From the NCBI GenBank assembly GCA_016931225.1, contig JAFGFE010000006.1:1-64000 (forward strand): DNA of 64,000 nucleotides. The letters are read 5' to 3'. Positions 1 through 64,000 of this stretch are shown here, piece after piece. Within the stretch, counting starts at the first letter, position 1. Each line of letters starts with the position of its first letter. The notes beneath the pieces are model-generated. The model made no database searches. It saw only the letters and a program-made list of their open reading frames with translations, and had not been told where the DNA came from. Position numbers and translations under genes: made by a program. The DNA comes from Candidatus Zymogenaceae bacterium. GTDB taxonomy: Bacteria > Desulfobacterota > Zymogenia > Zymogenales > Zymogenaceae.

Positions 1-86
1 ATCCTCCTTCAACTTTTTGAGTTGTTTGCCAGGAGGTATCTGACCACCTTTCTTTTCAACTGTCAAGTCAAGTTAATCTTGTCACA

Positions 87-1268
87 TTACAACACCACTC
101 CCTTCTTTTGTAACTCCTCTCTCTTTTTTTCGTCAATCCCGATAAGGGTCAGTATCTCCGTATTGTGCTGCCCCAGCGCCGGCGGTGGCACAATATCCGT
201 TGCGGGGGTTCCCGAAAATTTTAAAGGGAGCCCGATGCCCTTGACCTTCCCCGCGGTGGGATGATCCATTTCTATAATCATGTTCCGCGCCTTGGCGTGG
301 GGGTCGTTTTCGACCTCATCGATCGAAAAGACTCCGTCTGTCATGGACTCTTCACCCCGGAATATCTCGAGCCACTCGTCCCTCGTCTTCGTCAAAAACA
401 GATCAGTCAGATCCTTATGGATCCTGTCTCGCTCCTCACCCTCGGCGTACTGCTTGTCGGTATATTCCGTTCTATCGATCAGCTCGCACACCCGCTTCCA
501 GAATTTATATTCCAACGCCGCCAGGGTGATGTACTTGTCGTCCTTGGTCTGATAGATATTGTAACACACCAACGCTCCCGAGAGGAAGGTGTTTCCCCGC
601 TCCGGGAGGCCGCCGCCGGCAAGGTAATTTGCGTAAATCATCCCGATAAACGGGAGGACGCCGTCAAACATGGATATGTCCACATGCTGGCCCTTGCCGG
701 TACGCTCCCTGGCCGCGAGGGCGGCGAGTATGCCGATGACGGACATAAGGCCGCCGCCGGCGACATCCGCTACCTGGATGCCCGGAATCACCGGGGGGCC
801 GTCCTTGGGACCGATGACATCGCTGATGCCCGCAAGGCCCATATAGTTCATGTCGTGCCCCGGTATCTGGGAGTAGGGTCCCGTCTGTCCGAATCCGGTG
901 ATGGAGGCGTATATGATCCTCTCGTTTCTCTTCCTCGCGGTCTCGTACCCCAGGCCCATTGTGTCCATCACGCCGGGTCTGAACTGTTCCACCACCACGT
1001 CCGACTTCTCCATCAGCTTCAGAAACAGCTCCTTCCCCTCGTCCGATCTGATATCAATGACGAAACTCTTCTTGTTTCGATTGACGGCGAGGTATCCCGC
1101 CCCCTCGTCCTTGATCTTGGGCGGGAAAAAGCGGATATAGTCAGGTGAGTTCTTGTCCTCCACCTTGATGACCTCCGCTCCCATGTCCCCCAGCATCTGC
1201 GTTCCAAACGGTCCGGGATAAAGACGCGTAAAATCGACAATGCGTATTCCTTCCAGCGGTCCCCCCAT
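87..1268 (-). CDS. CaiB/BaiF family protein, alpha-methylacyl-CoA racemase-like
   Basis: A 393-residue family III CoA-transferase fold protein. The N-terminus (PLEGIRIVDFTRLYPGPFGTQ) and the block GAEVIKVED are the usual CaiB/BaiF opening. The segment GHDMNYMGLAG followed by VADVAGGGL matches the His and Asp pair used by alpha-methylacyl-CoA racemases, so racemisation of 2-methyl-branched acyl-CoAs is more likely than CoA transfer, though both reactions occur in this family. It is cytosolic. A strong ribosome site (AAGGAGGAAAC) precedes the ATG, only 9 bases after the stop of the upstream phosphatase-like gene, so the two are probably cotranscribed. The crotonase at 13.6 kb and acyl-CoA synthetase at 21.6 kb suggest a wider acyl-CoA metabolism, but they are not in this operon. 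Substrate unknown. Confidence 0.85.
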   Translation of the reverse strand: MGGPLEGIRIVDFTRLYPGPFGTQMLGDMGAEVIKVEDKNSPDYIRFFPPKIKDEGAGYLAVNRNKKSFVIDIRSDEGKELFLKLMEKSDVVVEQFRPGVMDTMGLGYETARKRNERIIYASITGFGQTGPYSQIPGHDMNYMGLAGISDVIGPKDGPPVIPGIQVADVAGGGLMSVIGILAALAARERTGKGQHVDISMFDGVLPFIGMIYANYLAGGGLPERGNTFLSGALVCYNIYQTKDDKYITLAALEYKFWKRVCELIDRTEYTDKQYAEGEERDRIHKDLTDLFLTKTRDEWLEIFRGEESMTDGVFSIDEVENDPHAKARNMIIEMDHPTAGKVKGIGLPLKFSGTPATDIVPPPALGQHNTEILTLIGIDEKKREELQKKGVVL

Positions 1269-1277
1269 GTTTCCTCC

Positions 1278-1982
1278 TTATCGGATAAGATTGTTGTGTA
1301 TGAGATCAATTGTCGTCGTCGGTACATTGAGAATCGATTGCGTGTAGTATCGGATACCGCCGTATTCGTCGAAGTAGTCCACGATATGGCGACCCCACTC
1401 CTCCCGCACGTCGGCGCCTGCCTGGTTGGAGAGGAGATAATCACGAACCAGGTCGTCGCCGGAGACCCCCGCCGCCCCCATCAGGAGCATCGCCGCCACC
1501 TCCACCTCGTCCGTCCCCTCCCCGTCAAAGAGCAGCATCGGGAGCGCACGTTCATCCGCCGCCAGGAACAACAGTTCCGCAAGGCTGTCCCTCCCCAGCA
1601 CGATAATCCTCCGATAGAACTCGGCCTTGTCACTGAGTTCATCCTTCTCCATGGGGAGGGAGACCAAACGTATGCCCGACGCCTCGAGGCGACCTGTAAG
1701 CGCCTCTGCATCCGGATGGGGGCGAAGGTCCACCACCGTCACCACACCGAGTCCTTCGAGGACGGCGATCCCCGTGTCCGTTATGCCGGTGATGTCGGCC
1801 GACCGATAGATCCTCCCCCATGCCAGGGTATCGTCTCCCGCCGGATACCCGCCGATGTCCCGCACGTTTTCGACACCCTCCACCTCTATCCATCGCTCCT
1901 CCCCGGCGGGTGCGGACACCGCCGCAGTTACAAGCACCATGCAGCATATCGTGATGAACAGAGCACGCCCGGCATATTTCAT
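1278..1982 (-). CDS. Exported tyrosine-phosphatase-fold protein, catalytic loop lost
   Basis: A 234-residue protein with a signal peptide (about residues 1-25). The body follows the IphP-like tyrosine phosphatase family: ENVRDIGGYPAGD (38-50), GRIYRSADI (56-64), VVDLRPHPDAE (83-93) and DYLLSNQ near 181-187. At the place where active members carry the HCxxGKDRTG loop, this protein reads FDGEGTDEVE (152-161): the nucleophilic cysteine is Asp and the phosphate-binding arginine is Glu. It is therefore probably a pseudophosphatase acting outside the cytoplasm as a binding or scaffold protein. The start ATG has a GAGGATGAC ribosome site, and the reading frame is intact, so this is not a decayed gene. 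Confidence 0.75.
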   Translation of the reverse strand: MKYAGRALFITICCMVLVTAAVSAPAGEERWIEVEGVENVRDIGGYPAGDDTLAWGRIYRSADITGITDTGIAVLEGLGVVTVVDLRPHPDAEALTGRLEASGIRLVSLPMEKDELSDKAEFYRRIIVLGRDSLAELLFLAADERALPMLLFDGEGTDEVEVAAMLLMGAAGVSGDDLVRDYLLSNQAGADVREEWGRHIVDYFDEYGGIRYYTQSILNVPTTTIDLIHNNLIR

Positions 1983-2044
1983 GTCATCCTCATATAAAAA
2001 AACAGTATCACTCTTCGTTCAATATCGTTTTCTTGCTGGACCCA

Positions 2045-3175
2045 TCATGTGTATCGATGAACGATACTCTCAAGGCCATCCTTGCTCTTTTCCATCAGCT
2101 CCACCATGCAAAACTGCGTGCGGGCGCGATCCAGGTTGTGTCCCGGTCGAATGATGTGGAAATAACAATCGCCCATGAGGTAATCGGTCAGGAACCGAAG
2201 CCCGGTTTCGAAGGTGATAACGAGGCCCGCCGTCACTAAAAGCCCCTTTTCCCGATCAGTCAGAAAGTCCTCCGCCTCCGAAAGATATCCCGCGACCAGC
2301 GCCTCGAACAGCGGCTGCTCCAAGCGTACCTTTTCGAGATCCCGCTCATCCTCCTCCGCGTGTGAGACCGTTGTGCGAACCTGGTCCCCGAAATCAAACA
2401 GGACCGACCCGGGCATGACGGTATCCAGGTCAATGACGCATGTTTTCCTCGACGAGTGAGACGCGCCGTTTTGAAAGATGATGTTGTTTATCTTCGTGTC
2501 GTTGTGTACGAGCCTTTGGGGTATCTCCCCCAACTCGAGGGGGCGTGTGATTGCATCGCACAGGTCACGGCGCTCACGGCAGAAATCGATCTCAGCAATC
2601 ACCTCACCGGCCCTCTTGCATACATCACCATGCAGCGCCTCTTCAAAGGCCCGATATCGAGCCGGTGTGTTGTGAAAATCGCGAATCGGCTCATGGAAGC
2701 CGGTCGTATCGAGAGATGCGATATCCCGCTGGAATCGTCTGAACGCACAGGCTGCGCTCCGGGCCAGGTCGATCCCCGAAGGACCTGTGGGGACGGCGTT
2801 GTGGGTTTTCCCCTCCACTAAGCGGTAGCACCGCCAGAAACCGCCCCGATCGCATACATGGGAGTGATCATCGTCGGTCGTCATGACCAGGGTCAATGAC
2901 TCCCGTCTCGGGTCCCCTCCCCTGTCCTCGACCCGCCGGGATACCGCCCCGGTCACCTGGAGGATATTGTCCATCAACGCCGCCGGATCGGTAAACACGT
3001 CGGTATTGATCCGCTGAAGGATACAGCGTTCCGCATCACGGCCGACGCCGGCTGTGACGATATAGGTATGGTTGATGTGGCCCGTGGCATGGCGGACGAT
3101 CGACGAGACATCCCCGCCGACGTCAAAACGCCGGGCCACCTTCACCAGGTGCTCTCTGTCTTCGATCTCTTTCAT
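2045..3175 (-). CDS. Phosphotransferase-family sugar kinase, N-acetylhexosamine 1-kinase-like
   Basis: A 376-residue aminoglycoside-phosphotransferase-fold kinase. The catalytic loop LVHNDTKINNIIF and the metal-binding CVIDLDTVMPG with the following FDFGDQVRTT are visible in the C-terminal half. This pattern, with the late segment GLRFLTDYLMGDCYF, resembles bifidobacterial NahK, which phosphorylates GlcNAc or GalNAc at C1. Its ATG overlaps the stop of the upstream nucleotidyltransferase by four bases (ATGA), so the pair is translationally coupled and likely converts a free hexosamine to sugar-1-phosphate and then to a nucleotide sugar. Assignment to NahK rather than another sugar or choline kinase is inference from motifs. 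Confidence 0.75.
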   Translation of the reverse strand: MKEIEDREHLVKVARRFDVGGDVSSIVRHATGHINHTYIVTAGVGRDAERCILQRINTDVFTDPAALMDNILQVTGAVSRRVEDRGGDPRRESLTLVMTTDDDHSHVCDRGGFWRCYRLVEGKTHNAVPTGPSGIDLARSAACAFRRFQRDIASLDTTGFHEPIRDFHNTPARYRAFEEALHGDVCKRAGEVIAEIDFCRERRDLCDAITRPLELGEIPQRLVHNDTKINNIIFQNGASHSSRKTCVIDLDTVMPGSVLFDFGDQVRTTVSHAEEDERDLEKVRLEQPLFEALVAGYLSEAEDFLTDREKGLLVTAGLVITFETGLRFLTDYLMGDCYFHIIRPGHNLDRARTQFCMVELMEKSKDGLESIVHRYT

Positions 3176-4062
3176 CCCAGCGACTGAGGGTAGATCCCGT
3201 CCTTGACCATCTGTGCGATTTTTTCGGTGACGATACGGCGGTCTTCCGGGTGTGTCATGCCGAACCAGACCTCATCCGTTTCAAGCACATCCACCCGGAG
3301 CGCCCCCTCCCTGACCAGGTCGCCGATGACCTCGGGTATGAGAAATTCCTCCTTCGGATTCCCCTCGGCGGATGTTACGAAGGATGCAAAGCGATCCTTG
3401 AGATACAGAAACAGGTTCGAGTCGAATCCCCAGATATTCATCGAAACCGGCGACGAAGGATCGAAGACCTTCCAGATTCCGTTTTCCTCAACACCGATCT
3501 CTCCGCCCCTCAGCTCAATGCCGCCGGTCTCATTAATTCCCGTCAATGCGCCGTCTGCGACCCGACAGACCCCCCGGGTGACCGCCCCGTGGGGACTGAC
3601 GGTGTTCCTCAGTAGATATCCGACCATGCAGTAGGTCCGCTCGGTGCACCGATCGCTCTTCAGGAAATCATACAGCGTCTGAAAGGCGCTTCGTCCGTAA
3701 TAGTCATCGGCATTGATCACGCCGAAGGGGCCGTCTATCGCGGAATCGCACACCAGCACCGCGTGCCCGGTCCCCCAGGGTTTTGTCCGTCCCTTGGGGA
3801 GATCGGATACGTCCTGGTAAACATACACGAGATCAACGCCCTTCGGGCTGAACGGCGTGATACGCTCTTTGAATTCCTCTTCGAAATCCTGCCGAATGAC
3901 AAACACCACACGGTCGAATCCGGCAAGATGAGCATCGTAGAGTGAATAGTGAATCAAAAGCTCTCCCGACGGTCCCACGGGATCGAGCTGTTTCAGCCCC
4001 CCGTATCGCGATCCCATACCGGCCGCCATGATAACCAATGTCGGTCGTCTTCCCGGACTCAT
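3172..4062 (-). CDS. Sugar-phosphate nucleotidyltransferase
   Basis: A 296-residue NTP-transferase-fold protein. The N-terminal signature LVIMAAGMGSRYGGLKQLD matches the nucleotide-binding loop of glucose-1-phosphate thymidylyl/uridylyl transferases, and FGVINADDYYGRSAF contains the Asp that holds the metal and sugar phosphate. Expected reaction: sugar-1-phosphate plus NTP gives NDP-sugar plus pyrophosphate, in the cytosol. It starts with an ATG after a clear GGAGGATTC ribosome site and overlaps the hexosamine-kinase-like gene by four bases, which argues that both act on the same sugar. The exact sugar and nucleotide cannot be read from the sequence. Confidence 0.8.
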   Translation of the reverse strand: MSPGRRPTLVIMAAGMGSRYGGLKQLDPVGPSGELLIHYSLYDAHLAGFDRVVFVIRQDFEEEFKERITPFSPKGVDLVYVYQDVSDLPKGRTKPWGTGHAVLVCDSAIDGPFGVINADDYYGRSAFQTLYDFLKSDRCTERTYCMVGYLLRNTVSPHGAVTRGVCRVADGALTGINETGGIELRGGEIGVEENGIWKVFDPSSPVSMNIWGFDSNLFLYLKDRFASFVTSAEGNPKEEFLIPEVIGDLVREGALRVDVLETDEVWFGMTHPEDRRIVTEKIAQMVKDGIYPQSLG

Positions 4063-4158
4063 GAATCCTCCATTGTTCCAACAATCCGTGTTTGTTTATA
4101 TACTCCAATCGACCCGGGAAATCAAGGGAAACCCCCGGTGCGATGCGGTTATCCTGCG

Positions 4159-5016
4159 CTATTTCACCACCATCACAAAAGCGACGATCACCAGCACGAC
4201 CAGCAGGACGTTTCGCATTTTATCATGATCGATCATGTGCACCCGGGCGGCGGCCCACCGGGTCACGACGATCCCAGAGATCGCCATCGGAATACCCGCC
4301 GTGTAGTTGAAATAGCCGATGGAGCCCGGGAGCAGTGACTCCGCCTCCAGGCCGTAATAGACCTGTGTGAGAAATCCGATGAAGGCCGTCACCATCATGA
4401 GACAGGTGGAATGCGCCACGGCCTCCAGGGGGGAGAATTTCAACAGGTACATGGAGGCCGGAAGCATGACGATGGCGCCGCCGATGCCGAAAAAACCGGA
4501 TAAAAAACCGGACAGGAAACCCGTGATGATGGACAGCACGTAGATACTCACCGGCTGGTCCGCCTCCACGTCGAAGCCTCCGGCGCCTGCGTCGATGCCG
4601 TCCGGGTCGTTTTCCTTCTCATCGCGATGAATGCGATACACCAGTAATAAGAGCATTACCGCCAGGAGCTTTTTGAAGACGTCTCCGTTAATGTGGATGG
4701 AGAGGGCTCCCCCCACCCACGCGCCCACGACGCCCGCCGACGCAAGGGCAGCGAATATTTTGAAATGGATTGATTTTTTGGCTATGTGTACCAGGGATCC
4801 CGAAAGCCCCGAGACGAAGATAAGAAACAGAGACGTCCCCACGGCGGTATGGACGGACGCGTTCAGCGGATATCCGAGCAGAGTGAACGTGTAGATAAGA
4901 ACCGGCACGGTAATGGAGCCGCCGCCTCCGCCGATAAATCCCGCATTGGCCCCCACAACGGCGCCCACGGCAAGGTAGATCGATATAAGCTTAATGAGAA
5001 CAATGATGTGATGCAT
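4159..5016 (-). CDS. TauE/SafE-family sulfite/sulfonate exporter-like membrane protein
   Basis: A 285-residue integral membrane protein with about eight hydrophobic segments and the glycine-rich N-terminal signature GANAGFIGGGGGSITVPVL typical of TauE/SafE permeases. A second family copy, GFLSGFFGIGGAIVMLPA, lies in the C-terminal half, as expected for the duplicated fold. A hydrophilic, Asp-rich loop (about residues 135-155) separates the halves. The family exports sulfite, sulfoacetate or related organosulphur anions. I chose the ATG at 5016; a TTG two codons upstream is also in frame. No strong ribosome site is visible. Confidence 0.8.
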   Translation of the reverse strand: MHHIIVLIKLISIYLAVGAVVGANAGFIGGGGGSITVPVLIYTFTLLGYPLNASVHTAVGTSLFLIFVSGLSGSLVHIAKKSIHFKIFAALASAGVVGAWVGGALSIHINGDVFKKLLAVMLLLLVYRIHRDEKENDPDGIDAGAGGFDVEADQPVSIYVLSIITGFLSGFLSGFFGIGGAIVMLPASMYLLKFSPLEAVAHSTCLMMVTAFIGFLTQVYYGLEAESLLPGSIGYFNYTAGIPMAISGIVVTRWAAARVHMIDHDKMRNVLLVVLVIVAFVMVVK

Positions 5017-5163
5017 ACACAACTACAGGAAATCGCTATCCGGTATCTTTCAAACGTCGCCCCACCACTACCCGCCCGGATATCGACCGATGAACGTCAG
5101 AGGATACTCACAGACACACACCCGCCCTCATTGGAAGCTGTGTCTGTGTTCCATGCGTTGTTA

Positions 5164-5889
5164 TTAATGGTAATTCGGCATGAATCGATGACGAAACCTT
5201 CTGACCCGCACCGAAAAGTATCGGTGAATCCTGATGTACCAGGGCATGTATTTAGGGAGATTTTCATGCCGCAGGAACCTGCGCCGATGCTTTCTGACAT
5301 GGTATATATCGGCGTCCGCCAGGATATAAAAAATCGGCCAGGTCAGAAGACGCAAGGGGAAGAAGGGTTGAACCCAGGTGAGCTGAAAGTCGATCACGTA
5401 TGGACGACCGTCGATCGACGCCAGGAAGTTGTCTGGCTTGTCGGCGTCGACATAGGCGATGCCCCTCTCATGCATTGTCCCGATGATTTCCTCAAGGGTG
5501 TCGAAGAAGGTGGAATCCAGGTCCGGCTTATCCAGGAGGTTTACGCTTTCGATGAACTCGATCAGCATGCCGGTCTTTTCGTATCGCCCGATAAATCGGG
5601 GCGTAAAACCCGTGTCCGCCATCTTGTCGTACACCTTCTTTTCGTGCCGCACCCAAAAGTATGACAGAAGAAACACCGGCATACCGTACCACCAGTTGGG
5701 ACGATATATCTTCAACATGGCTTTTTGCCCTTCGGAAGATTCGTAGGAACCGGTGACGGCGAAGAAATCATGCTTGTATTCCCTGGTCTTCTTCCAGAGC
5801 GCTCCGTCGACCTCTATTTCATCCGGCATGTCTTTATCGATCAGGGCCAGATGCGCCCCCTTCTTCTGAGGCTCCGTCATGTTTTTCAT
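5164..5889 (-). CDS. Kinase-fold protein related to LPS core/Kdo kinases
   Basis: A 241-residue protein with a small protein-kinase-like fold. The likely catalytic loop is YVDADKPDNFL (conserved Asp and Asn) followed by YVIDFQLTW, which replaces the DFG metal motif with DFQ. A lysine near residue 60 (KAMLKIYRPNW) fits the ATP-anchoring lysine. The overall layout, and a basic C-terminus rich in Arg, recalls heptose and Kdo kinases (RfaY/KdkA type) that phosphorylate lipopolysaccharide core sugars at the inner membrane. A GAGAGGAAAC ribosome site precedes the ATG. Function as an LPS kinase is inference; a lipid or small-molecule kinase is possible. Confidence 0.6.
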   Translation of the reverse strand: MKNMTEPQKKGAHLALIDKDMPDEIEVDGALWKKTREYKHDFFAVTGSYESSEGQKAMLKIYRPNWWYGMPVFLLSYFWVRHEKKVYDKMADTGFTPRFIGRYEKTGMLIEFIESVNLLDKPDLDSTFFDTLEEIIGTMHERGIAYVDADKPDNFLASIDGRPYVIDFQLTWVQPFFPLRLLTWPIFYILADADIYHVRKHRRRFLRHENLPKYMPWYIRIHRYFSVRVRRFRHRFMPNYH

Positions 5890-6194
5890 ATATTGTTTCC
5901 TCTCTGGTGTCCGCCGTCGACTCTCTCACATCGAATTGTCGATGAGAAAGGCCGCCCCTCCTCTCAGATAACTCGCTGAAACTCGTTCGTGATTTGATCC
6001 CGCCGAGCAACAGCTCACGAATGGAAAACGCGCGCCGTGCATCCCCGTCTCTCAGCCGATCCGGCCGTTACAAAAAAAGGGCTATCATTATGTGTCCCGT
6101 TTCTCCTCCCGATACACGGAATATGCCGATGTATCCCGGAAACAACGACACACCGCCGGGCGTCGCCGATTCCATTTTAACTCACCGGGATTTT
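5890..6194. other. Intergenic stretch with no recognised gene
   Basis: About 305 bases between two minus-strand genes. I see no convincing coding frame, RNA gene or repeat. On the minus strand a run of seven T follows a very weak GGG/CCC hairpin near 6070-6095, which could help end transcription of the upstream lipoprotein gene, but the stem is too poor to call a terminator. The ribosome site of the kinase-like gene lies at the left edge. Confidence 0.5.
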
Positions 6195-6731
6195 TTAGAA
6201 CATCGATGACGACGACATGAACTCCATGATGTCCTGTTCCATAATGGTGAGAAATTTGTCCTTGATATCCTGCTCGGACGGGAAATAACCTTTGGCCTTT
6301 GCGCTCCCCTCGGTTTTCGTAATTTCCTGAAATGTTCGGGCGTCCGTGAAGAGCGCCGAATAGACGATGAGCGATTCCCCCTTTTTCAGACCGAATGTGA
6401 TGCGTTTTGCGAGCCGCTCGTTGCGGTCGGAGAGTATCAGTTCGTCGATGGAAACCTTCATGATCATATCCGCCCGCTCGGGCTTCATCGTAACCAGAAA
6501 TCCGGCCTGAGTGAGGTACTCGGAAAAATTGGCGATCAGACGTTTTTTGTCTTCCACCGTCACCAATAAGACGGGGTCATACGCCACCTCGAGATATACC
6601 GACTTGTAGGTGGCAATATTCACGGGCGGTGCTACGTATGCCGGTTTCGGCGTGGACTTGCAGCCGATCACGGTGCACGCCAGTATCATCAGGGCTCCCA
6701 TACCAATCAATAAAATTTCACATCGTTTCAT
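6195..6731 (-). CDS. Lipoprotein, DUF4410-like
   Basis: A 178-residue predicted lipoprotein. The signal peptide ends in a lipobox (TVIGC, Cys24), after which the mature chain begins KSTPKP. The remaining sequence alternates strand-like segments (SVYLEVAYDPVLLVTVED, ADMIMKVSIDELILSD) and resembles DUF4410-type envelope proteins of unknown role. An AAGGAG ribosome site lies 11 bases before the ATG. It sits downstream of the SH3-domain protein in the same direction and may share its transcript. No function can be assigned. Confidence 0.65.
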   Translation of the reverse strand: MKRCEILLIGMGALMILACTVIGCKSTPKPAYVAPPVNIATYKSVYLEVAYDPVLLVTVEDKKRLIANFSEYLTQAGFLVTMKPERADMIMKVSIDELILSDRNERLAKRITFGLKKGESLIVYSALFTDARTFQEITKTEGSAKAKGYFPSEQDIKDKFLTIMEQDIMEFMSSSSMF

Positions 6732-6780
6732 ACAACCATGCTCCTTGTTTTACATACGTGATGGTAGTAGGTGTATCCGA

Positions 6781-7860
6781 TCACCGACCCGGGGTGGCCC
6801 CCTCATCCGGCGGTGAGTAGAGGATCAGATACGTGAAGGCGTATTTCCCGGTACCCGGCACCCGATCTATGCAGAAGTCGGCCCGATTCACCTGCCGCCC
6901 GAAATAGTCGATCTTCCAGGGTCCGGTTACCACGCAATACCCCGAGACATCGTCCGTGCGATCGGTCAGGGTATCCACTTCGATGATCTGCCAGGCGTCG
7001 TCAAACGAATCGGTCAGCCAGGTTTGGCCTGTCAGTGATTCGTCCCCCAGTTTCACCACCCAGTCGGTGTACGCCATCCAGATTTCAAAAATCCCCGGTA
7101 TCGCCATGTCGGAAAGCGTCTGGAGGTCCCTCCCCTCAAGAGCGGCAATGACCACATCCCGGCACTCCCCCGGGTTTTCAAAAAGCTTGATATCCTTTTC
7201 ACATGCAATATATGACAGATACGGAACGACCAATTCGTCGACGGTAACCGCCTCAAGCTCCATACGGGCGTCCGGATATGCCTTCGTGAGATAGTCGAAC
7301 ACATCGTGTGCGTCATCATACTTACCCAGGTATACCAGGGCCTCTCCCCGGGTAACCAGTGCGGTCAGGATCAACTCCAAAAGCAGAGGGCTGTTCTCGA
7401 TCTGCTGGCGGGAGAAATTCGCCTCGATGTCGGAAACGATCCCTTCGGCCGTTCGGGCGGCGTTTTTGAACGATTCCTCCTCGATATCTTCGTATACACT
7501 GTTTATCCGATCGAAGTACGACGGAACTTCCACCAGCGACTTCCTCGCCTCCTTATCGTCAAGGAGGAGATACGTACCGAATATCCATCCCTCGACGCCC
7601 CGATACCTGATGAAATACCAGTGATCGGTTACCCCGTCGATCGTCTCCGGTTCCTCCAGGCGATTGAGGATGCACACCGCCTCCTTCATCTCACCGTTGC
7701 CGTCGATGGTGACGACGGTCCCGGCGTGCATCGTTGGCCTGGAGAATACGCGCACCTCTTCACCGATAATCACGGCATATTCCGTCTCGAATCCCCGGGC
7801 GGACATCCCCCCAAGCAGAACGGCGCATGCGATCACACCGGCGATAAACAGTCGCATCAT
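6781..7860 (-). CDS. Exported protein with N-terminal bacterial SH3 domain
   Basis: About 359 residues, beginning at the second of two candidate regions: the ATG at 7860 is preceded by AAGAGGAAAT and opens a signal peptide (MMRLFIAGVIACAVLLGG). A longer frame to 7983 would overlap the transporter gene and lacks a signal, so I reject it. Residues about 25-100 form a bacterial SH3-like domain (EEVRVFSRPTMHAGTVV through GVEGWIFGTYL). The rest is helical, with a possible tetratricopeptide-like unit around ALVYLGKYDDAHDVFDYLTK, followed by a beta-rich tail. It probably binds the cell wall or another envelope partner. Confidence 0.7.
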   Translation of the reverse strand: MMRLFIAGVIACAVLLGGMSARGFETEYAVIIGEEVRVFSRPTMHAGTVVTIDGNGEMKEAVCILNRLEEPETIDGVTDHWYFIRYRGVEGWIFGTYLLLDDKEARKSLVEVPSYFDRINSVYEDIEEESFKNAARTAEGIVSDIEANFSRQQIENSPLLLELILTALVTRGEALVYLGKYDDAHDVFDYLTKAYPDARMELEAVTVDELVVPYLSYIACEKDIKLFENPGECRDVVIAALEGRDLQTLSDMAIPGIFEIWMAYTDWVVKLGDESLTGQTWLTDSFDDAWQIIEVDTLTDRTDDVSGYCVVTGPWKIDYFGRQVNRADFCIDRVPGTGKYAFTYLILYSPPDEGATPGR

Positions 7861-7886
7861 GTACGTATTTCCTCTTGCCCCGAACA

Positions 7887-9287
7887 CTATTTCTCCACTA
7901 TCACCTCGGCCCGGTGTTTTTCCACAACCGCCAGCACGTCCTTTTCGGGATAGAGAATATAGAGGATGGCACCGATGAGGCACACAACACCCACAACCAA
8001 ACCGGACAGCTTGACGCCGAGGGGATTCGCGATATCCTTGCCGAAGGTGGCAAAGAGATAGCCGAGGATGAGCGTGGAGATGCCGAGGTTTATCTTCTGG
8101 AACAGTCCCTGAGCGCCGAAATACATACCCTCCCGCTTGCTTCCGGTGGTAATGGCGTCATACTCGGCCAGGTCGGAAATCATGGCGTTGGGTATCGCAA
8201 GAAGCGCCGACACCGGAATGCCGACAAAGGCAAAAATGATATACGCCTGTACCATCGGGTCCAGGATGAGCACGTCGGTTCCCAGGTAGTAGGTCAACGG
8301 GGCGAAAACGGCGAAAATCAGGGTGGATACCACCATAATGGTTTTTTTTGAGATGAATCGGTTCAAAAAGCTCAGAATCGGGAAGAATATCAGCGCCGTT
8401 CCGAAAACGGCCCCGAACACCACCGTGGCGAAGGATTCCGGCTTTTTTAAAAGCACCGTCACGTAGTAGGTTGCGGCCTGAGATATAATGTTGAGGGCGA
8501 ACCAGAGGCAGATTGTGGCGAAAAGGTAGATCAAAAACGGCTTGTTTTTCAACGTGAGCTTCAGTGAGTCGATCAGGCCGATTTCCGACGGCGCGGAGTC
8601 ACAGTATCGCTTCTCGTTGATGGGGATGACCGCGATGTAACAAAAAACAAGTCCGATGACGGCGAGGATGCCGATCGTCACCTGGAGCGCCGTGCTCTTG
8701 TCCATGCCGGTGGTTTTCTCTAAAAATCCCCATAGAGCATACCCCCCGATCATCACGATAATTACGCCGACCAGGGCGAAGGCCGCCTGCAGAAGGGTCA
8801 GGTTGACCCGCTCCGTATCGTTATGGGTCAGTTCCGGAATCAGCGCAAGCCACGGACCCACGTAAAATGTGAAGAAAAACAACAGCACGCCGAGCCAGAA
8901 TCCCATCCAGACAGCGTTGGCGACGCTGGCATAGGGGACGGGCGGCAAAAAGAGAATAACCGATGAGGCCATCAGGGGGAGTCCCCCGAAAATTAGGAAA
9001 AACCGCCGACGGCCCAGGGGGGATTTACTCCGGTCGCTCCAGTTTGAGATAATCGGATCGGCGATTGAATCCACAATACGCCCAAAAAGCGTCATCACCC
9101 CGACGACGGTCAGCACGCCGAAAAAGGTCTTGTTGGATATCAGCTCGGGCATCCCGGACTCCGCCGGGGGAAGGAAAAAATAGAGCATGAACACCACCCA
9201 GATGCGATCCGCGATGGTGAAGCCGATATTACCGCTGGCATAGAGCAACTTACCCCACAGTGGGAATTTCTCAACTCGTGTCGCCAT
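7887..9287 (-). CDS. GPH-family sugar:cation symporter (MFS), first tandem copy
   Basis: A 466-residue, 12-helix transporter of the glycoside-pentoside-hexuronide:cation family, within the major facilitator superfamily. Visible family marks are the N-terminal GKLLYASGNIGFTIADR, the loop DPIISNWSDRSKSPLGRRR after helix 2, and the late DLAEYDAITTGSKREGMYFG. Members bring melibiose, xylosides or glucuronides in with sodium or protons. An AAAGGAGCGGAAC ribosome site precedes the ATG. Its upstream neighbour is a close paralogue, indicating a tandem duplication. The substrate cannot be read from the sequence. Confidence 0.9.
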   Translation of the reverse strand: MATRVEKFPLWGKLLYASGNIGFTIADRIWVVFMLYFFLPPAESGMPELISNKTFFGVLTVVGVMTLFGRIVDSIADPIISNWSDRSKSPLGRRRFFLIFGGLPLMASSVILFLPPVPYASVANAVWMGFWLGVLLFFFTFYVGPWLALIPELTHNDTERVNLTLLQAAFALVGVIIVMIGGYALWGFLEKTTGMDKSTALQVTIGILAVIGLVFCYIAVIPINEKRYCDSAPSEIGLIDSLKLTLKNKPFLIYLFATICLWFALNIISQAATYYVTVLLKKPESFATVVFGAVFGTALIFFPILSFLNRFISKKTIMVVSTLIFAVFAPLTYYLGTDVLILDPMVQAYIIFAFVGIPVSALLAIPNAMISDLAEYDAITTGSKREGMYFGAQGLFQKINLGISTLILGYLFATFGKDIANPLGVKLSGLVVGVVCLIGAILYILYPEKDVLAVVEKHRAEVIVEK

Positions 9288-9378
9288 GTTCCGCTCCTTT
9301 TTGAAAAAGCGTATCAGCAGTTAGTCATTTCACAGCCGCTTTCACACTCACCATGAGAAAACAATAGGCTCACTCTGC

Positions 9379-10776
9379 TCAAAATACGATCCCACCCGCC
9401 CGTCGGTTCTCCTCCAATACCCCCAGCACCTCCTGTTCGGGATATATGGAGAACAGGATAATCCCGAAAATGCACACGATACCCACCACCGGGCCGGTCA
9501 GCTGAATACCCATGGATTGCGCCGCGTCCTTGCCGAACTCGGTCAACAAAAAACCGAGGACCAGGGTGGAAAGTCCGAGATTCACCTTGTGGAGCAATCC
9601 CTGGGCGCCGAAATACATCGCCTCCCTGTTTGTGCCGGTTTTAATCGAGTCATATTCGGCGATATCCGCGAGTATGGCGTTCGGGAGCAGCAACAGGGCG
9701 GCCACAGGGATGCCGAACAAACCAAATAAAACCAGTGCTTGAGTGGTCTTCGGCACCGGGATGGCGTCCGATCCCAGAAAGTAGAGCGTAAATCCGCATA
9801 TGAGAAAAAGTATCAGGCCCGTGATCATGATATGTTTTTTGAGCATCTTCCGTGAGAGGAGGTTGAGAATCGGGAAAAAGACGAATGCAACCCCCATAAC
9901 CATTCCGTACGCCGCGCTCGTAAAGGATTCGGGTTTTCCCAGAAGCACGGTCACATAGTAGATCGTCGACTGGAAAACGATATTGAACGCAAACCAGAGG
10001 CAAATCGTCCCGAACAAGTACGGCATAAAGGGCTTGTTGGCAAAAGTCAGCTTGAGGGATTCGATGAGCCCTATTTTTGATGGAGTGGAGATTGTGTATC
10101 GCTCCTCATCGAGAGTGATGAGGGGAAGGTATAACGCAACCAAAGCGATCAATCCAAAGACGAGGATCGTCACCTGGAGTGCTCGGCCCTTATCCATGCC
10201 CCATCCCTCAAACAGGTCCCACAGGGCGAATCCGCCGATCATCACAATCACCAGGGCGATCATTCTAAATCCCGCCTGCATGGATGCGATGTTGATCCGC
10301 TCGTTTTTTGTGTGAGACAGCTCCGGCAGCAACGCACACCACGGCACCACGTAGATGGTGAGGAAAAATAGGAGCAGACTCAGGATAACGATCATCCAGA
10401 CGGCGTTCAGCGTTCCCGCCTCGGGCGACGGTGGAAAAAACAGCATCACCAACAACACGACCAGGGGGAGGCCTCCGTAGAGCAAAAACATTTTCCGCCT
10501 GCCCAGGGGGGATTCGTTTCCGTCGCTCCATGAAGCCACGAGGGGATTCGCCGCCGCATCCACCACTCGGGCGAGAATCGTCGCGAGTCCGATCACCGTG
10601 AGAAATCCCAGGAATGTCCGGTTGGATATCAGCTCCGTCATTCCGGACTCCGCCGGGGGGAGATAGAAATAGAGCATGAAGGTAATCCAAATTCGATCAA
10701 CCATGGTCCAACCCAAATTGCCGCTGGCATAGAGCAGTTGACCCTTCAGTGGAAATGTCTCCGGCCGATTATTCAT
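9379..10776 (-). CDS. GPH-family sugar:cation symporter (MFS), second tandem copy
   Basis: About 465 residues, strongly similar throughout to the neighbouring 7887-9287 transporter (shared GQLLYASGNLGWTMVDR opening, SWSDGNESPLGRRK loop and ADIAEYDSIKTGTNREAMYFG). I start it at the ATG at 10776, where similarity with the paralogue begins and a GGGGA ribosome site is present. An upstream in-frame start at 10854 would add 26 arginine-rich residues with no counterpart. Twelve membrane helices are expected. It is transcribed ahead of the first copy with a gap of about 90 bases, so the two may be one transcript or separately regulated. Confidence 0.9.
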   Translation of the reverse strand: MNNRPETFPLKGQLLYASGNLGWTMVDRIWITFMLYFYLPPAESGMTELISNRTFLGFLTVIGLATILARVVDAAANPLVASWSDGNESPLGRRKMFLLYGGLPLVVLLVMLFFPPSPEAGTLNAVWMIVILSLLLFFLTIYVVPWCALLPELSHTKNERINIASMQAGFRMIALVIVMIGGFALWDLFEGWGMDKGRALQVTILVFGLIALVALYLPLITLDEERYTISTPSKIGLIESLKLTFANKPFMPYLFGTICLWFAFNIVFQSTIYYVTVLLGKPESFTSAAYGMVMGVAFVFFPILNLLSRKMLKKHIMITGLILFLICGFTLYFLGSDAIPVPKTTQALVLFGLFGIPVAALLLLPNAILADIAEYDSIKTGTNREAMYFGAQGLLHKVNLGLSTLVLGFLLTEFGKDAAQSMGIQLTGPVVGIVCIFGIILFSIYPEQEVLGVLEENRRAGGIVF

Positions 10777-11097
10777 AGCGCTTCCCCGCTCCCCGTCTAT
10801 TGATTCAACTTTCCCGCCGGTTCGGCGCCGAACCGCTCCGACCGGATCTCTCAATTATCATAGCATCATAAGAAGGTAAACCAAACCCTCGCCGTTGTCA
10901 AGGCCAATTCTTCCGCACACCGGATGAGTAAACAAACATACCCCCCCCAAGACATATATAAGAGTGAAGAAAGTACAGGCGACGCGCATACCGGAAAATA
11001 GATGCGGCCGTTCGTCATACACGGAGGACAATATCTTGACCGCGTTCCTGAATTGTGTTATGAATGCTCACAATTCCATCCATGTACGGAAAAGACC
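10777..11097. other. Divergent intergenic region between sugar transporter and cysS
   Basis: About 320 bases holding the outward-facing control regions of the minus-strand GPH transporter and plus-strand cysS. The cysS promoter candidate is at 11036-11064. No convincing small gene, T-box motif or RNA gene was seen. Confidence 0.5.
11036..11064 (+). promoter_or_regulatory. Sigma-70-type promoter candidate for cysS
   Basis: TTGACC and TATGAA are separated by exactly 17 bases, ending 33 bases before the chosen cysS ATG. The arrangement also supports starting cysS at 11098, since the longer frame from 11002 would contain the promoter. Confidence 0.55.
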
Positions 11098-12555
11098 ATG
11101 ACACTCACCATCTACAATACCCTGACCGGGAAGAAAGAATCATTCGAACCGCTTGAGCCGAAGAGGATCAGGATGTACAAATGCGGGATCACCGCCTACG
11201 ACTTCTCACACATCGGCCATGCCCGATCGGAAGTGGTGTTCGACGTGGTGTACCGCTATCTGAAGTATAAACAGTTCGACGTCACCTACGTGCGCAATTT
11301 CACCGACATAGATGATAAAATCATCAATCGGGCAAGCGAATCGGGAATATCCACTAAAGAATTGTCCGAGCGATTCATCGAAGAATACCATCGGGATATG
11401 GACGCCCTGGGGCTTCTCAGACCCGACCACGAGCCGAAAGCCACCGAGTCCATTCACTGGATGATCGATCTCATCACGAAGCTTATGGAGAAGGGATATG
11501 CCTATCAGGCGGGAAACGACGTGATGTATTCGGTAAAAAAATTCACGGAATACGGGAAGCTCTCCGGGAGAAACCTGGACGACATGATTGCCGGCGCGCG
11601 AATCGACGTGGACGAGAAAAAGGAAAACCCGCTTGATTTCGTGCTCTGGAAAGGGGTCAAACCGGGCGAGCCGTCGTGGGACAGCCCCTGGGGTGCGGGA
11701 AGGCCGGGCTGGCACATCGAATGCTCCGCCATGAGCAGCGGCATCCTGGGCGAGACGATCGATATCCACGGCGGTGGAAAGGACCTGGTATTCCCTCACC
11801 ATGAAAACGAGATCGCCCAGTCCGAGGCCGCCAGCGGAAAACCCTTCGTCCGCTACTGGATGCACAACGGCTTTGTGAACATAGACCAGGAAAAAATGAG
11901 CAAATCCCTGGGCAATTTCAAGACGATTCGGGATATCCTTGAGCGTTATCACCCGGAAGTGCTTCGTTTTTTCCTGATATCAAGCCACTACCGAAGCCCC
12001 ATCGACTTCTCCGACAAGAACCTTCACGACGCCCAGGAGGCCCTGGATCGTCTGTACGCCATGAAGGAGCGGATACTATCGATCTTCGAAGGCGACACGA
12101 ACGGCGGCGACGGCATCCCTGAGGAGTTGACCCAAGCGCCTGCGCAGTTCATCGAGGAGTTCACCGAATCGATGGACGACGACTTCAACACCGCACGGTC
12201 ACTGGGTAGGCTTTTCGATCTCGTCCATATCCTCAATCGTCTGCTTGACGAACTGCCGAACCCGGGGGCGGAGGCAAAGGAGGCCCTGAAAAACGCCTGG
12301 GAGCTCATACAACCGGCCCTCGACGTCTTCGGAATCCTCGATAGAGCCCCGGCCCAATACTTCGATGAGGTGAAAGGCCGGAAGCTTTCGGACATGGATA
12401 TCGATGCCGGCGAAATAGAAAAGCTCATCCAGCAGAGGGCCGATGCGAGGTTCCAAAAGGACTTCGCCACGGCGGACCGGATCAGGGATGAGCTTACCGA
12501 GCGTGGCATCATCCTGGAAGACGGCCCCGACGGGACGACCTGGAAGGCGAAATGA
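11098..12555 (+). CDS. cysS: Cysteine--tRNA ligase
   Basis: A 485-residue class I aminoacyl-tRNA synthetase. The zinc-binding Cys and KxCGITAYD segment near residue 20, the HIGH motif in FSHIGHARS, the zinc-site block WHIECSAMS with HHENEIAQSEA, and the KMSKS loop in EKMSKSLGNF are all present. It charges tRNA-Cys in the cytosol. The usual family motif is CGPTVYD; here it reads CGITAYD, a conservative change. Start at 11098 fits the family N-terminus (MTLTIYNTLTGKKE) and the upstream promoter. A nitrilase-family gene follows after 23 bases, so they are probably cotranscribed. Confidence 0.97.
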   Translation: MTLTIYNTLTGKKESFEPLEPKRIRMYKCGITAYDFSHIGHARSEVVFDVVYRYLKYKQFDVTYVRNFTDIDDKIINRASESGISTKELSERFIEEYHRDMDALGLLRPDHEPKATESIHWMIDLITKLMEKGYAYQAGNDVMYSVKKFTEYGKLSGRNLDDMIAGARIDVDEKKENPLDFVLWKGVKPGEPSWDSPWGAGRPGWHIECSAMSSGILGETIDIHGGGKDLVFPHHENEIAQSEAASGKPFVRYWMHNGFVNIDQEKMSKSLGNFKTIRDILERYHPEVLRFFLISSHYRSPIDFSDKNLHDAQEALDRLYAMKERILSIFEGDTNGGDGIPEELTQAPAQFIEEFTESMDDDFNTARSLGRLFDLVHILNRLLDELPNPGAEAKEALKNAWELIQPALDVFGILDRAPAQYFDEVKGRKLSDMDIDAGEIEKLIQQRADARFQKDFATADRIRDELTERGIILEDGPDGTTWKAK

Positions 12556-12578
12556 GGAACCAATAGAGGCGGCGCGAC

Positions 12579-13586
12579 ATGCCCGAGAAGAAAAAAGACA
12601 TCGGCACTGCAACGTCAACTCGCGGGAAAAAGCTGCTCGTGGCGGCGGTGCAGATGGAGTCCGTGAACGACTCGATTCACACAAACCTCTCCCGTGCCGC
12701 CCATTTCGTGGAGGACGCCGCCAGCCTGGGTGCACGGCTCATCCTCCTGCCGGAGTTTTTCTCCACCGGATACTCGTACACCCCGGACATCTGGTACTCC
12801 GCCGAGACCATCGACGGCCCCACCGTCAGATGGCTTAAGCAACGATCGAGTGATTTGTCGGTGTGGATCGGCGGCTGTTTCCTGGAGGCGGACGGCCGCC
12901 ACTTCTACAACACATTCGTTCTGACCGACCCCGACGGGAACGTGGCGGGCACGGTCAGAAAACAAACGCCCGCGTCTTTCGAAAACCACTTCTTCCGGGG
13001 TGTGCGTAATGATCACGTGATCGAGACGGACCTGGGAATCGTTGGTGTGGGAATCTGCTATGAGAATCAACGCTCATTCACACTAAAGGACCTCTTTTCA
13101 CAGAAGGCGGATATCGTCCTCATGCCCCACTCAGCGCCGATCAGCTCCGTGGGGCTTTTCACGCCTCATGGAACGGTGAATCGGAGCATCGATGATATGA
13201 AGCGTCTGCCCGCCCATTACGCCCGGGCTCTGGGAGTCCCGGTGGTTTACTGCAACAAGCGGGGAATCTTTTCCTCCCGGCTTCCCTGGACCTTCGGCAT
13301 GCGGGAGACGTCGCGCTTTCCGGGCCTTTCCGCCATCGCCGATTCCGATGGCGTCGTTATTGAACAGATGGCCGACGGCGAGGGGATCATCATCGGCGAG
13401 GTGATCCTGGACCCGAGCCTGAAGTCGAAAACGCCGCCGAAGACGGGACGTATCTGGATTTTCCGTCCGTACCTCCTCTTGTTTCTGATTGAGCTGACCG
13501 GCTGTCTCGGTCGCATTCGGTACGCATTGAGCGTCCGCCGCAAGAGGCTCGCACGGCGTGTTTCAGGATTGAACAAAAAAGGATAA
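12579..13586 (+). CDS. Carbon-nitrogen hydrolase (nitrilase superfamily)
   Basis: A 335-residue protein with the Glu-Lys-Cys triad of the nitrilase superfamily: LLPEFFSTGY (Glu), TVRKQTPASFE (Lys) and VGVGICYENQRS (Cys). These enzymes hydrolyse or condense amides such as N-carbamoyl amino acids, omega-amidates or nitriles. After the catalytic domain there is a hydrophobic segment, YLLLFLIELTGCLGRI, followed by an Arg/Lys-rich tail, which could tether the protein to the inner face of the membrane; this is not typical for the family. The ATG follows a GAGG ribosome site. Substrate unknown. Confidence 0.85.
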   Translation: MPEKKKDIGTATSTRGKKLLVAAVQMESVNDSIHTNLSRAAHFVEDAASLGARLILLPEFFSTGYSYTPDIWYSAETIDGPTVRWLKQRSSDLSVWIGGCFLEADGRHFYNTFVLTDPDGNVAGTVRKQTPASFENHFFRGVRNDHVIETDLGIVGVGICYENQRSFTLKDLFSQKADIVLMPHSAPISSVGLFTPHGTVNRSIDDMKRLPAHYARALGVPVVYCNKRGIFSSRLPWTFGMRETSRFPGLSAIADSDGVVIEQMADGEGIIIGEVILDPSLKSKTPPKTGRIWIFRPYLLLFLIELTGCLGRIRYALSVRRKRLARRVSGLNKKG

Positions 13587-13627
13587 CCGTGTAATCACTT
13601 CATACCGCACCGAAGAAAGGCACACAG

Positions 13628-14407
13628 ATGAACTATCGATATGTGATCAGCGAAACCCGGGGGCCGGTCGGCTGGCTCATCTTCAATCGCCCCGAACTTC
13701 TCAACGCCCTGTGCACGAAAATGGCCGAAGAGGCCATCAGCGTGTTGACCTCACATCTCGAGGACGACACGGTCAAGGTGATCGTCATTACCGGCGAGGG
13801 GAAGGCCTTCACCGCCGGTGCCGATGTATTGGAGGTCTCGGGTGACCCAAACCCGAGAAAGCGCATCGAAATCCTCGCCACCATCGCCCACCGGGCCATC
13901 GCAGAGATTAGACAATCTCCCAAACCGGTCATCGCGGCCGTCAACCGCCAGGCCGCCGGATACGGCGCGGCCCTTGCCTTGGCGTGCGACATTCGCGTTG
14001 CCACACAACGGGTAAAGCTCAGATACGCATATTCCAGCATCGGCCTGACCGGCGACGGCGGGATAAACTTCAGCCTGCCGAGGATGGTCGGCCTTTCCCG
14101 TGCGCTGGAGGCGGCGCTGCTGGCCGATGATCTGACGGAAGACGATCTTGTTCGGGCGGGACTGGTGACCCGGTTCTTTCCCGAGGAGACGTTTCGCGAG
14201 GAGACCCAGAAGGCGGCCGAACAGGTGGCGAGGATTCCGGTGTCGGTCTCGGGCGCGATCAAGCGGATGATGTACGGCTCATTCGGAACGGATCTCCTCG
14301 TTCACCTGGCCACCGAACACGCCCACTTGGCGGAAGCCGCCTCCCGGCCGGAATTCATGGAAATGCTCTCACACCTTCTGTCGTCATTCCAGGCGAAAAC
14401 CACATAG
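13628..14407 (+). CDS. Enoyl-CoA hydratase/isomerase family protein
   Basis: A 259-residue crotonase-fold protein. The two oxyanion-hole regions are visible as KAFTAGADVLEV (about residues 59-70) and AAVNRQAAGYGAALALACDI. The segment SSIGLTGDGGINFSLPRMVG occupies the place of the catalytic loop; one acidic residue is Asp, so the precise reaction (hydration, isomerisation or other) is uncertain. It acts on acyl-CoA thioesters in the cytosol. It is downstream of the nitrilase-family gene by 41 bases and is followed by a good terminator, so it is the last gene of the cysS transcript. Confidence 0.88.
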   Translation: MNYRYVISETRGPVGWLIFNRPELLNALCTKMAEEAISVLTSHLEDDTVKVIVITGEGKAFTAGADVLEVSGDPNPRKRIEILATIAHRAIAEIRQSPKPVIAAVNRQAAGYGAALALACDIRVATQRVKLRYAYSSIGLTGDGGINFSLPRMVGLSRALEAALLADDLTEDDLVRAGLVTRFFPEETFREETQKAAEQVARIPVSVSGAIKRMMYGSFGTDLLVHLATEHAHLAEAASRPEFMEMLSHLLSSFQAKTT

Positions 14408-14459
14408 CATCATCGGAAAGCTCTTTTTTTATCCGGCTTTCGATTGGCCGATTTCTCTC

Positions 14460-14496
14460 AAACGGCGATATCTCTCCGGTATCGCCGTTTGTTTTT
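14460..14496 (+). terminator. Rho-independent terminator after the crotonase gene
   Basis: An 11-base-pair perfect stem (AAACGGCGATA with TATCGCCGTTT) with a 9-base loop is followed by GTTTTT. It closes the cysS-nitrilase-crotonase unit ahead of the uvrB promoter. Confidence 0.85.
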
Positions 14497-14525
14497 CGTT
14501 TCCCATATTGTGATTCATCGATGTC

Positions 14526-14553
14526 TTGCCAACCCGTATCAATCTGGTATAAT
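14526..14553 (+). promoter_or_regulatory. Sigma-70-type promoter candidate for uvrB
   Basis: TTGCCA and a perfect TATAAT are separated by 16 bases, 35 bases upstream of the uvrB ATG. No LexA-like box was recognised next to it, so SOS control is not evident. Confidence 0.65.
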
Positions 14554-14588
14554 GTTAATTTGCCTTCCATAAATTACGTAGGGGATTC

Positions 14589-16643
14589 ATGTCCACCGGC
14601 GCCACACGAAACAGACGAAATCGGGGCGACCATGTTTTTGACATGGTCACGGAATTCATGCCCAAGGGGGACCAGCCCAGGGCCATCGACGAACTGACCA
14701 ACGGACTCATCAGGGGAGACAAGCACCAGGTACTGCTGGGCGTGACCGGCTCGGGAAAAACCTTTTCCATAGCCAACGTCATTAAAAACGTCGGCCGTCC
14801 CTCACTGATCATCGCCCCAAATAAGACCCTGGCGGCCCAGCTCTACGCCGAATTCAAGGAACTCTTTCCCCACAACGCCGTGGAGTATTTTGTCAGCTAT
14901 TACGACTACTACCAGCCCGAAGCGTACATCCCCCGTACCGACACGTTCATCGAAAAAGACACTTCCATCAACGAGGAGATCGACAAGCTTCGTCACTCCG
15001 CCACCCACTCGCTCTTGGCCCGGGACGATGTCATCATCGTGGCATCGGTATCGTGCATCTACGGCCTGGGATCTCCCGATACATACGCCGGCATGGTCAT
15101 TCCGATCATCGCGGGCGAGGTGCTCTTCCGGGACGACCTGCTGCTCCGGCTGGTGGAGAGCCAATACGATCGAAACGACATCGATTTCTCCCGGGGAACG
15201 TTTCGCGTCCGGGGGGATACGGTGGAGATATTCCCCACCTACGAGGACGACCGGGCGATTCGCGTGGAATACTGGGGGGATGTGGTGGAGACGATCAAGT
15301 ATATCGATCCGCTCAGGGGGACGGTTCTGGAGGAGCTTGGTGAAGTGTATCTCTATCCGGGCAGTCACTACGTAACGCCCCGAGAGCGGCTTTTGGTCGC
15401 CATAGAAAACATCAAGACCGAGCTTGTGGATCGCATTCAATTCTTTCGCGACTCCAACAAGCTGGTGGAGGCCCAGCGGATTGAAGAGCGAACCGGGTTC
15501 GACCTCGAGATGCTCCGGGAAATGGGATACTGCCAGGGCATCGAGAACTACTCGAGACTTCTCACCGGCAGAAATCCGGGGGACCCCCCGCCGGTCCTCT
15601 TGGATTATTTTCCCGACGACTGGCTCCTCATCATCGACGAATCTCACATCACCGTGCCGCAGATAGGCGGCATGTATCGGGGGGATCGCTCCCGCAAGAC
15701 TACGCTGGTCGAATACGGATTTCGCCTTCCCTCCGCCCTGGACAACCGCCCACTCAGCTTCGAGGAATTTGAGGGGATGACCAACCAGGTCGTCTACGTC
15801 TCGGCGACGCCCGCGGACTTTGAGATGGAAAAGACCGGCGGCGTGGTCGTGGAGCAGATCATTCGACCCACGGGACTGAAGGATCCGGTTATCGACATCA
15901 GACCGGCGATGCACCAGGTGGACACCCTGCACGACCTGATCCGGGAGCGTGTGGATCGCGGGGAACGGGTGCTTGTGACCACCCTGACCAAGCGCATGGC
16001 CGAGGAGTTGACGACCTATTACCAAGAGCTGGGAATCAAGACGAGGTATCTCCACTCGGAGGTGGAGACTTTAGAAAGAATGGAAATCATCAGGGATTTA
16101 CGCCTGGGAAGCTTTGACGTTCTGGTAGGCATCAACCTTTTGCGGGAGGGTCTGGACATACCGGAAGTATCACTGGTGGCGATCCTTGATGCGGACAAGG
16201 AGGGCTTCCTGCGCTCCACCCGGTCGTTGATCCAAACCAGCGGTCGCACGGCCCGAAACGTCAACGGCACGGTCATCCTCTTCGCCGACAAGATCACCGA
16301 CTCCATGCAGGCGGCCATCGACGAGACGACCCGTCGCCGATCCATCCAGGAGGCATACAACACAGAACACCACATTACCCCGGAATCGATTCAGAAGGGT
16401 ATCAGCAACGTCCTTCACTCCATATATGAAAGAGATTACGTGACCGTCCCAGCCCAAATCGCCGAAGGCAAGGAGGGAGAGGAGATCCTTTTCAAATCCC
16501 CTGCGGAGGTCAAGCGGTATATCCAAAAGCTCAAGACCAGGATGCGACAGGCCGCCCGCGACCTCGATTTCGAAACTGCGGCGATACTCAGGGACAAGGT
16601 CCTGGAAATCGAACGCCGGGAACTTGGAGTGTATCGACAGTAA
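14589..16643 (+). CDS. uvrB: Excinuclease ABC subunit B
   Basis: A 684-residue UvrB, the helicase-like damage-verification subunit of nucleotide excision repair. Walker A is [12 protein letters not shown], the beta-hairpin region that clamps DNA is [15 protein letters not shown], the DEAD-like box is [13 protein letters not shown], and helicase motif VI falls in [15 protein letters not shown]-terminal UVR domain (about residues 640-675, [19 protein letters not shown]) binds UvrC. Length is typical. The N-terminus carries about 15 extra basic residues before the usual opening. uvrC lies 2.8 kb downstream but in a separate unit. Confidence 0.98.
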
Positions 16644-16782
16644 TGTACATTACCGTCACGAAAACCGGGACCCAATGATTCCAACACGCACGCCGTTCGT
16701 GACGTGGGCCTTTTAAAAAAACGACCGGGACGGCTTACCTCCATTGGGATCGATGCCGCCGCCGTTTGTTTATAAAAGAAAG

Positions 16783-16807
16783 AGCCGGCACAATACGCCG
16801 GCTTTTA
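16783..16807. terminator. Probable bidirectional terminator between uvrB and the FecR-domain gene
   Basis: A seven-base-pair stem AGCCGGC/GCCGGCT with a seven-base loop is followed by TTTTA on the plus strand and by a CTTTCTTTT tract on the minus strand. It lies between convergent genes. A second, looser inverted repeat (CGTCACGAA 16654-16662 with TTCGTGACG 16696-16704) is nearer to uvrB. Confidence 0.65.
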
Positions 16808-16885
16808 TGCGAGAGTCGGAAAATCGATTATTACGACCCGATTCACTATGGGTGAACGGAGCCGTGACGTCTTATTATCCGTGGA

Positions 16886-17761
16886 CTATTTGAATATTTT
16901 CTTTACGCCCTTTATCGCCTTTTCACCACCGGATTTCAGGACATCGGCCCCGTCGGACGCACCATCCCCGATTTTCTCCACCCCTCCCTCGACTCCGTCG
17001 ACCACCTTCTCCCCGCTGTCCTCCAGGTATCTCCCTCCCTTTTTCAACAGCTCCTTCGCCCGCTCGCTGTTCAGGGTCATCTCCCGCTGGAAGCGGTCGA
17101 TCACATCCTTTGTCAGCTTCTGAGGTGATCCTGGGAGCACGCCCGTGATGGCGGATAATCCCTCGTTCGCGGCGACCAGAATGGGCTCCATCCCCTTCGC
17201 CCCTTTCTCTTTGGATTCCACCGCCACCGTGCCGTCGAGGCATATCAAATCGGTTCGCTGGGCCTCTTTGTCATGCACCACACCGAAGTCGGTCCCCCGG
17301 ACGCCGATCGTGACGTTTTCCGTCTCCACCTCGAAAAGACCCGCCTCTTCCGGACGGGACACCACCAGCGCCCGCACCCTACCGAACACCAGCTCCAATC
17401 GGGTGGTGTCCTTCCTGGTCATCTCCACCATCCCCATTTCACGAATCACCACGTGGCTGTTGGGGCCGATCAGGAGCACGCTCCCGTCGGGAAGCTCAAG
17501 CTCCACCGAACCTTCGGCGTACGTCCGAAGCTCGTCGCCCTCGCTTACGGGAGTGCCCGCAACAAAGGGCGTCCAGGTATCGGAGCCTGCGGGGAGTATC
17601 TCAACGATCCCATCCTGATACAGCACGGAGGCCGAGGGATCGGACCCGCTCAAAGAGCAGTCGGTCGTGGCAACGGCGATGATCCCAATGAGAACAACAA
17701 CTCGAACGATCATAATCAGTGAGCGCTGTAATGGATGTCTCATAGTATAAAGTGTTTCCAT
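16886..17761 (-). CDS. FecR-domain exported protein
   Basis: About 291 residues. After a hydrophobic export segment (IMIVRVVVLIGIIAVATT) comes a FecR-like domain: VLYQDGIVEILPAGSDTW, EGDELRTYAEGSVELELPDG, and ENVTIGVRGTDFGV. The C-terminal third is amphipathic and rich in Gly, Asp and Lys, with a run of GVEGG/EKIGDGASDG elements that could be flexible. FecR domains outside iron uptake systems are common and may bind polymers or act as envelope scaffolds; no FecI sigma factor or TonB receptor is adjacent. The start is uncertain: a TTG at 17794 and ATGs at 17761 and 17743 are all in frame. Confidence 0.7.
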   Translation of the reverse strand: METLYTMRHPLQRSLIMIVRVVVLIGIIAVATTDCSLSGSDPSASVLYQDGIVEILPAGSDTWTPFVAGTPVSEGDELRTYAEGSVELELPDGSVLLIGPNSHVVIREMGMVEMTRKDTTRLELVFGRVRALVVSRPEEAGLFEVETENVTIGVRGTDFGVVHDKEAQRTDLICLDGTVAVESKEKGAKGMEPILVAANEGLSAITGVLPGSPQKLTKDVIDRFQREMTLNSERAKELLKKGGRYLEDSGEKVVDGVEGGVEKIGDGASDGADVLKSGGEKAIKGVKKIFK

Positions 17762-17882
17762 GTATCTCTGCTTTTCCGTTTGAACAAAAAACAAATTATT
17801 CTACCACAATCAGGGCTCTCATGAAATTTAAATATGAAGAAAAAAGCACATTTGTTAACACGGCACCTTCGACGCGGGAAGA

Positions 17883-18776
17883 TCATTCGTCGTGTGCATT
17901 CCCCGATTTCGCCAGGACCACCCCGATGCCGATGAGCGTGATGATCCCGCCCGCGACAACCACTGCGGTGACGGATTCATGGAGAATGAAATACGCGAGG
18001 ACCGTTGCGATCACCGGTTCTCCCAGTATTGTCACCGCCACGATCGTGGCCGTCACGTACCTGAGGGCCCAGTTGAACGAGGTATGGCCGATGAGCTGCG
18101 GGATGATCGCAAGGGCGGCAAGGAGGAGATATACCTTTCCCGAATATCCCCCCAGGGGGAGGTCCATGACCAGCGCAAAGGGTGCCACCGCCAGGGCCGC
18201 TACGGTATAGATAGGCGTGATGTACTCAAGCAGGCTCACATCCACCCGCACCCGGCGTCCCAAGAGCATGTACCCGCTCATGAGAAACGACCCGCCCAGG
18301 GCCAAGAGATCTCCGAGCAACGCCCGGTGCGACACCGAAAAATCCCCCCACCCGATAATCACCGCCCCCGCCACCGCCAGAACAATACCGATCACCTCAT
18401 GTCTTCCGGGGCGCTCCTTGAGCACAAAGTGAGACGCAAGCCCCACCCATATCGGGTTCATGCAGACGATCACCACGGAGCTTGCAACCGACGTGAGGTT
18501 GAGGGAGGCGATCCACAAGATGAAATGAAGTCCGAGCAAAATGCCGCCGATTCCCAGGATCAGGCCGTGTTTCTTCATGACCGTCCACAGCCGTCCGCGA
18601 AGCACCACCGTCCCGAGCGGAATGATGACCACAGCAGTCATGATAAGACGCCAGGCGGCGATGACAATCGGGTGTACGGGTCCCGACGATCCGATCAACT
18701 TGATAAAAATGGCTGCGAACGATACGGATATCAATCCGATGAGCAGAATCGGGATGGTGATCGGCGGTCTTTTCAT
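17883..18776 (-). CDS. EamA/DMT-family transporter
   Basis: About 297 residues with ten predicted hydrophobic helices in two EamA repeats. The first repeat begins ILLIGLISVSFAAIFIKL; the second covers GDLLALGGSFLMSGYMLLGRR to LAKSGN. Drug/metabolite-superfamily members export amino acids, nucleosides or other small metabolites; the substrate is not predictable. I prefer the ATG at 18776 because translation from the TTG at 18812 would only add a short hydrophilic extension. It is transcribed in the same direction as the FecR gene, with about 120 bases between. Confidence 0.85.
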   Translation of the reverse strand: MKRPPITIPILLIGLISVSFAAIFIKLIGSSGPVHPIVIAAWRLIMTAVVIIPLGTVVLRGRLWTVMKKHGLILGIGGILLGLHFILWIASLNLTSVASSVVIVCMNPIWVGLASHFVLKERPGRHEVIGIVLAVAGAVIIGWGDFSVSHRALLGDLLALGGSFLMSGYMLLGRRVRVDVSLLEYITPIYTVAALAVAPFALVMDLPLGGYSGKVYLLLAALAIIPQLIGHTSFNWALRYVTATIVAVTILGEPVIATVLAYFILHESVTAVVVAGGIITLIGIGVVLAKSGNAHDE

Positions 18777-18853
18777 TGCCGCAGTGTGGCACCGTGAGGT
18801 CTTTGCTGTCAAGAAAAAACCGCCGCCGCACCTCTTCGAACGATCCGTGTCTG

Positions 18854-18882
18854 TTGCGAAACGAAGGCTGCGGGATTATAAT
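18854..18882 (+). promoter_or_regulatory. Sigma-70-type promoter candidate for the RidA gene
   Basis: TTGCGA and a perfect TATAAT are spaced by 17 bases. A second TATAAT lies at 18912-18917 with a poorer -35. Either would give an untranslated leader of roughly 60-95 bases. Confidence 0.5.
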
Positions 18883-18982
18883 AGAACATGCATTCCTGAT
18901 GGGACTACATGTATAATGAAAATCGACTGCGGCGCTTTGTCCGCAGATTTTCCCCGTATACACGCTAAAAAAGGGGAGGACC

Positions 18983-19378
18983 TTGGAGAAGAAATCGATT
19001 ATTCCCACCGAATTGCGAATATATTACGATCGCTGGCATTTCTCCCCCGCAATGGAATGTGGAGGTTTTCTATTCATTTCCGGATGTACCGGTATGAGGT
19101 TGGATGGTTCTATTTCCGACGATATCGAGGAACAGGTCCGTCAGGCATTCAGGACCATCGAAAAATCTCTCGATGCGGCGGGCCTTTCGTTTTCGGACAT
19201 TATTGACATGACAACATATCATGTCGAGTTGAGAAGCCGCCTTGACGCATTCATGAAAGTCAAAGACGAATTTATTGGAGAGCCGTATCCCGCCTGGACC
19301 GCCGTTGGAGTAACCGAGCTTGCCGTACAGGGCGCATTGATTGAAATTCGAGTGATAGCCAAAACGAAAAACGGTTGA
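18983..19378 (+). CDS. RidA family protein (enamine/imine deaminase-like)
   Basis: A 131-residue YjgF/YER057c/UK114-family protein. Recognisable parts are FLFISGCTGMRLDGSI, QAFRTIEKSLDAAGLSFSDI and PAWTAVGVTELAVQGALIEI. RidA deaminates reactive enamines released by PLP enzymes, but the arginine near position 105 that holds substrate in canonical RidA is not evident (the late segment reads AVGVTELAVQGALIEIRV), so it may be a binding member of the family. It begins with a TTG that has a strong ribosome site (GGGGAGGACC). Confidence 0.8.
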   Translation: MEKKSIIPTELRIYYDRWHFSPAMECGGFLFISGCTGMRLDGSISDDIEEQVRQAFRTIEKSLDAAGLSFSDIIDMTTYHVELRSRLDAFMKVKDEFIGEPYPAWTAVGVTELAVQGALIEIRVIAKTKNG

Positions 19379-19459
19379 AAGCATCGTGTCTGTTTTCATC
19401 GTAATCCGATATCACCAGAGAGGTGAAACGAGGTGTAACCTATTGAGAGGATCAGTTGT

Positions 19460-21310
19460 GTGTCGATGAAACAGGAAGAAACCATACAAGAGGCGTTGGC
19501 TGAAAAAATCGGCTCCCTTCCCAACAGTCCGGGGGTGTATATGATGAAAAACGCCTCCGGGAAAATCATCTATGTGGGGAAGGCCAGGGAATTGAAGAAG
19601 CGGGTCGTTTCCTACTTCGCCAACGTCGACAAGAAGGATCCCAAGACGAAGATCCTCGTATCCCATATAGCCGATTTCGACTACATCCTCACCGATACCG
19701 AAAACGAGGCGCTCCTGACCGAGGGGACGCTCATCAAGGAATACCGTCCCCGATACAACGTCGATTTGAAGGACGACAAGAACTACCTCTGCCTTCGAAT
19801 CGATCCCGCCGAACCGTTCCCGAAATACACCTTCGTCCGCTCCATGAAGCGGGACGGCGCCCGGTACTTCGGCCCCTTCTCCGCCGCCAAGCCGGTTCGG
19901 GACAGCCTGAAGTGGCTGTCGGCCACCTTCCTCCTCAGGCAGTGCAGCGATCACAAGTTCAAAAACCGCAGTCGCCCCTGTCTCTACCATGAAATCCATC
20001 TGTGCAGCGCCCCCTGCTGTGGCCTCATCGACGAGGAGTCGTACCGCCTCCAGGTGGAGCAGTCCGTCCTCTTCCTCGAGGGAAAGAACGACACGCTCAT
20101 CCGGGATCTGACTGGTGAGATGGAGCGGCTCTCTGAATCGATGCGGTACGAGGAGGCGGCGGTGGTCCGGGACCGCATCAGTGCCGTCAGGAAGATGGTT
20201 GAAACCCAGAAGGTCGTGGCGTTGGACTTCGTCGATCGTGACGTCATCGGCGTCTATCGGGAGGGCCTGAGCCTCGGCCTCTCCATCCTGTTCATTCGCG
20301 GCGGTCGGCTGATGGGGAGCCGCTATACCCTCTTCAAAAACATCCTGGACGAAAACGACCTTGCGGTTCAGAGCTTTGTGGAGCAATTCTATCGCGGAGA
20401 CCGCTACATACCGGAAGAAATCCTCCTGCCTGTGGAGATCCCGGATCACGACATGATCCAGCAGTGGCTTTCCGAGCACAACCCGACGACGGTCAAAACA
20501 CCCAAGCGGGGAGTGCTGAGGGAGCTTGTGGTCATGGCCGACAAGAACGCCGAGAGCAACTTCTCCGAGTGGAAAAGAAGCAGAGAAAGCAAGGAGGTGG
20601 CGCTCTCGGCGCTGGCCCAGCGCCTGGGCCTTCCCGGGCCCCCCGGGAGGATGGAGTGCTTCGATATTTCAAATGTCGGTGGAACCCTGGCGGTCGGCTC
20701 CATGGCCGTGTTCATCGATGGGGAGGCGGACACCTCCGAGTATCGTCACTTCCGCATCAAGGGTATGGACGGTGCGGACGACTATGCGATGATGAAGGAG
20801 GTGTTGTCCCGCAGGATGAAACACCTTACCGCCGACACCCGCCCGGATATCATCTTCATCGACGGCGGCAGGGGGCACCTGAACATCGCCGGGTCCGTGA
20901 TGGAGGAGCTGGGCTTTGGTGACATCCCGCTGGCGGCCGTGGCCAAGGAGCGTGATCTCAAACGGGGCGATCGAACCCCCGACAAGGTGTTTCTCCCCGA
21001 GCGAAAGAATCCGATTCTCGTTCGGGGAAGCGCGTCGGCGCTGTTTCCGGCCCTGGCGCTGAGGGACGAGGCCCACCGATTCGCCGTCACCTATCACCGA
21101 AAGCTCAGAAAAAAACGGGGGATCAAATCCTCCCTGGACGACATCCCCGGCATCGGTGAGAAGAGGAAAAAGGCCCTCATCAATCACTTCAAGCGCCTGG
21201 GCGACATCCAGGAGGCGTCACTGGAGGAGCTGATGAAGGTGCCGGGGATTTCACCTGCCGTGGCCGCCGCCATTATGGCCCATTTCAGCATGGAAGATGC
21301 GGTTTTGTGA
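19460..21310 (+). CDS. uvrC: Excinuclease ABC subunit C
   Basis: A 616-residue dual-incision endonuclease. The N-terminal GIY-YIG domain is visible (SPGVYMMKNASGKIIYVGKA), then a UVR motif near residue 210 (ESMRYEEAAVVRDRIS), the RNase H-like catalytic domain (ECFDISNVGGTLAVGSMAVF and DIIFIDGGRGHLN), and C-terminal helix-hairpin-helix motifs (LDDIPGIGEKRKKALI, VPGISPAVAAAI). Length is typical. Translation probably starts at the GTG at 19460, seven bases after GAGAGG; the ATG two codons later is the alternative. Confidence 0.98.
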   Translation: MSMKQEETIQEALAEKIGSLPNSPGVYMMKNASGKIIYVGKARELKKRVVSYFANVDKKDPKTKILVSHIADFDYILTDTENEALLTEGTLIKEYRPRYNVDLKDDKNYLCLRIDPAEPFPKYTFVRSMKRDGARYFGPFSAAKPVRDSLKWLSATFLLRQCSDHKFKNRSRPCLYHEIHLCSAPCCGLIDEESYRLQVEQSVLFLEGKNDTLIRDLTGEMERLSESMRYEEAAVVRDRISAVRKMVETQKVVALDFVDRDVIGVYREGLSLGLSILFIRGGRLMGSRYTLFKNILDENDLAVQSFVEQFYRGDRYIPEEILLPVEIPDHDMIQQWLSEHNPTTVKTPKRGVLRELVVMADKNAESNFSEWKRSRESKEVALSALAQRLGLPGPPGRMECFDISNVGGTLAVGSMAVFIDGEADTSEYRHFRIKGMDGADDYAMMKEVLSRRMKHLTADTRPDIIFIDGGRGHLNIAGSVMEELGFGDIPLAAVAKERDLKRGDRTPDKVFLPERKNPILVRGSASALFPALALRDEAHRFAVTYHRKLRKKRGIKSSLDDIPGIGEKRKKALINHFKRLGDIQEASLEELMKVPGISPAVAAAIMAHFSMEDAVL

Positions 21311-21576
21311 AAGCCGGACCGCTCCTGTGTTCGCTTCACCCCGTCCCGTCGTTTCCCGTCGAACACACCTTTAAAGATGATCGACATAAAACACACAGCA
21401 ACCGCATCTGTGAGATATTCCGGCACACATATCCATTCGTGATGCGTTTTTTTTGGACACACCATCGAGGGAACGGCGGGCATTCCATGCATCACGCCCA
21501 TTTTATCTGTTGATTTTGACGCGGTTTTGGGATATATTTTTTAGAATCGTCATTAATTATATACAGGAGTCTTTCT

Positions 21577-23460
21577 ATGAAAGAAATGACTTTGAAGGAA
21601 ATTCTGGCACAGAGCGCCAGCAGATTTCCCGATAAGCCTGCGTTGTTGAAAAAAGTGGGCAAAGAATGGGTCCCCACTACCTATAGCCAACTCGAGCACC
21701 AGGTCAAGGATCTGGGGACGAGCCTGATTAATATGGGTATGGAAAAGGACGACAAGGTCGCACTCCTGACACATAACTGCCCCGAATGGGCTGTTTCATA
21801 TTTCGCTATAGCAACAAATAACGGCATCGTTGTACCCATAGACAAGGAGCTGAAGGCCCAGGAAATCCGCCATGTCCTTGAGGACAGCGGGGCGAAGTTC
21901 GTTATCACCAGCCGGGAATTTCTGCCGAAGATCGAAGAGGTCTACGCTTCACTTGAAAATCTCGAAAAAGTCATTGCAATTCCGGATAAACCGGCCGAGG
22001 TGGACATGCCCACCGAGTTGAGAAAGGAGATGCACAACATTGAAAAGGCGTGGCTCTCTCTGGTGAAAAAAATAAAGAGTGATTACGCCGCCGATATCGA
22101 GAACATCGAAAAGCTGTGGCTTTCGTTCGATGAAAAGCTCTCCAACCTCAAGGTTAAGAAGAACAACCTCGTCATCTCAAAGCAGGACCTGTTCTTCAAC
22201 TTCGCCCACGGCATCAACGAAACCCGGGAAGGGATTCCGGACCTGGTGTATTACGACGAGCTGTTCGGCAACGAAACATTCATCGAGCGGGAGATGGGCT
22301 TCAGGGATATCGTGGCTATCCTCTATACCTCCGGCACCACCGGTAAATCCAAGGGGGTGATGCTCACCAATGAGAACCTCTTCACCAACTTCAGCGGTGT
22401 ACAAACGCTCATGAAGGTGGACGATAGCATTCGAGTCCTCTCGGTTCTCCCCATCAACCATGTGTACGAATCGTCCTGCGGGGTGCTGGCCCCCCTCTAT
22501 TTCGGAGGCACGGTTGCCTTCGCCGAATCGCTCCTGAAGGTCGCACAGAACCTGAACGAGATCAAACCGAACTTCTTTCTTGGTGTCCCGGCCCTCTATC
22601 AGGCGCTGTATACCCGCATGAGCCAGAAGGTGAACGCCTCAGCCGCCGGCCGCATCATGAACTCCAACCGGATCACGAGAAAAATCATCCAAAAGAAGAT
22701 CAAGCAGGAGCTGGGCGGCGATATCTCCTTTATCAGCGGCGGGGCGTCCTTCGACCCGGACCTCCAGAAGGGCCTACGGGACCTGGGACTATTGATCTAC
22801 AACGGCTACGGCATCACCGAAACCGCGCCCTTGGTGGCGGTCAACAGCGTGGTGGGGGGCGACCGCCTGGGTTCGGTGGGCAAGGTCATGCCCGGCGTGG
22901 AAATCAAGATCCACAATCCGAACGAGGACGGCATCGGTGAGATATGGATCAAGGGCCCGAACGTCATGGTCGGCTACTACAACAATCCCGAAGCCACAGC
23001 GGAGGTTCTCACCGACGGGTGGTATCACAGCGGTGATCTGGGATACGTCGACAGCGACAATTTTCTCTTCGTCATGGGCCGCGCCAAAAACTTGATCGTC
23101 ACCGGAAAGGGAAAAAACATCTATCCGGAAGAGGTGGAGGCGGAACTGCTCAAGAGTCCTTACATCGAGGAAGCGATGGTCTACGCCCATAAGCCGGGCA
23201 CCACAGACGAAGAGGTTCGGGCGGTGGTATACACCAACCAGGAGGCGCTGGACGAGTACGCAAAGGAAAAGGACATCAAGGAGTTGACGAAAAAGGACGT
23301 CCAGCAGCTCATCCGGTCCGAGATACGGGCCAACTGCGCCAATCTTGCGGATTACAAGCGGGTCAAGGAATTCATGATCAGGGAGGAAGAATTCCCGAAA
23401 ACCTCCACCAGAAAGATCAAGCGCTTCGCGGTGAACGAGATCGTTTCCGTCAATCCATAA
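21577..23460 (+). CDS. Long-chain acyl-CoA synthetase (AMP-binding)
   Basis: A 627-residue adenylate-forming ligase. The P-loop-like motif AILYTSGTTGKSKGVMLT, the A5 motif YNGYGITETAPL and the A8 region GRAKNLIVTGKGKNIYPEE are intact. It activates a fatty or aromatic acid with ATP and CoA at the cytosolic side of the membrane. Between about residues 140 and 215 sits an insertion with two similar helices (NIEKAWLSLVKKIKSDYA and NIEKLWLSFDEKLSN) not found in the minimal family core. comEC begins on the very next base after its stop codon. Confidence 0.93.
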   Translation: MKEMTLKEILAQSASRFPDKPALLKKVGKEWVPTTYSQLEHQVKDLGTSLINMGMEKDDKVALLTHNCPEWAVSYFAIATNNGIVVPIDKELKAQEIRHVLEDSGAKFVITSREFLPKIEEVYASLENLEKVIAIPDKPAEVDMPTELRKEMHNIEKAWLSLVKKIKSDYAADIENIEKLWLSFDEKLSNLKVKKNNLVISKQDLFFNFAHGINETREGIPDLVYYDELFGNETFIEREMGFRDIVAILYTSGTTGKSKGVMLTNENLFTNFSGVQTLMKVDDSIRVLSVLPINHVYESSCGVLAPLYFGGTVAFAESLLKVAQNLNEIKPNFFLGVPALYQALYTRMSQKVNASAAGRIMNSNRITRKIIQKKIKQELGGDISFISGGASFDPDLQKGLRDLGLLIYNGYGITETAPLVAVNSVVGGDRLGSVGKVMPGVEIKIHNPNEDGIGEIWIKGPNVMVGYYNNPEATAEVLTDGWYHSGDLGYVDSDNFLFVMGRAKNLIVTGKGKNIYPEEVEAELLKSPYIEEAMVYAHKPGTTDEEVRAVVYTNQEALDEYAKEKDIKELTKKDVQQLIRSEIRANCANLADYKRVKEFMIREEEFPKTSTRKIKRFAVNEIVSVNP

Positions 23461-25929
23461 ATGAAAGGCATACAGGTCCGATACCCGCTACCGATCCTCA
23501 CCGTGGGGCTTATCGGCGGAATTCTCGCGGGATACCGGATCGAGGTGCCGATTACCATACTGCTCTTACTTTCAGGGGCGCTCCTGGTGATGATTGTAGT
23601 TGTCAGGGCGCCCCGTCTCTTTTTCATCGCCTCGTCTCTCGCCTTTTTCATCATCGGCATGCTCCTTATCACGCCGCATATACATCCCGAAAGAGGCGCG
23701 GGGTGCCTCGCGGCGTTTTCATCCTCCGAATCTCTGCCCGTTTGCGGCCGGGTGGCCGAACCTCCGGACGTCACCGACGGTCTCATCAGGGTCGTTCTAT
23801 CCGACGTCTCCATACGGGAGGACGAAACCTGGACGCCCTATGAGGGAAGGCTGCGGCTCACCATCCTCGGAGATCACGCGGAATTATCGGCGGGAGACAC
23901 CGTCTTCTATCACGAACGCATCAGGCACCCCCGGAACTTCAACAATGAGAGAGGATTCGACTACGAGAGATACCTGATAAAACAGGGCATATACGTCACC
24001 TCCTTCGTGGGCCCGGACGATCCCCTCCTCGTCATACCGGGCGGGGCCTTTGGCCCCGCCGCCGCCGTTGAAAACATCCGCTCCGGCATCCGCACGGCCA
24101 TCTCTTGTGCGGTGCCCGGTGAAGAGGCGGGAGTGCTCCGGGCGCTTTCCTTGGGAGAGCGGGGCTCGATCCCCCCGGACCTGCTCGACGCCTACTACAA
24201 GACAGGCATGGGACACATTCTGGCCATCTCGGGCCTGCACGTCGGCATCGTCTTCGTCGTGTTCTTCACCCTGGCATTCTTCATTCTTGTCAGGATTCCC
24301 GGATTCGCCCTCGCCCGGTCGGCACACGTCTGGGCCGCAGCACTCGCCCTGGTCCCCGTGATCTTCTACACCGTTATCTCCGGCCCCCGTCTCACCGCCG
24401 TGAGGGCGTCTGTGATGGTGACGGCGCTCGTCCTCTCCATCGCCACAGGGAGGGAGCGGGACACCCTGAACACCCTGGGGCTTGCGGCGACGGCGATACT
24501 GGTCGTTTTTCCGGTCTCACTGTTCGATGCGTCCTTCCAGTTCTCATTTGTCGCCGTGCTCGCCATTATCCTGATATTCCCGCTGCTGACGGATCCTGTG
24601 CGCCGTCGCATCTTCGAGCGAAAGGGGGTGTCGCCCCCGCTGTGGCACAGGCTCTTGTATCGGGGGTATGAGTTCGCGTCGGTATCAATCGCCGCCCTCA
24701 TCGGTGTCATTCCCCTTTCCGCGTTCTACTTCTTTCGCGCTACGGTTCTCTCTATCCCCCTCAATTTCATCGTCGTGCCGCTCCTCGGCTTCGGTGCGGT
24801 GCCCCTCCTTCTGCTGTCGACGGTCCTGGTATTCGTCCATCCCGCATCCGCAGGATTTGTGCTCCAGATCGCCGCGTGGCTGGTGAACCGTGCCGACGCC
24901 GTGGTTCGTGCCGCGATAGAGAGAGTTCCGGATATTCCTCTGATACCCCCACCCACACTCCTTGAGCTTGTACTGATATACGGAATTATCATCTGTGTGA
25001 TATGGTGGGCCGGCCGCAGAGAGACACGCCGAACCGCCCTGGTGCTCGGCGCGGTGCTCCTGATGCTGTTGGCCGGGGACCTTGGATACCGCGCCCATGA
25101 ACGATTTCACCCGTCCACGCTCACCGCGACGTTCATCAGCGTGGGCCAGGGAGAGGCGACGCTTTTGGAGTTGCCGGATGGGGTGACCATGCTCATCGAC
25201 GCCGGCGGCTTTTCCGGTGGAACCTTCGACGTGGGGGAATACGTGGTCGGGCCGTACCTGCTCCATCGCCGGGTGCGAACGGTCGATTACCTGATGCTGA
25301 CCCACCCGGAGATCGATCACGTCGGGGGGGCCGAATACATCCTCTCCCATTTTCGGGTGAAGTGTCTTGTGACCACGGATCGGGTAATGATAAACGAGAC
25401 GACGGCGCCTCTGATGGACCTTGCGGCAAAAAGGAATATTCCCGTGGTGGCGCTTTCCGCCGAATCGCCGACCGTTTCCATCAATGACGTGATCATAGAA
25501 ACGATAGCCCCGCCTCCCGATGTCGCCGCCGACACGACGGATAACAACACGTCTCTTGTGCTTCGGATATCATACGGAGATTTTGAACTTCTGATGACCG
25601 GCGACATCGAGGCCGGGGGCGAGGTGACAATACTCGAATCCCCGATATCCCTGGAGGCAGACGTACTGAAGGTCCCCCACCACGGCGCGGGGGACGCATG
25701 CTCCCGGAGTCTCATTTCTGTCGTTCATCCCCGGGCGGCGGTCATCAGCTGCGGGTATGAAAATCGGTTTTCCATGCCCGCACACGACGTACTGGAGCGG
25801 CTTGTTGAGGCCGGGGCATCGGTGTTTCGCACCGATCTCGACGGCGCGGTGATCCTGAAGACCGACGGTGAATCAATGACCATCACCACCATGACCGGAC
25901 GAAAGGAAACATGGGACTCATTACGCTGA
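23461..25929 (+). CDS. comEC: ComEC/Rec2-type DNA uptake membrane protein
   Basis: An 822-residue competence channel protein. An N-terminal extracellular DUF4131-type domain (about 90-190) is followed by the multi-helix Competence core that starts at MGHILAISGLHVGIVF, and a C-terminal metallo-beta-lactamase-like domain (about residues 550-800) with LTHPEIDHVGG, VKVPHHGAG-like KVPHHGAGDAC and ISCGYENRFSMPAHDVLE. It carries single-stranded DNA across the inner membrane. No other competence gene is in the window. It starts with ATG directly after the acyl-CoA synthetase stop and overlaps the next gene by 19 bases. Confidence 0.95.
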   Translation: MKGIQVRYPLPILTVGLIGGILAGYRIEVPITILLLLSGALLVMIVVVRAPRLFFIASSLAFFIIGMLLITPHIHPERGAGCLAAFSSSESLPVCGRVAEPPDVTDGLIRVVLSDVSIREDETWTPYEGRLRLTILGDHAELSAGDTVFYHERIRHPRNFNNERGFDYERYLIKQGIYVTSFVGPDDPLLVIPGGAFGPAAAVENIRSGIRTAISCAVPGEEAGVLRALSLGERGSIPPDLLDAYYKTGMGHILAISGLHVGIVFVVFFTLAFFILVRIPGFALARSAHVWAAALALVPVIFYTVISGPRLTAVRASVMVTALVLSIATGRERDTLNTLGLAATAILVVFPVSLFDASFQFSFVAVLAIILIFPLLTDPVRRRIFERKGVSPPLWHRLLYRGYEFASVSIAALIGVIPLSAFYFFRATVLSIPLNFIVVPLLGFGAVPLLLLSTVLVFVHPASAGFVLQIAAWLVNRADAVVRAAIERVPDIPLIPPPTLLELVLIYGIIICVIWWAGRRETRRTALVLGAVLLMLLAGDLGYRAHERFHPSTLTATFISVGQGEATLLELPDGVTMLIDAGGFSGGTFDVGEYVVGPYLLHRRVRTVDYLMLTHPEIDHVGGAEYILSHFRVKCLVTTDRVMINETTAPLMDLAAKRNIPVVALSAESPTVSINDVIIETIAPPPDVAADTTDNNTSLVLRISYGDFELLMTGDIEAGGEVTILESPISLEADVLKVPHHGAGDACSRSLISVVHPRAAVISCGYENRFSMPAHDVLERLVEAGASVFRTDLDGAVILKTDGESMTITTMTGRKETWDSLR

Positions 25930-26795
25930 CGATTGTGTTATGTCTGTTTCTCTTTGTGCTTGTGCCGATGGCATCGGGGGCGCTCCTTTCCATCTATCTT
26001 TCCAGGCCAAAAAACCAGACCTATCAGGATCAGTATGTCTTCACCCCCTTTGAGACCGGCGTCCCCTTCGAGAAAATCTCCTTTGTTACCGAAGACGGTG
26101 TGGAGCTTCGGGGGTGGTGGCTTCCCGGAACCGGCTCCCGGGCGGTGATCGGACTGAACGGGCGCATGGGGACGAAATCCGACCTCCTGGGAGTGGGGAC
26201 TTATTTGAATAAGACCGGATTTTCCGTGCTTTTGTTCGACTACCGGGGATGCGGCGAGAGCATGCGGGCGACCATGAGCATGGGGCAGCTTGAGCGGGTC
26301 GACGCGGCTGCGGCCGTTGAGTACGCCCTGTCACGCATCCCCGGTGCGCAGATCGGGATCATCGGTTTTTCTTTGGGGGCGTCCCTGGGACTGGTGACGG
26401 CGGCGTCGGATGATCGGGTGCGGGCCGTTGTTGCCGACTCCCCTTTCGTGTCATCAGAGAGTATCGTGCTGAACCGATTAAAACGCGGCATCCCACTGCC
26501 GCTGACACTGGTCAGACTCTGGACCCGCTGGTGGACACGGATTCTCTACGGATATGACTCCCGAGGATTGGACGTGGTGGCTGCTGCGGGGCGCCTTGAT
26601 ACCACAAAGCTGCTGTTTGTCATCAGCAGGAGGGACAGCGTGATACCGCCGGAACATCAGAGACGGGTGGCCCGGGCGGCGCCGGTGTACGCCCGGGTGT
26701 GGGAGCACGACGAGGCCGACCACTGCGGGGCGTACTTTGCGGACAGGCGGCGCTATGTCGATACGATCATCTCGTTTTTCAATGACGCCCTCTGA
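25911..26795 (+). CDS. Alpha/beta hydrolase with N-terminal membrane anchor
   Basis: A 294-residue serine hydrolase. Residues 1-28 form a hydrophobic anchor (LITLTIVLCLFLFVLVPM). The nucleophile elbow is GFSLGASLG; the acid is probably Asp in ISRRDSVIPPEH and the base His in DEADHCGAYF. The protein resembles BEM46/YqkD-type hydrolases attached to the inner membrane and facing the periplasm. It is translationally linked to comEC by a 19-base overlap. Substrate unknown; esterase or acyl hydrolase activity is expected. Confidence 0.85.
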   Translation: MGLITLTIVLCLFLFVLVPMASGALLSIYLSRPKNQTYQDQYVFTPFETGVPFEKISFVTEDGVELRGWWLPGTGSRAVIGLNGRMGTKSDLLGVGTYLNKTGFSVLLFDYRGCGESMRATMSMGQLERVDAAAAVEYALSRIPGAQIGIIGFSLGASLGLVTAASDDRVRAVVADSPFVSSESIVLNRLKRGIPLPLTLVRLWTRWWTRILYGYDSRGLDVVAAAGRLDTTKLLFVISRRDSVIPPEHQRRVARAAPVYARVWEHDEADHCGAYFADRRRYVDTIISFFNDAL

Positions 26796-26914
26796 TGACC
26801 AAACTGACCGCCTTCTTTTTCAATCGAAGCCGCTTCGAGCCGTCGATCTCGTTATTCAGCACATTCAACAACAACGAGGCGATATTGCCCGTCCCCCCAT
26901 GCCCTTTTGTATTT

Positions 26915-28408
26915 CTACTCCCGTGACCCGCCCAGGGATTCCTTCGGCGCCACGGATAAAAACTCGATTATCTCAATAAAGGCCGACACCGTAGGCACCA
27001 GCTCATCCTGGTCGATCTTTTCCCGGGTGTCCGCGTCGCTGAGGAGATATACAGGACCGCTGATGTACTGGATGACAGGAATCCCCTCATCGAAAATCGG
27101 GCGAACCGCTCCCGGCGGGCGGTCGCTGAACGCGGTCAGCGGGACGACGATGGAACGGGTCAGGTTCCAGGATCGTATCGCGTCGGAAATCGAATCGACG
27201 ATCACGTCGCTCTTGGGCACCATGACCACCCTGGGCTGGGGGAGACCCGTCGGCTCGTATTCGCCATCAGGCCTCTCCACGAACTCCCCGGCGGCCACCT
27301 GTTCCAGGTTGATCGTCAGCACCACGTCGGAAAAGAAATCGTTCCGATGCCGCTCCACCAAAACCTCGATGCCCCGGTCCCCGTAAAAATGACCGGCGTT
27401 TGCGAGGAAGATCAATGTCCTCGGCCGATCCTCCCGGGGAAGCCCCGAAAAATACTCGGCGATAGCAAGGACCGCAGCCATGCCGGTGGCGTCCTGGATG
27501 TAACCCTTATAGGGCGCGTCGTGATGGCAGGTGATCAGGATGGCCTCGTCGGATATGCCGGGGAGCGTCCCATATACCTCGTGCATGATCCCCTTTTCGA
27601 TGCTCCCTGTCTGTGTCAGTGTTGCGGTGACGTGATCCTTATCCGCACGCTCTCTGAGCAGCGCGCCGTCTCGCTTCCCTACATACAGGGCGGGAAGGTC
27701 TTTCATGACGCCGTCGTGGAGGGCGTAGTTGGTATTGTTGTTGGTGGGCTGATCCGCCAGGATCCATATCAGGCCCGCGGCACCCAGGTTGAGCGCCCGG
27801 CTGTAGACGTCATCGGTCTCATCCTCTTCGAGGTAATTGGTGCGCCAGTTTTTCCGCGACCAGGGAACCACCTGGCTGTCCCACCACCTGAGAGTTCGAT
27901 CCGGGTCGTAGAAAAAGTGTCCCTTCAATAAAATCACCGGGAAATACGGCATCGATCCGAAATCCATATCCGCCACGACGATTTTTCCTGTGACGTCACG
28001 GCCCCTGAAATCCGCCCTCGACCCCCTTCCCACATACACCAGTTCCCCGCTCACCCCCTCGGCGGGCGTGAAACCGGTATAGACGCAGAACGACGCGGGT
28101 ATCTCCACCGATTCCCCCCCGTCATCGACGGTCAGCGACCAGTCATCGGCCCGCCATACGTCCATGTAGATCGGTTCCTTCCTGACGTCGGTCAGGCCGA
28201 GATCCGTAAGCCTCTCGAAGAAATAGTCCTCGCCCGCAAATCCCCCCAATTCCCCCACCCTGCGGTTATCGTTCACGCACAGGTCGTCGACCCATCCCAT
28301 GATGGTGTCCGTATCGGGCACCCGTTCCGTGTCGAGGGCGCTCGCCGTGGACCCCCACAACATTACGATCACACAGAGCCACAGCATTACAGTACATTTT
28401 CGTTTCAT
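26915..28408 (-). CDS. M28-family peptidase-like exported protein
   Basis: About 497 residues with a signal peptide (start at 28408, ribosome site GGGGGAG). A protease-associated (PA) domain region (about 140-260) precedes an M28-type zinc domain: ILITCHHDAPYKG (His), GYIQDATGMAAVL (Asp) and LTINLEQVAAG. The usual catalytic Glu-Glu is replaced by GH in FLANAGHFYGDRG, and the late zinc-binding His is missing in GPVYLLSDADTR. It may be a divergent aminopeptidase or a non-catalytic relative. It lies downstream of a small membrane protein in the same direction. Confidence 0.75.
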   Translation of the reverse strand: MKRKCTVMLWLCVIVMLWGSTASALDTERVPDTDTIMGWVDDLCVNDNRRVGELGGFAGEDYFFERLTDLGLTDVRKEPIYMDVWRADDWSLTVDDGGESVEIPASFCVYTGFTPAEGVSGELVYVGRGSRADFRGRDVTGKIVVADMDFGSMPYFPVILLKGHFFYDPDRTLRWWDSQVVPWSRKNWRTNYLEEDETDDVYSRALNLGAAGLIWILADQPTNNNTNYALHDGVMKDLPALYVGKRDGALLRERADKDHVTATLTQTGSIEKGIMHEVYGTLPGISDEAILITCHHDAPYKGYIQDATGMAAVLAIAEYFSGLPREDRPRTLIFLANAGHFYGDRGIEVLVERHRNDFFSDVVLTINLEQVAAGEFVERPDGEYEPTGLPQPRVVMVPKSDVIVDSISDAIRSWNLTRSIVVPLTAFSDRPPGAVRPIFDEGIPVIQYISGPVYLLSDADTREKIDQDELVPTVSAFIEIIEFLSVAPKESLGGSRE

Positions 28409-28433
28409 GGTTCTCCCCCAGCGGCTTCGGCCG

Positions 28434-28727
28434 TCAGGACATGGCACAAAAAATCACCCAGGCACACACCGTCAGCACGAGGCCCAACACCGCCCCGACA
28501 CCCCCCGTCACCGTCCCGATGACCTTCATCGCCCGGGAGTGCGCCGACCGCCAGAGCCCCGCCCACGCCCACAGGGTGAGAAGGAAGAATATCAGCGAGA
28601 CGAAAGACACCGCCATCGCCTGAGCGATGTGGGGAAATACGATCACCACACAGACCGGAAACAGGGGCGACAGCAGCGTCACCGCAAAGTAGAAGATCGA
28701 TCTTCCCGAAACCCCTCTCTCTTCCAT
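28434..28727 (-). CDS. Small three-helix membrane protein of unknown function
   Basis: A 97-residue hydrophobic protein with three likely membrane segments (IFYFAVTLLSPLFPVCVVIV, MAVSFVSLIFFLLTLWAWAG and VIGTVTGGVGAVLGLVLTVC). The start at 28727 is chosen because AAAAGGAG lies six bases upstream; an in-frame ATG at 28748 has no ribosome site. It sits 25 bases ahead of the peptidase-like gene and just after ogt, so it is probably part of the same transcript. I do not recognise the family. Confidence 0.6.
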   Translation of the reverse strand: MEERGVSGRSIFYFAVTLLSPLFPVCVVIVFPHIAQAMAVSFVSLIFFLLTLWAWAGLWRSAHSRAMKVIGTVTGGVGAVLGLVLTVCAWVIFCAMS

Positions 28728-28763
28728 CGAGGTCTCCTTTTCATTCATGTGTGATATCGATAT

Positions 28764-29291
28764 CTATCGAACCACCCGGTTATTCCGGCACTTCACGCCC
28801 TCGGCGTTCAGGAGCGATCGTTTGAAATCGAGGCCGCCCCGACCGCCGAATCCCACAAGAGCGCCGTCCGACCCCACCACCCGGTGACAGGGAACGAAGG
28901 GCGCAAAGGGATTTTTCGCCATTGCGGCGCCCACCGCCCGGGCGGCCCGGGGATTGCCCGCCAGCCGGGCCACCTCCCCGTAGCTCATCACCGCCCCCCG
29001 GGGAATGGTTCTCGCCGCCTCATAGACTCGGCGATGAAACGGGGGTATCCTCTCCATGTTCAGTGCCACCCCGTTCAGGTCGACGCCGCTGCCCGCAAAG
29101 AACGCCACCAGCAGCTCTTCTATATATGAATCCGGAATCACCGGGTCCGGACATTCACAGAGCGCCTCTTCCAGCTCTTCCACCACCCTGTTTCTGTCCG
29201 AGCGCGGGAGGACGGAGCAAAACACGCCCGAATCGGTCGCCACGAGACCCACCCATCCCGATCCCGCCTCGAAGATACTGTATGTCATCAC
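28764..29291 (-). CDS. ogt: Methylated-DNA--protein-cysteine methyltransferase
   Basis: A 175-residue O6-alkylguanine-DNA alkyltransferase. The acceptor motif PCHRVV, with the following GALVGFGG, and the DNA-binding helix region PRGAVMSYGEVARLAGNPRAARAVG are diagnostic. It transfers alkyl groups from O6-alkylguanine to its own cysteine in a single-turnover repair reaction. Length fits Ogt/MGMT without the AraC-like part of Ada. It ends just before the small membrane gene and follows murJ by 14 bases in the same direction. Confidence 0.95.
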   Translation of the reverse strand: MMTYSIFEAGSGWVGLVATDSGVFCSVLPRSDRNRVVEELEEALCECPDPVIPDSYIEELLVAFFAGSGVDLNGVALNMERIPPFHRRVYEAARTIPRGAVMSYGEVARLAGNPRAARAVGAAMAKNPFAPFVPCHRVVGSDGALVGFGGRGGLDFKRSLLNAEGVKCRNNRVVR

Positions 29292-29305
29292 GCCACCTCG
29301 TCAGT

Positions 29306-30892
29306 CTATTTTTTCCCGCCGAGACGATTTCTGAGCGGCTCCATGAGCATGGAAAACTCATTGGACCCGAGGGCACGGGTCGTCAGTGCGAAGATGACCC
29401 CGCCCGCCAAAATCGCTCCGGTCAGTACCACGGTCTTTATTATAGTATGCCCGGTCTCATTCCACAATACAAACCCCGAGAGGCAGTGAACGGCAACGCC
29501 CATGAGTGAGCACGCAACCGCCGTCTTCACCAACGACACAAGCACCCGTTTGAGTCCCAGGCGTCCCATGATGCGCCTGAAGATCACAAGGAGGAGCGTC
29601 CCATTGACCACCGACGCCAGTGACACCGCCAGAGCAAGCCCGGAATGTTCAAGGATCGTCATCAGCCACAGGGACAGGAGGATATTGATGATCATGGCAA
29701 GGGCGCCCACCTTCACCGGCGTCTTCGTATCCTGCCGGGCGTAAAATGCGTTGGACATCACCCTGACCGCGCTTACCGCCGGAAGTCCCAGAGAGAAGAA
29801 AAGGAGGGCGTCGGCGCTCTTGATGACGGACACATAATCGAACTCCCCCCGGAAAAAGAGGAGGCTCATGATCGGCTCCCTGAGGACGATCAGCCCCACC
29901 GTCGCCGGCACGGTGATATAGAGCGTCAGGGCAAGGGAGTCGGTGAATGTCGTCTTCAGGCGGTCCATATCCCCCTTCGCCGCCATTTTCGACATGCTGG
30001 GCAGCACCGCCGTTCCCAGGGCCACGGCGAAAATGCCCAGGGGAAACTGGGTCAGACGATCCGCATAGTAGAGATATGATATACTCCCCGCCGGGAGGAG
30101 CGACGCCAACAGCCTGATGACGACCACGTTGATCTGATAGATGGACGCGCCGAATACCGCCGGGAGGACGAGCCGGAGGATCGATCTGACCGCCGGGTGG
30201 GAGAATTGAAACCGTATCCGGGGTATCATCCCCCGTTGTGCGAGGGCGGGTAGCTGGATAACAAGCTGCAGTATCCCGCCGACGATAACGCCGACGGCAA
30301 GTCCGTTGATGGGCGTTTGAAAGGCGGGACAGAGAAAGAACATCGCCCCGATCATGGCGATGTTGAGAAATATGGGCGCCGAAGCCGGCGCGAGAAAATG
30401 TCCCAGGCTGTTGAGAATCCCCATGGAAAGGGCAGACAGCGATATAAAAAAGATATACGGGAACATGATTCGGGTAAGATGGACGGTCAGCCGGTACTTT
30501 TCCGGATCCTCCAGAAATCCGGGCGCCATGACGGCGATGATCTGGGGGGAAAAGTAGATTCCGGCCAGCACCACACCGAGAAGCACGATCGACAGGGCCG
30601 TCATGGTGACTGAGGCCACGACCCGGGCTTCATCCCGTCCATGGAATTCATAATACTCGGTAAATACCGGCACAAATGAGACGGTCAGTGTTCCCTCTGC
30701 AAAGAGGCGGCGAAGCAGGTTTGGAATCGTAAAGGCGAGAAAAAACGCATCGGCTGCGTTGCCGGTTCCGAAGAAGAAGGCCGTGACCATATCCCGGATA
30801 TAGCCCATCACACGACTTCCGAATGTGGCCCCGCTCACCACGCCGGCCGCCCTGATTATGCGTGAATTGTCTGAGTGTTCTGAGTGTTCCAA
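29306..30892 (-). CDS. murJ: Lipid II flippase MurJ
   Basis: A 528-residue, 14-helix MOP-superfamily flippase that moves lipid II across the inner membrane for peptidoglycan synthesis. The opening IIRAAGVVSGATFGSRVMGYIRD, the ADAFFLAFTIPNLLRRLFAEG block and YEFHGRDEA are typical of MurJ/MviN. It appears to begin with a TTG at 30892 without a good ribosome site; the next ATG would cut into the conserved first helix. The promoter lies in a very short region shared with rpsT. Confidence 0.95.
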   Translation of the reverse strand: MEHSEHSDNSRIIRAAGVVSGATFGSRVMGYIRDMVTAFFFGTGNAADAFFLAFTIPNLLRRLFAEGTLTVSFVPVFTEYYEFHGRDEARVVASVTMTALSIVLLGVVLAGIYFSPQIIAVMAPGFLEDPEKYRLTVHLTRIMFPYIFFISLSALSMGILNSLGHFLAPASAPIFLNIAMIGAMFFLCPAFQTPINGLAVGVIVGGILQLVIQLPALAQRGMIPRIRFQFSHPAVRSILRLVLPAVFGASIYQINVVVIRLLASLLPAGSISYLYYADRLTQFPLGIFAVALGTAVLPSMSKMAAKGDMDRLKTTFTDSLALTLYITVPATVGLIVLREPIMSLLFFRGEFDYVSVIKSADALLFFSLGLPAVSAVRVMSNAFYARQDTKTPVKVGALAMIINILLSLWLMTILEHSGLALAVSLASVVNGTLLLVIFRRIMGRLGLKRVLVSLVKTAVACSLMGVAVHCLSGFVLWNETGHTIIKTVVLTGAILAGGVIFALTTRALGSNEFSMLMEPLRNRLGGKK

Positions 30893-30899
30893 TTTTTTC

Positions 30900-30928
30900 T
30901 TGACAGTCCGGTATCAATTATATAAAAT
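30900..30928 (+). promoter_or_regulatory. Strong sigma-70-type promoter of rpsT
   Basis: A perfect TTGACA is followed 17 bases later by TAAAAT, placed 51 bases upstream of the rpsT start. It fits the high expression of a ribosomal protein gene. Confidence 0.8.
30917..30922 (-). promoter_or_regulatory. Minus-strand -10 element probably serving murJ
   Basis: A perfect TATAAT on the minus strand lies 24 bases before the murJ TTG and sits inside the spacer of the rpsT promoter. No good -35 is visible, so the call is tentative. Confidence 0.4.
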
Positions 30929-30979
30929 TACACATTTAATCATGCTTTTAAACATCTAACTTGTTTTAAGGAGTGCGCG

Positions 30980-31252
30980 TTGGCAAACCATAAATCCGCT
31001 TTGAAACGCATGCGGCAGAACGAGCAGCGTCGGCTGAGAAACCGACACGTCAAAAGCACCATGAAGTCTCACATCAAGTCCTTTTTGGAATCGATTGAGA
31101 GCGGAGACGGCAACACCGCGAAAGAGCGTCTCAGAGATACCATCAGTTATATCGACAAGGCGGCCACCAAGGGGGTCATCCACAAGAAAAACGCCTCCCG
31201 GAAAATATCCCGCCTGACACGTAAATACAACACCCTCACCGCCGGTTCGTAG
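30980..31252 (+). CDS. rpsT: Small ribosomal subunit protein S20
   Basis: A 90-residue basic protein (ANHKSALKRMRQNEQRRLRN opening) matching S20, which binds 16S rRNA early in 30S assembly. It starts with TTG after an AAGGAG ribosome site; the E. coli rpsT gene also uses UUG, linked to its own translational feedback. Its end overlaps the convergent holA gene by 17 bases. Confidence 0.97.
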   Translation: MANHKSALKRMRQNEQRRLRNRHVKSTMKSHIKSFLESIESGDGNTAKERLRDTISYIDKAATKGVIHKKNASRKISRLTRKYNTLTAGS

Positions 31253-32294
31253 TAATCGAGAGGACCATCCGGTCAAGCACCACCCCGCCCTTCCCGGAGC
31301 GGGATTTCAATTGCACGTCCGTCCGGTAGAGCTCTCGAAACACGTTATGAAACGCCGCATGGGGAATTCTCTTCACCTGTGCGGCGTATTCTTTCGCCCG
31401 AAACCCGACGATCTTTGCGGCCTGTGCCGCTTCCGAAACTGACCTCCCCTGTTCCAGCAACGACTTCATCCGCCACAGACGCATGAAATGCCACCTGATC
31501 ATCGGGAGCATCTGAACCGGCTGGGCGCCCGAAACCATCATGTCACGTATGATGGAAACGGCGCCTCCCGCATCGCCGCCGCTCAGGGCGTCCGTCAGCT
31601 CAAAAATGGAATGCGCCTTCAGATGGGGGATCATCTCCTCCACGTCAGACGTCTCTATGCGTCTGCGATCCCCCAGAAACAACAAGAGCTTTTCTATCTC
31701 CTTCATCACGGCCGTCATATCCTGGCCGATAAAATCGACCATCACTGCGAGCGCCTCCGGGTCGATCTCCTTTCCGTCCGCCGAGAGTCGTTTTCTGATC
31801 AGGTTTTTGATCTCACCCTCCCGGGGGGTGGAGCACGGCAGTGTCGCCGCCGCCAGTGCGAGGCCCTTAAGACGTCCCGGCGGTGCGGGCGTTTTCGGCC
31901 TGAGGGTGCCGCTGCCGACCCCCCTGGCGGTGACGATCAGGACCGCCGCCCCCGGCGGGTTTTCGGCGTACGCCGCCAGGCGCTGTGCGTCCTTCTCTGT
32001 CAGCCTCTCCGCATGCCTAAGAAGCACGAGCCTTTTGCCCCCCAGCATGGACGGGGTCATGGCGGCGCCGAGGACCTCGTCTGTCTGATCGTCCCCCGCC
32101 CAGAAGACGCTGCACGAGAAGTCATCCCCCTTCACACCCCCCGGCACAACCCGTTCCGCCGTCTCCCGTTCGGCCGCCTCTATCTGATACTCGTTGTCAC
32201 CGTAAAAAAAATAGACGGGATGAAGTATCCCGCCTGTGAGCTCCTTTTCCAGCTCCAGCAGCGAGCCGAAGAGTCTGGGTGCATTGTCGGCCAT
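31236..32294 (-). CDS. holA: DNA polymerase III subunit delta
   Basis: A 352-residue clamp-loader subunit. The N-terminal PVYFFYGDNEYQIEAAERE corresponds to the family's nucleotide-site remnant, and the C-terminal helical collar domain includes SIFELTDALSGGDAGGAVSI and RWHFMRLWRMKSLLEQG. It opens the sliding clamp during replication. It starts 15 bases after leuS ends. In E. coli the order is leuS-lptE-holA; here no lptE-like gene is between them. Confidence 0.9.
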   Translation of the reverse strand: MADNAPRLFGSLLELEKELTGGILHPVYFFYGDNEYQIEAAERETAERVVPGGVKGDDFSCSVFWAGDDQTDEVLGAAMTPSMLGGKRLVLLRHAERLTEKDAQRLAAYAENPPGAAVLIVTARGVGSGTLRPKTPAPPGRLKGLALAAATLPCSTPREGEIKNLIRKRLSADGKEIDPEALAVMVDFIGQDMTAVMKEIEKLLLFLGDRRRIETSDVEEMIPHLKAHSIFELTDALSGGDAGGAVSIIRDMMVSGAQPVQMLPMIRWHFMRLWRMKSLLEQGRSVSEAAQAAKIVGFRAKEYAAQVKRIPHAAFHNVFRELYRTDVQLKSRSGKGGVVLDRMVLSITTNRR

Positions 32295-32309
32295 ATGTTC
32301 CCTATGTGG

Positions 32310-34832
32310 CTACTTCGCCACCACCACGTTCACCAGTTTTTTCGGGACGACGACAACCTTCTTGACGTTCATGCCGTCGATATATTTTTTCGTCTTTTCA
32401 TCGGCGAGGGCAAGCTCCCGAATCCGATCGTCTGCGGCATCCGCGCCCACAACCAGCCTGCTCCTGACCTTCCCGTTGACCTGGACGACGATGGTAATCT
32501 CATCCTCCTTGGCGAGATCCGCATCGAACTCCGGCCAAGGAACCTGAACGACGCTCGGCTCATTTCCCAGGGCCTCCCACAGCTCCTCTGTGATATGGGG
32601 CACCGCGGGAGAGAGAAGCACGACCGATTTCTCCAGAGCGTCGGCCAGCACCAGGGCGTCCTTATCGGATACGGCGTCCCGGTTTTCAATGCCAGCGATG
32701 AAACCATACACCTCGTTTACCAGCTCCATGACCGCGGCGACGGCGGTGTTGAAATGGAAGCGTTCCTCGATATCCTCAGTGACCTTCCTGATGGTCTGGT
32801 GGGTCTTCCGACGAAGGGCGACCGCCCCCTCCGAAAGGTCGGCCGGGTCGACCGCCTCGGGCTTTTGGGATGCGTCTTTCTTTTCAATCAGGTCGAGGTT
32901 CTCGTACACCGCCCGCCACAAGCGACCCAGGAAGCGAAACGCCCCCTCCACCGCCTGGTCGTTCCACTCCAGTTCCCTCTCCGGGGGAGACGCGAACAGC
33001 ATAAAGAGCCGGGTGGTATCGGCGCCGTACTTTTTAATCATCTCCTCGGGGTCCACCACGTTCCCCTTGGATTTGCTCATCTTCGCCCCGTCCTTGATGA
33101 CCATTCCCTGTGTCAGGAGATTGGTGAAGGGTTCCGTGAACTTGACCATCCCGAAACGCTTCATCACCCGGGTATAGAATCGGGAGTAGAGGAGATGCAG
33201 GATCGCGTGCTCGATGCCGCCGATGTACTGATCCACCGGCAGCCAGTAATCGACACGCTCGGGATCCACCATCCCCTTATCGTAATCTGGACAGGCATAT
33301 CTGATATAGTACCACGACGACTCCACGAAGGTGTCCATGGTATCGGTCTCCCGCCGGGCATCATTTCCGCAGGAGGGACATATCACATTGACGAAGGAAT
33401 CCAGGTCTTGCAGGGGCGATCCACCCTCCACCCGAAACGATACATCGGTGGGAAGGATGACCGGCAGTTCCTCCTCCGGCACCGGCACCACGCCGCAGTT
33501 GTCGCAGTATATCACCGGGATGGGCGCACCCCAGTATCGCTGCCGGGAGATCCCCCAATCCCTGAGCCTGTAGTTGACGGTCTTATCCCCCAACCCTTTT
33601 TTCTTGAGGTCTTCGATGATGGCGTCCATGGCGGCCCGGTTTTCCATGCCGTCGAATCGACCGGAGTTGACCAGCACCCCGTCTTCCACGTACGCCTCGT
33701 CGAGCTCATCCGCGCTGAGCGTTTTGTCCGATGGTGTGATGACCACGATGATCGGGAGATCGTACTTCTTCGCGAACTCGAAGTCCCGCTGGTCGTGGGA
33801 GGGCACCGCCATGACCGCGCCGGTGCCGTATTCCATCAGGGCGAAGTTTGCGGCGAAGATGGGCATCCGGGCCGATGTGAAGGGATTCATACAGTAGGCG
33901 CCGACGAAGACACCCTCCTTCTCGTAGTCCTCCGAAGAACGCTTGATTTTGTCCGTCGCCAGCATCCGCTCGACGAACGCGTCCACCTCGCCCTCCTGCT
34001 CCGTCCCCCGGGAAAGCTCCCGTGTGAGGGGATGTTCCGGGGCGAGGACCATGAACGTGGCGCCGAAGATTGTGTCCTGCCGGGTGGTGAACACCGGGAT
34101 GTACCCGTCCCCTTTCTCCAGGGGAAAGCGGATCTCTGCGCCGAAGCTCTTTCCGATCCAGTTGTGCTGCATGGTCAGCACCCGCTCGGGCCAGCCGGGC
34201 ATCCGGTCCAGCTCTTCCAACAGTTCGTCTGCGAATTCGGTGATCTTGAAAAACCAGCCGTTGATCTCCCTGGTGATGACCTCACCGTCGCATCGCCAGC
34301 ATCGTCCCGAAATCACCTGCTCATTCGCCAGCACCGTTTGGCAGGTCTCGCACCAATTGACGGGGGATTTCTTCTGGTATGCCAGCCCCTCCTTGAGCAT
34401 CTTGATGAAGAGCCACTGCTCCCACCGGTAATACTCCGGGTCGCAGGTTGCCAGCTCCCGATCCCAGTCATAGGAAAATCCCATGGCCATCAGCTGGCGC
34501 TTCATGTATTCGATATTTTCGTAGGTGAATTTCGCAGGATGCACGCCGCTTTGGATGGCGGCGTTCTCCGCGGGCATGCCGAAGGCGTCCCACCCCATCG
34601 GATGCATCACGTTGTATCCCCGCATCATCTTGTTCCGGGCGACGACGTCGGTGATGGAATAATTACGCACGTGACCCATGTGGATTTTTCCGGATGGGTA
34701 TGGAAACATCTCCAGTATGTAATATTTCTCCCGATTGTCGTCCCGCGTCACATTGAATATCTTGTGTTCATCCCAGTACCGCTGCCAGCGGGATTCCACC
34801 TGGGCCGGGTCATATTTTTTCGTAGGCTCCAT
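32310..34832 (-). CDS. leuS: Leucine--tRNA ligase
   Basis: An 840-residue class I synthetase. The HIGH motif appears as [16 protein letters not shown], the zinc/editing domain contains the [13 protein letters not shown] and CWRCDGEV cysteines, and KMSKS is in [15 protein letters not shown]. The CP1 editing domain includes the Thr-rich [12 protein letters not shown] and conserved Asp in [13 protein letters not shown]. Start at 34832 fits the family N-terminus ([17 protein letters not shown]); a start at 34949 would add 39 unrelated residues. A likely promoter and a long leader precede it. Confidence 0.97.
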
Positions 34833-34985
34833 TTTTTTGCTCAATTTCTCGGTGTCGTTATCCTGTTGTTCCGGTATAGCTGCCTGGCCGATAGGATCGG
34901 CCCCCTTGAGAGCGGTAGACTGAAATGTCGGTCCACCGAGGTCATACATACCGCCCCGGTAGATTCACTCCACCACAATAATGAC

Positions 34986-35008
34986 AGCCGGCACTGCCGG
35001 CTTTTTTT
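34986..35008 (+). terminator. Terminator-like hairpin in the leuS upstream region
   Basis: AGCCGGC and GCCGGCT pair across a three-base loop and are followed by seven T on the plus strand. There is no plus-strand gene just upstream, so it may end antisense transcription from leuS or form a stable 5' hairpin on the leuS mRNA. Confidence 0.6.
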
Positions 35009-35035
35009 ATTACCACATTTCAACTTCATTGGCAA
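35007..35035 (-). promoter_or_regulatory. Promoter candidate for leuS
   Basis: On the minus strand, TTGCCA and TAATAA are separated by 17 bases. Transcription from here would give a leader of about 165 bases beginning with the GC-rich hairpin at 34986-35002. Confidence 0.5.
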
Positions 35036-35098
35036 GACAATAATATATGAGAGAGCAACAGATGACCCGCCTGGTCTGATACCACCGCTCCTTTTCCC

Positions 35099-35127
35099 TT
35101 GACTTGTATTGTGGCCGAACGGATAAT
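35099..35127 (+). promoter_or_regulatory. Promoter candidate for the spermidine-synthase-like gene
   Basis: TTGACT and GATAAT are separated by 17 bases. The -10 ends seven bases before the ATG at 35135, so the message may be nearly leaderless. The upstream TTG start at 35099 would coincide with the -35. Confidence 0.45.
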
Positions 35128-35134
35128 CAGTGAC

Positions 35135-37501
35135 ATGTCCTCCCACCATACTGCATCGAAAAAAGACATCCGCCTGATCGTCTCCTGCCTTGGATTTCTG
35201 GCGGCGTCCGCCCAGATCATACTCCTCAGGGAGATGATGGTCTTTTTCTACGGGAACGAACTCTCCACCGGCATCGTCTTGATGATCTGGCTTTTGTGGA
35301 CGGCCCTGGGGAGCTATGCGGGAACACTCCTCTCCGGACGACCCCGACAATCGGCCCGTTCGACGCACCGCCGCGCCCTCTTCCCGGGACTGCTTGCAAC
35401 TCTCGGGGTGCTGGCCCCCCTCACGATCATCCTGGTTCGGATATCAAAAACACTCCTCGGCATCTCCCAGGGGGAAATCATCGGCATCGGCGCAACGGCG
35501 CTGATCACCCTGGTTTCACTCTTCCCGTTCTGTTTCACTGGCGGTCTTTTATTCCCCCACATTGTCGACGCCCTGGTTTCCGAGACCGATCGGGGGGATG
35601 CGCCGAGGATCGCGTATCTGTATGAATCCATGGGTTCGGTGATCGGCGGCGCCGCGACAAGCCTCATCCTCGTACGCTTCTTCGACGCCCTCGCCGTCGC
35701 CTTCATCCTGGGGGCCGTCTCCCTCGCTGCGGCGGTGACCATTCTTTTTCTGAAAAAAAGGACCTGCCTCTGCTTCGTCACGGGGCTTTTCTTTCTCTTT
35801 TTCGCCATCCAGATCGTCAGTCCCGTGCCGGATATCGACCGCATCACCCGCACGTTCCAGTGGCGGGGGTTCGACGTTGCGGCGTCGGAAGACTCCATCT
35901 ACGGCAACCTCACCGTGACCCGGGCGGGCACACAGACGACCCTCTACGACAACGGCGTCCTCTCGTTCAGCCACCCAGACGTCATCGCCTCGGAGCTGTC
36001 GGTCACCTACCCCATGCTCATCCACCCCGATCCCGCCCGGGTGCTGCTGGTGGGCGGCGGGGTGGCCTCGTCGCTCTCCGAGATACTCGAGTACCCGACT
36101 GTTTTGGAGGTGGACTACGTGGAGCTGGACCCGCTGTTGATCGATCTTGCCGTCACCCACCTGCCGCCGGGTACGACAGAGAGCCTGAAAGATCCGAGGG
36201 TTCGGGTCCTCCACACCGACGGCCGGCGGTTCATCAAGACGATCGATTCGGCCTACGATGTGATCATCATCAATGTCGCGGACCCCATCAACGCCCGCAT
36301 CAACCGCTACTACACCGAGGAGTTTCTCCGGGAGACGTCCCGCATCCTGGCCCCCAATGGTATTGTGTCGCTCTCCGTAAGCGGGTCGGAGGAGATCATC
36401 AGCCCCACGTGCGCGTCTTTTTTGGGATGCATGGCGAAAACCGTCGATCGGGTGTACCCGAAGAGAATCGTCATTCCGGGGGAGCGGGTCTTTTTCATCA
36501 TGGGAGGTGATGAAGCCTCCCTCACCGTCGATCCCGATGTCCTCACCGACCGTATGCATGAGCGGGGGATCGAGAATCTATTCGTGACGGAGTACTACCT
36601 CCCCTACGCCCTCAGTGTTGAGCGGATTGCATATATCAATTCTGTTATTGACACCGCCCCCCACACCCGGTCCAACACCGACACCGAGCCCATCGCCTTC
36701 CTGTACGACATGATCCTGTGGAGTCTCTCATTCACCCCCCGGACGAAGCTCGCCATACTGGAGCTGTCGTCGGTTACCGTGAGCCGGGTACTTGCAGCAC
36801 TGGGAATCGCCACGTTCCTGTGGCTCTGTGCGATCATGATCGGCGGACGCCTGAGATCGAGGCGGGCGGTGGTGTACCTCTCCCTGGGTCCGTCCGTGCT
36901 GACGGCCGGCTTCACCGAGATCGCCCTCGAGGTGATCATCATCGTCGCCTTTCAGACGATATACGGCTACGTCTACTACCAGGTGGGCCTGATCGTCACG
37001 GCGTTTATGGCGGGCCTTGCCACAGGAAGCATCATTACGGGGAAAATGAGCGGGAAGGAAGGACCGGGGGGGTGGAGACGTCTCCTCATCGTCCAGATAT
37101 GCTATGCCGTGTATGGTCTATTGATCATCCTGGTGATATACGCGGCGTCGACGATGAATCCTCAAACTCTTCCCTGGGGGGCGTTGAGCATCTGTTTCAT
37201 CACCCTCAACTTCATCGGCGGTGTGCTGGGGGGTGTTCATTTTGTCTTCGCATCACGGCTCGTCTCCCGCAACGGCGCGTCCCCCGGCTTCTCCGGAGGG
37301 TGGGTGTACGGCACGGATCTGTTGGGGTCTTCGTTAGGGGCGCTTTTGGCCACCGCCTTTTTCATCCCGATACTGGGACTCCCCCAAACCGCCGCCGCGG
37401 TGGGGGCGATCAACCTCTTCGCGGCCCTCCTGATTCTCTGTGGAAGTGTGTCGCACCGACTCCCTGTGCGGGATGGATCACAATCCCATTCCCGTCGATG
37501 A
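35135..37501 (+). CDS. Membrane-embedded spermidine-synthase-like protein
   Basis: A 788-residue fusion of membrane helices with a spermidine-synthase-type methyltransferase fold. Helices occupy about residues 15-220 and 540-780. The central part has the SAM-type motif VLLVGGGVASSLSEIL, the acidic YVELDPLLIDLAV and IIINVADPINARINRYYTEEF, as in polyamine synthases. Fused relatives are common in Deltaproteobacteria and are poorly characterised; aminopropyl transfer is possible but not proven. The alternative TTG at 35099 would add 12 residues. Confidence 0.8.
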   Translation: MSSHHTASKKDIRLIVSCLGFLAASAQIILLREMMVFFYGNELSTGIVLMIWLLWTALGSYAGTLLSGRPRQSARSTHRRALFPGLLATLGVLAPLTIILVRISKTLLGISQGEIIGIGATALITLVSLFPFCFTGGLLFPHIVDALVSETDRGDAPRIAYLYESMGSVIGGAATSLILVRFFDALAVAFILGAVSLAAAVTILFLKKRTCLCFVTGLFFLFFAIQIVSPVPDIDRITRTFQWRGFDVAASEDSIYGNLTVTRAGTQTTLYDNGVLSFSHPDVIASELSVTYPMLIHPDPARVLLVGGGVASSLSEILEYPTVLEVDYVELDPLLIDLAVTHLPPGTTESLKDPRVRVLHTDGRRFIKTIDSAYDVIIINVADPINARINRYYTEEFLRETSRILAPNGIVSLSVSGSEEIISPTCASFLGCMAKTVDRVYPKRIVIPGERVFFIMGGDEASLTVDPDVLTDRMHERGIENLFVTEYYLPYALSVERIAYINSVIDTAPHTRSNTDTEPIAFLYDMILWSLSFTPRTKLAILELSSVTVSRVLAALGIATFLWLCAIMIGGRLRSRRAVVYLSLGPSVLTAGFTEIALEVIIIVAFQTIYGYVYYQVGLIVTAFMAGLATGSIITGKMSGKEGPGGWRRLLIVQICYAVYGLLIILVIYAASTMNPQTLPWGALSICFITLNFIGGVLGGVHFVFASRLVSRNGASPGFSGGWVYGTDLLGSSLGALLATAFFIPILGLPQTAAAVGAINLFAALLILCGSVSHRLPVRDGSQSHSRR

Positions 37502-37566
37502 CGCACCGGGCACATCATCGGTGGGACAAAGCGGCACAGGGTGAATGATAGCAACAGGAGATCGAC

Positions 37567-38661
37567 ATGCCCCATGCCCTGAACATTTTCGCCGGACCTT
37601 CGGCGCGGGCCGTAATCCTCGAGCGGGGGCTTACACACGGAGATGTTACCGCCGTCACGGGCGCCGCAGGCGGCCCGAAATGGCTTGCCGTCAGCGGCCT
37701 GGACCGGGCCCTCTTCGGATCATTCTTGAAAACGGCCGAACACCCCATAGACCTGGTGGGGGCGTCGGCGGGGGCGTGGCGCTTCGCCTCCCTTGCCCAA
37801 GGAACACACGCGGATCCCCTTTTTGCATACGACAGATTCGAAGAGGCGTATATCACACAGGACTATACCGCCTATCCCGACGGCCCCACCGCCCGGGATG
37901 TGACCGGTGAGGGCGTGAAAATCCTCGACGCCTTCTTCCGGGAAAACTCTGCCGAGCACATCCTCACCCACCCGGTCTTTCGGCTCTCGGTGCTGGCGGT
38001 CATCTCCCTGGGGCCTGTGAAATCCGACAACGGCCGCATTCTGGGCCCGGCAATGCTCCTCGCGGGTGCTTCGAGCATGATATCCCGAAATCTCCTGGGG
38101 TGTTTCTTCCACCGGGCGGTGTTTCACGATCGGCGCTGCACACCTCCCTTCCCGGGATGCGACGGCCGTCCCGACGCCATACGGTCGGTGGTGATCGCGC
38201 TCACGAAAAAAAACCTCCGCCCGGCGGTGCTGGCGTCGGGCTCCATCCCGGTGGTGATGGAGGGTGTCACGGACATCCCCGACGCACCGGAGGGAACCTA
38301 CCGGGACGGGGGGCTTATCGACTATCACGTCACGATACCCGAGAAAGACGGCGGCGTCGTCATCTTTCCCCACTACACGAACCGCATTATCCCCGGCTGG
38401 TTCGACAAGTTCCACCCCCGGCGCACCCCTCCCCGGAGTCACGTCGATCGGCTCCTGATGCTCTGCCCCTCACCGGAATTCGTCTCCCGGCTTCCCTATG
38501 GGAAGATACCGGATCGAAAGGATTTCAAGAGGTTCATCGAACACGATGCCGATCGAATCGCCTATTGGCGACGCGTCGTCTCCGAGTGCAGGCGACTGGG
38601 CGATGAGTTCTTGGGGCTGGTGGATACCGGAAGGATTATAGACCGCATTCGACCGCTATAA
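37567..38661 (+). CDS. Patatin-like phospholipase
   Basis: A 364-residue protein with the serine hydrolase dyad of patatins. The oxyanion loop is GAAGGPKWLAV, the nucleophile motif is LVGASAGAWRF (G-x-S-x-G), and the Asp is in TYRDGGLIDYHV. It probably hydrolyses acyl chains of lipids at the membrane face. The ATG follows a GGAG ribosome site. It begins 65 bases after the spermidine-synthase-like gene and is followed by a terminator. Confidence 0.88.
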   Translation: MPHALNIFAGPSARAVILERGLTHGDVTAVTGAAGGPKWLAVSGLDRALFGSFLKTAEHPIDLVGASAGAWRFASLAQGTHADPLFAYDRFEEAYITQDYTAYPDGPTARDVTGEGVKILDAFFRENSAEHILTHPVFRLSVLAVISLGPVKSDNGRILGPAMLLAGASSMISRNLLGCFFHRAVFHDRRCTPPFPGCDGRPDAIRSVVIALTKKNLRPAVLASGSIPVVMEGVTDIPDAPEGTYRDGGLIDYHVTIPEKDGGVVIFPHYTNRIIPGWFDKFHPRRTPPRSHVDRLLMLCPSPEFVSRLPYGKIPDRKDFKRFIEHDADRIAYWRRVVSECRRLGDEFLGLVDTGRIIDRIRPL

Positions 38662-38698
38662 AAAACCCGGTGGCCGATAACGAGGGCTCCCGGGTTTT
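38662..38698. terminator. Bidirectional terminator between patatin and pstS genes
   Basis: AAAACCCGG and CCGGGTTTT pair around a 19-base loop, giving T-rich tails on both strands. It separates convergent genes. Confidence 0.7.
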
Positions 38699-38719
38699 CT
38701 TCGATATTTACGGTAAGGC

Positions 38720-39772
38720 CTATTGGAGAAGCGGCTCTCCGTCGTATGTAATGCTTTTGATGATACCCTCGGCCTTTTCGACGGCGTCGTCTGAAAGGGG
38801 TGCGTACAAGAGCGATTCGCAGTATATCTGTCCGTCATGGATCATCCACCACAGGAGATCAACCAGGGCCCTCGCGTCTTCCCTGGTTCTGCCGTCGTAA
38901 TTTAGCTCCCGAAAGAGGATGATCCAGGTGAATCCCGCAATCGGGTAGCCGTCAACCGCCGTTGTATTCACCAAGGATATCCGGGTGTCGTCGGGGATAT
39001 CACCCGCCGCTGTCCGGACGGTGTCGAGCCGTGTCGGGTCCGGAAAGTTCCCGCTTCTGTTCTCGATCAGGGCCACCGCCATATCGTTCTCGACGGCGTA
39101 GGCCAGCTCTACGTAGCCGACGGCGCCGGGGGTCTCCTTAATCATGCCGGCGACGCCGCTGTTCTTGGCGGCGCCGATCCCCGCGGGCCATTCAACCGAT
39201 TTCCCCACACCCACCGTATCCGCCCATTCGGGACTGACGCTGGTTAAAAAATCGGTGAAGATGTTCGTCGTGCCGCTGCCGTCGGACCGGTGCACCACAA
39301 TGACGAGGAGGTCGGGAAGCTCGACTCCCTCATTCACAGAGGCGATGCGCTCGTCGTTCCATCTCTCGATCTTTCCCAGGAAGATGTCTGCGAGCACATC
39401 CTGGGAGAGCAGAATCGGCGTCCCGTTCGGGAGGTTGTATGTGACCGCCACCGCGCCCAGGCAGGTGGGGACGTGTACGATCTCTCCCCCGGTCTCCTCC
39501 AGCATGGCATCGGTCATGAAGGCGTCGGTGCCGCCGAAGTCCACGGTTTTATTGAGAAGCTCCTTGATGCCACCGCTGGAGCCGATACCCTGATAATTAA
39601 CCCTGACGCCGAAGATGCTGTTGTACTCGTCGAACATCTTGGCGTAGAGTGGATAGGGGAAGGTCGCCCCGGCGCCCCGGATGTCCGACACCTCCGGAAC
39701 CGACCCGTCGCTGCACGCGAAACCGAAAAACAAAACGGCGGCGACGCCCACCAATATGAGTGCTCTTTTCAT
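38720..39772 (-). CDS. pstS: Phosphate ABC transporter substrate-binding protein
   Basis: A 350-residue exported lipoprotein-like protein (lipobox FFGFAC, Cys20). The mature N-terminus GAGATFPYPLYAKMFDEY, the phosphate-site residues in YQGIGSSGGIKELL and DFGGTDAFM, and HRSDGSGTTNIFTDFL are classic PstS. It binds periplasmic phosphate for a PstCAB transporter. No pstC, pstA, pstB or phoU is adjacent, so it may serve a transporter elsewhere. It follows the radical SAM gene by 46 bases. Confidence 0.93.
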   Translation of the reverse strand: MKRALILVGVAAVLFFGFACSDGSVPEVSDIRGAGATFPYPLYAKMFDEYNSIFGVRVNYQGIGSSGGIKELLNKTVDFGGTDAFMTDAMLEETGGEIVHVPTCLGAVAVTYNLPNGTPILLSQDVLADIFLGKIERWNDERIASVNEGVELPDLLVIVVHRSDGSGTTNIFTDFLTSVSPEWADTVGVGKSVEWPAGIGAAKNSGVAGMIKETPGAVGYVELAYAVENDMAVALIENRSGNFPDPTRLDTVRTAAGDIPDDTRISLVNTTAVDGYPIAGFTWIILFRELNYDGRTREDARALVDLLWWMIHDGQIYCESLLYAPLSDDAVEKAEGIIKSITYDGEPLLQ

Positions 39773-39818
39773 GGCTATGCTCTTATAATAGATTTTTTAA
39801 AAAATGGGATTACGGGCG

Positions 39819-41048
39819 CTATGACTTCGGCATCTCCCACACACCATGGATCGGATAGCCGCAGAAGCGGCATTTTCCGTCGTCTATCTTCACCTCGCCC
39901 ACGAAGTACCCCGCCCGAAAGAGTATGTTCTCCCCGCACTTGGGACAGTAGGTGGACTCATACTTGTTGCCGGGAACATTGCCGATATAGACATACTCCA
40001 GCCCCTCCTCCTTCGCCACGGCGTGGGCCTCCGCCAGGGTTTCCACAGGCGTGTTGGGGATGTTCATGAGCTGATACTCGGGATGAAACCGGGAGAAGTG
40101 AAGCGGCGTGTCACTCCCCACATCGTCTCGTATCCATTGGGCCATCTCCCGGATCATCGCCATGTCGTCGTTTTTGGTGGGGATGACGAGGTTCGTGATC
40201 TCCACATGCACGCCCTCCTTCTTGTATCCGGCGATGGAATCGAGCACCGGCGCAAGGGTCCCCTCGCTCATCTCGGCGTAGAAGGAATCGGAAAATCCCT
40301 TCAGGTCGATATTGGCGGCGGTCAGGTATTCGGCCAGTTCGCTTCTGGGCGTGGGGTTGATGTAGCCGTTCGAGTGCATGACGTTTATCAGGCCCGCCGA
40401 TTTCACCTCCCGGGCGCAGTCGATCATGTATTCAAAGAAGATCGTCGGCTCCACGTAGGTATATGCTACGGATTTACAGAGGTAGTCCCCCGCCATCTTC
40501 GCGAGGGTCCGGGGGGGCATGTGATAATTCAATGTGTCTTCCGGCAGGGCCTGGGAAATATCGAAGTTCTGGCAGAACTTGCAGGTCAGGTTGCATCCCG
40601 CGGTGGCGATGGAAAAGGACCCAGTGCCGGGAAGCACGTGAAAGAGCGGCTTTTTCTCGATGGGGTCCACATGATAAGTACAGGGATTGGCGTACACCAA
40701 GGAATAGTACGCGCCACCACGGTTCTCCCTGACCTCGCAGTATCCCCGCCCCCCCTCCTCCACCGTGCACCCCCGGGGACAGAGGAGACACATCACCCGA
40801 TCGTCGGAGAGCGGCATGTAATAGGGAGACTCCACCGCTTCGATGTAGCCCCGGGTTGGCCCGGTGACATCTTCCACCTCATCGGCGCCGCCGGGTCTAT
40901 CGCCCTGGGCCCGGGTGCATACCGGGAGGCCCAGCGATGCGAGACACAGGGCCGACACCGACACGCCCCGGAGAAAGCACCGACGGGTCAGACAAACGGC
41001 GGGGTCGATCTTTTGCGCTTCGATTGGATTCCGGGTGCGATCCGGCAT
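39819..41048 (-). CDS. AmmeMemoRadiSam system radical SAM enzyme with Tat-like signal
   Basis: A 409-residue radical SAM protein. The iron-sulphur motif is GCNLTCKFCQNFD (CxxxCxxC). The C-terminus has extra cysteines (YCPKCGENILF and KCRFCGYPIHG) that may bind zinc or a second cluster. Residues 20-47 resemble a twin-arginine signal (TRRCFLRGVSVSALCLASLG). It is 11 bases after the Memo-AMMECR1 gene, so they form the classic AmmeMemoRadiSam pair, whose substrate is unknown. The ATG has an AAGGA ribosome site. Confidence 0.9.
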   Translation of the reverse strand: MPDRTRNPIEAQKIDPAVCLTRRCFLRGVSVSALCLASLGLPVCTRAQGDRPGGADEVEDVTGPTRGYIEAVESPYYMPLSDDRVMCLLCPRGCTVEEGGRGYCEVRENRGGAYYSLVYANPCTYHVDPIEKKPLFHVLPGTGSFSIATAGCNLTCKFCQNFDISQALPEDTLNYHMPPRTLAKMAGDYLCKSVAYTYVEPTIFFEYMIDCAREVKSAGLINVMHSNGYINPTPRSELAEYLTAANIDLKGFSDSFYAEMSEGTLAPVLDSIAGYKKEGVHVEITNLVIPTKNDDMAMIREMAQWIRDDVGSDTPLHFSRFHPEYQLMNIPNTPVETLAEAHAVAKEEGLEYVYIGNVPGNKYESTYCPKCGENILFRAGYFVGEVKIDDGKCRFCGYPIHGVWEMPKS

Positions 41049-41059
41049 GTCGGGTGTCC

Positions 41060-42562
41060 TTAAAAGTCCTCATCGGAAAAGACATTCGCCGTGAACCAGG
41101 AGAGCTTCACGTCGTCGTCCATCCAGGCGTCCGACGATAGGCCGGCCTTGCGGCAGAGCCCCTTGAGGTACTCGTCCCGGTCCCAGCCCTGTTCCACCGG
41201 CACCTGGGGGAGCAACAGCCCCATCGCGTAGCCCTTCTCGATGACCAGGCCGTGAACGCCGATCTCGATATCGTCCGTCGAGGAAATCGGCGAGAGGCTT
41301 GAGAGGACGGAGATCTCTATGGTGATGTCCTTGAGCTCCTTTTCGGTCACCGGGAAGAACCTCGGGTCGTGAAACGCCGCCGCCGGCGCCATCTTCATGA
41401 CCACAAGATAGAGCGGCATATCCTGGCCGGTATAGCCGATACAGCCTCGGAGGTCATTGTCGTTCTTGAGGGTCACGAACGCCCCCAGAAGCTGGGTGAG
41501 GGCCGGGGAGGAGACATCGAACTCGGGTATCGGGTCGCCGGTGAGGCCGCACTCGATTGCGGTGCGGGCAATGGTGAGAAGCATCTTCTTGTCGTCATCG
41601 GTAAGCGGTATGTCCTGATTCCCGATCGGGTCGGGGCAGTCACCGTCTGTCTCTGCGATTACGGCGGAGAAGTACCCCACCACCCGGCTGTAATCGCCGG
41701 ATGCTTTCGCGCTGTCTCCCGAGTCCGTTTCGATCACGTCGCAGGCGCCCAAACGATTCGCAGCCAACATCACACTGATGACGGGCCCGGCGCCGCACGC
41801 CTCGCATGATCCCCGGAGCAGCGCGTCATAGAGGCCCGCCGGGTTGTTTGCGATCACCATATCCCTGAAAACCCCGTCCAGTATCATTGCCTCGTCGTGG
41901 CTGTGATAGTGGGAGAGATCAGTGCTGGCCACCAGCAGCACCCGTTTGCCGGACTCTTCCACCGCATCGGCGATAGCCCGGGCCGTCTCCACGCACAGGT
42001 CGTAGTCCTGGCTGCCCATCACCATCGGCACCAGCTCAAAATCGCCCAGGACCCTCTGGAGAAACGGGAGCTGCACCTCCACGGCGTGCTCCTTCACGTG
42101 GGCCCCGGCGGCGTAGTCTATCCTCGCCCCGTTGTTTCGTATCGCCTCGATCAGCTCCATATCCAGGGGTATCCGTCCCAGGGGGGTCTCGTAGGAACCC
42201 GTATCGTTTACGGACACGCCGTCGAAGGAGAGATGATGGCTCGGGGCGATGACGATGACGGTGTCATACCCGGTCGTATCGATATACCGATATGCCGCCG
42301 CCGCGATGGCCCCCGAGTAGATGTATCCGGCGTGGGGGGCGATGACCGCCGCCACCGGCCCCGAAACGGCAACGTCCGGGGCGTCCGCGAGGTAGCCGTC
42401 TATGAGATCCGCCAGCTCGTCGGGGTCCGCCGGGTAGAACATCCCGGCGACGGCGGCCTCGCGCACCTCCGCCCCGCAGGCGGAACAGCCGAAGGCGATC
42501 GCCGTTATCACAAGGAGCATGATACGTCCGTATCTCGCCGGTCGATCGATGAGCCGCTTCAT
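41060..42562 (-). CDS. Memo-AMMECR1 fusion protein (AmmeMemoRadiSam proteins B and A)
   Basis: A 500-residue fusion. An export signal with cysteines (IAFGCSACG) comes first, then a Memo domain (about 25-300: FYPADPDELADLI, APHAGYIYSGA, IAPSHHLSFDG, STDLSHYHSHDE) with metal-ligand histidines, and an AMMECR1 domain (about 320-495) with the hallmark LRGCIG. Start at 42562 has an AGAGGTG site; the long upstream frame is arginine-rich and overlaps the zinc ribbon gene, so it is rejected. The fused layout supports action with the next radical SAM enzyme. Role unknown. Confidence 0.9.
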   Translation of the reverse strand: MKRLIDRPARYGRIMLLVITAIAFGCSACGAEVREAAVAGMFYPADPDELADLIDGYLADAPDVAVSGPVAAVIAPHAGYIYSGAIAAAAYRYIDTTGYDTVIVIAPSHHLSFDGVSVNDTGSYETPLGRIPLDMELIEAIRNNGARIDYAAGAHVKEHAVEVQLPFLQRVLGDFELVPMVMGSQDYDLCVETARAIADAVEESGKRVLLVASTDLSHYHSHDEAMILDGVFRDMVIANNPAGLYDALLRGSCEACGAGPVISVMLAANRLGACDVIETDSGDSAKASGDYSRVVGYFSAVIAETDGDCPDPIGNQDIPLTDDDKKMLLTIARTAIECGLTGDPIPEFDVSSPALTQLLGAFVTLKNDNDLRGCIGYTGQDMPLYLVVMKMAPAAAFHDPRFFPVTEKELKDITIEISVLSSLSPISSTDDIEIGVHGLVIEKGYAMGLLLPQVPVEQGWDRDEYLKGLCRKAGLSSDAWMDDDVKLSWFTANVFSDEDF

Positions 42563-42597
42563 GGCGCACCTCTTATTTGGGTATGTGCTGACCCCCC

Positions 42598-42819
42598 CTA
42601 ACCACAGGAGGAGCAGTTCTTGGACGCGCAGCTGGCGCAGCCCGACGTCGTGGAGGCGACGGCGCCGTCGCTCCCCTTCGTCCGTGCCGCAAATCCGGAC
42701 ATCTTTTTCGTCAGCTTGATTGAGCCGCAGGCGCTGCACGTCACCTCTTCGGTGGAAGACATCACCAGCGTTTCAAACTCACATCCGCACTCGTCGCAGG
42801 CGTATTCGTATATGGGCAT
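42598..42819 (-). CDS. FmdB-family zinc ribbon protein
   Basis: A 73-residue protein. MPIYEYACDECGCEFE and VTCSACGSIKLTKKMS contain the two CxxC pairs of FmdB-type regulatory zinc ribbons; further cysteines (GCASCASKNCSSCG) end the chain. FmdB members occur near formamidase and other genes, with roles mostly unproven. It is 35 bases ahead of the Memo-AMMECR1 gene. Confidence 0.85.
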   Translation of the reverse strand: MPIYEYACDECGCEFETLVMSSTEEVTCSACGSIKLTKKMSGFAARTKGSDGAVASTTSGCASCASKNCSSCG

Positions 42820-42851
42820 TGTCGTGTCTCGCGTGTGTTTCGTGTATCGAT

Positions 42852-43445
42852 CTATTTCGTCGTCCAGCTTCCGTCGTCGTTCTGGATCACCCAGCCGGGG
42901 GAGGCCTTCGTCCGCCAGCTGTCGGCAAAGAGCGTCTCGATCTGGGGGACTGCCTCTGACCCGAAGCTGTTGGCCACTGCGATTTCGTAGTAGAGGTTCT
43001 TCCGGTCGTTATTGTCCGCGTTCACCAGCCCCTTCAGGTCCGCCTGGGACTTGACGTCGAGCCCGGTCATGGACCTGATTTCCAGATACCCCCGGTTGGT
43101 GATACCGATGTTGCCGCCTGTGTAGTAGGGCCGAAGCAGCGGCGAGCGGCCCTCCAAGGATGAGCGGATGGCGCTGATGGCCGGTGTGTTGATGTCGATA
43201 TCCACATCCTGGGCGAACGCCGTCTCCACGAAAAGGCCCGTGAGCATCGCCCCGGTGCGAAGCTCCGCCCACGCCGTCTTGAGGAGAACGGGAAGCGACA
43301 CAGCGTCGTCGGACTCATAGACGTCGTCGACGATCTCGTCCGCCGCCCGGCGGACGGCCTCGGCGGGGAAGTAGATATTCACCGTCACGCAGGCCGTGAC
43401 GAGCATGAAACAGACGGTGAAGACCAGTGCGATTTTTTTATACAT
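42852..43445 (-). CDS. DUF1318/YdbL-like lipoprotein
   Basis: A 197-residue lipoprotein (lipobox LVTAC, Cys19), with CVTVNIYFPAEAVRRAADEIV, the opening typical of DUF1318/YdbL, and a periplasmic domain including GNIGITNRGYLEIRS. In E. coli YdbL works with YdbH and YnbE in lipid passage between membranes. A YdbH-like gene is 3 kb upstream on the same strand, which fits a related system split by other genes. Confidence 0.82.
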   Translation of the reverse strand: MYKKIALVFTVCFMLVTACVTVNIYFPAEAVRRAADEIVDDVYESDDAVSLPVLLKTAWAELRTGAMLTGLFVETAFAQDVDIDINTPAISAIRSSLEGRSPLLRPYYTGGNIGITNRGYLEIRSMTGLDVKSQADLKGLVNADNNDRKNLYYEIAVANSFGSEAVPQIETLFADSWRTKASPGWVIQNDDGSWTTK

Positions 43446-43553
43446 GGCGCATACTCCATCTGCAATCGGTTGAAATGATCCCCGTTTCTATCCAGTTTAT
43501 CGGGGGATATACGGTCTCTATTGTACCACCGTCGGCGGCGTAGTTTCAACGAC

Positions 43554-43583
43554 AAAAAAAGACCGGCGCGCGGCCGGTCTTTT
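43554..43583 (-). terminator. Terminator after the TPR gene
   Basis: GACCGGC and GCCGGTC form a seven-base-pair stem with a five-base loop. On the minus strand it is followed by seven T, ending the TPR gene; on the plus strand four T follow. Confidence 0.8.
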
Positions 43584-43609
43584 CGATCATTCCCTGACAG
43601 GTAGTCCCG

Positions 43610-44227
43610 TCAGTTCAATTCCTCCAGGGCGGCGCACGCCTCGGACACGCCCCCTTCACAGGCATATTCCAGGTCGGCCCGCGCCTTGTCCATCTCCCCC
43701 ATGTCCCGGTAGATCAGTCCCCGGGTGTATATCCACCGCGGGTCGTCTCCGCCGTGGAGCCACAGGGCGCTCTCGATATCCGCCAGCGCCTCGTCGTAGC
43801 GCCCCAACTGCCGGTAGACGTCCGCCCGGACGTTGTATAATGTGCCGGTCGGGTCGATTTCCAGTGCGGCGTCGAAGCTCTCCAGGGCGTTCTCATAGTC
43901 GCCCATCCGGTAGTAGGTCATGGCCAGGCTGTTGCGGGGGGAGGAATAGTCCGGGTCGATCTCGATGGCCTTCTTGAAATCACTGATGGCCGAATCGTAT
44001 TGTCCCAGGAGGGCGTAGGCGCGGCCCCGGTCGTCGTAGGAGAAGACGTACGACGGGTCCGCCTCGATGGCCTTCGTGTAGCTCTCCACCGCCCCCTCGT
44101 AGTCACCTACATCCATGCAGTCAAACCCGAGGTCGCTCCACTCCTCGGCGGTCTGGGCGGGGGCCGTTGCTGCAAAACAGACTACGAGAAAAAGGACAAG
44201 ATATAAGTATTTACCATGACGCTTCAT
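43610..44227 (-). CDS. Exported tetratricopeptide repeat protein
   Basis: A 205-residue protein with a signal peptide (LYLVLFLVVCFAATAPAQ) and about five TPR units (for example DVGDYEGAVESYTKAIEADP, LGQYDSAISDFKKAIEIDP, MGDYENALESFDAALEIDP). Such arrays bind protein partners. It is the first gene before an AT-rich intergenic block. Partner unknown. Confidence 0.88.
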   Translation of the reverse strand: MKRHGKYLYLVLFLVVCFAATAPAQTAEEWSDLGFDCMDVGDYEGAVESYTKAIEADPSYVFSYDDRGRAYALLGQYDSAISDFKKAIEIDPDYSSPRNSLAMTYYRMGDYENALESFDAALEIDPTGTLYNVRADVYRQLGRYDEALADIESALWLHGGDDPRWIYTRGLIYRDMGEMDKARADLEYACEGGVSEACAALEELN

Positions 44228-44339
44228 GCTATCTCTCCATGATTCCTGTTATCATATTTGTTTAACCATTAGCACAAACCAGCCGTAGCGTCAAATAGTT
44301 ATAAACAGCAATAAGATAAGCCGTCGGATACCGACCTAT

Positions 44340-44359
44340 TTTATAGAATATTCTATAAA
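44340..44359. promoter_or_regulatory. Perfect 20-base palindrome, possible operator
   Basis: TTTATAGAATATTCTATAAA reads the same on both strands. It lies about 26 bases upstream of a promoter candidate and could bind a dimeric regulator; AT-richness makes chance occurrence possible. Confidence 0.45.
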
Positions 44360-44384
44360 CATTTATTTTGATGTTTGTATTATG

Positions 44385-44413
44385 TTGAATTTTAGTTTCA
44401 ATTAGGATATATA
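44385..44413 (+). promoter_or_regulatory. Promoter candidate for the HEAT-repeat lipoprotein
   Basis: TTGAAT and TATATA separated by 17 bases in AT-rich DNA, 135 bases upstream of the ATG. Confidence 0.35.
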
Positions 44414-44548
44414 TTTCACTTCCAATACTGATCAAACAGCATCGGTTAACAAGATTACATAATAAAAAAGCTATTCGGAGGTCGCAAGAACAATTTCTAT
44501 TGTTTTTGATTAATATATGAATATGTGATTTCAAGACAGGAATACATT

Positions 44549-46231
44549 ATGAGAAGAAAACACCCCTTTCACATTGCGCTAATACTCATCTGTATGGTTT
44601 TAATTCTGACTTCTTGTACTGAAGAAATAGAATTCAGAAAAGAAATTATAATGCTCCACAGTAAAAATGCGTACACAAGAGAGAAGGCGGCTCATATGCT
44701 GGGATATTATCGTGATCCCCGGGCCGTGGAACCGCTCATTCAGTTATTAGAAGATGAAAACGAGGTAGTTCGAAGAGCTGTAGTGAGAGCATTAGAAGAA
44801 ATAGGAGATCCACGGGCTATTGATCCGCTTCTCGGGTCGTTGAATGATGAAGACTACATTGTCCGTGAGGCCACGGTCGAAGCCCTAGATGAGTTTAATG
44901 ATCCCCGGACTATCGAAACGCTTATCACAGCTCTGGCGGATGATAATTATTCTGTTCGTGAGGCCGCAGCTAAAGCCCTGGCAGGATTTGATGATCCTCG
45001 TGTGATTGACCCACTTATCAAAGCAATATATGATGAAAATTCTGATGTACGTGAAGCCGCCGGTAAGGCGTTACGATGGAGAAAAAACCCGCAGTCGATA
45101 GAGCCACTCATCGAGATATTGAAAAGCGATAACGATGATGCCCGAAAAGTTGCAGCGTCTGTTCTGGCTGAATTAGGTTCCGATGCTGCAAAACCGCTCA
45201 TCGAGGTATTATATGATGAGAACGAAAAGGTTCGACTGTCTGCAGCACTCACTTTGGGAAAAATGAATGATCCCCTTGTTGCTGAACTTCTTGCTGATGC
45301 TTTTAATGATGAAACTGTTGATGTTCGGTTATATGCAGCTATAGCGATGGGATACACAGCCTTTTCGCCGTATTATACGGATGATCCCCAGGTTGTTGAT
45401 ATGCTCATTGAAGCATTAAAAAATGAAAATGCAGAGTTGAGAAAACACGCGGCGGAAGCTCTGAAAATTGTCGGAGACATCCGAGCAGTAGAACCGCTCA
45501 TTATAGCGTTGAATGATGAAAGCGAAGAAGTAAGAATATCTGCCGCTGATGCCCTTGAATGGATCGGAGATCCTCGAATAGTTGAACCATTCATTGAGGC
45601 GCTGAATGATGAATCAAGAGAAGTACGAAGAATTGCATCCGAAACCCTGGAGAGAATTGGTTATGATCGGGCAGTCGATCCACTTATCGAAGCGTTAAAG
45701 GATAAGGATTATAAAGTTCGAGAAAACGCTGTTGTGGCACTTGGTGATATTGGTGATCCCCGGGCTATTGAGCCGCTCATTATGATGTTCAAAGATGATG
45801 ATATATGGCTTCATGAACTAACAAAAGACTCCTTAATTATGATCGGCGAGCCAGCTATAGAGCCATTGATTGAGACTCTAAATAATAAAGATCCTGAACT
45901 TCGAAAACATGCGATTGAGGCTTTGATTGAATTCAACGATCCTCGGGCTGTGGAGCCGCTCATCAAGGCGTTAAAGGATGAAAATATTTGGGTTCGCAGA
46001 CTTGCTGCCTTAGCCTTGGGAAGATTTCGCGATCCACGGGCCGTGGAACCGCTTATAGAGGCGCTGAATGATGAATATCTTCGAGAGAACGCTATCATTT
46101 CATTGGGAAATATCGGCGACCCCCGGGCAATCGAACCTTTAAAGGAAGTTCGAACACAATTTGAGTACATGACAGACCTGGAAATCATGAAGGCCATAAC
46201 ACAAGCTCTCGAAAAACTTGAGGAGAATTGA
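44549..46231 (+). CDS. HEAT-repeat (PBS-lyase-type) lipoprotein
   Basis: A 560-residue lipoprotein (lipobox LILTSC, Cys at about 20) made almost wholly of about 16 HEAT-like units of roughly 31 residues. Each carries a version of DPRAVEPLIxAL, then a D-E-x-x-x-V-R helix turn and a second helix such as AAxALGxIG. Such solenoids bind proteins. The start at 44549 follows ACAGGAA. Base composition and codon use are distinctly AT-rich compared with neighbours, which suggests recent transfer or a different history. The first units are more regular than the middle ones. Confidence 0.88.
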   Translation: MRRKHPFHIALILICMVLILTSCTEEIEFRKEIIMLHSKNAYTREKAAHMLGYYRDPRAVEPLIQLLEDENEVVRRAVVRALEEIGDPRAIDPLLGSLNDEDYIVREATVEALDEFNDPRTIETLITALADDNYSVREAAAKALAGFDDPRVIDPLIKAIYDENSDVREAAGKALRWRKNPQSIEPLIEILKSDNDDARKVAASVLAELGSDAAKPLIEVLYDENEKVRLSAALTLGKMNDPLVAELLADAFNDETVDVRLYAAIAMGYTAFSPYYTDDPQVVDMLIEALKNENAELRKHAAEALKIVGDIRAVEPLIIALNDESEEVRISAADALEWIGDPRIVEPFIEALNDESREVRRIASETLERIGYDRAVDPLIEALKDKDYKVRENAVVALGDIGDPRAIEPLIMMFKDDDIWLHELTKDSLIMIGEPAIEPLIETLNNKDPELRKHAIEALIEFNDPRAVEPLIKALKDENIWVRRLAALALGRFRDPRAVEPLIEALNDEYLRENAIISLGNIGDPRAIEPLKEVRTQFEYMTDLEIMKAITQALEKLEEN

Positions 46232-46305
46232 TAGGAAATTTTCCAGTTTATAATTCTCCATCTTTAAAGATCGAAATGGAAATGTAAAAAAATTGTCTTA
46301 TCTGG

Positions 46306-46327
46306 GAAAATTGATTTACCAATTTTC
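46306..46327. other. AT-rich hairpin between convergent genes
   Basis: GAAAATTG and CAATTTTC pair around a six-base loop between the HEAT gene and the YdbH-like gene. It could aid termination, but has no T tract. Confidence 0.3.
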
Positions 46328-46342
46328 AGCATTTCCACGCCC

Positions 46343-49012
46343 TCACTTCTCGATCACAATATCCTCCGTCGACTCCACCCTGATGCGCTTGAGGCGGGAC
46401 ATCATGTCACGGAATCGGATGCTGTTGTGCGGGTTCCGGTTGACCACGTTGATGCCGAAGGGGCCGGAGCGCTTGATGAAATATTCCGTATCGCCGTCAT
46501 GCACCGTGCCGCTGACGGTGAAATACGCCCCCTCAAGCTCCAGGTGAATCCCCATCTCGCTGTATCGATATTCCCCCACGAAGCGGTTGACGCCCCTGTT
46601 CAGGGTTTCGGTGAAGATGTCTGTTCCGGAGCCGAGGATGGAGATGTTGTCTACGAAATCCACGCTCACCCGTTTCGGCACGCCCGGTTTTTCCACGGTG
46701 CGGACGTCGAAGACGAAGCGCTGGGGTTCATTGTAGGCGATGATAAGATCGTCGAGTGAGCCGGACACCACGCCGCTGACCTTCCCCACGTCCATGGACT
46801 CGGTGACCTTTTCCAGGGATATCTCGTCAAATGAAACGTCCATCCCGATGCGCCGCCTTGGGCTGAAGACGTCCGCCCCCCAGAGGTTCGTGACCGAAAC
46901 CTCGCCTTCGGCGATATCCGCGACCATCTCGCCTGTCGTTTCGAGCCTCCCCTCCCGCACCTCGGCATCATCATATCCGCCCGAGAGCATCCCCGTCATC
47001 TTCACATCCCAGACGGTTTCGAATAGCGGCGCCAAGTCGAACTCCATCACTTCGAATTCCGCCGTAATCTCCCGCCCGGGGGAGAGGGGATCGATCACCG
47101 TGAGTTCATCCACAACAAGCTCGCCGCCGGAGACGGGTACGATCAGCGGAGTGTGTATGGTAAAGACATTGTCAATAAGGGCCGCATCGACTGCCGCCTC
47201 GCCCACCTCCACGCCGAAGAGGTGCGCGCCTTTGAGACTCACCGTACCGTATTCCCTCGGAGAGATATCCGGCACACCATCGTGCGGCGCACCCCCGGAG
47301 AGATCGAGGCGAACGGGCATGTCCACCGAAAGGCCCATCACCTCCACCGTATCCGACCCGAACCCGGCGCGGGCGACGTCCGCCGCCGCGTCCCCGGCAA
47401 TCCGGGGGGCGGAGAGTTTCCCTGAAACATGCGCCCGCACATCGATGCTCCCCTCGACGAAGCCGTCTGCCAACATCGGGACGCGGCTTGCCACCGTGTC
47501 CCTGACCGCCAGGTCGAAGAGCGCCCCCGGGTCCATCACATTGACGCGCACGTCCAGGTCTCCCGAGACCGGACGCCTTTCGAGGGAGAGATCCCCCGCC
47601 GCCTCCCCCCGCACAACACCGGGGACGGACACCGTCCACTCCATCCCCTCAACGGCGGAATCCTCCGTCAGCGTCCCCGAAAACGACGTCTTCACCCATA
47701 GGTCCGTGAAGTCCACGTATACGTCTCCTATCAGCGCCTGGAACCCCCCGGCGGAAAGAAGCATCTCCGATTCCATCTCTCCCGGAACATTCGACCGCCA
47801 GGCGACCTCCAGCGTGCCGTCGATGCCGTCCGCCACGTAGGTCCATTCCGGAGACGAGAACGAGAGATCTCCATACGAAACATCCACCCTTCCCGCCACC
47901 CCCACGTCGTCCCGGCTATGCCCGGTTTGGACCTCACCGGTCAGCACACCATTCCACTCCCATGTTTCGGTATTCCCCGGCAGGACATCCCCCAGGCCCC
48001 GCATCAGGCCGGGGGTGATATGCGCGTTCTCGGTACGTGCGATCACCTCCCAATCGCCCGCCCGGACGTCGAGGAGTTCAAGGGATATCTCTCCAGTGTT
48101 CGGAACAAATACTGTGACATCCGAAAAGACGACTCCCCGCCGGGCAGGATGCTCGGGAAGGGGAAAGAGCAGAAGATCGCCCCGGGCGTTCATGCCGGAA
48201 TACGACAGATGCCGAGCGTCGTTCTGAACGCCGAAGCCGGAGATACCGAACCCGGTGATGGAAAGCTCGTCATCCTCCAGCACCAGGGGGGCCGAAAAGC
48301 CGTCCCCCAAAAAGAGATAGTCGCCGACCCCGTACCCGATGCCCTCCCCCGCCACGTCTCCCGTTATGATGCGCCTTTCCCCCATGCCCCGCATCCAGAG
48401 CCGGGCCGTGATCGTTCCCGAGAGGATGAGGCCCCGCTCGTCGCCCGATGTCGTCACAATGCCGTCGGCCGTGATGAACCCGACGTCGAAAAACCGCCGA
48501 TGCACGGCGGTGAGCCCGATGAACGTCATCGATCGATTCACCCCCTCGACGGTGACCCTGGCGTTTGTGACCTCCACGCGTACATGCGCCAGGCGATCCA
48601 TAAACGCCTGGAGTTCCCGTCTCCCGGCGGCGTCGTTCTTCACTCGGATGTTGATCTCAGGATCGACCAGGACGAACCGGGTGAGAGTGACACCCCGCGC
48701 CGACGGCCTGATGGTCAGCACGGCGGTATGGGCGGATAGATCGAAGGCGCTCTCCTTGATGGAGAGATCCTCCATCGCGAGGGACAAGATCCCTGCGGGA
48801 CGGACGGACTCGACATTCACCTCCACGCCGAAGAGCGAGAGGAGCGCCTCCTCGGCGATGTATATCGGCAGCTTCGACCCGAACCTCAGGATGAATATCG
48901 ACACGATGACGAAGGCAGTCGCCGCCAGCGTCACGATCGCCGTACACAGCCTGCGCCCGGCGGCGCCGACGGCGATGTTTCGATCATACCCGTAGTATTT
49001 CGGATCGGCCAT
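46343..49012 (-). CDS. YdbH/AsmA-like intermembrane lipid-transport protein
   Basis: An 889-residue protein with one N-terminal membrane helix (about residues 25-50) and a long beta-rich periplasmic body. Repeated short strand patterns such as VELTVIDPLSPGREITAEFEV-like segments and the length match E. coli YdbH (about 880 residues), a member of the AsmA/TamB bridge group that helps phospholipids reach the outer membrane. The start at 49012 has a GGAGGTG site; a GTG at 49048 would add 12 residues. A YdbL-like partner is 3 kb downstream on the same strand. Family placement is by general features and is uncertain. Confidence 0.65.
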   Translation of the reverse strand: MADPKYYGYDRNIAVGAAGRRLCTAIVTLAATAFVIVSIFILRFGSKLPIYIAEEALLSLFGVEVNVESVRPAGILSLAMEDLSIKESAFDLSAHTAVLTIRPSARGVTLTRFVLVDPEINIRVKNDAAGRRELQAFMDRLAHVRVEVTNARVTVEGVNRSMTFIGLTAVHRRFFDVGFITADGIVTTSGDERGLILSGTITARLWMRGMGERRIITGDVAGEGIGYGVGDYLFLGDGFSAPLVLEDDELSITGFGISGFGVQNDARHLSYSGMNARGDLLLFPLPEHPARRGVVFSDVTVFVPNTGEISLELLDVRAGDWEVIARTENAHITPGLMRGLGDVLPGNTETWEWNGVLTGEVQTGHSRDDVGVAGRVDVSYGDLSFSSPEWTYVADGIDGTLEVAWRSNVPGEMESEMLLSAGGFQALIGDVYVDFTDLWVKTSFSGTLTEDSAVEGMEWTVSVPGVVRGEAAGDLSLERRPVSGDLDVRVNVMDPGALFDLAVRDTVASRVPMLADGFVEGSIDVRAHVSGKLSAPRIAGDAAADVARAGFGSDTVEVMGLSVDMPVRLDLSGGAPHDGVPDISPREYGTVSLKGAHLFGVEVGEAAVDAALIDNVFTIHTPLIVPVSGGELVVDELTVIDPLSPGREITAEFEVMEFDLAPLFETVWDVKMTGMLSGGYDDAEVREGRLETTGEMVADIAEGEVSVTNLWGADVFSPRRRIGMDVSFDEISLEKVTESMDVGKVSGVVSGSLDDLIIAYNEPQRFVFDVRTVEKPGVPKRVSVDFVDNISILGSGTDIFTETLNRGVNRFVGEYRYSEMGIHLELEGAYFTVSGTVHDGDTEYFIKRSGPFGINVVNRNPHNSIRFRDMMSRLKRIRVESTEDIVIEK

Positions 49013-49184
49013 AGTCGATTTCGCACCTCCGCCCCAGCGCCGGTTCACGGACGTGACGTATCACGAGATTTGCAGACCGTCCTCTTCGGTGTCTCTCCGT
49101 GCCCTTGTTGCGGATGGGCGCACACGATATCGTATATATTTTATTATACAGGACAATTCGGCGCGACCGTCGCTTTTTTCCCCG

Positions 49185-49213
49185 TTGACAGCTGTTTTCC
49201 CCTCTTGTAGAAT
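49185..49213 (+). promoter_or_regulatory. Strong sigma-70-type promoter of a small lipoprotein gene
   Basis: TTGACA and TAGAAT are separated by 17 bases, 30 bases before the ATG at 49244. Confidence 0.75.
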
Positions 49214-49243
49214 AGTAAGAGTGTATCTGAATAGGAGATGACC

Positions 49244-49519
49244 ATGAAACGCCTGATGGCATTAAGCGTGATCTTCTGCCTGCTGCTGGGGCTTTTCGGC
49301 TGCAGCGGATACGGATTAGTCAGACACGGCTCGTTTACCGTGTACCTGGAAGACGGCACCACATTCTACAACGTGAAATGGTACAAGAGCAGGACGGAGG
49401 GAATCGGGCCGATGGAAACCGCCACCGGGACGGTGATGTTCCTCACCGAGGAATACGGCCTCGTGGAGGTTCCCTGGGACAACGTGCTGAGAATTCAGAG
49501 CGAACCGTCCTCCCGGTAA
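49244..49519 (+). CDS. Small lipoprotein of unknown function
   Basis: A 91-residue lipoprotein (lipobox LFGC) whose mature part reads as a small beta-rich domain (GSFTVYLEDGTTFYNVKWYK, TVMFLTEEYGLVEVPWDNV). The ATG at 49244 lies six bases after GGAG; an ATG two codons upstream would sit within the ribosome site. It has its own strong promoter. The gene is divergent from the YdbH-like gene but is not similar to YnbE as far as I can tell. Family not recognised. Confidence 0.7.
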   Translation: MKRLMALSVIFCLLLGLFGCSGYGLVRHGSFTVYLEDGTTFYNVKWYKSRTEGIGPMETATGTVMFLTEEYGLVEVPWDNVLRIQSEPSSR

Positions 49520-49647
49520 GGGGCGGCGGGAATGTCCGTACGGGGGAGGATTTTCCTCGCGGGCGGGATATGCAAACACCGCGATGTCACCCCCCACGCC
49601 GCCGTCCGGACCGGGTGGAGGCGGGTCTGCGTCGATCGGATTGAGTG

Positions 49648-51435
49648 TCAGTCGTCTATCGGTTCCGGCGTCTGGCTGACCTGGGTAATGACCCCGCTGA
49701 TGAAACGGGCGTCGATGTGCTCGGGCTCCATGCCGCACAGCTCCGGAAACAGACCGTCTGCGGCCCTCTGAACAAGCTCCCGGGCGGTATCGCCGAACCC
49801 GACGCCCGCAACCCCGGCCATACGATCGATCAGCTCTTCCAGCTCATCTCGAACAGTCCCAGGGACAGCACCCCCCTCATCGAGGGCTTTTGTAACCCTT
49901 CTTAATTCCTCACTCGTGACCGGGATCACCTCCCAGTCACCCATCAGAATTCTCCGAACCAGTGCCGTGGCAAAGAGGTGGTCAAGGCCCCATTCCTGGA
50001 TGGGGGCGTTTCGCTTCAGGTACGATTCGATCTCCACCGGGATGTCCACCAACTCCGAGACAAATAGAACGACATTGGACAATGTGTCGAGAAAATCCAT
50101 GGTCGTCCGGATATCCGCCATGGTGCTGAAATTTCTGAAATCCTCACCACTTTCCGTCAACCCCACGTAATAATAGGGCCGAACGCCCGTGAGTCCGTCT
50201 ATGACCGCCCGGGCCGTGCCCCCCCACAGGCTCGGATCGATCCGCTGACCGAGCCTTTTGACCAGGGACGACATCCGTCGCACCACGTCCAGCGTGACGC
50301 AGTATCCGAGTCGAAACAACTGTTGTAGATATACCTCCCGGAGAAGCCGCCTCCCCTCGTCCATCGCCGTACAGTCGGCATATTCCAGGCCGATGTTGAT
50401 GTAGTCCCGGGCCATCCGGGCCGACGACATGATCTCGTCCGTGTCGGAGAGATCCACCCCCCCGGCCGCCACGAGCTTGTGGATGAGATAGGAGAGCTCC
50501 CAGAGTATCGGTCGATCGCCCTCCAAACCGTCGGCCTCAACCAGAAGGTCTTCCAGGATGCCCTCGCCGCTTCTCGGTATCAGCCAGTAGTGGGGGGGAA
50601 GCTCGTCCTCCTGGTTTTCATTCAGGTAGATGATCTTCTCGATCCCGTTCTTCATCTCCCGGGATATCTTCTCCGGATCTTCATAGAGCAATATCTCCCT
50701 CGCCTCGTAGAACTCGGGGAATCCGATCATCGTCATGCGGGCGGAGCGGTAGTCATAAGCCTCCTCCTCCAGGGGTGAGGGAAACTCCCCCTTGACGCCC
50801 TCCATGATGACGTGGTAATAGGACGGCTCCAGCTCGAAGAACCGGGTAAGAACGGTGACGATCATATCGAGGTCTATCTCATCGCTCCTCGGCTTGAAAT
50901 AATATGAATCATCGAAACTAGTCCACCCCCCATCGGACATCTCCAGGGGGTCCTGGTCGAGATTGCGCGAGGTCACCTCGATGACCCCCTTGAAAAACAA
51001 CACCAACAGGGGCGGATCGAGGGAAAAGAGCTGGCGAATTAACGGGCGCTCTCCCCCCTCGGAAATGAGCTGGAGCCACTCGAGGAACCGATCGAGATCG
51101 ATGCGATCACGCTTCCAGATATCCATGTCCAGAAGGTACGTCAGCTTATCCGGAGAGATCATCTCCATCAAAAGCGCCGCGTCGTCGCTCCATGACTCCT
51201 TGATGGTCAGGTATAATTCCTGGGGCGAGAGCTTCTTGAGCAGCTGTATGGAATCCGGTGACGCGATGATGACGCGGGCCTTGCCCCGAACCGGTGTGCG
51301 TTGGATGATCCACAGGCGCTCCTCGAACGAGAGCAGGGACAGCTCTTTCTCGTCGATTCGGCCGCCCTGGTTGATCCGGTCCAGAAAACGTCGTTTCGCG
51401 GCGTCGCCGGTTTCTATGGTGTATTCCTTAGTCAT
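49648..51435 (-). CDS. DUF6178-type conserved protein
   Basis: A 595-residue, mainly helical, acidic protein with no signal peptide or membrane segment. The opening (FLDRINQGGRIDEKELSLLS) and patterns such as LSPQELYLTIKESWSDDAALL resemble DUF6178 proteins known mainly from Deltaproteobacteria. No catalytic motif was recognised. It lies opposite a sugar symporter, with a gap of about 108 bases. Role unknown; the family name is from memory of sequence style. Confidence 0.6.
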   Translation of the reverse strand: MTKEYTIETGDAAKRRFLDRINQGGRIDEKELSLLSFEERLWIIQRTPVRGKARVIIASPDSIQLLKKLSPQELYLTIKESWSDDAALLMEMISPDKLTYLLDMDIWKRDRIDLDRFLEWLQLISEGGERPLIRQLFSLDPPLLVLFFKGVIEVTSRNLDQDPLEMSDGGWTSFDDSYYFKPRSDEIDLDMIVTVLTRFFELEPSYYHVIMEGVKGEFPSPLEEEAYDYRSARMTMIGFPEFYEAREILLYEDPEKISREMKNGIEKIIYLNENQEDELPPHYWLIPRSGEGILEDLLVEADGLEGDRPILWELSYLIHKLVAAGGVDLSDTDEIMSSARMARDYINIGLEYADCTAMDEGRRLLREVYLQQLFRLGYCVTLDVVRRMSSLVKRLGQRIDPSLWGGTARAVIDGLTGVRPYYYVGLTESGEDFRNFSTMADIRTTMDFLDTLSNVVLFVSELVDIPVEIESYLKRNAPIQEWGLDHLFATALVRRILMGDWEVIPVTSEELRRVTKALDEGGAVPGTVRDELEELIDRMAGVAGVGFGDTARELVQRAADGLFPELCGMEPEHIDARFISGVITQVSQTPEPIDD

Positions 51436-51479
51436 GGAGGAGATTATATCAAAAAGAAATGTCCAAAAAAAGTTAAACC

Positions 51480-51508
51480 TTTACATCACGGGTTCATTCC
51501 AGTACTAT
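51480..51508 (+). promoter_or_regulatory. Promoter candidate for the third GPH transporter
   Basis: TTTACA and TACTAT are separated by 17 bases, 35 bases before the ATG at 51544. Confidence 0.5.
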
Positions 51509-51543
51509 ACCATGAAATACGATCCGTTTACGGCGAGGAAAGT

Positions 51544-52923
51544 ATGGAAACCAATCAATCGTTATCCACCGAAAAGCTTCCGTTTTACCGCAAGGTCCTG
51601 TTCGGTGTGGGAGATTCGTCTTTTTCCCTCCTGTTTACGGTTACGATGCTTTTTTATCTCTATTTTCTTACCGATGTAGCGGGTCTCAAGCCGGTCCTCG
51701 CCGGCACCATACTCCTTGCTGGCAAGGCCTGGGATGCGATCACCGATCCGACGGTCGGTTTTTTGAGTGATCGCACGAAAACCCGCTGGGGAAGGCGGCG
51801 ACCTTACATCCTGTTTGGCGCCATTCCCCTGGCCGTGACATACCTCCTGATATGGCAGACGTACCCGTTTGCCGCCGGGAACCAGGGGCTCCTTTTTGCC
51901 ACCTATACGATCCTGTCGCTGCTGTTCTGGACATGCTTCACCGTAACCGGCATCCCCTACGCCGCCCTGATGCCGGAATTAACCCTGGACTACGACGATC
52001 GCACGACGCTCGTGAGCGCCCGCATGTTTTTTTCGATCATCTTCGGCCTGGTGGCGGCGGTGGTACCCATGATCATCGTGGGCGCCTACCCGAGCCTCTC
52101 GAAGGGGTATTCCATGATGGGAATCTCCATCGGCCTTTTCGCGATCATCCCGCTGGTGATATGCTTTTTCGGAACAAAGGAACGGCCGGAGTTTCAGGAG
52201 ATGGCGTCCCTGTCGTTGTGGAAGTCACTCAAGGAGACCGTGAAGAACCGCCCCTTCGTCTTCGCAATGATCATCTTTCTGTTGAGCTGGGCGTGTGTGG
52301 ATGTTCTTTCCGCCACGTTCCTCTATTACATCACATATGTGCTTGGTCTAACCGTTGACGATGTCCCGATCCTGATGGGGACCCTCTTCGTCACAGCCAC
52401 GCTGTTTCTTCCCTTCTGGGTGTTCATTTCCAACAAGCTGGGCAAAAAACCCGCCTATATATTCGGCATGGCCTTCTGGGCGCTGGTGATGAGCCTCCTC
52501 TTCTTTATGAAGCCCGGGATTCCCCTGTCGGTTCTCGTGGCGCTCTGTTTCCTCGCGGGCATCGGCATTTCAACCGCACACCTGATCCCCTGGGCGATGA
52601 TCATCGATTGCATCGATTACGACGAGCTGAAAACCGGCGCCCGGCGGGAGGGGATGTACACCGGATTTACGCTTTTTCTCCAGAAGCTCGCATCCTCCCT
52701 CTCCCTCTTCCTCGTCGGCATCTTCCTGCAGTGGTCGGGATATGTGGCCAACATGATACAGACCGATAGGGCGATTTTCGCCATCAAGTTTCTCATCGGC
52801 CCGGTAACGGCGATAATGCTGATCCTTTCCATCGTCGTCTCCTTTTTCTATCCCATTACCCGGGAGGAACACAACAAGCTTCGGGCCGAGCTGGATAAAA
52901 GGGAAAAGACGGCGACGTCTTAG
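51544..52923 (+). CDS. GPH-family sugar:cation symporter (MFS), third copy
   Basis: A 459-residue, 12-helix transporter with the family loop TDPTVGFLSDRTKTRWGRRRP and the late IIDCIDYDELKTGARREGMYTG. It is less similar to the tandem pair at 7.9-10.8 kb than those two are to each other. The ATG at 51544 follows GAGGAAAGT; the frame upstream overlaps the divergent gene and lacks membrane character, so it is excluded. A terminator follows. Substrate unknown. Confidence 0.9.
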   Translation: METNQSLSTEKLPFYRKVLFGVGDSSFSLLFTVTMLFYLYFLTDVAGLKPVLAGTILLAGKAWDAITDPTVGFLSDRTKTRWGRRRPYILFGAIPLAVTYLLIWQTYPFAAGNQGLLFATYTILSLLFWTCFTVTGIPYAALMPELTLDYDDRTTLVSARMFFSIIFGLVAAVVPMIIVGAYPSLSKGYSMMGISIGLFAIIPLVICFFGTKERPEFQEMASLSLWKSLKETVKNRPFVFAMIIFLLSWACVDVLSATFLYYITYVLGLTVDDVPILMGTLFVTATLFLPFWVFISNKLGKKPAYIFGMAFWALVMSLLFFMKPGIPLSVLVALCFLAGIGISTAHLIPWAMIIDCIDYDELKTGARREGMYTGFTLFLQKLASSLSLFLVGIFLQWSGYVANMIQTDRAIFAIKFLIGPVTAIMLILSIVVSFFYPITREEHNKLRAELDKREKTATS

Positions 52924-52954
52924 GAAATTCCTCAAACACAGCGATAAAAATCAG

Positions 52955-52990
52955 ACCCGCATCGATTGAGACAATCAATGCGGGTTTGTT
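52955..52990 (+). terminator. Terminator after the third GPH transporter
   Basis: A 14-base stem with one mismatch (ACCCGCATCGATTG with CAATCAATGCGGGT) and a three-base loop is followed by TTGTTT. Confidence 0.75.
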
Positions 52991-53097
52991 TCTGCCGGGA
53001 GGCCTCTCACATCGCCGGCCTTTTCCTCATCCTCTATCAATATACTGATATAACACGTCCACGTTTTCTGTGGCGTGAATGATCAGGCCCTCATTTC

Positions 53098-53568
53098 TCA
53101 TTCGGCCTCGACGACCTCCACATGAAAGACCTTGCTCGATGCGTACCCTTCTGCGTCTTCGATGTATATCTCCGTCCGATGATTCCCCGCCGGAAATTCG
53201 GCATTGGGCACATCCAGACTTGTGCCGCTTATGTAGTCCCTTACCCGATCGGTGATATCGATGGGGACCACCTTGAGGTATCGCACCTTCAGTGAATCCA
53301 TGAGGACATCGGCCCCATCCTCCTTTTTTTCCACCTCTATATAGAGCCGAAAGGTACCGGAGAGAGTGGCGTCGTTTTCCGGGCTGTGTATGGATATCAC
53401 GGGACCGTCATTTTTCTCTTCACCCGCCGCCCGGATGGACGGCTGTGCCGCCTCCTCTGCGGTAACCAGAAGTACCGAATCACCGCAGAATGCCCCCGCT
53501 GTCATCGATATAAGGAAAATCACCATAAAAGCTATCACGGCCCTGTACCGAACAGATATACTCTTCAT
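53098..53568 (-). CDS. Exported protein with a probable Ig-like fold
   Basis: A 156-residue protein with a signal peptide (AVIAFMVIFLISMTAGAFCG). The mature part (GPVISIHSPENDATLSGTF, RLYIEVEKKEDGADV, GNHRTEIYIEDAEGYASSKV) reads as an immunoglobulin-like beta sandwich. A GGAGGAATCC-type ribosome site precedes the ATG. It lies downstream of the FecR-domain gene. Role unknown. Confidence 0.6.
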   Translation of the reverse strand: MKSISVRYRAVIAFMVIFLISMTAGAFCGDSVLLVTAEEAAQPSIRAAGEEKNDGPVISIHSPENDATLSGTFRLYIEVEKKEDGADVLMDSLKVRYLKVVPIDITDRVRDYISGTSLDVPNAEFPAGNHRTEIYIEDAEGYASSKVFHVEVVEAE

Positions 53569-53777
53569 GGATTCCTCCTTATCTTTTATCCAATTTATAT
53601 ATGATCATTTTATATTTAAGAGAAATACACGTGGAACAATCACCGATAGTACAAGGTATCAGGCCGATTATCGAACGATCCCTGTGACCTGTCCGGGTAT
53701 TATCAGATTATCCGATCACATTGTTCCATCAGAAAGGATTCAGCCCACATTTGTCTTCGTTCCACGACAACCTTTCA

Positions 53778-55535
53778 TTAAAACAACTCGAGGATTTGTA
53801 CGAAATTGTAACCGTATCCGTTAAATGTCACGATCACTTCCGCCGGTTCAAACAATCCGTTGTATGATGCGAACGGTGCAAAACAGGATACCGGGTTTCC
53901 GCAGTTGAAATCATCATACAGGGCGAAAACGCCTCCGAAGCCGTCCAGATAACCGGTTTCGGCGAGATAGTAGTCCCGCGTAAGGGTGAGATAGTAGAAT
54001 GTTCCACAGGTTGAATCCGCCGCAATAATCGTCACTTCCATTACATCAGACGGTATATTCGGTGCAATCAGAAGCACCGCCATTCCCCGGTTGCACGGAT
54101 AGGGCTCCGGCCAAAAAATTTCCTGGACCGTAAGACCCGCGGGCAAACCGCTGGGTACGTATGTCGGAAATTCCAGGTCCCCCTCGGTCTTCACCAGCGC
54201 AAACCCATCCTCCTCGGACAGCCAGAAGGTCACCACGCCGTCCCAGGTACGGCCGTGCAGGCTCAACTGCCACGTCACCGTGATGATCACGCTCCCCTTA
54301 TATACCCGATCGATCGTGTAGCTGAACACCGCTCCGGGATTGCTGGCGAGAAACTCCTCTATCGCCGATATCAGCTCCTCCTTGGAGAAATATCCCCCCG
54401 CAGAGCCCAGGTAATCGTCCGATATCAAATCCTCCAGCGCACTGAGGTCTCCGGTCTCTAACACCTCGAAAAACGCCTCCACATACTCCCAGCCAACCTG
54501 CTCGTATGTCAGATCCCAGTACGTGATCATCCATGGACCGAAATCCATCGGATCGGACACCAAACCCGCATCGTTCGTCGCCCGAACCATCACCTCGTAC
54601 ACCATCAAGTGATCCGGCACATACTCGAACGACCAGTGGGTCGTCCCTTCCGCCTCATGCCAGGTGAACCCCGCGTCAAGGCTGTACTCCACCTTCACGA
54701 TATCGTATTCGTCGTCCTCCGCGTCACCAACAATCTCTACGGTGCCCCTCGGCGTCAGGCTGTCCCGAAGCAGCAGTATCCCCTCCTCCACGTCCTCCAG
54801 GTTGATGGTCCCGTTCAATATCGCCCGAACGACCTCGGGAGGAAACCCGGCGCCCTCGCCGCCGGCGCCCTCGCCCTGAAACCGCATCTCCTCAAGAAAC
54901 TCAAGCAGCTTCTCGGCGTCCACGCCCAGCACCTCACCCGGCATCCCGTCCGCCGACACCAACAGCTCCTCGCTGGTGCACACCATCACCGCGTCCAGCA
55001 TGGGATAATTGGTCGACACCACCTCAACACAGTCCTGAATACTGATAATGGTCGTGACAAACGTGTCGGGATCAAAAATCACGCCGAAGTCCGTGCCCCG
55101 TACGCCGATGGACACGTTCTCCGTCTCCACCGTGAACGAGGACTCCTTGCTTACAAAGGGCGTCACCGCCGCCCGTATCTTGCCGGAAACCACCTCGAGC
55201 GTCGTCTTGGAGACATTGGTGATCTCCAACAATCCCAGCTCCTTGATGAGCACCCGACTGGAGGAACCGATCTTCACCTTGCTCCCGTCGGGAAGTGCAA
55301 GGATCACCTCGCTCTCCGTATCCGTCTCGATCTCGTCGCCCACGGATAATACAGCACTCTCCGGAAGAGACACCCACTCCTCCGTCCCGGCGTAGCGCAC
55401 ATCGACAAACCCGTCGATATACACCACCGACGCCGTGGACGCATCACCGTTCTGGGCGAAGACAATGCCGACCAAGAAAGCGGCACACAATGTAACGCCC
55501 AACAGTATCCAAGTGACGCTTCGAGTAATCTTCAT
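53778..55535 (-). CDS. Large FecR-domain exported protein
   Basis: A 585-residue protein with a signal peptide (ILLGVTLCAAFLVGIVFAQ). Residues about 35-200 form a FecR-like domain that shares SIGVRGTDFGVI with the other FecR protein at 16.9 kb. A linker with GEGAGGEGAG and a beta-rich domain (about 260-340) follow. The segment YVEAFFEVLETGDLSALEDLISDDYLG (split here for length) suggests an NTF2/SnoaL-like fold at about 360-465. A C-terminal domain with several cysteines ends in EVIVTFNGYGYNFVQILELF. No iron-uptake genes are adjacent. Role unknown. Confidence 0.75.
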   Translation of the reverse strand: MKITRSVTWILLGVTLCAAFLVGIVFAQNGDASTASVVYIDGFVDVRYAGTEEWVSLPESAVLSVGDEIETDTESEVILALPDGSKVKIGSSSRVLIKELGLLEITNVSKTTLEVVSGKIRAAVTPFVSKESSFTVETENVSIGVRGTDFGVIFDPDTFVTTIISIQDCVEVVSTNYPMLDAVMVCTSEELLVSADGMPGEVLGVDAEKLLEFLEEMRFQGEGAGGEGAGFPPEVVRAILNGTINLEDVEEGILLLRDSLTPRGTVEIVGDAEDDEYDIVKVEYSLDAGFTWHEAEGTTHWSFEYVPDHLMVYEVMVRATNDAGLVSDPMDFGPWMITYWDLTYEQVGWEYVEAFFEVLETGDLSALEDLISDDYLGSAGGYFSKEELISAIEEFLASNPGAVFSYTIDRVYKGSVIITVTWQLSLHGRTWDGVVTFWLSEEDGFALVKTEGDLEFPTYVPSGLPAGLTVQEIFWPEPYPCNRGMAVLLIAPNIPSDVMEVTIIAADSTCGTFYYLTLTRDYYLAETGYLDGFGGVFALYDDFNCGNPVSCFAPFASYNGLFEPAEVIVTFNGYGYNFVQILELF

Positions 55536-55779
55536 GGGAGACTCCGGTAAATAATACTTTTTTTAAGCATAATACATTTTTACATAATCCTCAAGGGATT
55601 ATCTGCGGTACTTACGGCGTCCGTGTCTTCATATCATACTATCAAACGCATCAGATATTGGAACGGCATATTCAAAACAATTCACATGGATTTTTTTGGG
55701 TTGACAGATGATTCTCCATCTACTACCATCTGACATCGACATACCATCGATCTCTTTTCTCCGTCGCCAAGGGTACACG

Positions 55780-56277
55780 ATGCATCCATTTCGCTTCATC
55801 AGGTTTTTTACGATCCTCCTGGCTTCGGTGATATGGGTCGGCTTCGGCCCGGTCACCCACACCCTCTACACAACGCCTCCGGTCGAGCCGGGAGAACACG
55901 CCACCATCCTGGTGGACAGCGCATCGGACTCATATATCACCTCCATCAACGACACCAAGCTGGGCATCGGTATCAGGTCGATGATCCTGGAAGTGCCTCC
56001 GGGCTTGTGTTACATCGTACCCCTCTATAATGACGGCAGTTACCACACAGATGAGACCGGGGAGCTCGTCTTTCCCCTGGAAGCGGGGCGGACGTATCTC
56101 TTCGGCGCTCGAAAGGGTGAACAGATCAACCGGGGCAAGCTGTGCGATACCTGCCGGAGCGTCATAAAGATAGAGATAGAATTCTACCTGATCGACCAGG
56201 AGACATTCGAATATATCGATCCCTACCCCATCGGTGATGTACCCATCGCCGTCTACGAGAAGGAAGAGGATAAATAG
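55780..56277 (+). CDS. Exported protein of unknown function, DUF2846-like
   Basis: A 165-residue protein with a hydrophobic N-terminal segment (FFTILLASVIWVGFG) and no lipobox. The body (GEHATILVDSASDSYI, LEVPPGLCYIVPLYNDGSY, GRTYLFGARKGEQINRG) resembles small beta-sandwich envelope proteins such as DUF2846. Start at 55780 follows AAGGG; a start at 55708 would precede the export segment by 24 residues. It is divergent from the FecR gene. Confidence 0.6.
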   Translation: MHPFRFIRFFTILLASVIWVGFGPVTHTLYTTPPVEPGEHATILVDSASDSYITSINDTKLGIGIRSMILEVPPGLCYIVPLYNDGSYHTDETGELVFPLEAGRTYLFGARKGEQINRGKLCDTCRSVIKIEIEFYLIDQETFEYIDPYPIGDVPIAVYEKEEDK

Positions 56278-56465
56278 GGATATGTGAACCGAGCCGCTCC
56301 GGACCGCCATCCCTTGTTCGTGCACAGAATGATTGTTTTCGCCGGTGACATACCGCCAGAGAAGAAACGGGCCAGAGGCCACGCCCACCCGCTCAAAGCA
56401 CTCATCGCCATTGCCTAAAAAACAAAATCAGCGTGATTCATCGTTTTCGCCGTGCTCGATTTCTA

Positions 56466-56494
56466 TTTACAAGCCATGGGCGATAGTCTACAAT
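56466..56494 (+). promoter_or_regulatory. Promoter candidate for lptF-lptG
   Basis: TTTACA and TACAAT are separated by 17 bases. The -10 ends nine bases before the lptF ATG, so the message would begin almost at the start codon. Confidence 0.5.
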
Positions 56495-56503
56495 ACATAG
56501 ATT

Positions 56504-57763
56504 ATGCAAACCATTATACCAAAACATATCATCTGGGAGGTGTTGGGCAATTTCCTTTTGGGGCTCTCCATCCTCACATTTGTCATCCTCATGGGCAGGA
56601 TATTCCAACTCATGGACCTGATCGTCAACAAGGGTCTGGGATTGCTGCAAATACTGAACATGCTCTGGATGATGCTTCCGTATCTCCTGGTTTTTTCCAT
56701 TCCGATGTCCCTGGCTCTGGCAATCATCCTGACACTGGGACGGGCATCCAGAGATTACGAGGTCGTCGCCCTGAAGACCTCGGGGGTGAGCATCTACCAG
56801 CTCATCCGTCCCATTTTACTCTTCAGCATACTCATGTACTTCGTCACGTCATACATGATTATGTACGTCGCTCCCCGGAACAACTACAATTTCAAGAATT
56901 TCCTGGTCAGTGTCGTCTCCGCTCAGATCAATATCGCCCTCGACGAAAAGGTCTTCAATAACATCAACGGGATGATTATCTACATCGATCGGATCCCGGT
57001 CGGTTCGGATCATTTCTACGGCATCATGATCCATGACGATGCGAATCTCGAAGTGGAGCTGACCATCATCGCCCGGGAGGGCTACATCATCAATAATGAT
57101 GATGAGTCCAACGTCATCATCAGGATGCTGGACGCGAACGTGCTCCTTGACGACAAGTTCAGCGACTCGGATAAGTACCTGGCCGTAAGCAGTTATGACT
57201 TGAATATCGACATTTTCGGAGACACCGACGAAGAGGGCAACATCAAAAAGAAGGACAGGGAACGAACCATAAACGAGATGTTCGAAACCGTGGCCTCTAT
57301 TGAAAAACAGCTTGACTACTACGAAAACGAATACGAAACGCCGCCCGACAATGATAATCCGTATGCCGAAAAAGAGTGGATCGTCAATGATTTCAATTCA
57401 CAGATAAACCGTCGCTACACCGATATATCCGAGCGGTTCGCCTTACCCTTCGCGTGCATCGTTTTCATGCTGATGGGTATCCCCCTGGGTATTCAGACAA
57501 ATCCCCGAGGAAAATCGGGCAGTCTCATCCTGGGATTGATCGTTCTCCTTATCTATTACATTTTCATGGCAATCGGGGAATTCCTCGGGAAAAACGGAAT
57601 CGTTCAACCGCTCTATTCCATGTGGATCGGAAATATCGTCCTGGGTATTGCCGGGGTGTACATGCTGGTGAAAACCGGCCGTGAATCGCCGGTTTACATT
57701 ATTGTTCTGTATAATGATCTCATGGAGTTCATACGCAAGATGTGGGCAAGGGTGAGTCGATGA
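56504..57763 (+). CDS. lptF: LPS export permease LptF
   Basis: A 419-residue YjgP/YjgQ-family permease. The N-terminal helices (EVLGNFLLGLSILTFVILMG), periplasmic beta-jellyroll (about 150-230) and C-terminal helix cluster (FALPFACIVFMLMGIPLGI) are typical. With LptG and the ATPase LptB it pulls lipopolysaccharide from the inner membrane. A charged insert around residues 245-300 (EGNIKKKDRERTINEM) is longer than in E. coli. lptG overlaps its stop codon (ATGA). Confidence 0.9.
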   Translation: MQTIIPKHIIWEVLGNFLLGLSILTFVILMGRIFQLMDLIVNKGLGLLQILNMLWMMLPYLLVFSIPMSLALAIILTLGRASRDYEVVALKTSGVSIYQLIRPILLFSILMYFVTSYMIMYVAPRNNYNFKNFLVSVVSAQINIALDEKVFNNINGMIIYIDRIPVGSDHFYGIMIHDDANLEVELTIIAREGYIINNDDESNVIIRMLDANVLLDDKFSDSDKYLAVSSYDLNIDIFGDTDEEGNIKKKDRERTINEMFETVASIEKQLDYYENEYETPPDNDNPYAEKEWIVNDFNSQINRRYTDISERFALPFACIVFMLMGIPLGIQTNPRGKSGSLILGLIVLLIYYIFMAIGEFLGKNGIVQPLYSMWIGNIVLGIAGVYMLVKTGRESPVYIIVLYNDLMEFIRKMWARVSR

Positions 57764-58848
57764 GTATCCTGACACGTTACATTACGGGGCAATTCCTCTA
57801 TATCTTTCTATTGACCGTTGCGTCGTTCGTCGTGCTGTTTCTGATAGTCGATATCTTCGAGGACATGAACAAGATCATCGAATATCAGGTGCCCTTGGCT
57901 ACGGCGATCTGGTACTTCGCCACGAAAATTCCGTACATGCTGTTCGTCTCCCTGCCACTGGCGGTGATGCTCGCAACCCTCATATCCCTGGGTCTCATGT
58001 CGAAAAACCTGGAACTGATCGCCATGAGAGCCAGCGGCGTCGGATATATAAGCATCATCACCCCCATCATCGCCTGTTCGCTCCTCATCAGCGTCCTCGC
58101 ATTCTTCGGAGACGAATACATCGTTCCCGAATCGAACCGCATTAATGAATACATCAACACCGTGAAGATCAAGCAAAACGAGCTCAGTTATAAATCCGAG
58201 TACCAGGAGTATAAAATCTGGATACGTCGGGGGAACACCATATACTATGTCGGACATTTTATCCCGGAAAAATCGGTGATCGTCGATTTCGTCATTCTCG
58301 AATTCGACGACTCCTTTCAACTGAAACGGCGCATCATGGCGGAGCGGGCAAAGTGGAACGGCACCCTCTGGCGATGCTACAACATGATCGAAAACACCTA
58401 TGATCAGCAGGGCAGGTTTGAAACAAGTAAATACGATGTCAAGCTGGTTTCACTTTCCGAGACCCCGGACGATTTCATGATCGTCTTCGCAGAAAACACC
58501 GATCAGATGTCCTATCGGGAATTGAAACAGTATATCGCCAAACTCAACGCCGACGGCTACGAAACCACCAAGTACCAGGTGGATCTGATGTCGAAACTCG
58601 CATATCCATTTGCGAACTTCATTATGGTGCTAATCTCGGTTCCCTTCGCCATCATCATCGGTCGGAGGGGCGGCATCTCAGCAAGTGTGGTTGTGGCCTT
58701 TGCAATCGCGTTTCTGTACTGGGTGACCTACAGCATCTGCGTCTCCCTGGGGAATGCGGGCACCCTCCCCCCCATCCTCGCGGCATGGACGGCCAATATC
58801 CTGTTCATCATCGGTGGTTCATATATGTTCCTGTCTGTGAGAACATAA
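57760..58848 (+). CDS. lptG: LPS export permease LptG
   Basis: A 362-residue permease paralogue of LptF. The first helix region SILTRYITGQFLYIFLLTVA, the second block IPYMLFVSLPLAVMLATLIS, and the C-terminal FIMVLISVPFAIIIGRRGGIS are typical of LptG. Start at 57760 overlaps the lptF stop by four bases; a GTG at 57742 is less likely. lptA, lptB and lptC are not in the window. Confidence 0.9.
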   Translation: MSILTRYITGQFLYIFLLTVASFVVLFLIVDIFEDMNKIIEYQVPLATAIWYFATKIPYMLFVSLPLAVMLATLISLGLMSKNLELIAMRASGVGYISIITPIIACSLLISVLAFFGDEYIVPESNRINEYINTVKIKQNELSYKSEYQEYKIWIRRGNTIYYVGHFIPEKSVIVDFVILEFDDSFQLKRRIMAERAKWNGTLWRCYNMIENTYDQQGRFETSKYDVKLVSLSETPDDFMIVFAENTDQMSYRELKQYIAKLNADGYETTKYQVDLMSKLAYPFANFIMVLISVPFAIIIGRRGGISASVVVAFAIAFLYWVTYSICVSLGNAGTLPPILAAWTANILFIIGGSYMFLSVRT

Positions 58849-58913
58849 GATATCCCAAACTAAAACAGTAATGTTTTTGCTTCAGATAAAAGGTGTTTTT
58901 TCCATAAAAAGTA

Positions 58914-58942
58914 TTGACTGTGTCTCATCGGTGCCGTATAAT
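58914..58942 (+). promoter_or_regulatory. Near-consensus promoter of the tyrosine-repeat peptide locus
   Basis: TTGACT and a perfect TATAAT are separated by 17 bases, the best-matched promoter together with that of rpsT. Transcription would give a leader of about 135 bases before the peptide gene, which includes a small hairpin (TGACGAT with GTCGTCA, 58974-58992). No alternative sigma site was noted. Confidence 0.75.
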
Positions 58943-59082
58943 ATCTTTACCTGGAACGATAAGAGCGTTTGGCTGACGATTCTCTGTCGTCATTTCTCCG
59001 GTAAGCCCGTCAGGTTTGTAGTATTATAAATATTGGTAACACAAACAAGTTTTTGATTTCGTCTTTGAAGTGAGGAACGCCC

Positions 59083-59496
59083 ATGGACGATAAGAAGAAC
59101 AAGATAAATATGCCGCCCATCTTGGAAGAAAAGGTCTCCAGGCGTGAGGCTATGAAACGTATGGCCAAAGGATTGGCCCTGGCCGGATCGCTCGGGGTGA
59201 CTGCCATAGTTACGCAGGGCCAGGGTGAATGCGGCTACGTCAATATGTACTACAACTACGGCGACTATTACTACAACTACGGCGACTATTACTACAACTA
59301 CGGCGACTACTACTACAACTACGGCGACTACTACTACAATTACAGCGATTACTATTACAATTACAGCGATTACTATTATAATTACAGCGATTACTATTAT
59401 AATTACAGTGATTACTATTATAATTACGGAGATTACTACTACAACTACGGAGACTATTACTACAACTACGGTGATTATTACGTAAATTGGTGGTAA
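59083..59496 (+). CDS. Tyrosine-rich heptad-repeat peptide, probable radical SAM substrate
   Basis: A 137-residue peptide. Residues 1-18 are charged, then SRREAMKRM (19-27) and a hydrophobic run GLALAGSLGVTAIV resemble a twin-arginine export signal. A single cysteine (Cys50, in GQGECG) precedes the repeats. Residues 56-132 are 11 perfect heptads YYNY[G/S]DY: four with Gly, four with Ser, three with Gly; the end is YVNWW. Tyrosine makes up 46 of 137 residues. The ATG is preceded by GTGAGG at seven bases, and a near-consensus promoter is upstream. Three radical SAM-related genes follow, which suggests that the repeats are modified. I do not recognise the exact family; a structural or redox surface peptide is the alternative. 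Confidence 0.85.
   Translation: MDDKKNKINMPPILEEKVSRREAMKRMAKGLALAGSLGVTAIVTQGQGECGYVNMYYNYGDYYYNYGDYYYNYGDYYYNYGDYYYNYSDYYYNYSDYYYNYSDYYYNYSDYYYNYGDYYYNYGDYYYNYGDYYVNWW
59248..59478 (+). repeat. Eleven 21-base tandem repeats encoding YYNY[G/S]DY
   Basis: Exactly 11 units of 21 bases. The first two are identical, as are units three and four. Later units differ nearly only at silent positions, and one non-silent site switches Gly to Ser and back. The fourth codon of every unit is TAC. Confidence 0.95.
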
Positions 59497-59520
59497 CAGA
59501 CCGGATAAGGTCTCCGAACG

Positions 59521-59610
59521 CGCCGATACGCCGACGTGGCCCCCCGTCACTCGATAATACGCATCTGTTGTCGTTTCCGGGAAGGGCACTGACGGATATC
59601 GGCGTTTTTT
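59521..59610 (+). terminator. Possible attenuator between the peptide gene and its maturation genes
   Basis: CGCCGATA (59521-59528) and TATCGGCG (59597-59604) form an eight-base inverted repeat with a long 68-base interval, immediately followed by six T. Partial termination here would give more peptide than enzyme message. The long loop keeps confidence low. Confidence 0.35.
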
Positions 59611-59640
59611 ATCCTCGCTTCCCGTTATCGGAGTATATGA

Positions 59641-60678
59641 GTGGCAAATCTCCTGCTGACAACCCGGTGCGTACGATCCTGCCCCTACTGTTTCGCCAGA
59701 AAAGAGATGGAAAATTCGCCGGACGGCCACACGCTCTCCTGGGAAAACTTCTTGTATGTGGTGGATTTCCTCGAGGCTTCCTCGGCACGCCACATTTCAC
59801 TTCTCGGCGGTGAACCGACGCTCCACCCCGATTTTGTCGATATCGTTCTCTATCTCATGGAACGCCGCTTTCACGTGACCGTCTTTACCAGCGGCATCAT
59901 GTCCGAAAATAAACTGGGGGAACTTTCGGAGCACCTTACCTCCATTCCGATCGAGCATCTCAACTTCGTGGTGAATATCAACAACCCGGAGCAAACACCG
60001 GCGGCTGAAAATGAAACAAAGCAGCTTCATAGATTTCTCTCTATCATGGGACCCTGGAGCGCCGTCGGCTTCAACATCTACCGCACGGATTTCGAGATCG
60101 ATTTCATCTTCGACCTCATCGGTCGATTCGGACTGAAGCGGCATGTTCGGTTCGGAATGGCCTCACCCATCCCGGGTGTCGATAATCTTTCTATTTCCCC
60201 CGATGATATGAAAGACGTCGTCGCCCGCCTCTATTCCTATCGTCCCCAGTTCGACCGGTTCCGTGTGAGCCCCGGCCTGGATTGCGGCTTCCCGATGTGC
60301 GCCTTTACCGACGAGCAGCTCGGGTGGATATTCCGCGTATCCGGGCCCGTACGGTTCGGGTGCGGACCGGCCGTGGATATTATGCCGGACCTGTCTGTGT
60401 ACGCATGTTTTCCCCTTTCGACGCTGCACAAGCGATCGCTCTTGGAATTCAACTCACTGCAGGAAGCGGCGGATTTCTATATGGACCTCAACCGAAAAAT
60501 CAGGACCGAGCTGGCCGGTATCTTCGATGAGTGCGACGGCTGTCGACATCGGGAGGAAGGGCGCTGCAGTGGTGGGGGTGTCTGTCACCTCATGAACAGC
60601 TTCATGAATGAGGCGCCGGTTCGCCTGATGGAGATAGAAAGTGAGCTCGCCAAATCTCGTTTGTCCTCACAACCGTAA
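59641..60678 (+). CDS. Radical SAM/SPASM enzyme of the peptide locus
   Basis: A 345-residue enzyme. Cys10, Cys14 and Cys17 (CVRSCPYC) bind the SAM cluster; LLGGEPTLHPDF is the usual glycine/proline motif. The C-terminal part is SPASM-like, with CGFPMCAF, FGCGPAVD, DLSVYACFP and CDGCRHREEGRCSGGGVC binding further iron-sulphur clusters. Such enzymes modify ribosomal peptides by radical chemistry in the cytosol. It begins with GTG, eight bases after GGAG; an ATG four bases upstream is in another frame. The next gene overlaps its end by 38 bases. Confidence 0.85.
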   Translation: MANLLLTTRCVRSCPYCFARKEMENSPDGHTLSWENFLYVVDFLEASSARHISLLGGEPTLHPDFVDIVLYLMERRFHVTVFTSGIMSENKLGELSEHLTSIPIEHLNFVVNINNPEQTPAAENETKQLHRFLSIMGPWSAVGFNIYRTDFEIDFIFDLIGRFGLKRHVRFGMASPIPGVDNLSISPDDMKDVVARLYSYRPQFDRFRVSPGLDCGFPMCAFTDEQLGWIFRVSGPVRFGCGPAVDIMPDLSVYACFPLSTLHKRSLLEFNSLQEAADFYMDLNRKIRTELAGIFDECDGCRHREEGRCSGGGVCHLMNSFMNEAPVRLMEIESELAKSRLSSQP

Positions 60679-61501
60679 ACTGTTCGACCGCCTGGGGAGG
60701 CAATTGATCACCGTTCGGGTGAACGATCCGGAACAGGTCTTTTTCGCCGCTCGGGACGTTTGGGAGTCCGGGAATCGACTCTTTTCGGTCATCGTCGATA
60801 CCGGCAATTCATTTGAGGATATCGATATCCCGGAGAACTGGGGAGGGATTTCCGTCGCCCTCTTCCTCGCCCGAATGGGGCGTTTTCGGAATGTGAAGAA
60901 TAAGCTCGAACGGATGCGGCGGATGAAGGTGCGGGTATACCTCCCCTGCAGTGATCCTGAGAATATCACATCCCTTCAGATACTCTCATCGGTGGGCGTG
61001 TCCGTCGCCTCCGGGATTATCCCGGGTCCGCATCATTGGGAACCATTGCTGGATCTGATGACCTTCGCCGTACTGGGACCCGCTCCCCACTCGCCCATCG
61101 ATCCCTTCGTTTTCGTTGCAGACAACTTCGAAACCGGCGGCTCGGTGGATTGGCGGGGGATATACTTCGAAGACCCGAACGAGTTCTTCCACCTGGACGA
61201 TCGGGGACGGGTCGCCCTATCCCACCAGGAGCTGACGGCGGGCGATTTCATCTTCGACGACCCCTCCGGCATCGACTCCCGTGAGGATAATCCCGAGTAC
61301 GCGCTTCGGACCAGCCCGAGAGAGCGATTTTTCCTCACCGATCATCCCTGTTCCCGCTGCCCAGGATGGCGGGTCTGTATGGGGGCGTTTGTGCAAAACG
61401 GCTCCGTGCCCACGGGCTGCAGCGAATTTGCGACGGAAATGCTGGAGGTAGTGGAGCAATATCGGGCGAGTAAAGGCACACCCAGGGAGAAGCGATCATG
61501 A
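60641..61501 (+). CDS. Radical-SAM-like partner lacking the CxxxCxxC motif
   Basis: A 286-residue protein. The first part has barrel-like segments (VFFAARDVWESGNRLFSVIV, ILSSVGVSVASGIIPGPHHW), but no CxxxCxxC motif for the SAM cluster. The C-terminus retains SPASM-like cysteines (Cys237, Cys240, Cys246 and Cys260 in CSRCPGWRVC and GCSEFATEM). It probably came from a radical SAM/SPASM enzyme and may now bind the peptide or a cluster for its neighbours. The GTG start follows GGAGATAG. It overlaps the genes on both sides (38 and 4 bases), showing tight coupling. Confidence 0.7.
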   Translation: MSSPNLVCPHNRKLFDRLGRQLITVRVNDPEQVFFAARDVWESGNRLFSVIVDTGNSFEDIDIPENWGGISVALFLARMGRFRNVKNKLERMRRMKVRVYLPCSDPENITSLQILSSVGVSVASGIIPGPHHWEPLLDLMTFAVLGPAPHSPIDPFVFVADNFETGGSVDWRGIYFEDPNEFFHLDDRGRVALSHQELTAGDFIFDDPSGIDSREDNPEYALRTSPRERFFLTDHPCSRCPGWRVCMGAFVQNGSVPTGCSEFATEMLEVVEQYRASKGTPREKRS

Positions 61502-63600
61502 CGACCATGATTTTCAAGCCCACCGAGGCCTGCAACGGCAACTGTATCTACTGCGACGTGGTCAGAAAGGACGCGGCCGGGGACAACACATTGTCTGTTG
61601 AGCGCCTGGAGCTGTTGTTCGTGCGCATCAACGAGTACCTTGAGAATCATCCCCGGGAGCGGTTTCAACTGATCTGGCACGGAGGGGAGCCGCTCATTCT
61701 CGGTCCCGATTACTTCGAGCAGGCCTATCGTTTCCAACAAACCCACTGCGCGGAGACGAAGGGACGCCTCACCCATGAAATCCAGTCCAACATGACCCTG
61801 TTCTCTTCGAAGTTCGTCGAGATATTCAAAAAACTCGGCATCACCAAGGTGAGCACCAGCTACGATCCAATACCGAACATCCGGGGCCTGGGAAAAACCA
61901 TAGACTCAGACGCCTACAACAGGAGTTTTCTGAAGGGCGTCCGTGCCCTGGAGGAGGCGGGGCTCGATTGGGCGATGATCTACGTGGTGACCAGGTTCTC
62001 CCTGGAAAGACCCCTCGACCTGTTTTACTTCCTGACAAACTTCACGCCGGACGGATCGGTGATGTTCAACCCGGTCTATTTCTTCGAGCGCCAGCCGATG
62101 GACCTCGCCATCACCCCCGACGAGTTCGTCGACTTCCTGGGAAAAATCTTTACGGTCTGGTGGCCCCACAGGGATCGCTACCCCACGATACAGCCCTTCT
62201 ATTCTTTGACCAAGACGATCGTGGACGGACAGCCCTCGCTTATCTGCGGCGAATCCGGAGCCTGCGCCGATTCCCACATCAGCCTTGGACCGTCGGGGAC
62301 CCTCTCCCAGTGCGGGAGATCTTCGGATTGGAACCTTATCCGACTCGGCTCCCTGGATGACATCACCCTCGACGAGGCGTTCGCCGCCGAGGGGAAGGAG
62401 ACACTGAGGGAGAGGCAGGCAATCGTCCGTCAGGGCGATTGTGCGTCGTGCCGGTTCTGGGATATCTGCCACGGCGGGTGCCCGCTGGACGCGATGGTGG
62501 ATACCGGCTCGTTCATGAACAGGTCCCCGCTGTGCGTCGTCAAACGCCGATTCATCGAGGAATACTTCGAGCCGATTACCGGCGTTCGGTATACTCCGGA
62601 AGAAAAGCGGGAGATAACCGCCGCGCCTCACCCCGAATATCGACCAATGAGGCCTCATATGCCGCCGCCTCCCCCGGGGCGGATTCGGCCTGCGGATCGT
62701 CCCGCTACAGGGAACATCTGGATCAATCCCATCGGGGGCCTCGGAGACGCGCTGATGCTCTCCGGCGTACTCAAGGCCGCCGTCGACCGGGACCCGACGA
62801 GGAGCTTTAAATTGATCGCCCGGTCGCCCTTCGTCCCGATCTTTTCCGGGCACCCGGCGATTTCCGAGATCGGGCATCCGAAACCGAATTCTCCCATCAT
62901 CGCCACGGCATACTGGGACGATCCCGATTTCAGAGAGGGACGCATGCGTGCCTACCAGGTGCTCGCCCGGCTCTTCAACCTGCCGACACCCATAGAGGAA
63001 ACACTATACCTCGCGGACGATCACGGCCCTGACCCGGACCTGTTGGCCCGAATACCGCTTAAGGAGACAAACATTCTCGTCGCACCGTCGGCGGGAACGC
63101 CCAGAAAGGAAATGCCCATAGAGATGTGGGAAGAGCTGGTAGGCCGAATGATCGATGAGGGATTCGGTGTCATTCAGGCGGGCACCTCAACCTCCCGCCA
63201 AATCAGGGGCGCCTACAGCCTTCGGGGTATCCTGACGATACCCGAAGCGGCGATGCTTCCCGGATACGTCGACGCGGTCGTCACGTCGGCCTCCTTCTTT
63301 ATGCACGCGGCCCACCTGTGCGACACCGCGGCCGTCGTCCTGTGGGGCCCCACCGATCACCGGCAGTATGGATACAGCGGTCAGGCACACCTCCAGGCAC
63401 ATTGCCCGACTGATCAGAATGTCCCCTGCATCAGAAGCGGCCGCGGCCCGGGATACGGCTCCCCCTGCCCCCTGGGGATGGATCACTGTATGCACCGTCA
63501 CGATATCGACGACGTATTCCGCTCACTCATTGAACTACTTGAAGGCACAAAAGACGCCCGCCGTCAGGCTGACCCGTCCGGCTCCCGGCCGGCACGATGA
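61498..63600 (+). CDS. Radical SAM/SPASM enzyme fused to a family-9 glycosyltransferase
   Basis: A 700-residue fusion. Residues about 1-375 form a complete radical SAM/SPASM enzyme: CNGNCIYC (Cys12, 16, 19), IWHGGEPL, and the SPASM spacing CASCRFWDICHGGC (Cx2Cx5Cx3C) plus a final Cys. A proline-rich linker (MRPHMPPPPPGR) follows. Residues about 402-690 resemble GT9 heptosyltransferases: IWINPIGGLGDALML, ILVAPSAGTPRKEMPIEMW, ASFFMHAAHLCDTAAVVLWG. One polypeptide may therefore modify and glycosylate the peptide, or the GT9 part may only bind it. The ATG overlaps the previous stop by four bases. Confidence 0.85.
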   Translation: MTTMIFKPTEACNGNCIYCDVVRKDAAGDNTLSVERLELLFVRINEYLENHPRERFQLIWHGGEPLILGPDYFEQAYRFQQTHCAETKGRLTHEIQSNMTLFSSKFVEIFKKLGITKVSTSYDPIPNIRGLGKTIDSDAYNRSFLKGVRALEEAGLDWAMIYVVTRFSLERPLDLFYFLTNFTPDGSVMFNPVYFFERQPMDLAITPDEFVDFLGKIFTVWWPHRDRYPTIQPFYSLTKTIVDGQPSLICGESGACADSHISLGPSGTLSQCGRSSDWNLIRLGSLDDITLDEAFAAEGKETLRERQAIVRQGDCASCRFWDICHGGCPLDAMVDTGSFMNRSPLCVVKRRFIEEYFEPITGVRYTPEEKREITAAPHPEYRPMRPHMPPPPPGRIRPADRPATGNIWINPIGGLGDALMLSGVLKAAVDRDPTRSFKLIARSPFVPIFSGHPAISEIGHPKPNSPIIATAYWDDPDFREGRMRAYQVLARLFNLPTPIEETLYLADDHGPDPDLLARIPLKETNILVAPSAGTPRKEMPIEMWEELVGRMIDEGFGVIQAGTSTSRQIRGAYSLRGILTIPEAAMLPGYVDAVVTSASFFMHAAHLCDTAAVVLWGPTDHRQYGYSGQAHLQAHCPTDQNVPCIRSGRGPGYGSPCPLGMDHCMHRHDIDDVFRSLIELLEGTKDARRQADPSGSRPAR

Positions 63601-63645
63601 CCAATTTATTTTGCATATCGGACCTGCGAGGATAACAGCCCGTCC

Positions 63646-64000
63646 ATGCATCCGGAATTATTCACTATCGGGGAAGTTGTCGTTCACTCCTACGGCGTCT
63701 TCGTCACCCTCGGACTGCTTGCGGCCGTGGTCTCGTTTCTGTGGGAGCTGAAACGGAGGGACGACTCGTTTTGGATCGGCGTCGACATCCTCCTATTGAT
63801 GATTTCTGCCGGGCTTCTCGGCGCGAAGTTATTCCACGTCTTGTTCTCTCTCTCGGACTACCAGGAGGGACCCCACACGATTCTCTCCCTCATCTTCTCC
63901 GGGTGGTCGGCGGCCGGGGGGCTGTTGGGGTCGCTCCTCGCCCTGGTCATCTATTTTCGGAAGAAGGGCCTTGACGGCTGGTATTGGATGGACACCCTCA
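63646..64000 (+). CDS. lgt: Prolipoprotein diacylglyceryl transferase, 5' part
   Basis: The frame runs off the end of the window, leaving about 118 residues. The opening MHPELFTIGEVVVHSYGVFV, then LLMISAGLLGAKLFHVLFS and FSGWSAAGGLLGSLLALVIY are characteristic of Lgt, which moves diacylglycerol to the lipobox cysteine of lipoproteins at the inner membrane. It begins 45 bases after the fusion gene. The ribosome site (GAGG, about 14 bases away) is weak. Confidence 0.9.
   Translation, partial: MHPELFTIGEVVVHSYGVFVTLGLLAAVVSFLWELKRRDDSFWIGVDILLLMISAGLLGAKLFHVLFSLSDYQEGPHTILSLIFSGWSAAGGLLGSLLALVIYFRKKGLDGWYWMDTL

Follow-up and report, generated by a model that had tools for sequence, protein, structure and literature searches.

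A tyrosine-rich heptad-repeat precursor of a Zymogenaceae bacterium and its recurrent radical SAM cassette: a predicted triceptide-like polymer with a Tat-type leader

Among the closest described systems are the triceptides, which so far are short peptides with few cyclophanes. Their rSAM/SPASM maturases (YxdB, YhhB, XncB, OscB/GrrM and MscB) act on aromatic-x-partner triads in which the partner is Asp, Arg, Ser or Asn. The proven links are Tyr-Asp (YxdB), Tyr-Arg (YhhB), Phe-Ser (MscB) and Trp-Asn/Asp (OscB), and on Tyr-x-Asp the enzyme YxdB forms a bond between Tyr C3 and Asp C-beta (PMC11002830). The GrrM/GrrA system also combines a SPASM maturase with a repeat precursor, and in the His-Xaa-Ser system (HxsA/B/C) a three-residue repeat goes with a pair of rSAM proteins. 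In TvgA/TvgB, the source of a poly-cyclopropylglycine peptide, a single rSAM enzyme acts repeatedly on a tandem repeat. TibC and other autotransporter heptosyltransferases pair a heptosyltransferase-like enzyme with a repetitive exported protein (PMC4358343).

In the present study, we analysed a window of 64,000 nucleotides, the whole stretch of DNA under study, from a Candidatus Zymogenaceae bacterium. It carries a Tyr-rich repeat precursor followed by enzyme genes, with these features:

58914..58942, forward strand: promoter-like site TTGACT-17-TATAAT 5' of the precursor gene, with 11 of 12 consensus matches (chance alone predicts 2.1 such sites; two were present)
59083..59496, forward strand: precursor gene, 137 aa (open reading frame; homologous leaders at 36 of 39 loci)
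59083..59232, forward strand: leader or signal region, residues 1 to 50, MDDKKNKINMPPILEEKVSRREAMKRMAKGLALAGSLGVTAIVTQGQGEC (leader alignment, leader profile matches)
59137..59157, forward strand: twin-arginine motif SRREAMK (sequence; TatA/TatC adjoin three homologous precursors)
59230..59232, forward strand: Cys50 in GQGEC, possible lipidation site (sequence; lipobox-like Cys here in 11 relatives)
59248..59478, forward strand: heptad array of eleven units YYNY[G/S]DY (repeat finder, in-frame translation)
59479..59493, forward strand: C-terminal tail YVNWW, which adds one Tyr-x-Asn triad (in-frame reading)
59516..59611, forward strand: long stem then T6 between the precursor and enzyme genes, possible terminator or attenuator (fold z = -2.76)
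59641..60678, forward strand: rSAM1, a radical SAM protein of 345 aa with CxxxCxxC and a C-terminal Cys cluster (Pfam Radical_SAM, E 1e-15)
60641..61501, forward strand: ORF2, a cluster-less rSAM/SPASM homologue of 286 aa (homologue alignment, AF2 model)
61498..62625, forward strand: rSAM2/SPASM domain, likely cyclophane-forming maturase (sub-cut-off cyclophane profiles, AF2 model)
62650..63600, forward strand: family-9 glycosyltransferase (GT9, heptosyltransferase-like) domain fused to rSAM2 (Pfam PF01075)
63646..64000, forward strand: start of a divergent Lgt-like gene, which exits the window and ends at about 64371

As in the triceptides, an rSAM/SPASM maturase gene adjoins the precursor, and the partner residues of the precursors are those of the proven triceptides. 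The locus and its relatives differ from them in the long Tyr-rich arrays (up to about 50 triads), in a three-protein enzyme set that includes a cluster-less homologue, in a fused or linked glycosyltransferase, in the Tat-type leader and in an rSAM2 that scores far under the cut-off of every named model. Unlike GrrA, the precursor is Tyr-rich rather than Gly-rich and has other partner genes. Compared with the His-Xaa-Ser system, Tyr takes the place of His; one of 32 precursors weakly matches HxsA4, and neither HxsC nor HxsD is among the matches listed for the window proteins. TvgA/TvgB differs in its TVGG repeats, its cyclopropane chemistry and its peptidase/transporter pair. For TibC, the comparison covered the GT9 Pfam match, and the PDB search gave no sequence match to this enzyme.

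The eleven-unit array was recovered by Tandem Repeats Finder (period 21, 11.1 copies, 59248-59481) and by in-frame reading, as a block of four YYNYGDY units, a block of four YYNYSDY units and a block of three YYNYGDY units. The initial annotation had described an array at 59248-59478 in which Gly or Ser is the sole residue change, in blocks of 4-4-3, with all other variation silent, and the column count bears this out: seven of the 21 columns of a unit vary, six at third codon positions and one as the Gly/Ser switch (codon 5, position 1, G/A). At least six of seven variable columns would fall at third positions by chance with P = 8.5e-4 (hypergeometric). Differences were smallest between adjacent repeat units, which fits block duplication. 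The proposal that the heptad itself is under selection holds inside this array alone, where silent changes dominate; in relatives, however, unit length and positions 5 to 7 drift. The initial annotation had named such drift in related peptides as evidence against its reading, and this is what the comparison returned. Its proposal of a cyclophane site at Tyr-[Gly/Ser]-Asp is plausible and gains support from the adjacent rSAM/SPASM gene and the Tyr+2 bias described below, but a second triad, Tyr-Tyr-Asn, had been overlooked, so the array holds 22 candidate triads (11 Tyr-Tyr-Asn and 11 Tyr-[Gly/Ser]-Asp). Nor did that reading take in the cassette, the glycosyltransferase or the Tat-type leader.

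The precursors of the relatives have a common leader, [S/T]RR[E/D]A[L/I/M]KR[I/M]A, then a hydrophobic stretch and a Tyr-rich core. The cores are diverse and include YYNYFRYSRS decamers in a sister genus, runs of YTSG and YSS, YANYTNYADYTN and YNYSYSDY. Over 4000 core residues, Asn, Asp or Ser occupied the Tyr+2 position in 61% of instances, compared with 35% after shuffling (z = 25), and Tyr+3 was again Tyr in 57%. Because repeat units are not independent, each precursor was also tested alone, with kinship among precursors left uncorrected; in 39 of 40 precursors the Tyr+2 bias lay above the mean of the shuffles, and in 39 of 40 it surpassed the value at Tyr+3. The triad fit is poor at L036 and L069. 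In another genus of the same family (G001, where the array ends at the contig end), the units read YYNYSNA, YYNYSDS and YYNYNDA; here the heptad length, Tyr-Tyr-Asn and Tyr-x-[Asn/Asp] are held and positions 5 to 7 drift. At the level of sequence, this pattern is as triad chemistry would predict, unlike an exact-heptad constraint. Exact-heptad conservation was rejected on the occurrence of YYNY[SN][ND]x and YYNYFRYSRS in two sister genera and of YTSG and YANYTN in more distant relatives. The conserved element, as judged from these cores, is a triad that begins with Tyr, takes any residue in the middle and ends with Asn, Asp, Ser or Arg.

The precursor ORF starts at an ATG with GAGG upstream, and profile searches placed it in no NCBIfam or Pfam family. 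The idea that the genome of the window encodes several precursors was unsupported, one being found. The stem behind the gene was not called by the standard terminator scan because its loop is long; it could hold enzyme expression under precursor expression. LptF and LptG lie upstream of the precursor gene. FecR-like domains occur in two secreted proteins of the window, at 16886-17794 (by eye) and 53778-55535 (Pfam).

When 84,980 species genomes were scanned, 57 loci emerged, which were annotated by script. The gene order rSAM1, ORF2, rSAM2 recurs, often followed by GT9 or a GT9 fusion; with each duplicate entered once, the three enzymes stand together at 39 loci, with a recognised precursor on either side of the enzyme genes at 36 of them and GT9 detected at 24. 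According to the record titles of these MAGs, which may be wrong, the cassette loci cover about nine phyla: Desulfobacterota-type Deltaproteobacteria, Nitrospirae, Nitrospinae, Bacteroidetes, Ignavibacteria/Chlorobi, Gemmatimonadetes, Elusimicrobia, Spirochaetes and Armatimonadetes. The cassette is unnamed, and the enzyme group may have been mentioned earlier in the triceptide literature. At L024, the cassette is complete and a Tyr-rich precursor was not found nearby; a small secreted protein that is not Tyr-rich (6911-7345) lies beside it. In an Acidobacteria MAG, a Cys-rich repeat ORF ending YYTYYQTYYQTYYVYYS (L067, 6994-7530) lies near an rSAM1 relative and is perhaps a different RiPP precursor. 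The precursor at L058 (8615-9586) has a Tyr-rich region followed by a globular-looking C-terminal domain of about 180 aa. A small protein that resembles, by eye, a proteasome/HslV-type hydrolase comes directly after the precursor at L055 (13155-13868) and L059 (13913-14599); a role as maturation protease is possible.

The rSAM1 protein has orthologues of 41-58% identity in four genomes from the phylum of the window, and two of these also share its family. It was rejected as the obvious cyclophane enzyme, since its best sequence matches are of the MoaA, viperin and PqqE types and since it is present without rSAM2 at loci where no Tyr-rich precursor was found (L033, L035, L061). L034 has the same enzymes as these three, and its contig starts just before rSAM1. 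An ORF2-GT9 fusion was noted at L033 (11001-12572), L034 (1082-2635) and L035 (11001-12590), with rSAM1 present and rSAM2 and the Tyr-rich precursor absent. As for ORF2, CxxxCxxC is found in 0 of 41 homologues and the C-terminal Cys motif in all 41. It belongs to no Pfam or NCBIfam family, and three members weakly match the general SPASM model. Its AF2 model (pLDDT 91.6) has as nearest solved fold the peptide rSAM/SPASM enzyme SuiB (Foldseek E 0.013, probability 0.99, TM 0.46), and on this model ORF2 is read as a putative degenerate rSAM partner.

The rSAM2 and GT9 domains form one protein of 700 aa (61498-63600), in which rSAM2 retains CxxxCxxC and the SPASM cysteines, and the GT9 domain passes the Pfam cut-off (E 3.9e-8, 33.4 bits, cut-off 22). 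Family membership of rSAM2 was defined as a score over the curated NCBIfam cut-off. By this measure, the GrrM/FxsB/XyeB-type maturase named by the initial annotation has to be given up, with 75.8 bits against 310 for GrrM/OscB (TIGR04261), 60.9 against 370 for FxsB (TIGR04269) and 47.6 against 450 for XyeB (TIGR04496). Membership was rejected in the same way for YhhB (NF041707; 81.5 bits, cut-off 445), DynA (145.1, cut-off 450), DarE (107.4, cut-off 650) and HxsB (48.6, cut-off 370). Every one of the 30 rSAM2 members matches the sulfatase-maturase models as well as those of DynA and DarE; matches to GrrM, AmcB and YhhB occur in most. The sulfatase-maturase score nearly equals the cyclophane-enzyme scores, so homology does not settle the chemistry. 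Superposition of the AF2 model (pLDDT 90.2) gave a TM of about 0.8 with anSME and with ChlB, an rSAM protein whose structure was determined together with its precursor leader. When the partner class (Ser versus Asn/Asp) was placed on the rSAM2 tree, it changed 7 times against 13 after shuffling, with none of 200 shuffles as low, and this clustering may partly reflect shared ancestry. Overall, rSAM2 lies near DynA, DarE, AmcB, YhhB and GrrM and is likely a cyclophane maturase, as far as its reaction can be assigned from its relatives.

The Tat consensus is SRRxFLK, to which SRREAMK is similar, and the twin arginine stands before a hydrophobic stretch as in Tat substrates. In the alignment of 32 precursors, R20 and R21 are invariant and A23 and R26 nearly so; the RR pair is missing at L052 and L060, both outside this alignment. 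TatA and TatC come straight after the precursor genes at three loci (L056, L063, L065; Pfam-confirmed) of Spirochaetes and Bacteroidales. At L056 (13298-15912) the precursor is followed by TatA, TatC and a 566-aa protein, whose beginning resembles TatA/B (by eye) and which carries a third radical SAM domain. The window's genome has TatC, as do 33 of the 38 cassette genomes; it was not found in the other five, two RR-bearing Elusimicrobia included. The NCBIfam Tat model matches 2 of 32 precursors. Tat use by these precursors is predicted as likely and not universal, because two precursors are without RR and TatC was not found in five genomes. A literature search on Tat-exported RiPPs found no paper that matched all four search terms. 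After the hydrophobic stretch, loose patterns detected a lipobox-like Cys in 11 leaders and an AxA-like site in 23. In the window precursor, GQGEC departs from the canonical lipobox, and the loose pattern scored it as AxA-like. With the linked, divergent Lgt-like protein (96.9 bits, cut-off 118.9), the genome has three Lgt homologues, and an Lgt-like gene adjoins the cassette in genome G002 too.

The precursor, the cassette, the triad bias, the Tat-type leader and the Tat genes at three loci are read directly from sequence; crosslinks, sugar, lipid and final role are predicted. In our proposal, the repeat forms the core of a precursor made on the ribosome, and rSAM2/SPASM, aided by rSAM1 and ORF2, would act on it in the cytoplasm and bond the Tyr ring to the beta carbon at i+2, giving each heptad up to two cyclophanes, at Tyr-Tyr-Asn and at Tyr-[Gly/Ser]-Asp, and the chain up to about 24 in total, each at a cost of 2 Da; the family-9 glycosyltransferase might add sugar. 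The Tat system carries folded proteins, and the stiffened chain would leave whole through it, to be released or lipid-anchored outside the inner membrane. There we expect it to serve as a rod-like material of the surface or periplasm, and not as a small peptide that diffuses. We put the probability of a multi-cyclophane, triceptide-like polymer that is stapled in the cytoplasm, exported by Tat and sometimes a lipoprotein at roughly 60%.

Several other explanations have to be weighed against this proposal. The enzymes could perform another tyrosine chemistry, such as darobactin- or dynobactin-like ether or C-N crosslinks, spliceotide-like tyramine excision or other ring sizes. The named relatives that score best with rSAM2 include DynA, DarE and DarW, such enzymes form ether, C-N and larger C-C rings (PMC11002830, PMC9055067), and two catalytic rSAM proteins suggest two reactions. 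We nevertheless regard this as rather unlikely, in that the sharp Tyr+2 preference for triceptide partners points to C-C rings between i and i+2, and tyramine excision requires Xaa-Tyr-Gly (PMC11002830), whereas Gly directly follows just 7% of Tyr. It seems distinctly improbable that the chain is cleaved, before or after export, to many small cyclic peptides with an antibiotic or signal role, as in a multi-core RiPP. The tandem units do resemble multi-core precursors, as was discussed for TvgA (PMC9062424), and a protease-like gene lies 3' of the precursor at L055 and L059; however, no cassette-wide peptidase or ABC exporter was seen, unit lengths are irregular in most relatives, and the Tat-type leader with a lipobox-like Cys in 11 precursors suggests an intact, sometimes anchored protein.

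That the RR leader is an enzyme docking site alone, unrelated to Tat export, we consider improbable. The five genomes in which TatC was not found and the weak NCBIfam Tat score would agree with it, but some of those genomes may be incomplete, the hydrophobic stretch is followed by an AxA-like or lipobox-like site in 34 of 42 leaders (loose patterns), and dedicated TatA and TatC stand at three loci in two phyla. Finally, Tyr-rich repeats occur in unmodified structural proteins, and the product could be an unmodified surface or redox protein that simply lies beside unrelated radical SAM genes. This we find highly improbable, as precursor and enzymes occur together at 36 of 39 loci in about nine phyla, with the precursor on either side.

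The broader extension of the stapled, Tat-exported polymer is tentative, and we hold it at somewhat short of even odds: these loci may encode an undescribed and widespread class of Tyr-rich chains with dozens of cytoplasmic cyclophane staples, whose stiffness forces exit through Tat, sometimes through a Tat system of their own, and which, released or lipid-anchored and perhaps glycosylated, serve as a rigid surface fibre. If true, long protein-like chains bearing tens of strained C-C staples would be produced in many bacterial phyla by a set of three enzyme proteins, one of them a cluster-less partner, and exported via Tat. Radical SAM chemistry would then reach from small natural products to structural material, and the array would offer a natural repeat substrate for enzyme studies and a rationale for the Tat export of a RiPP.
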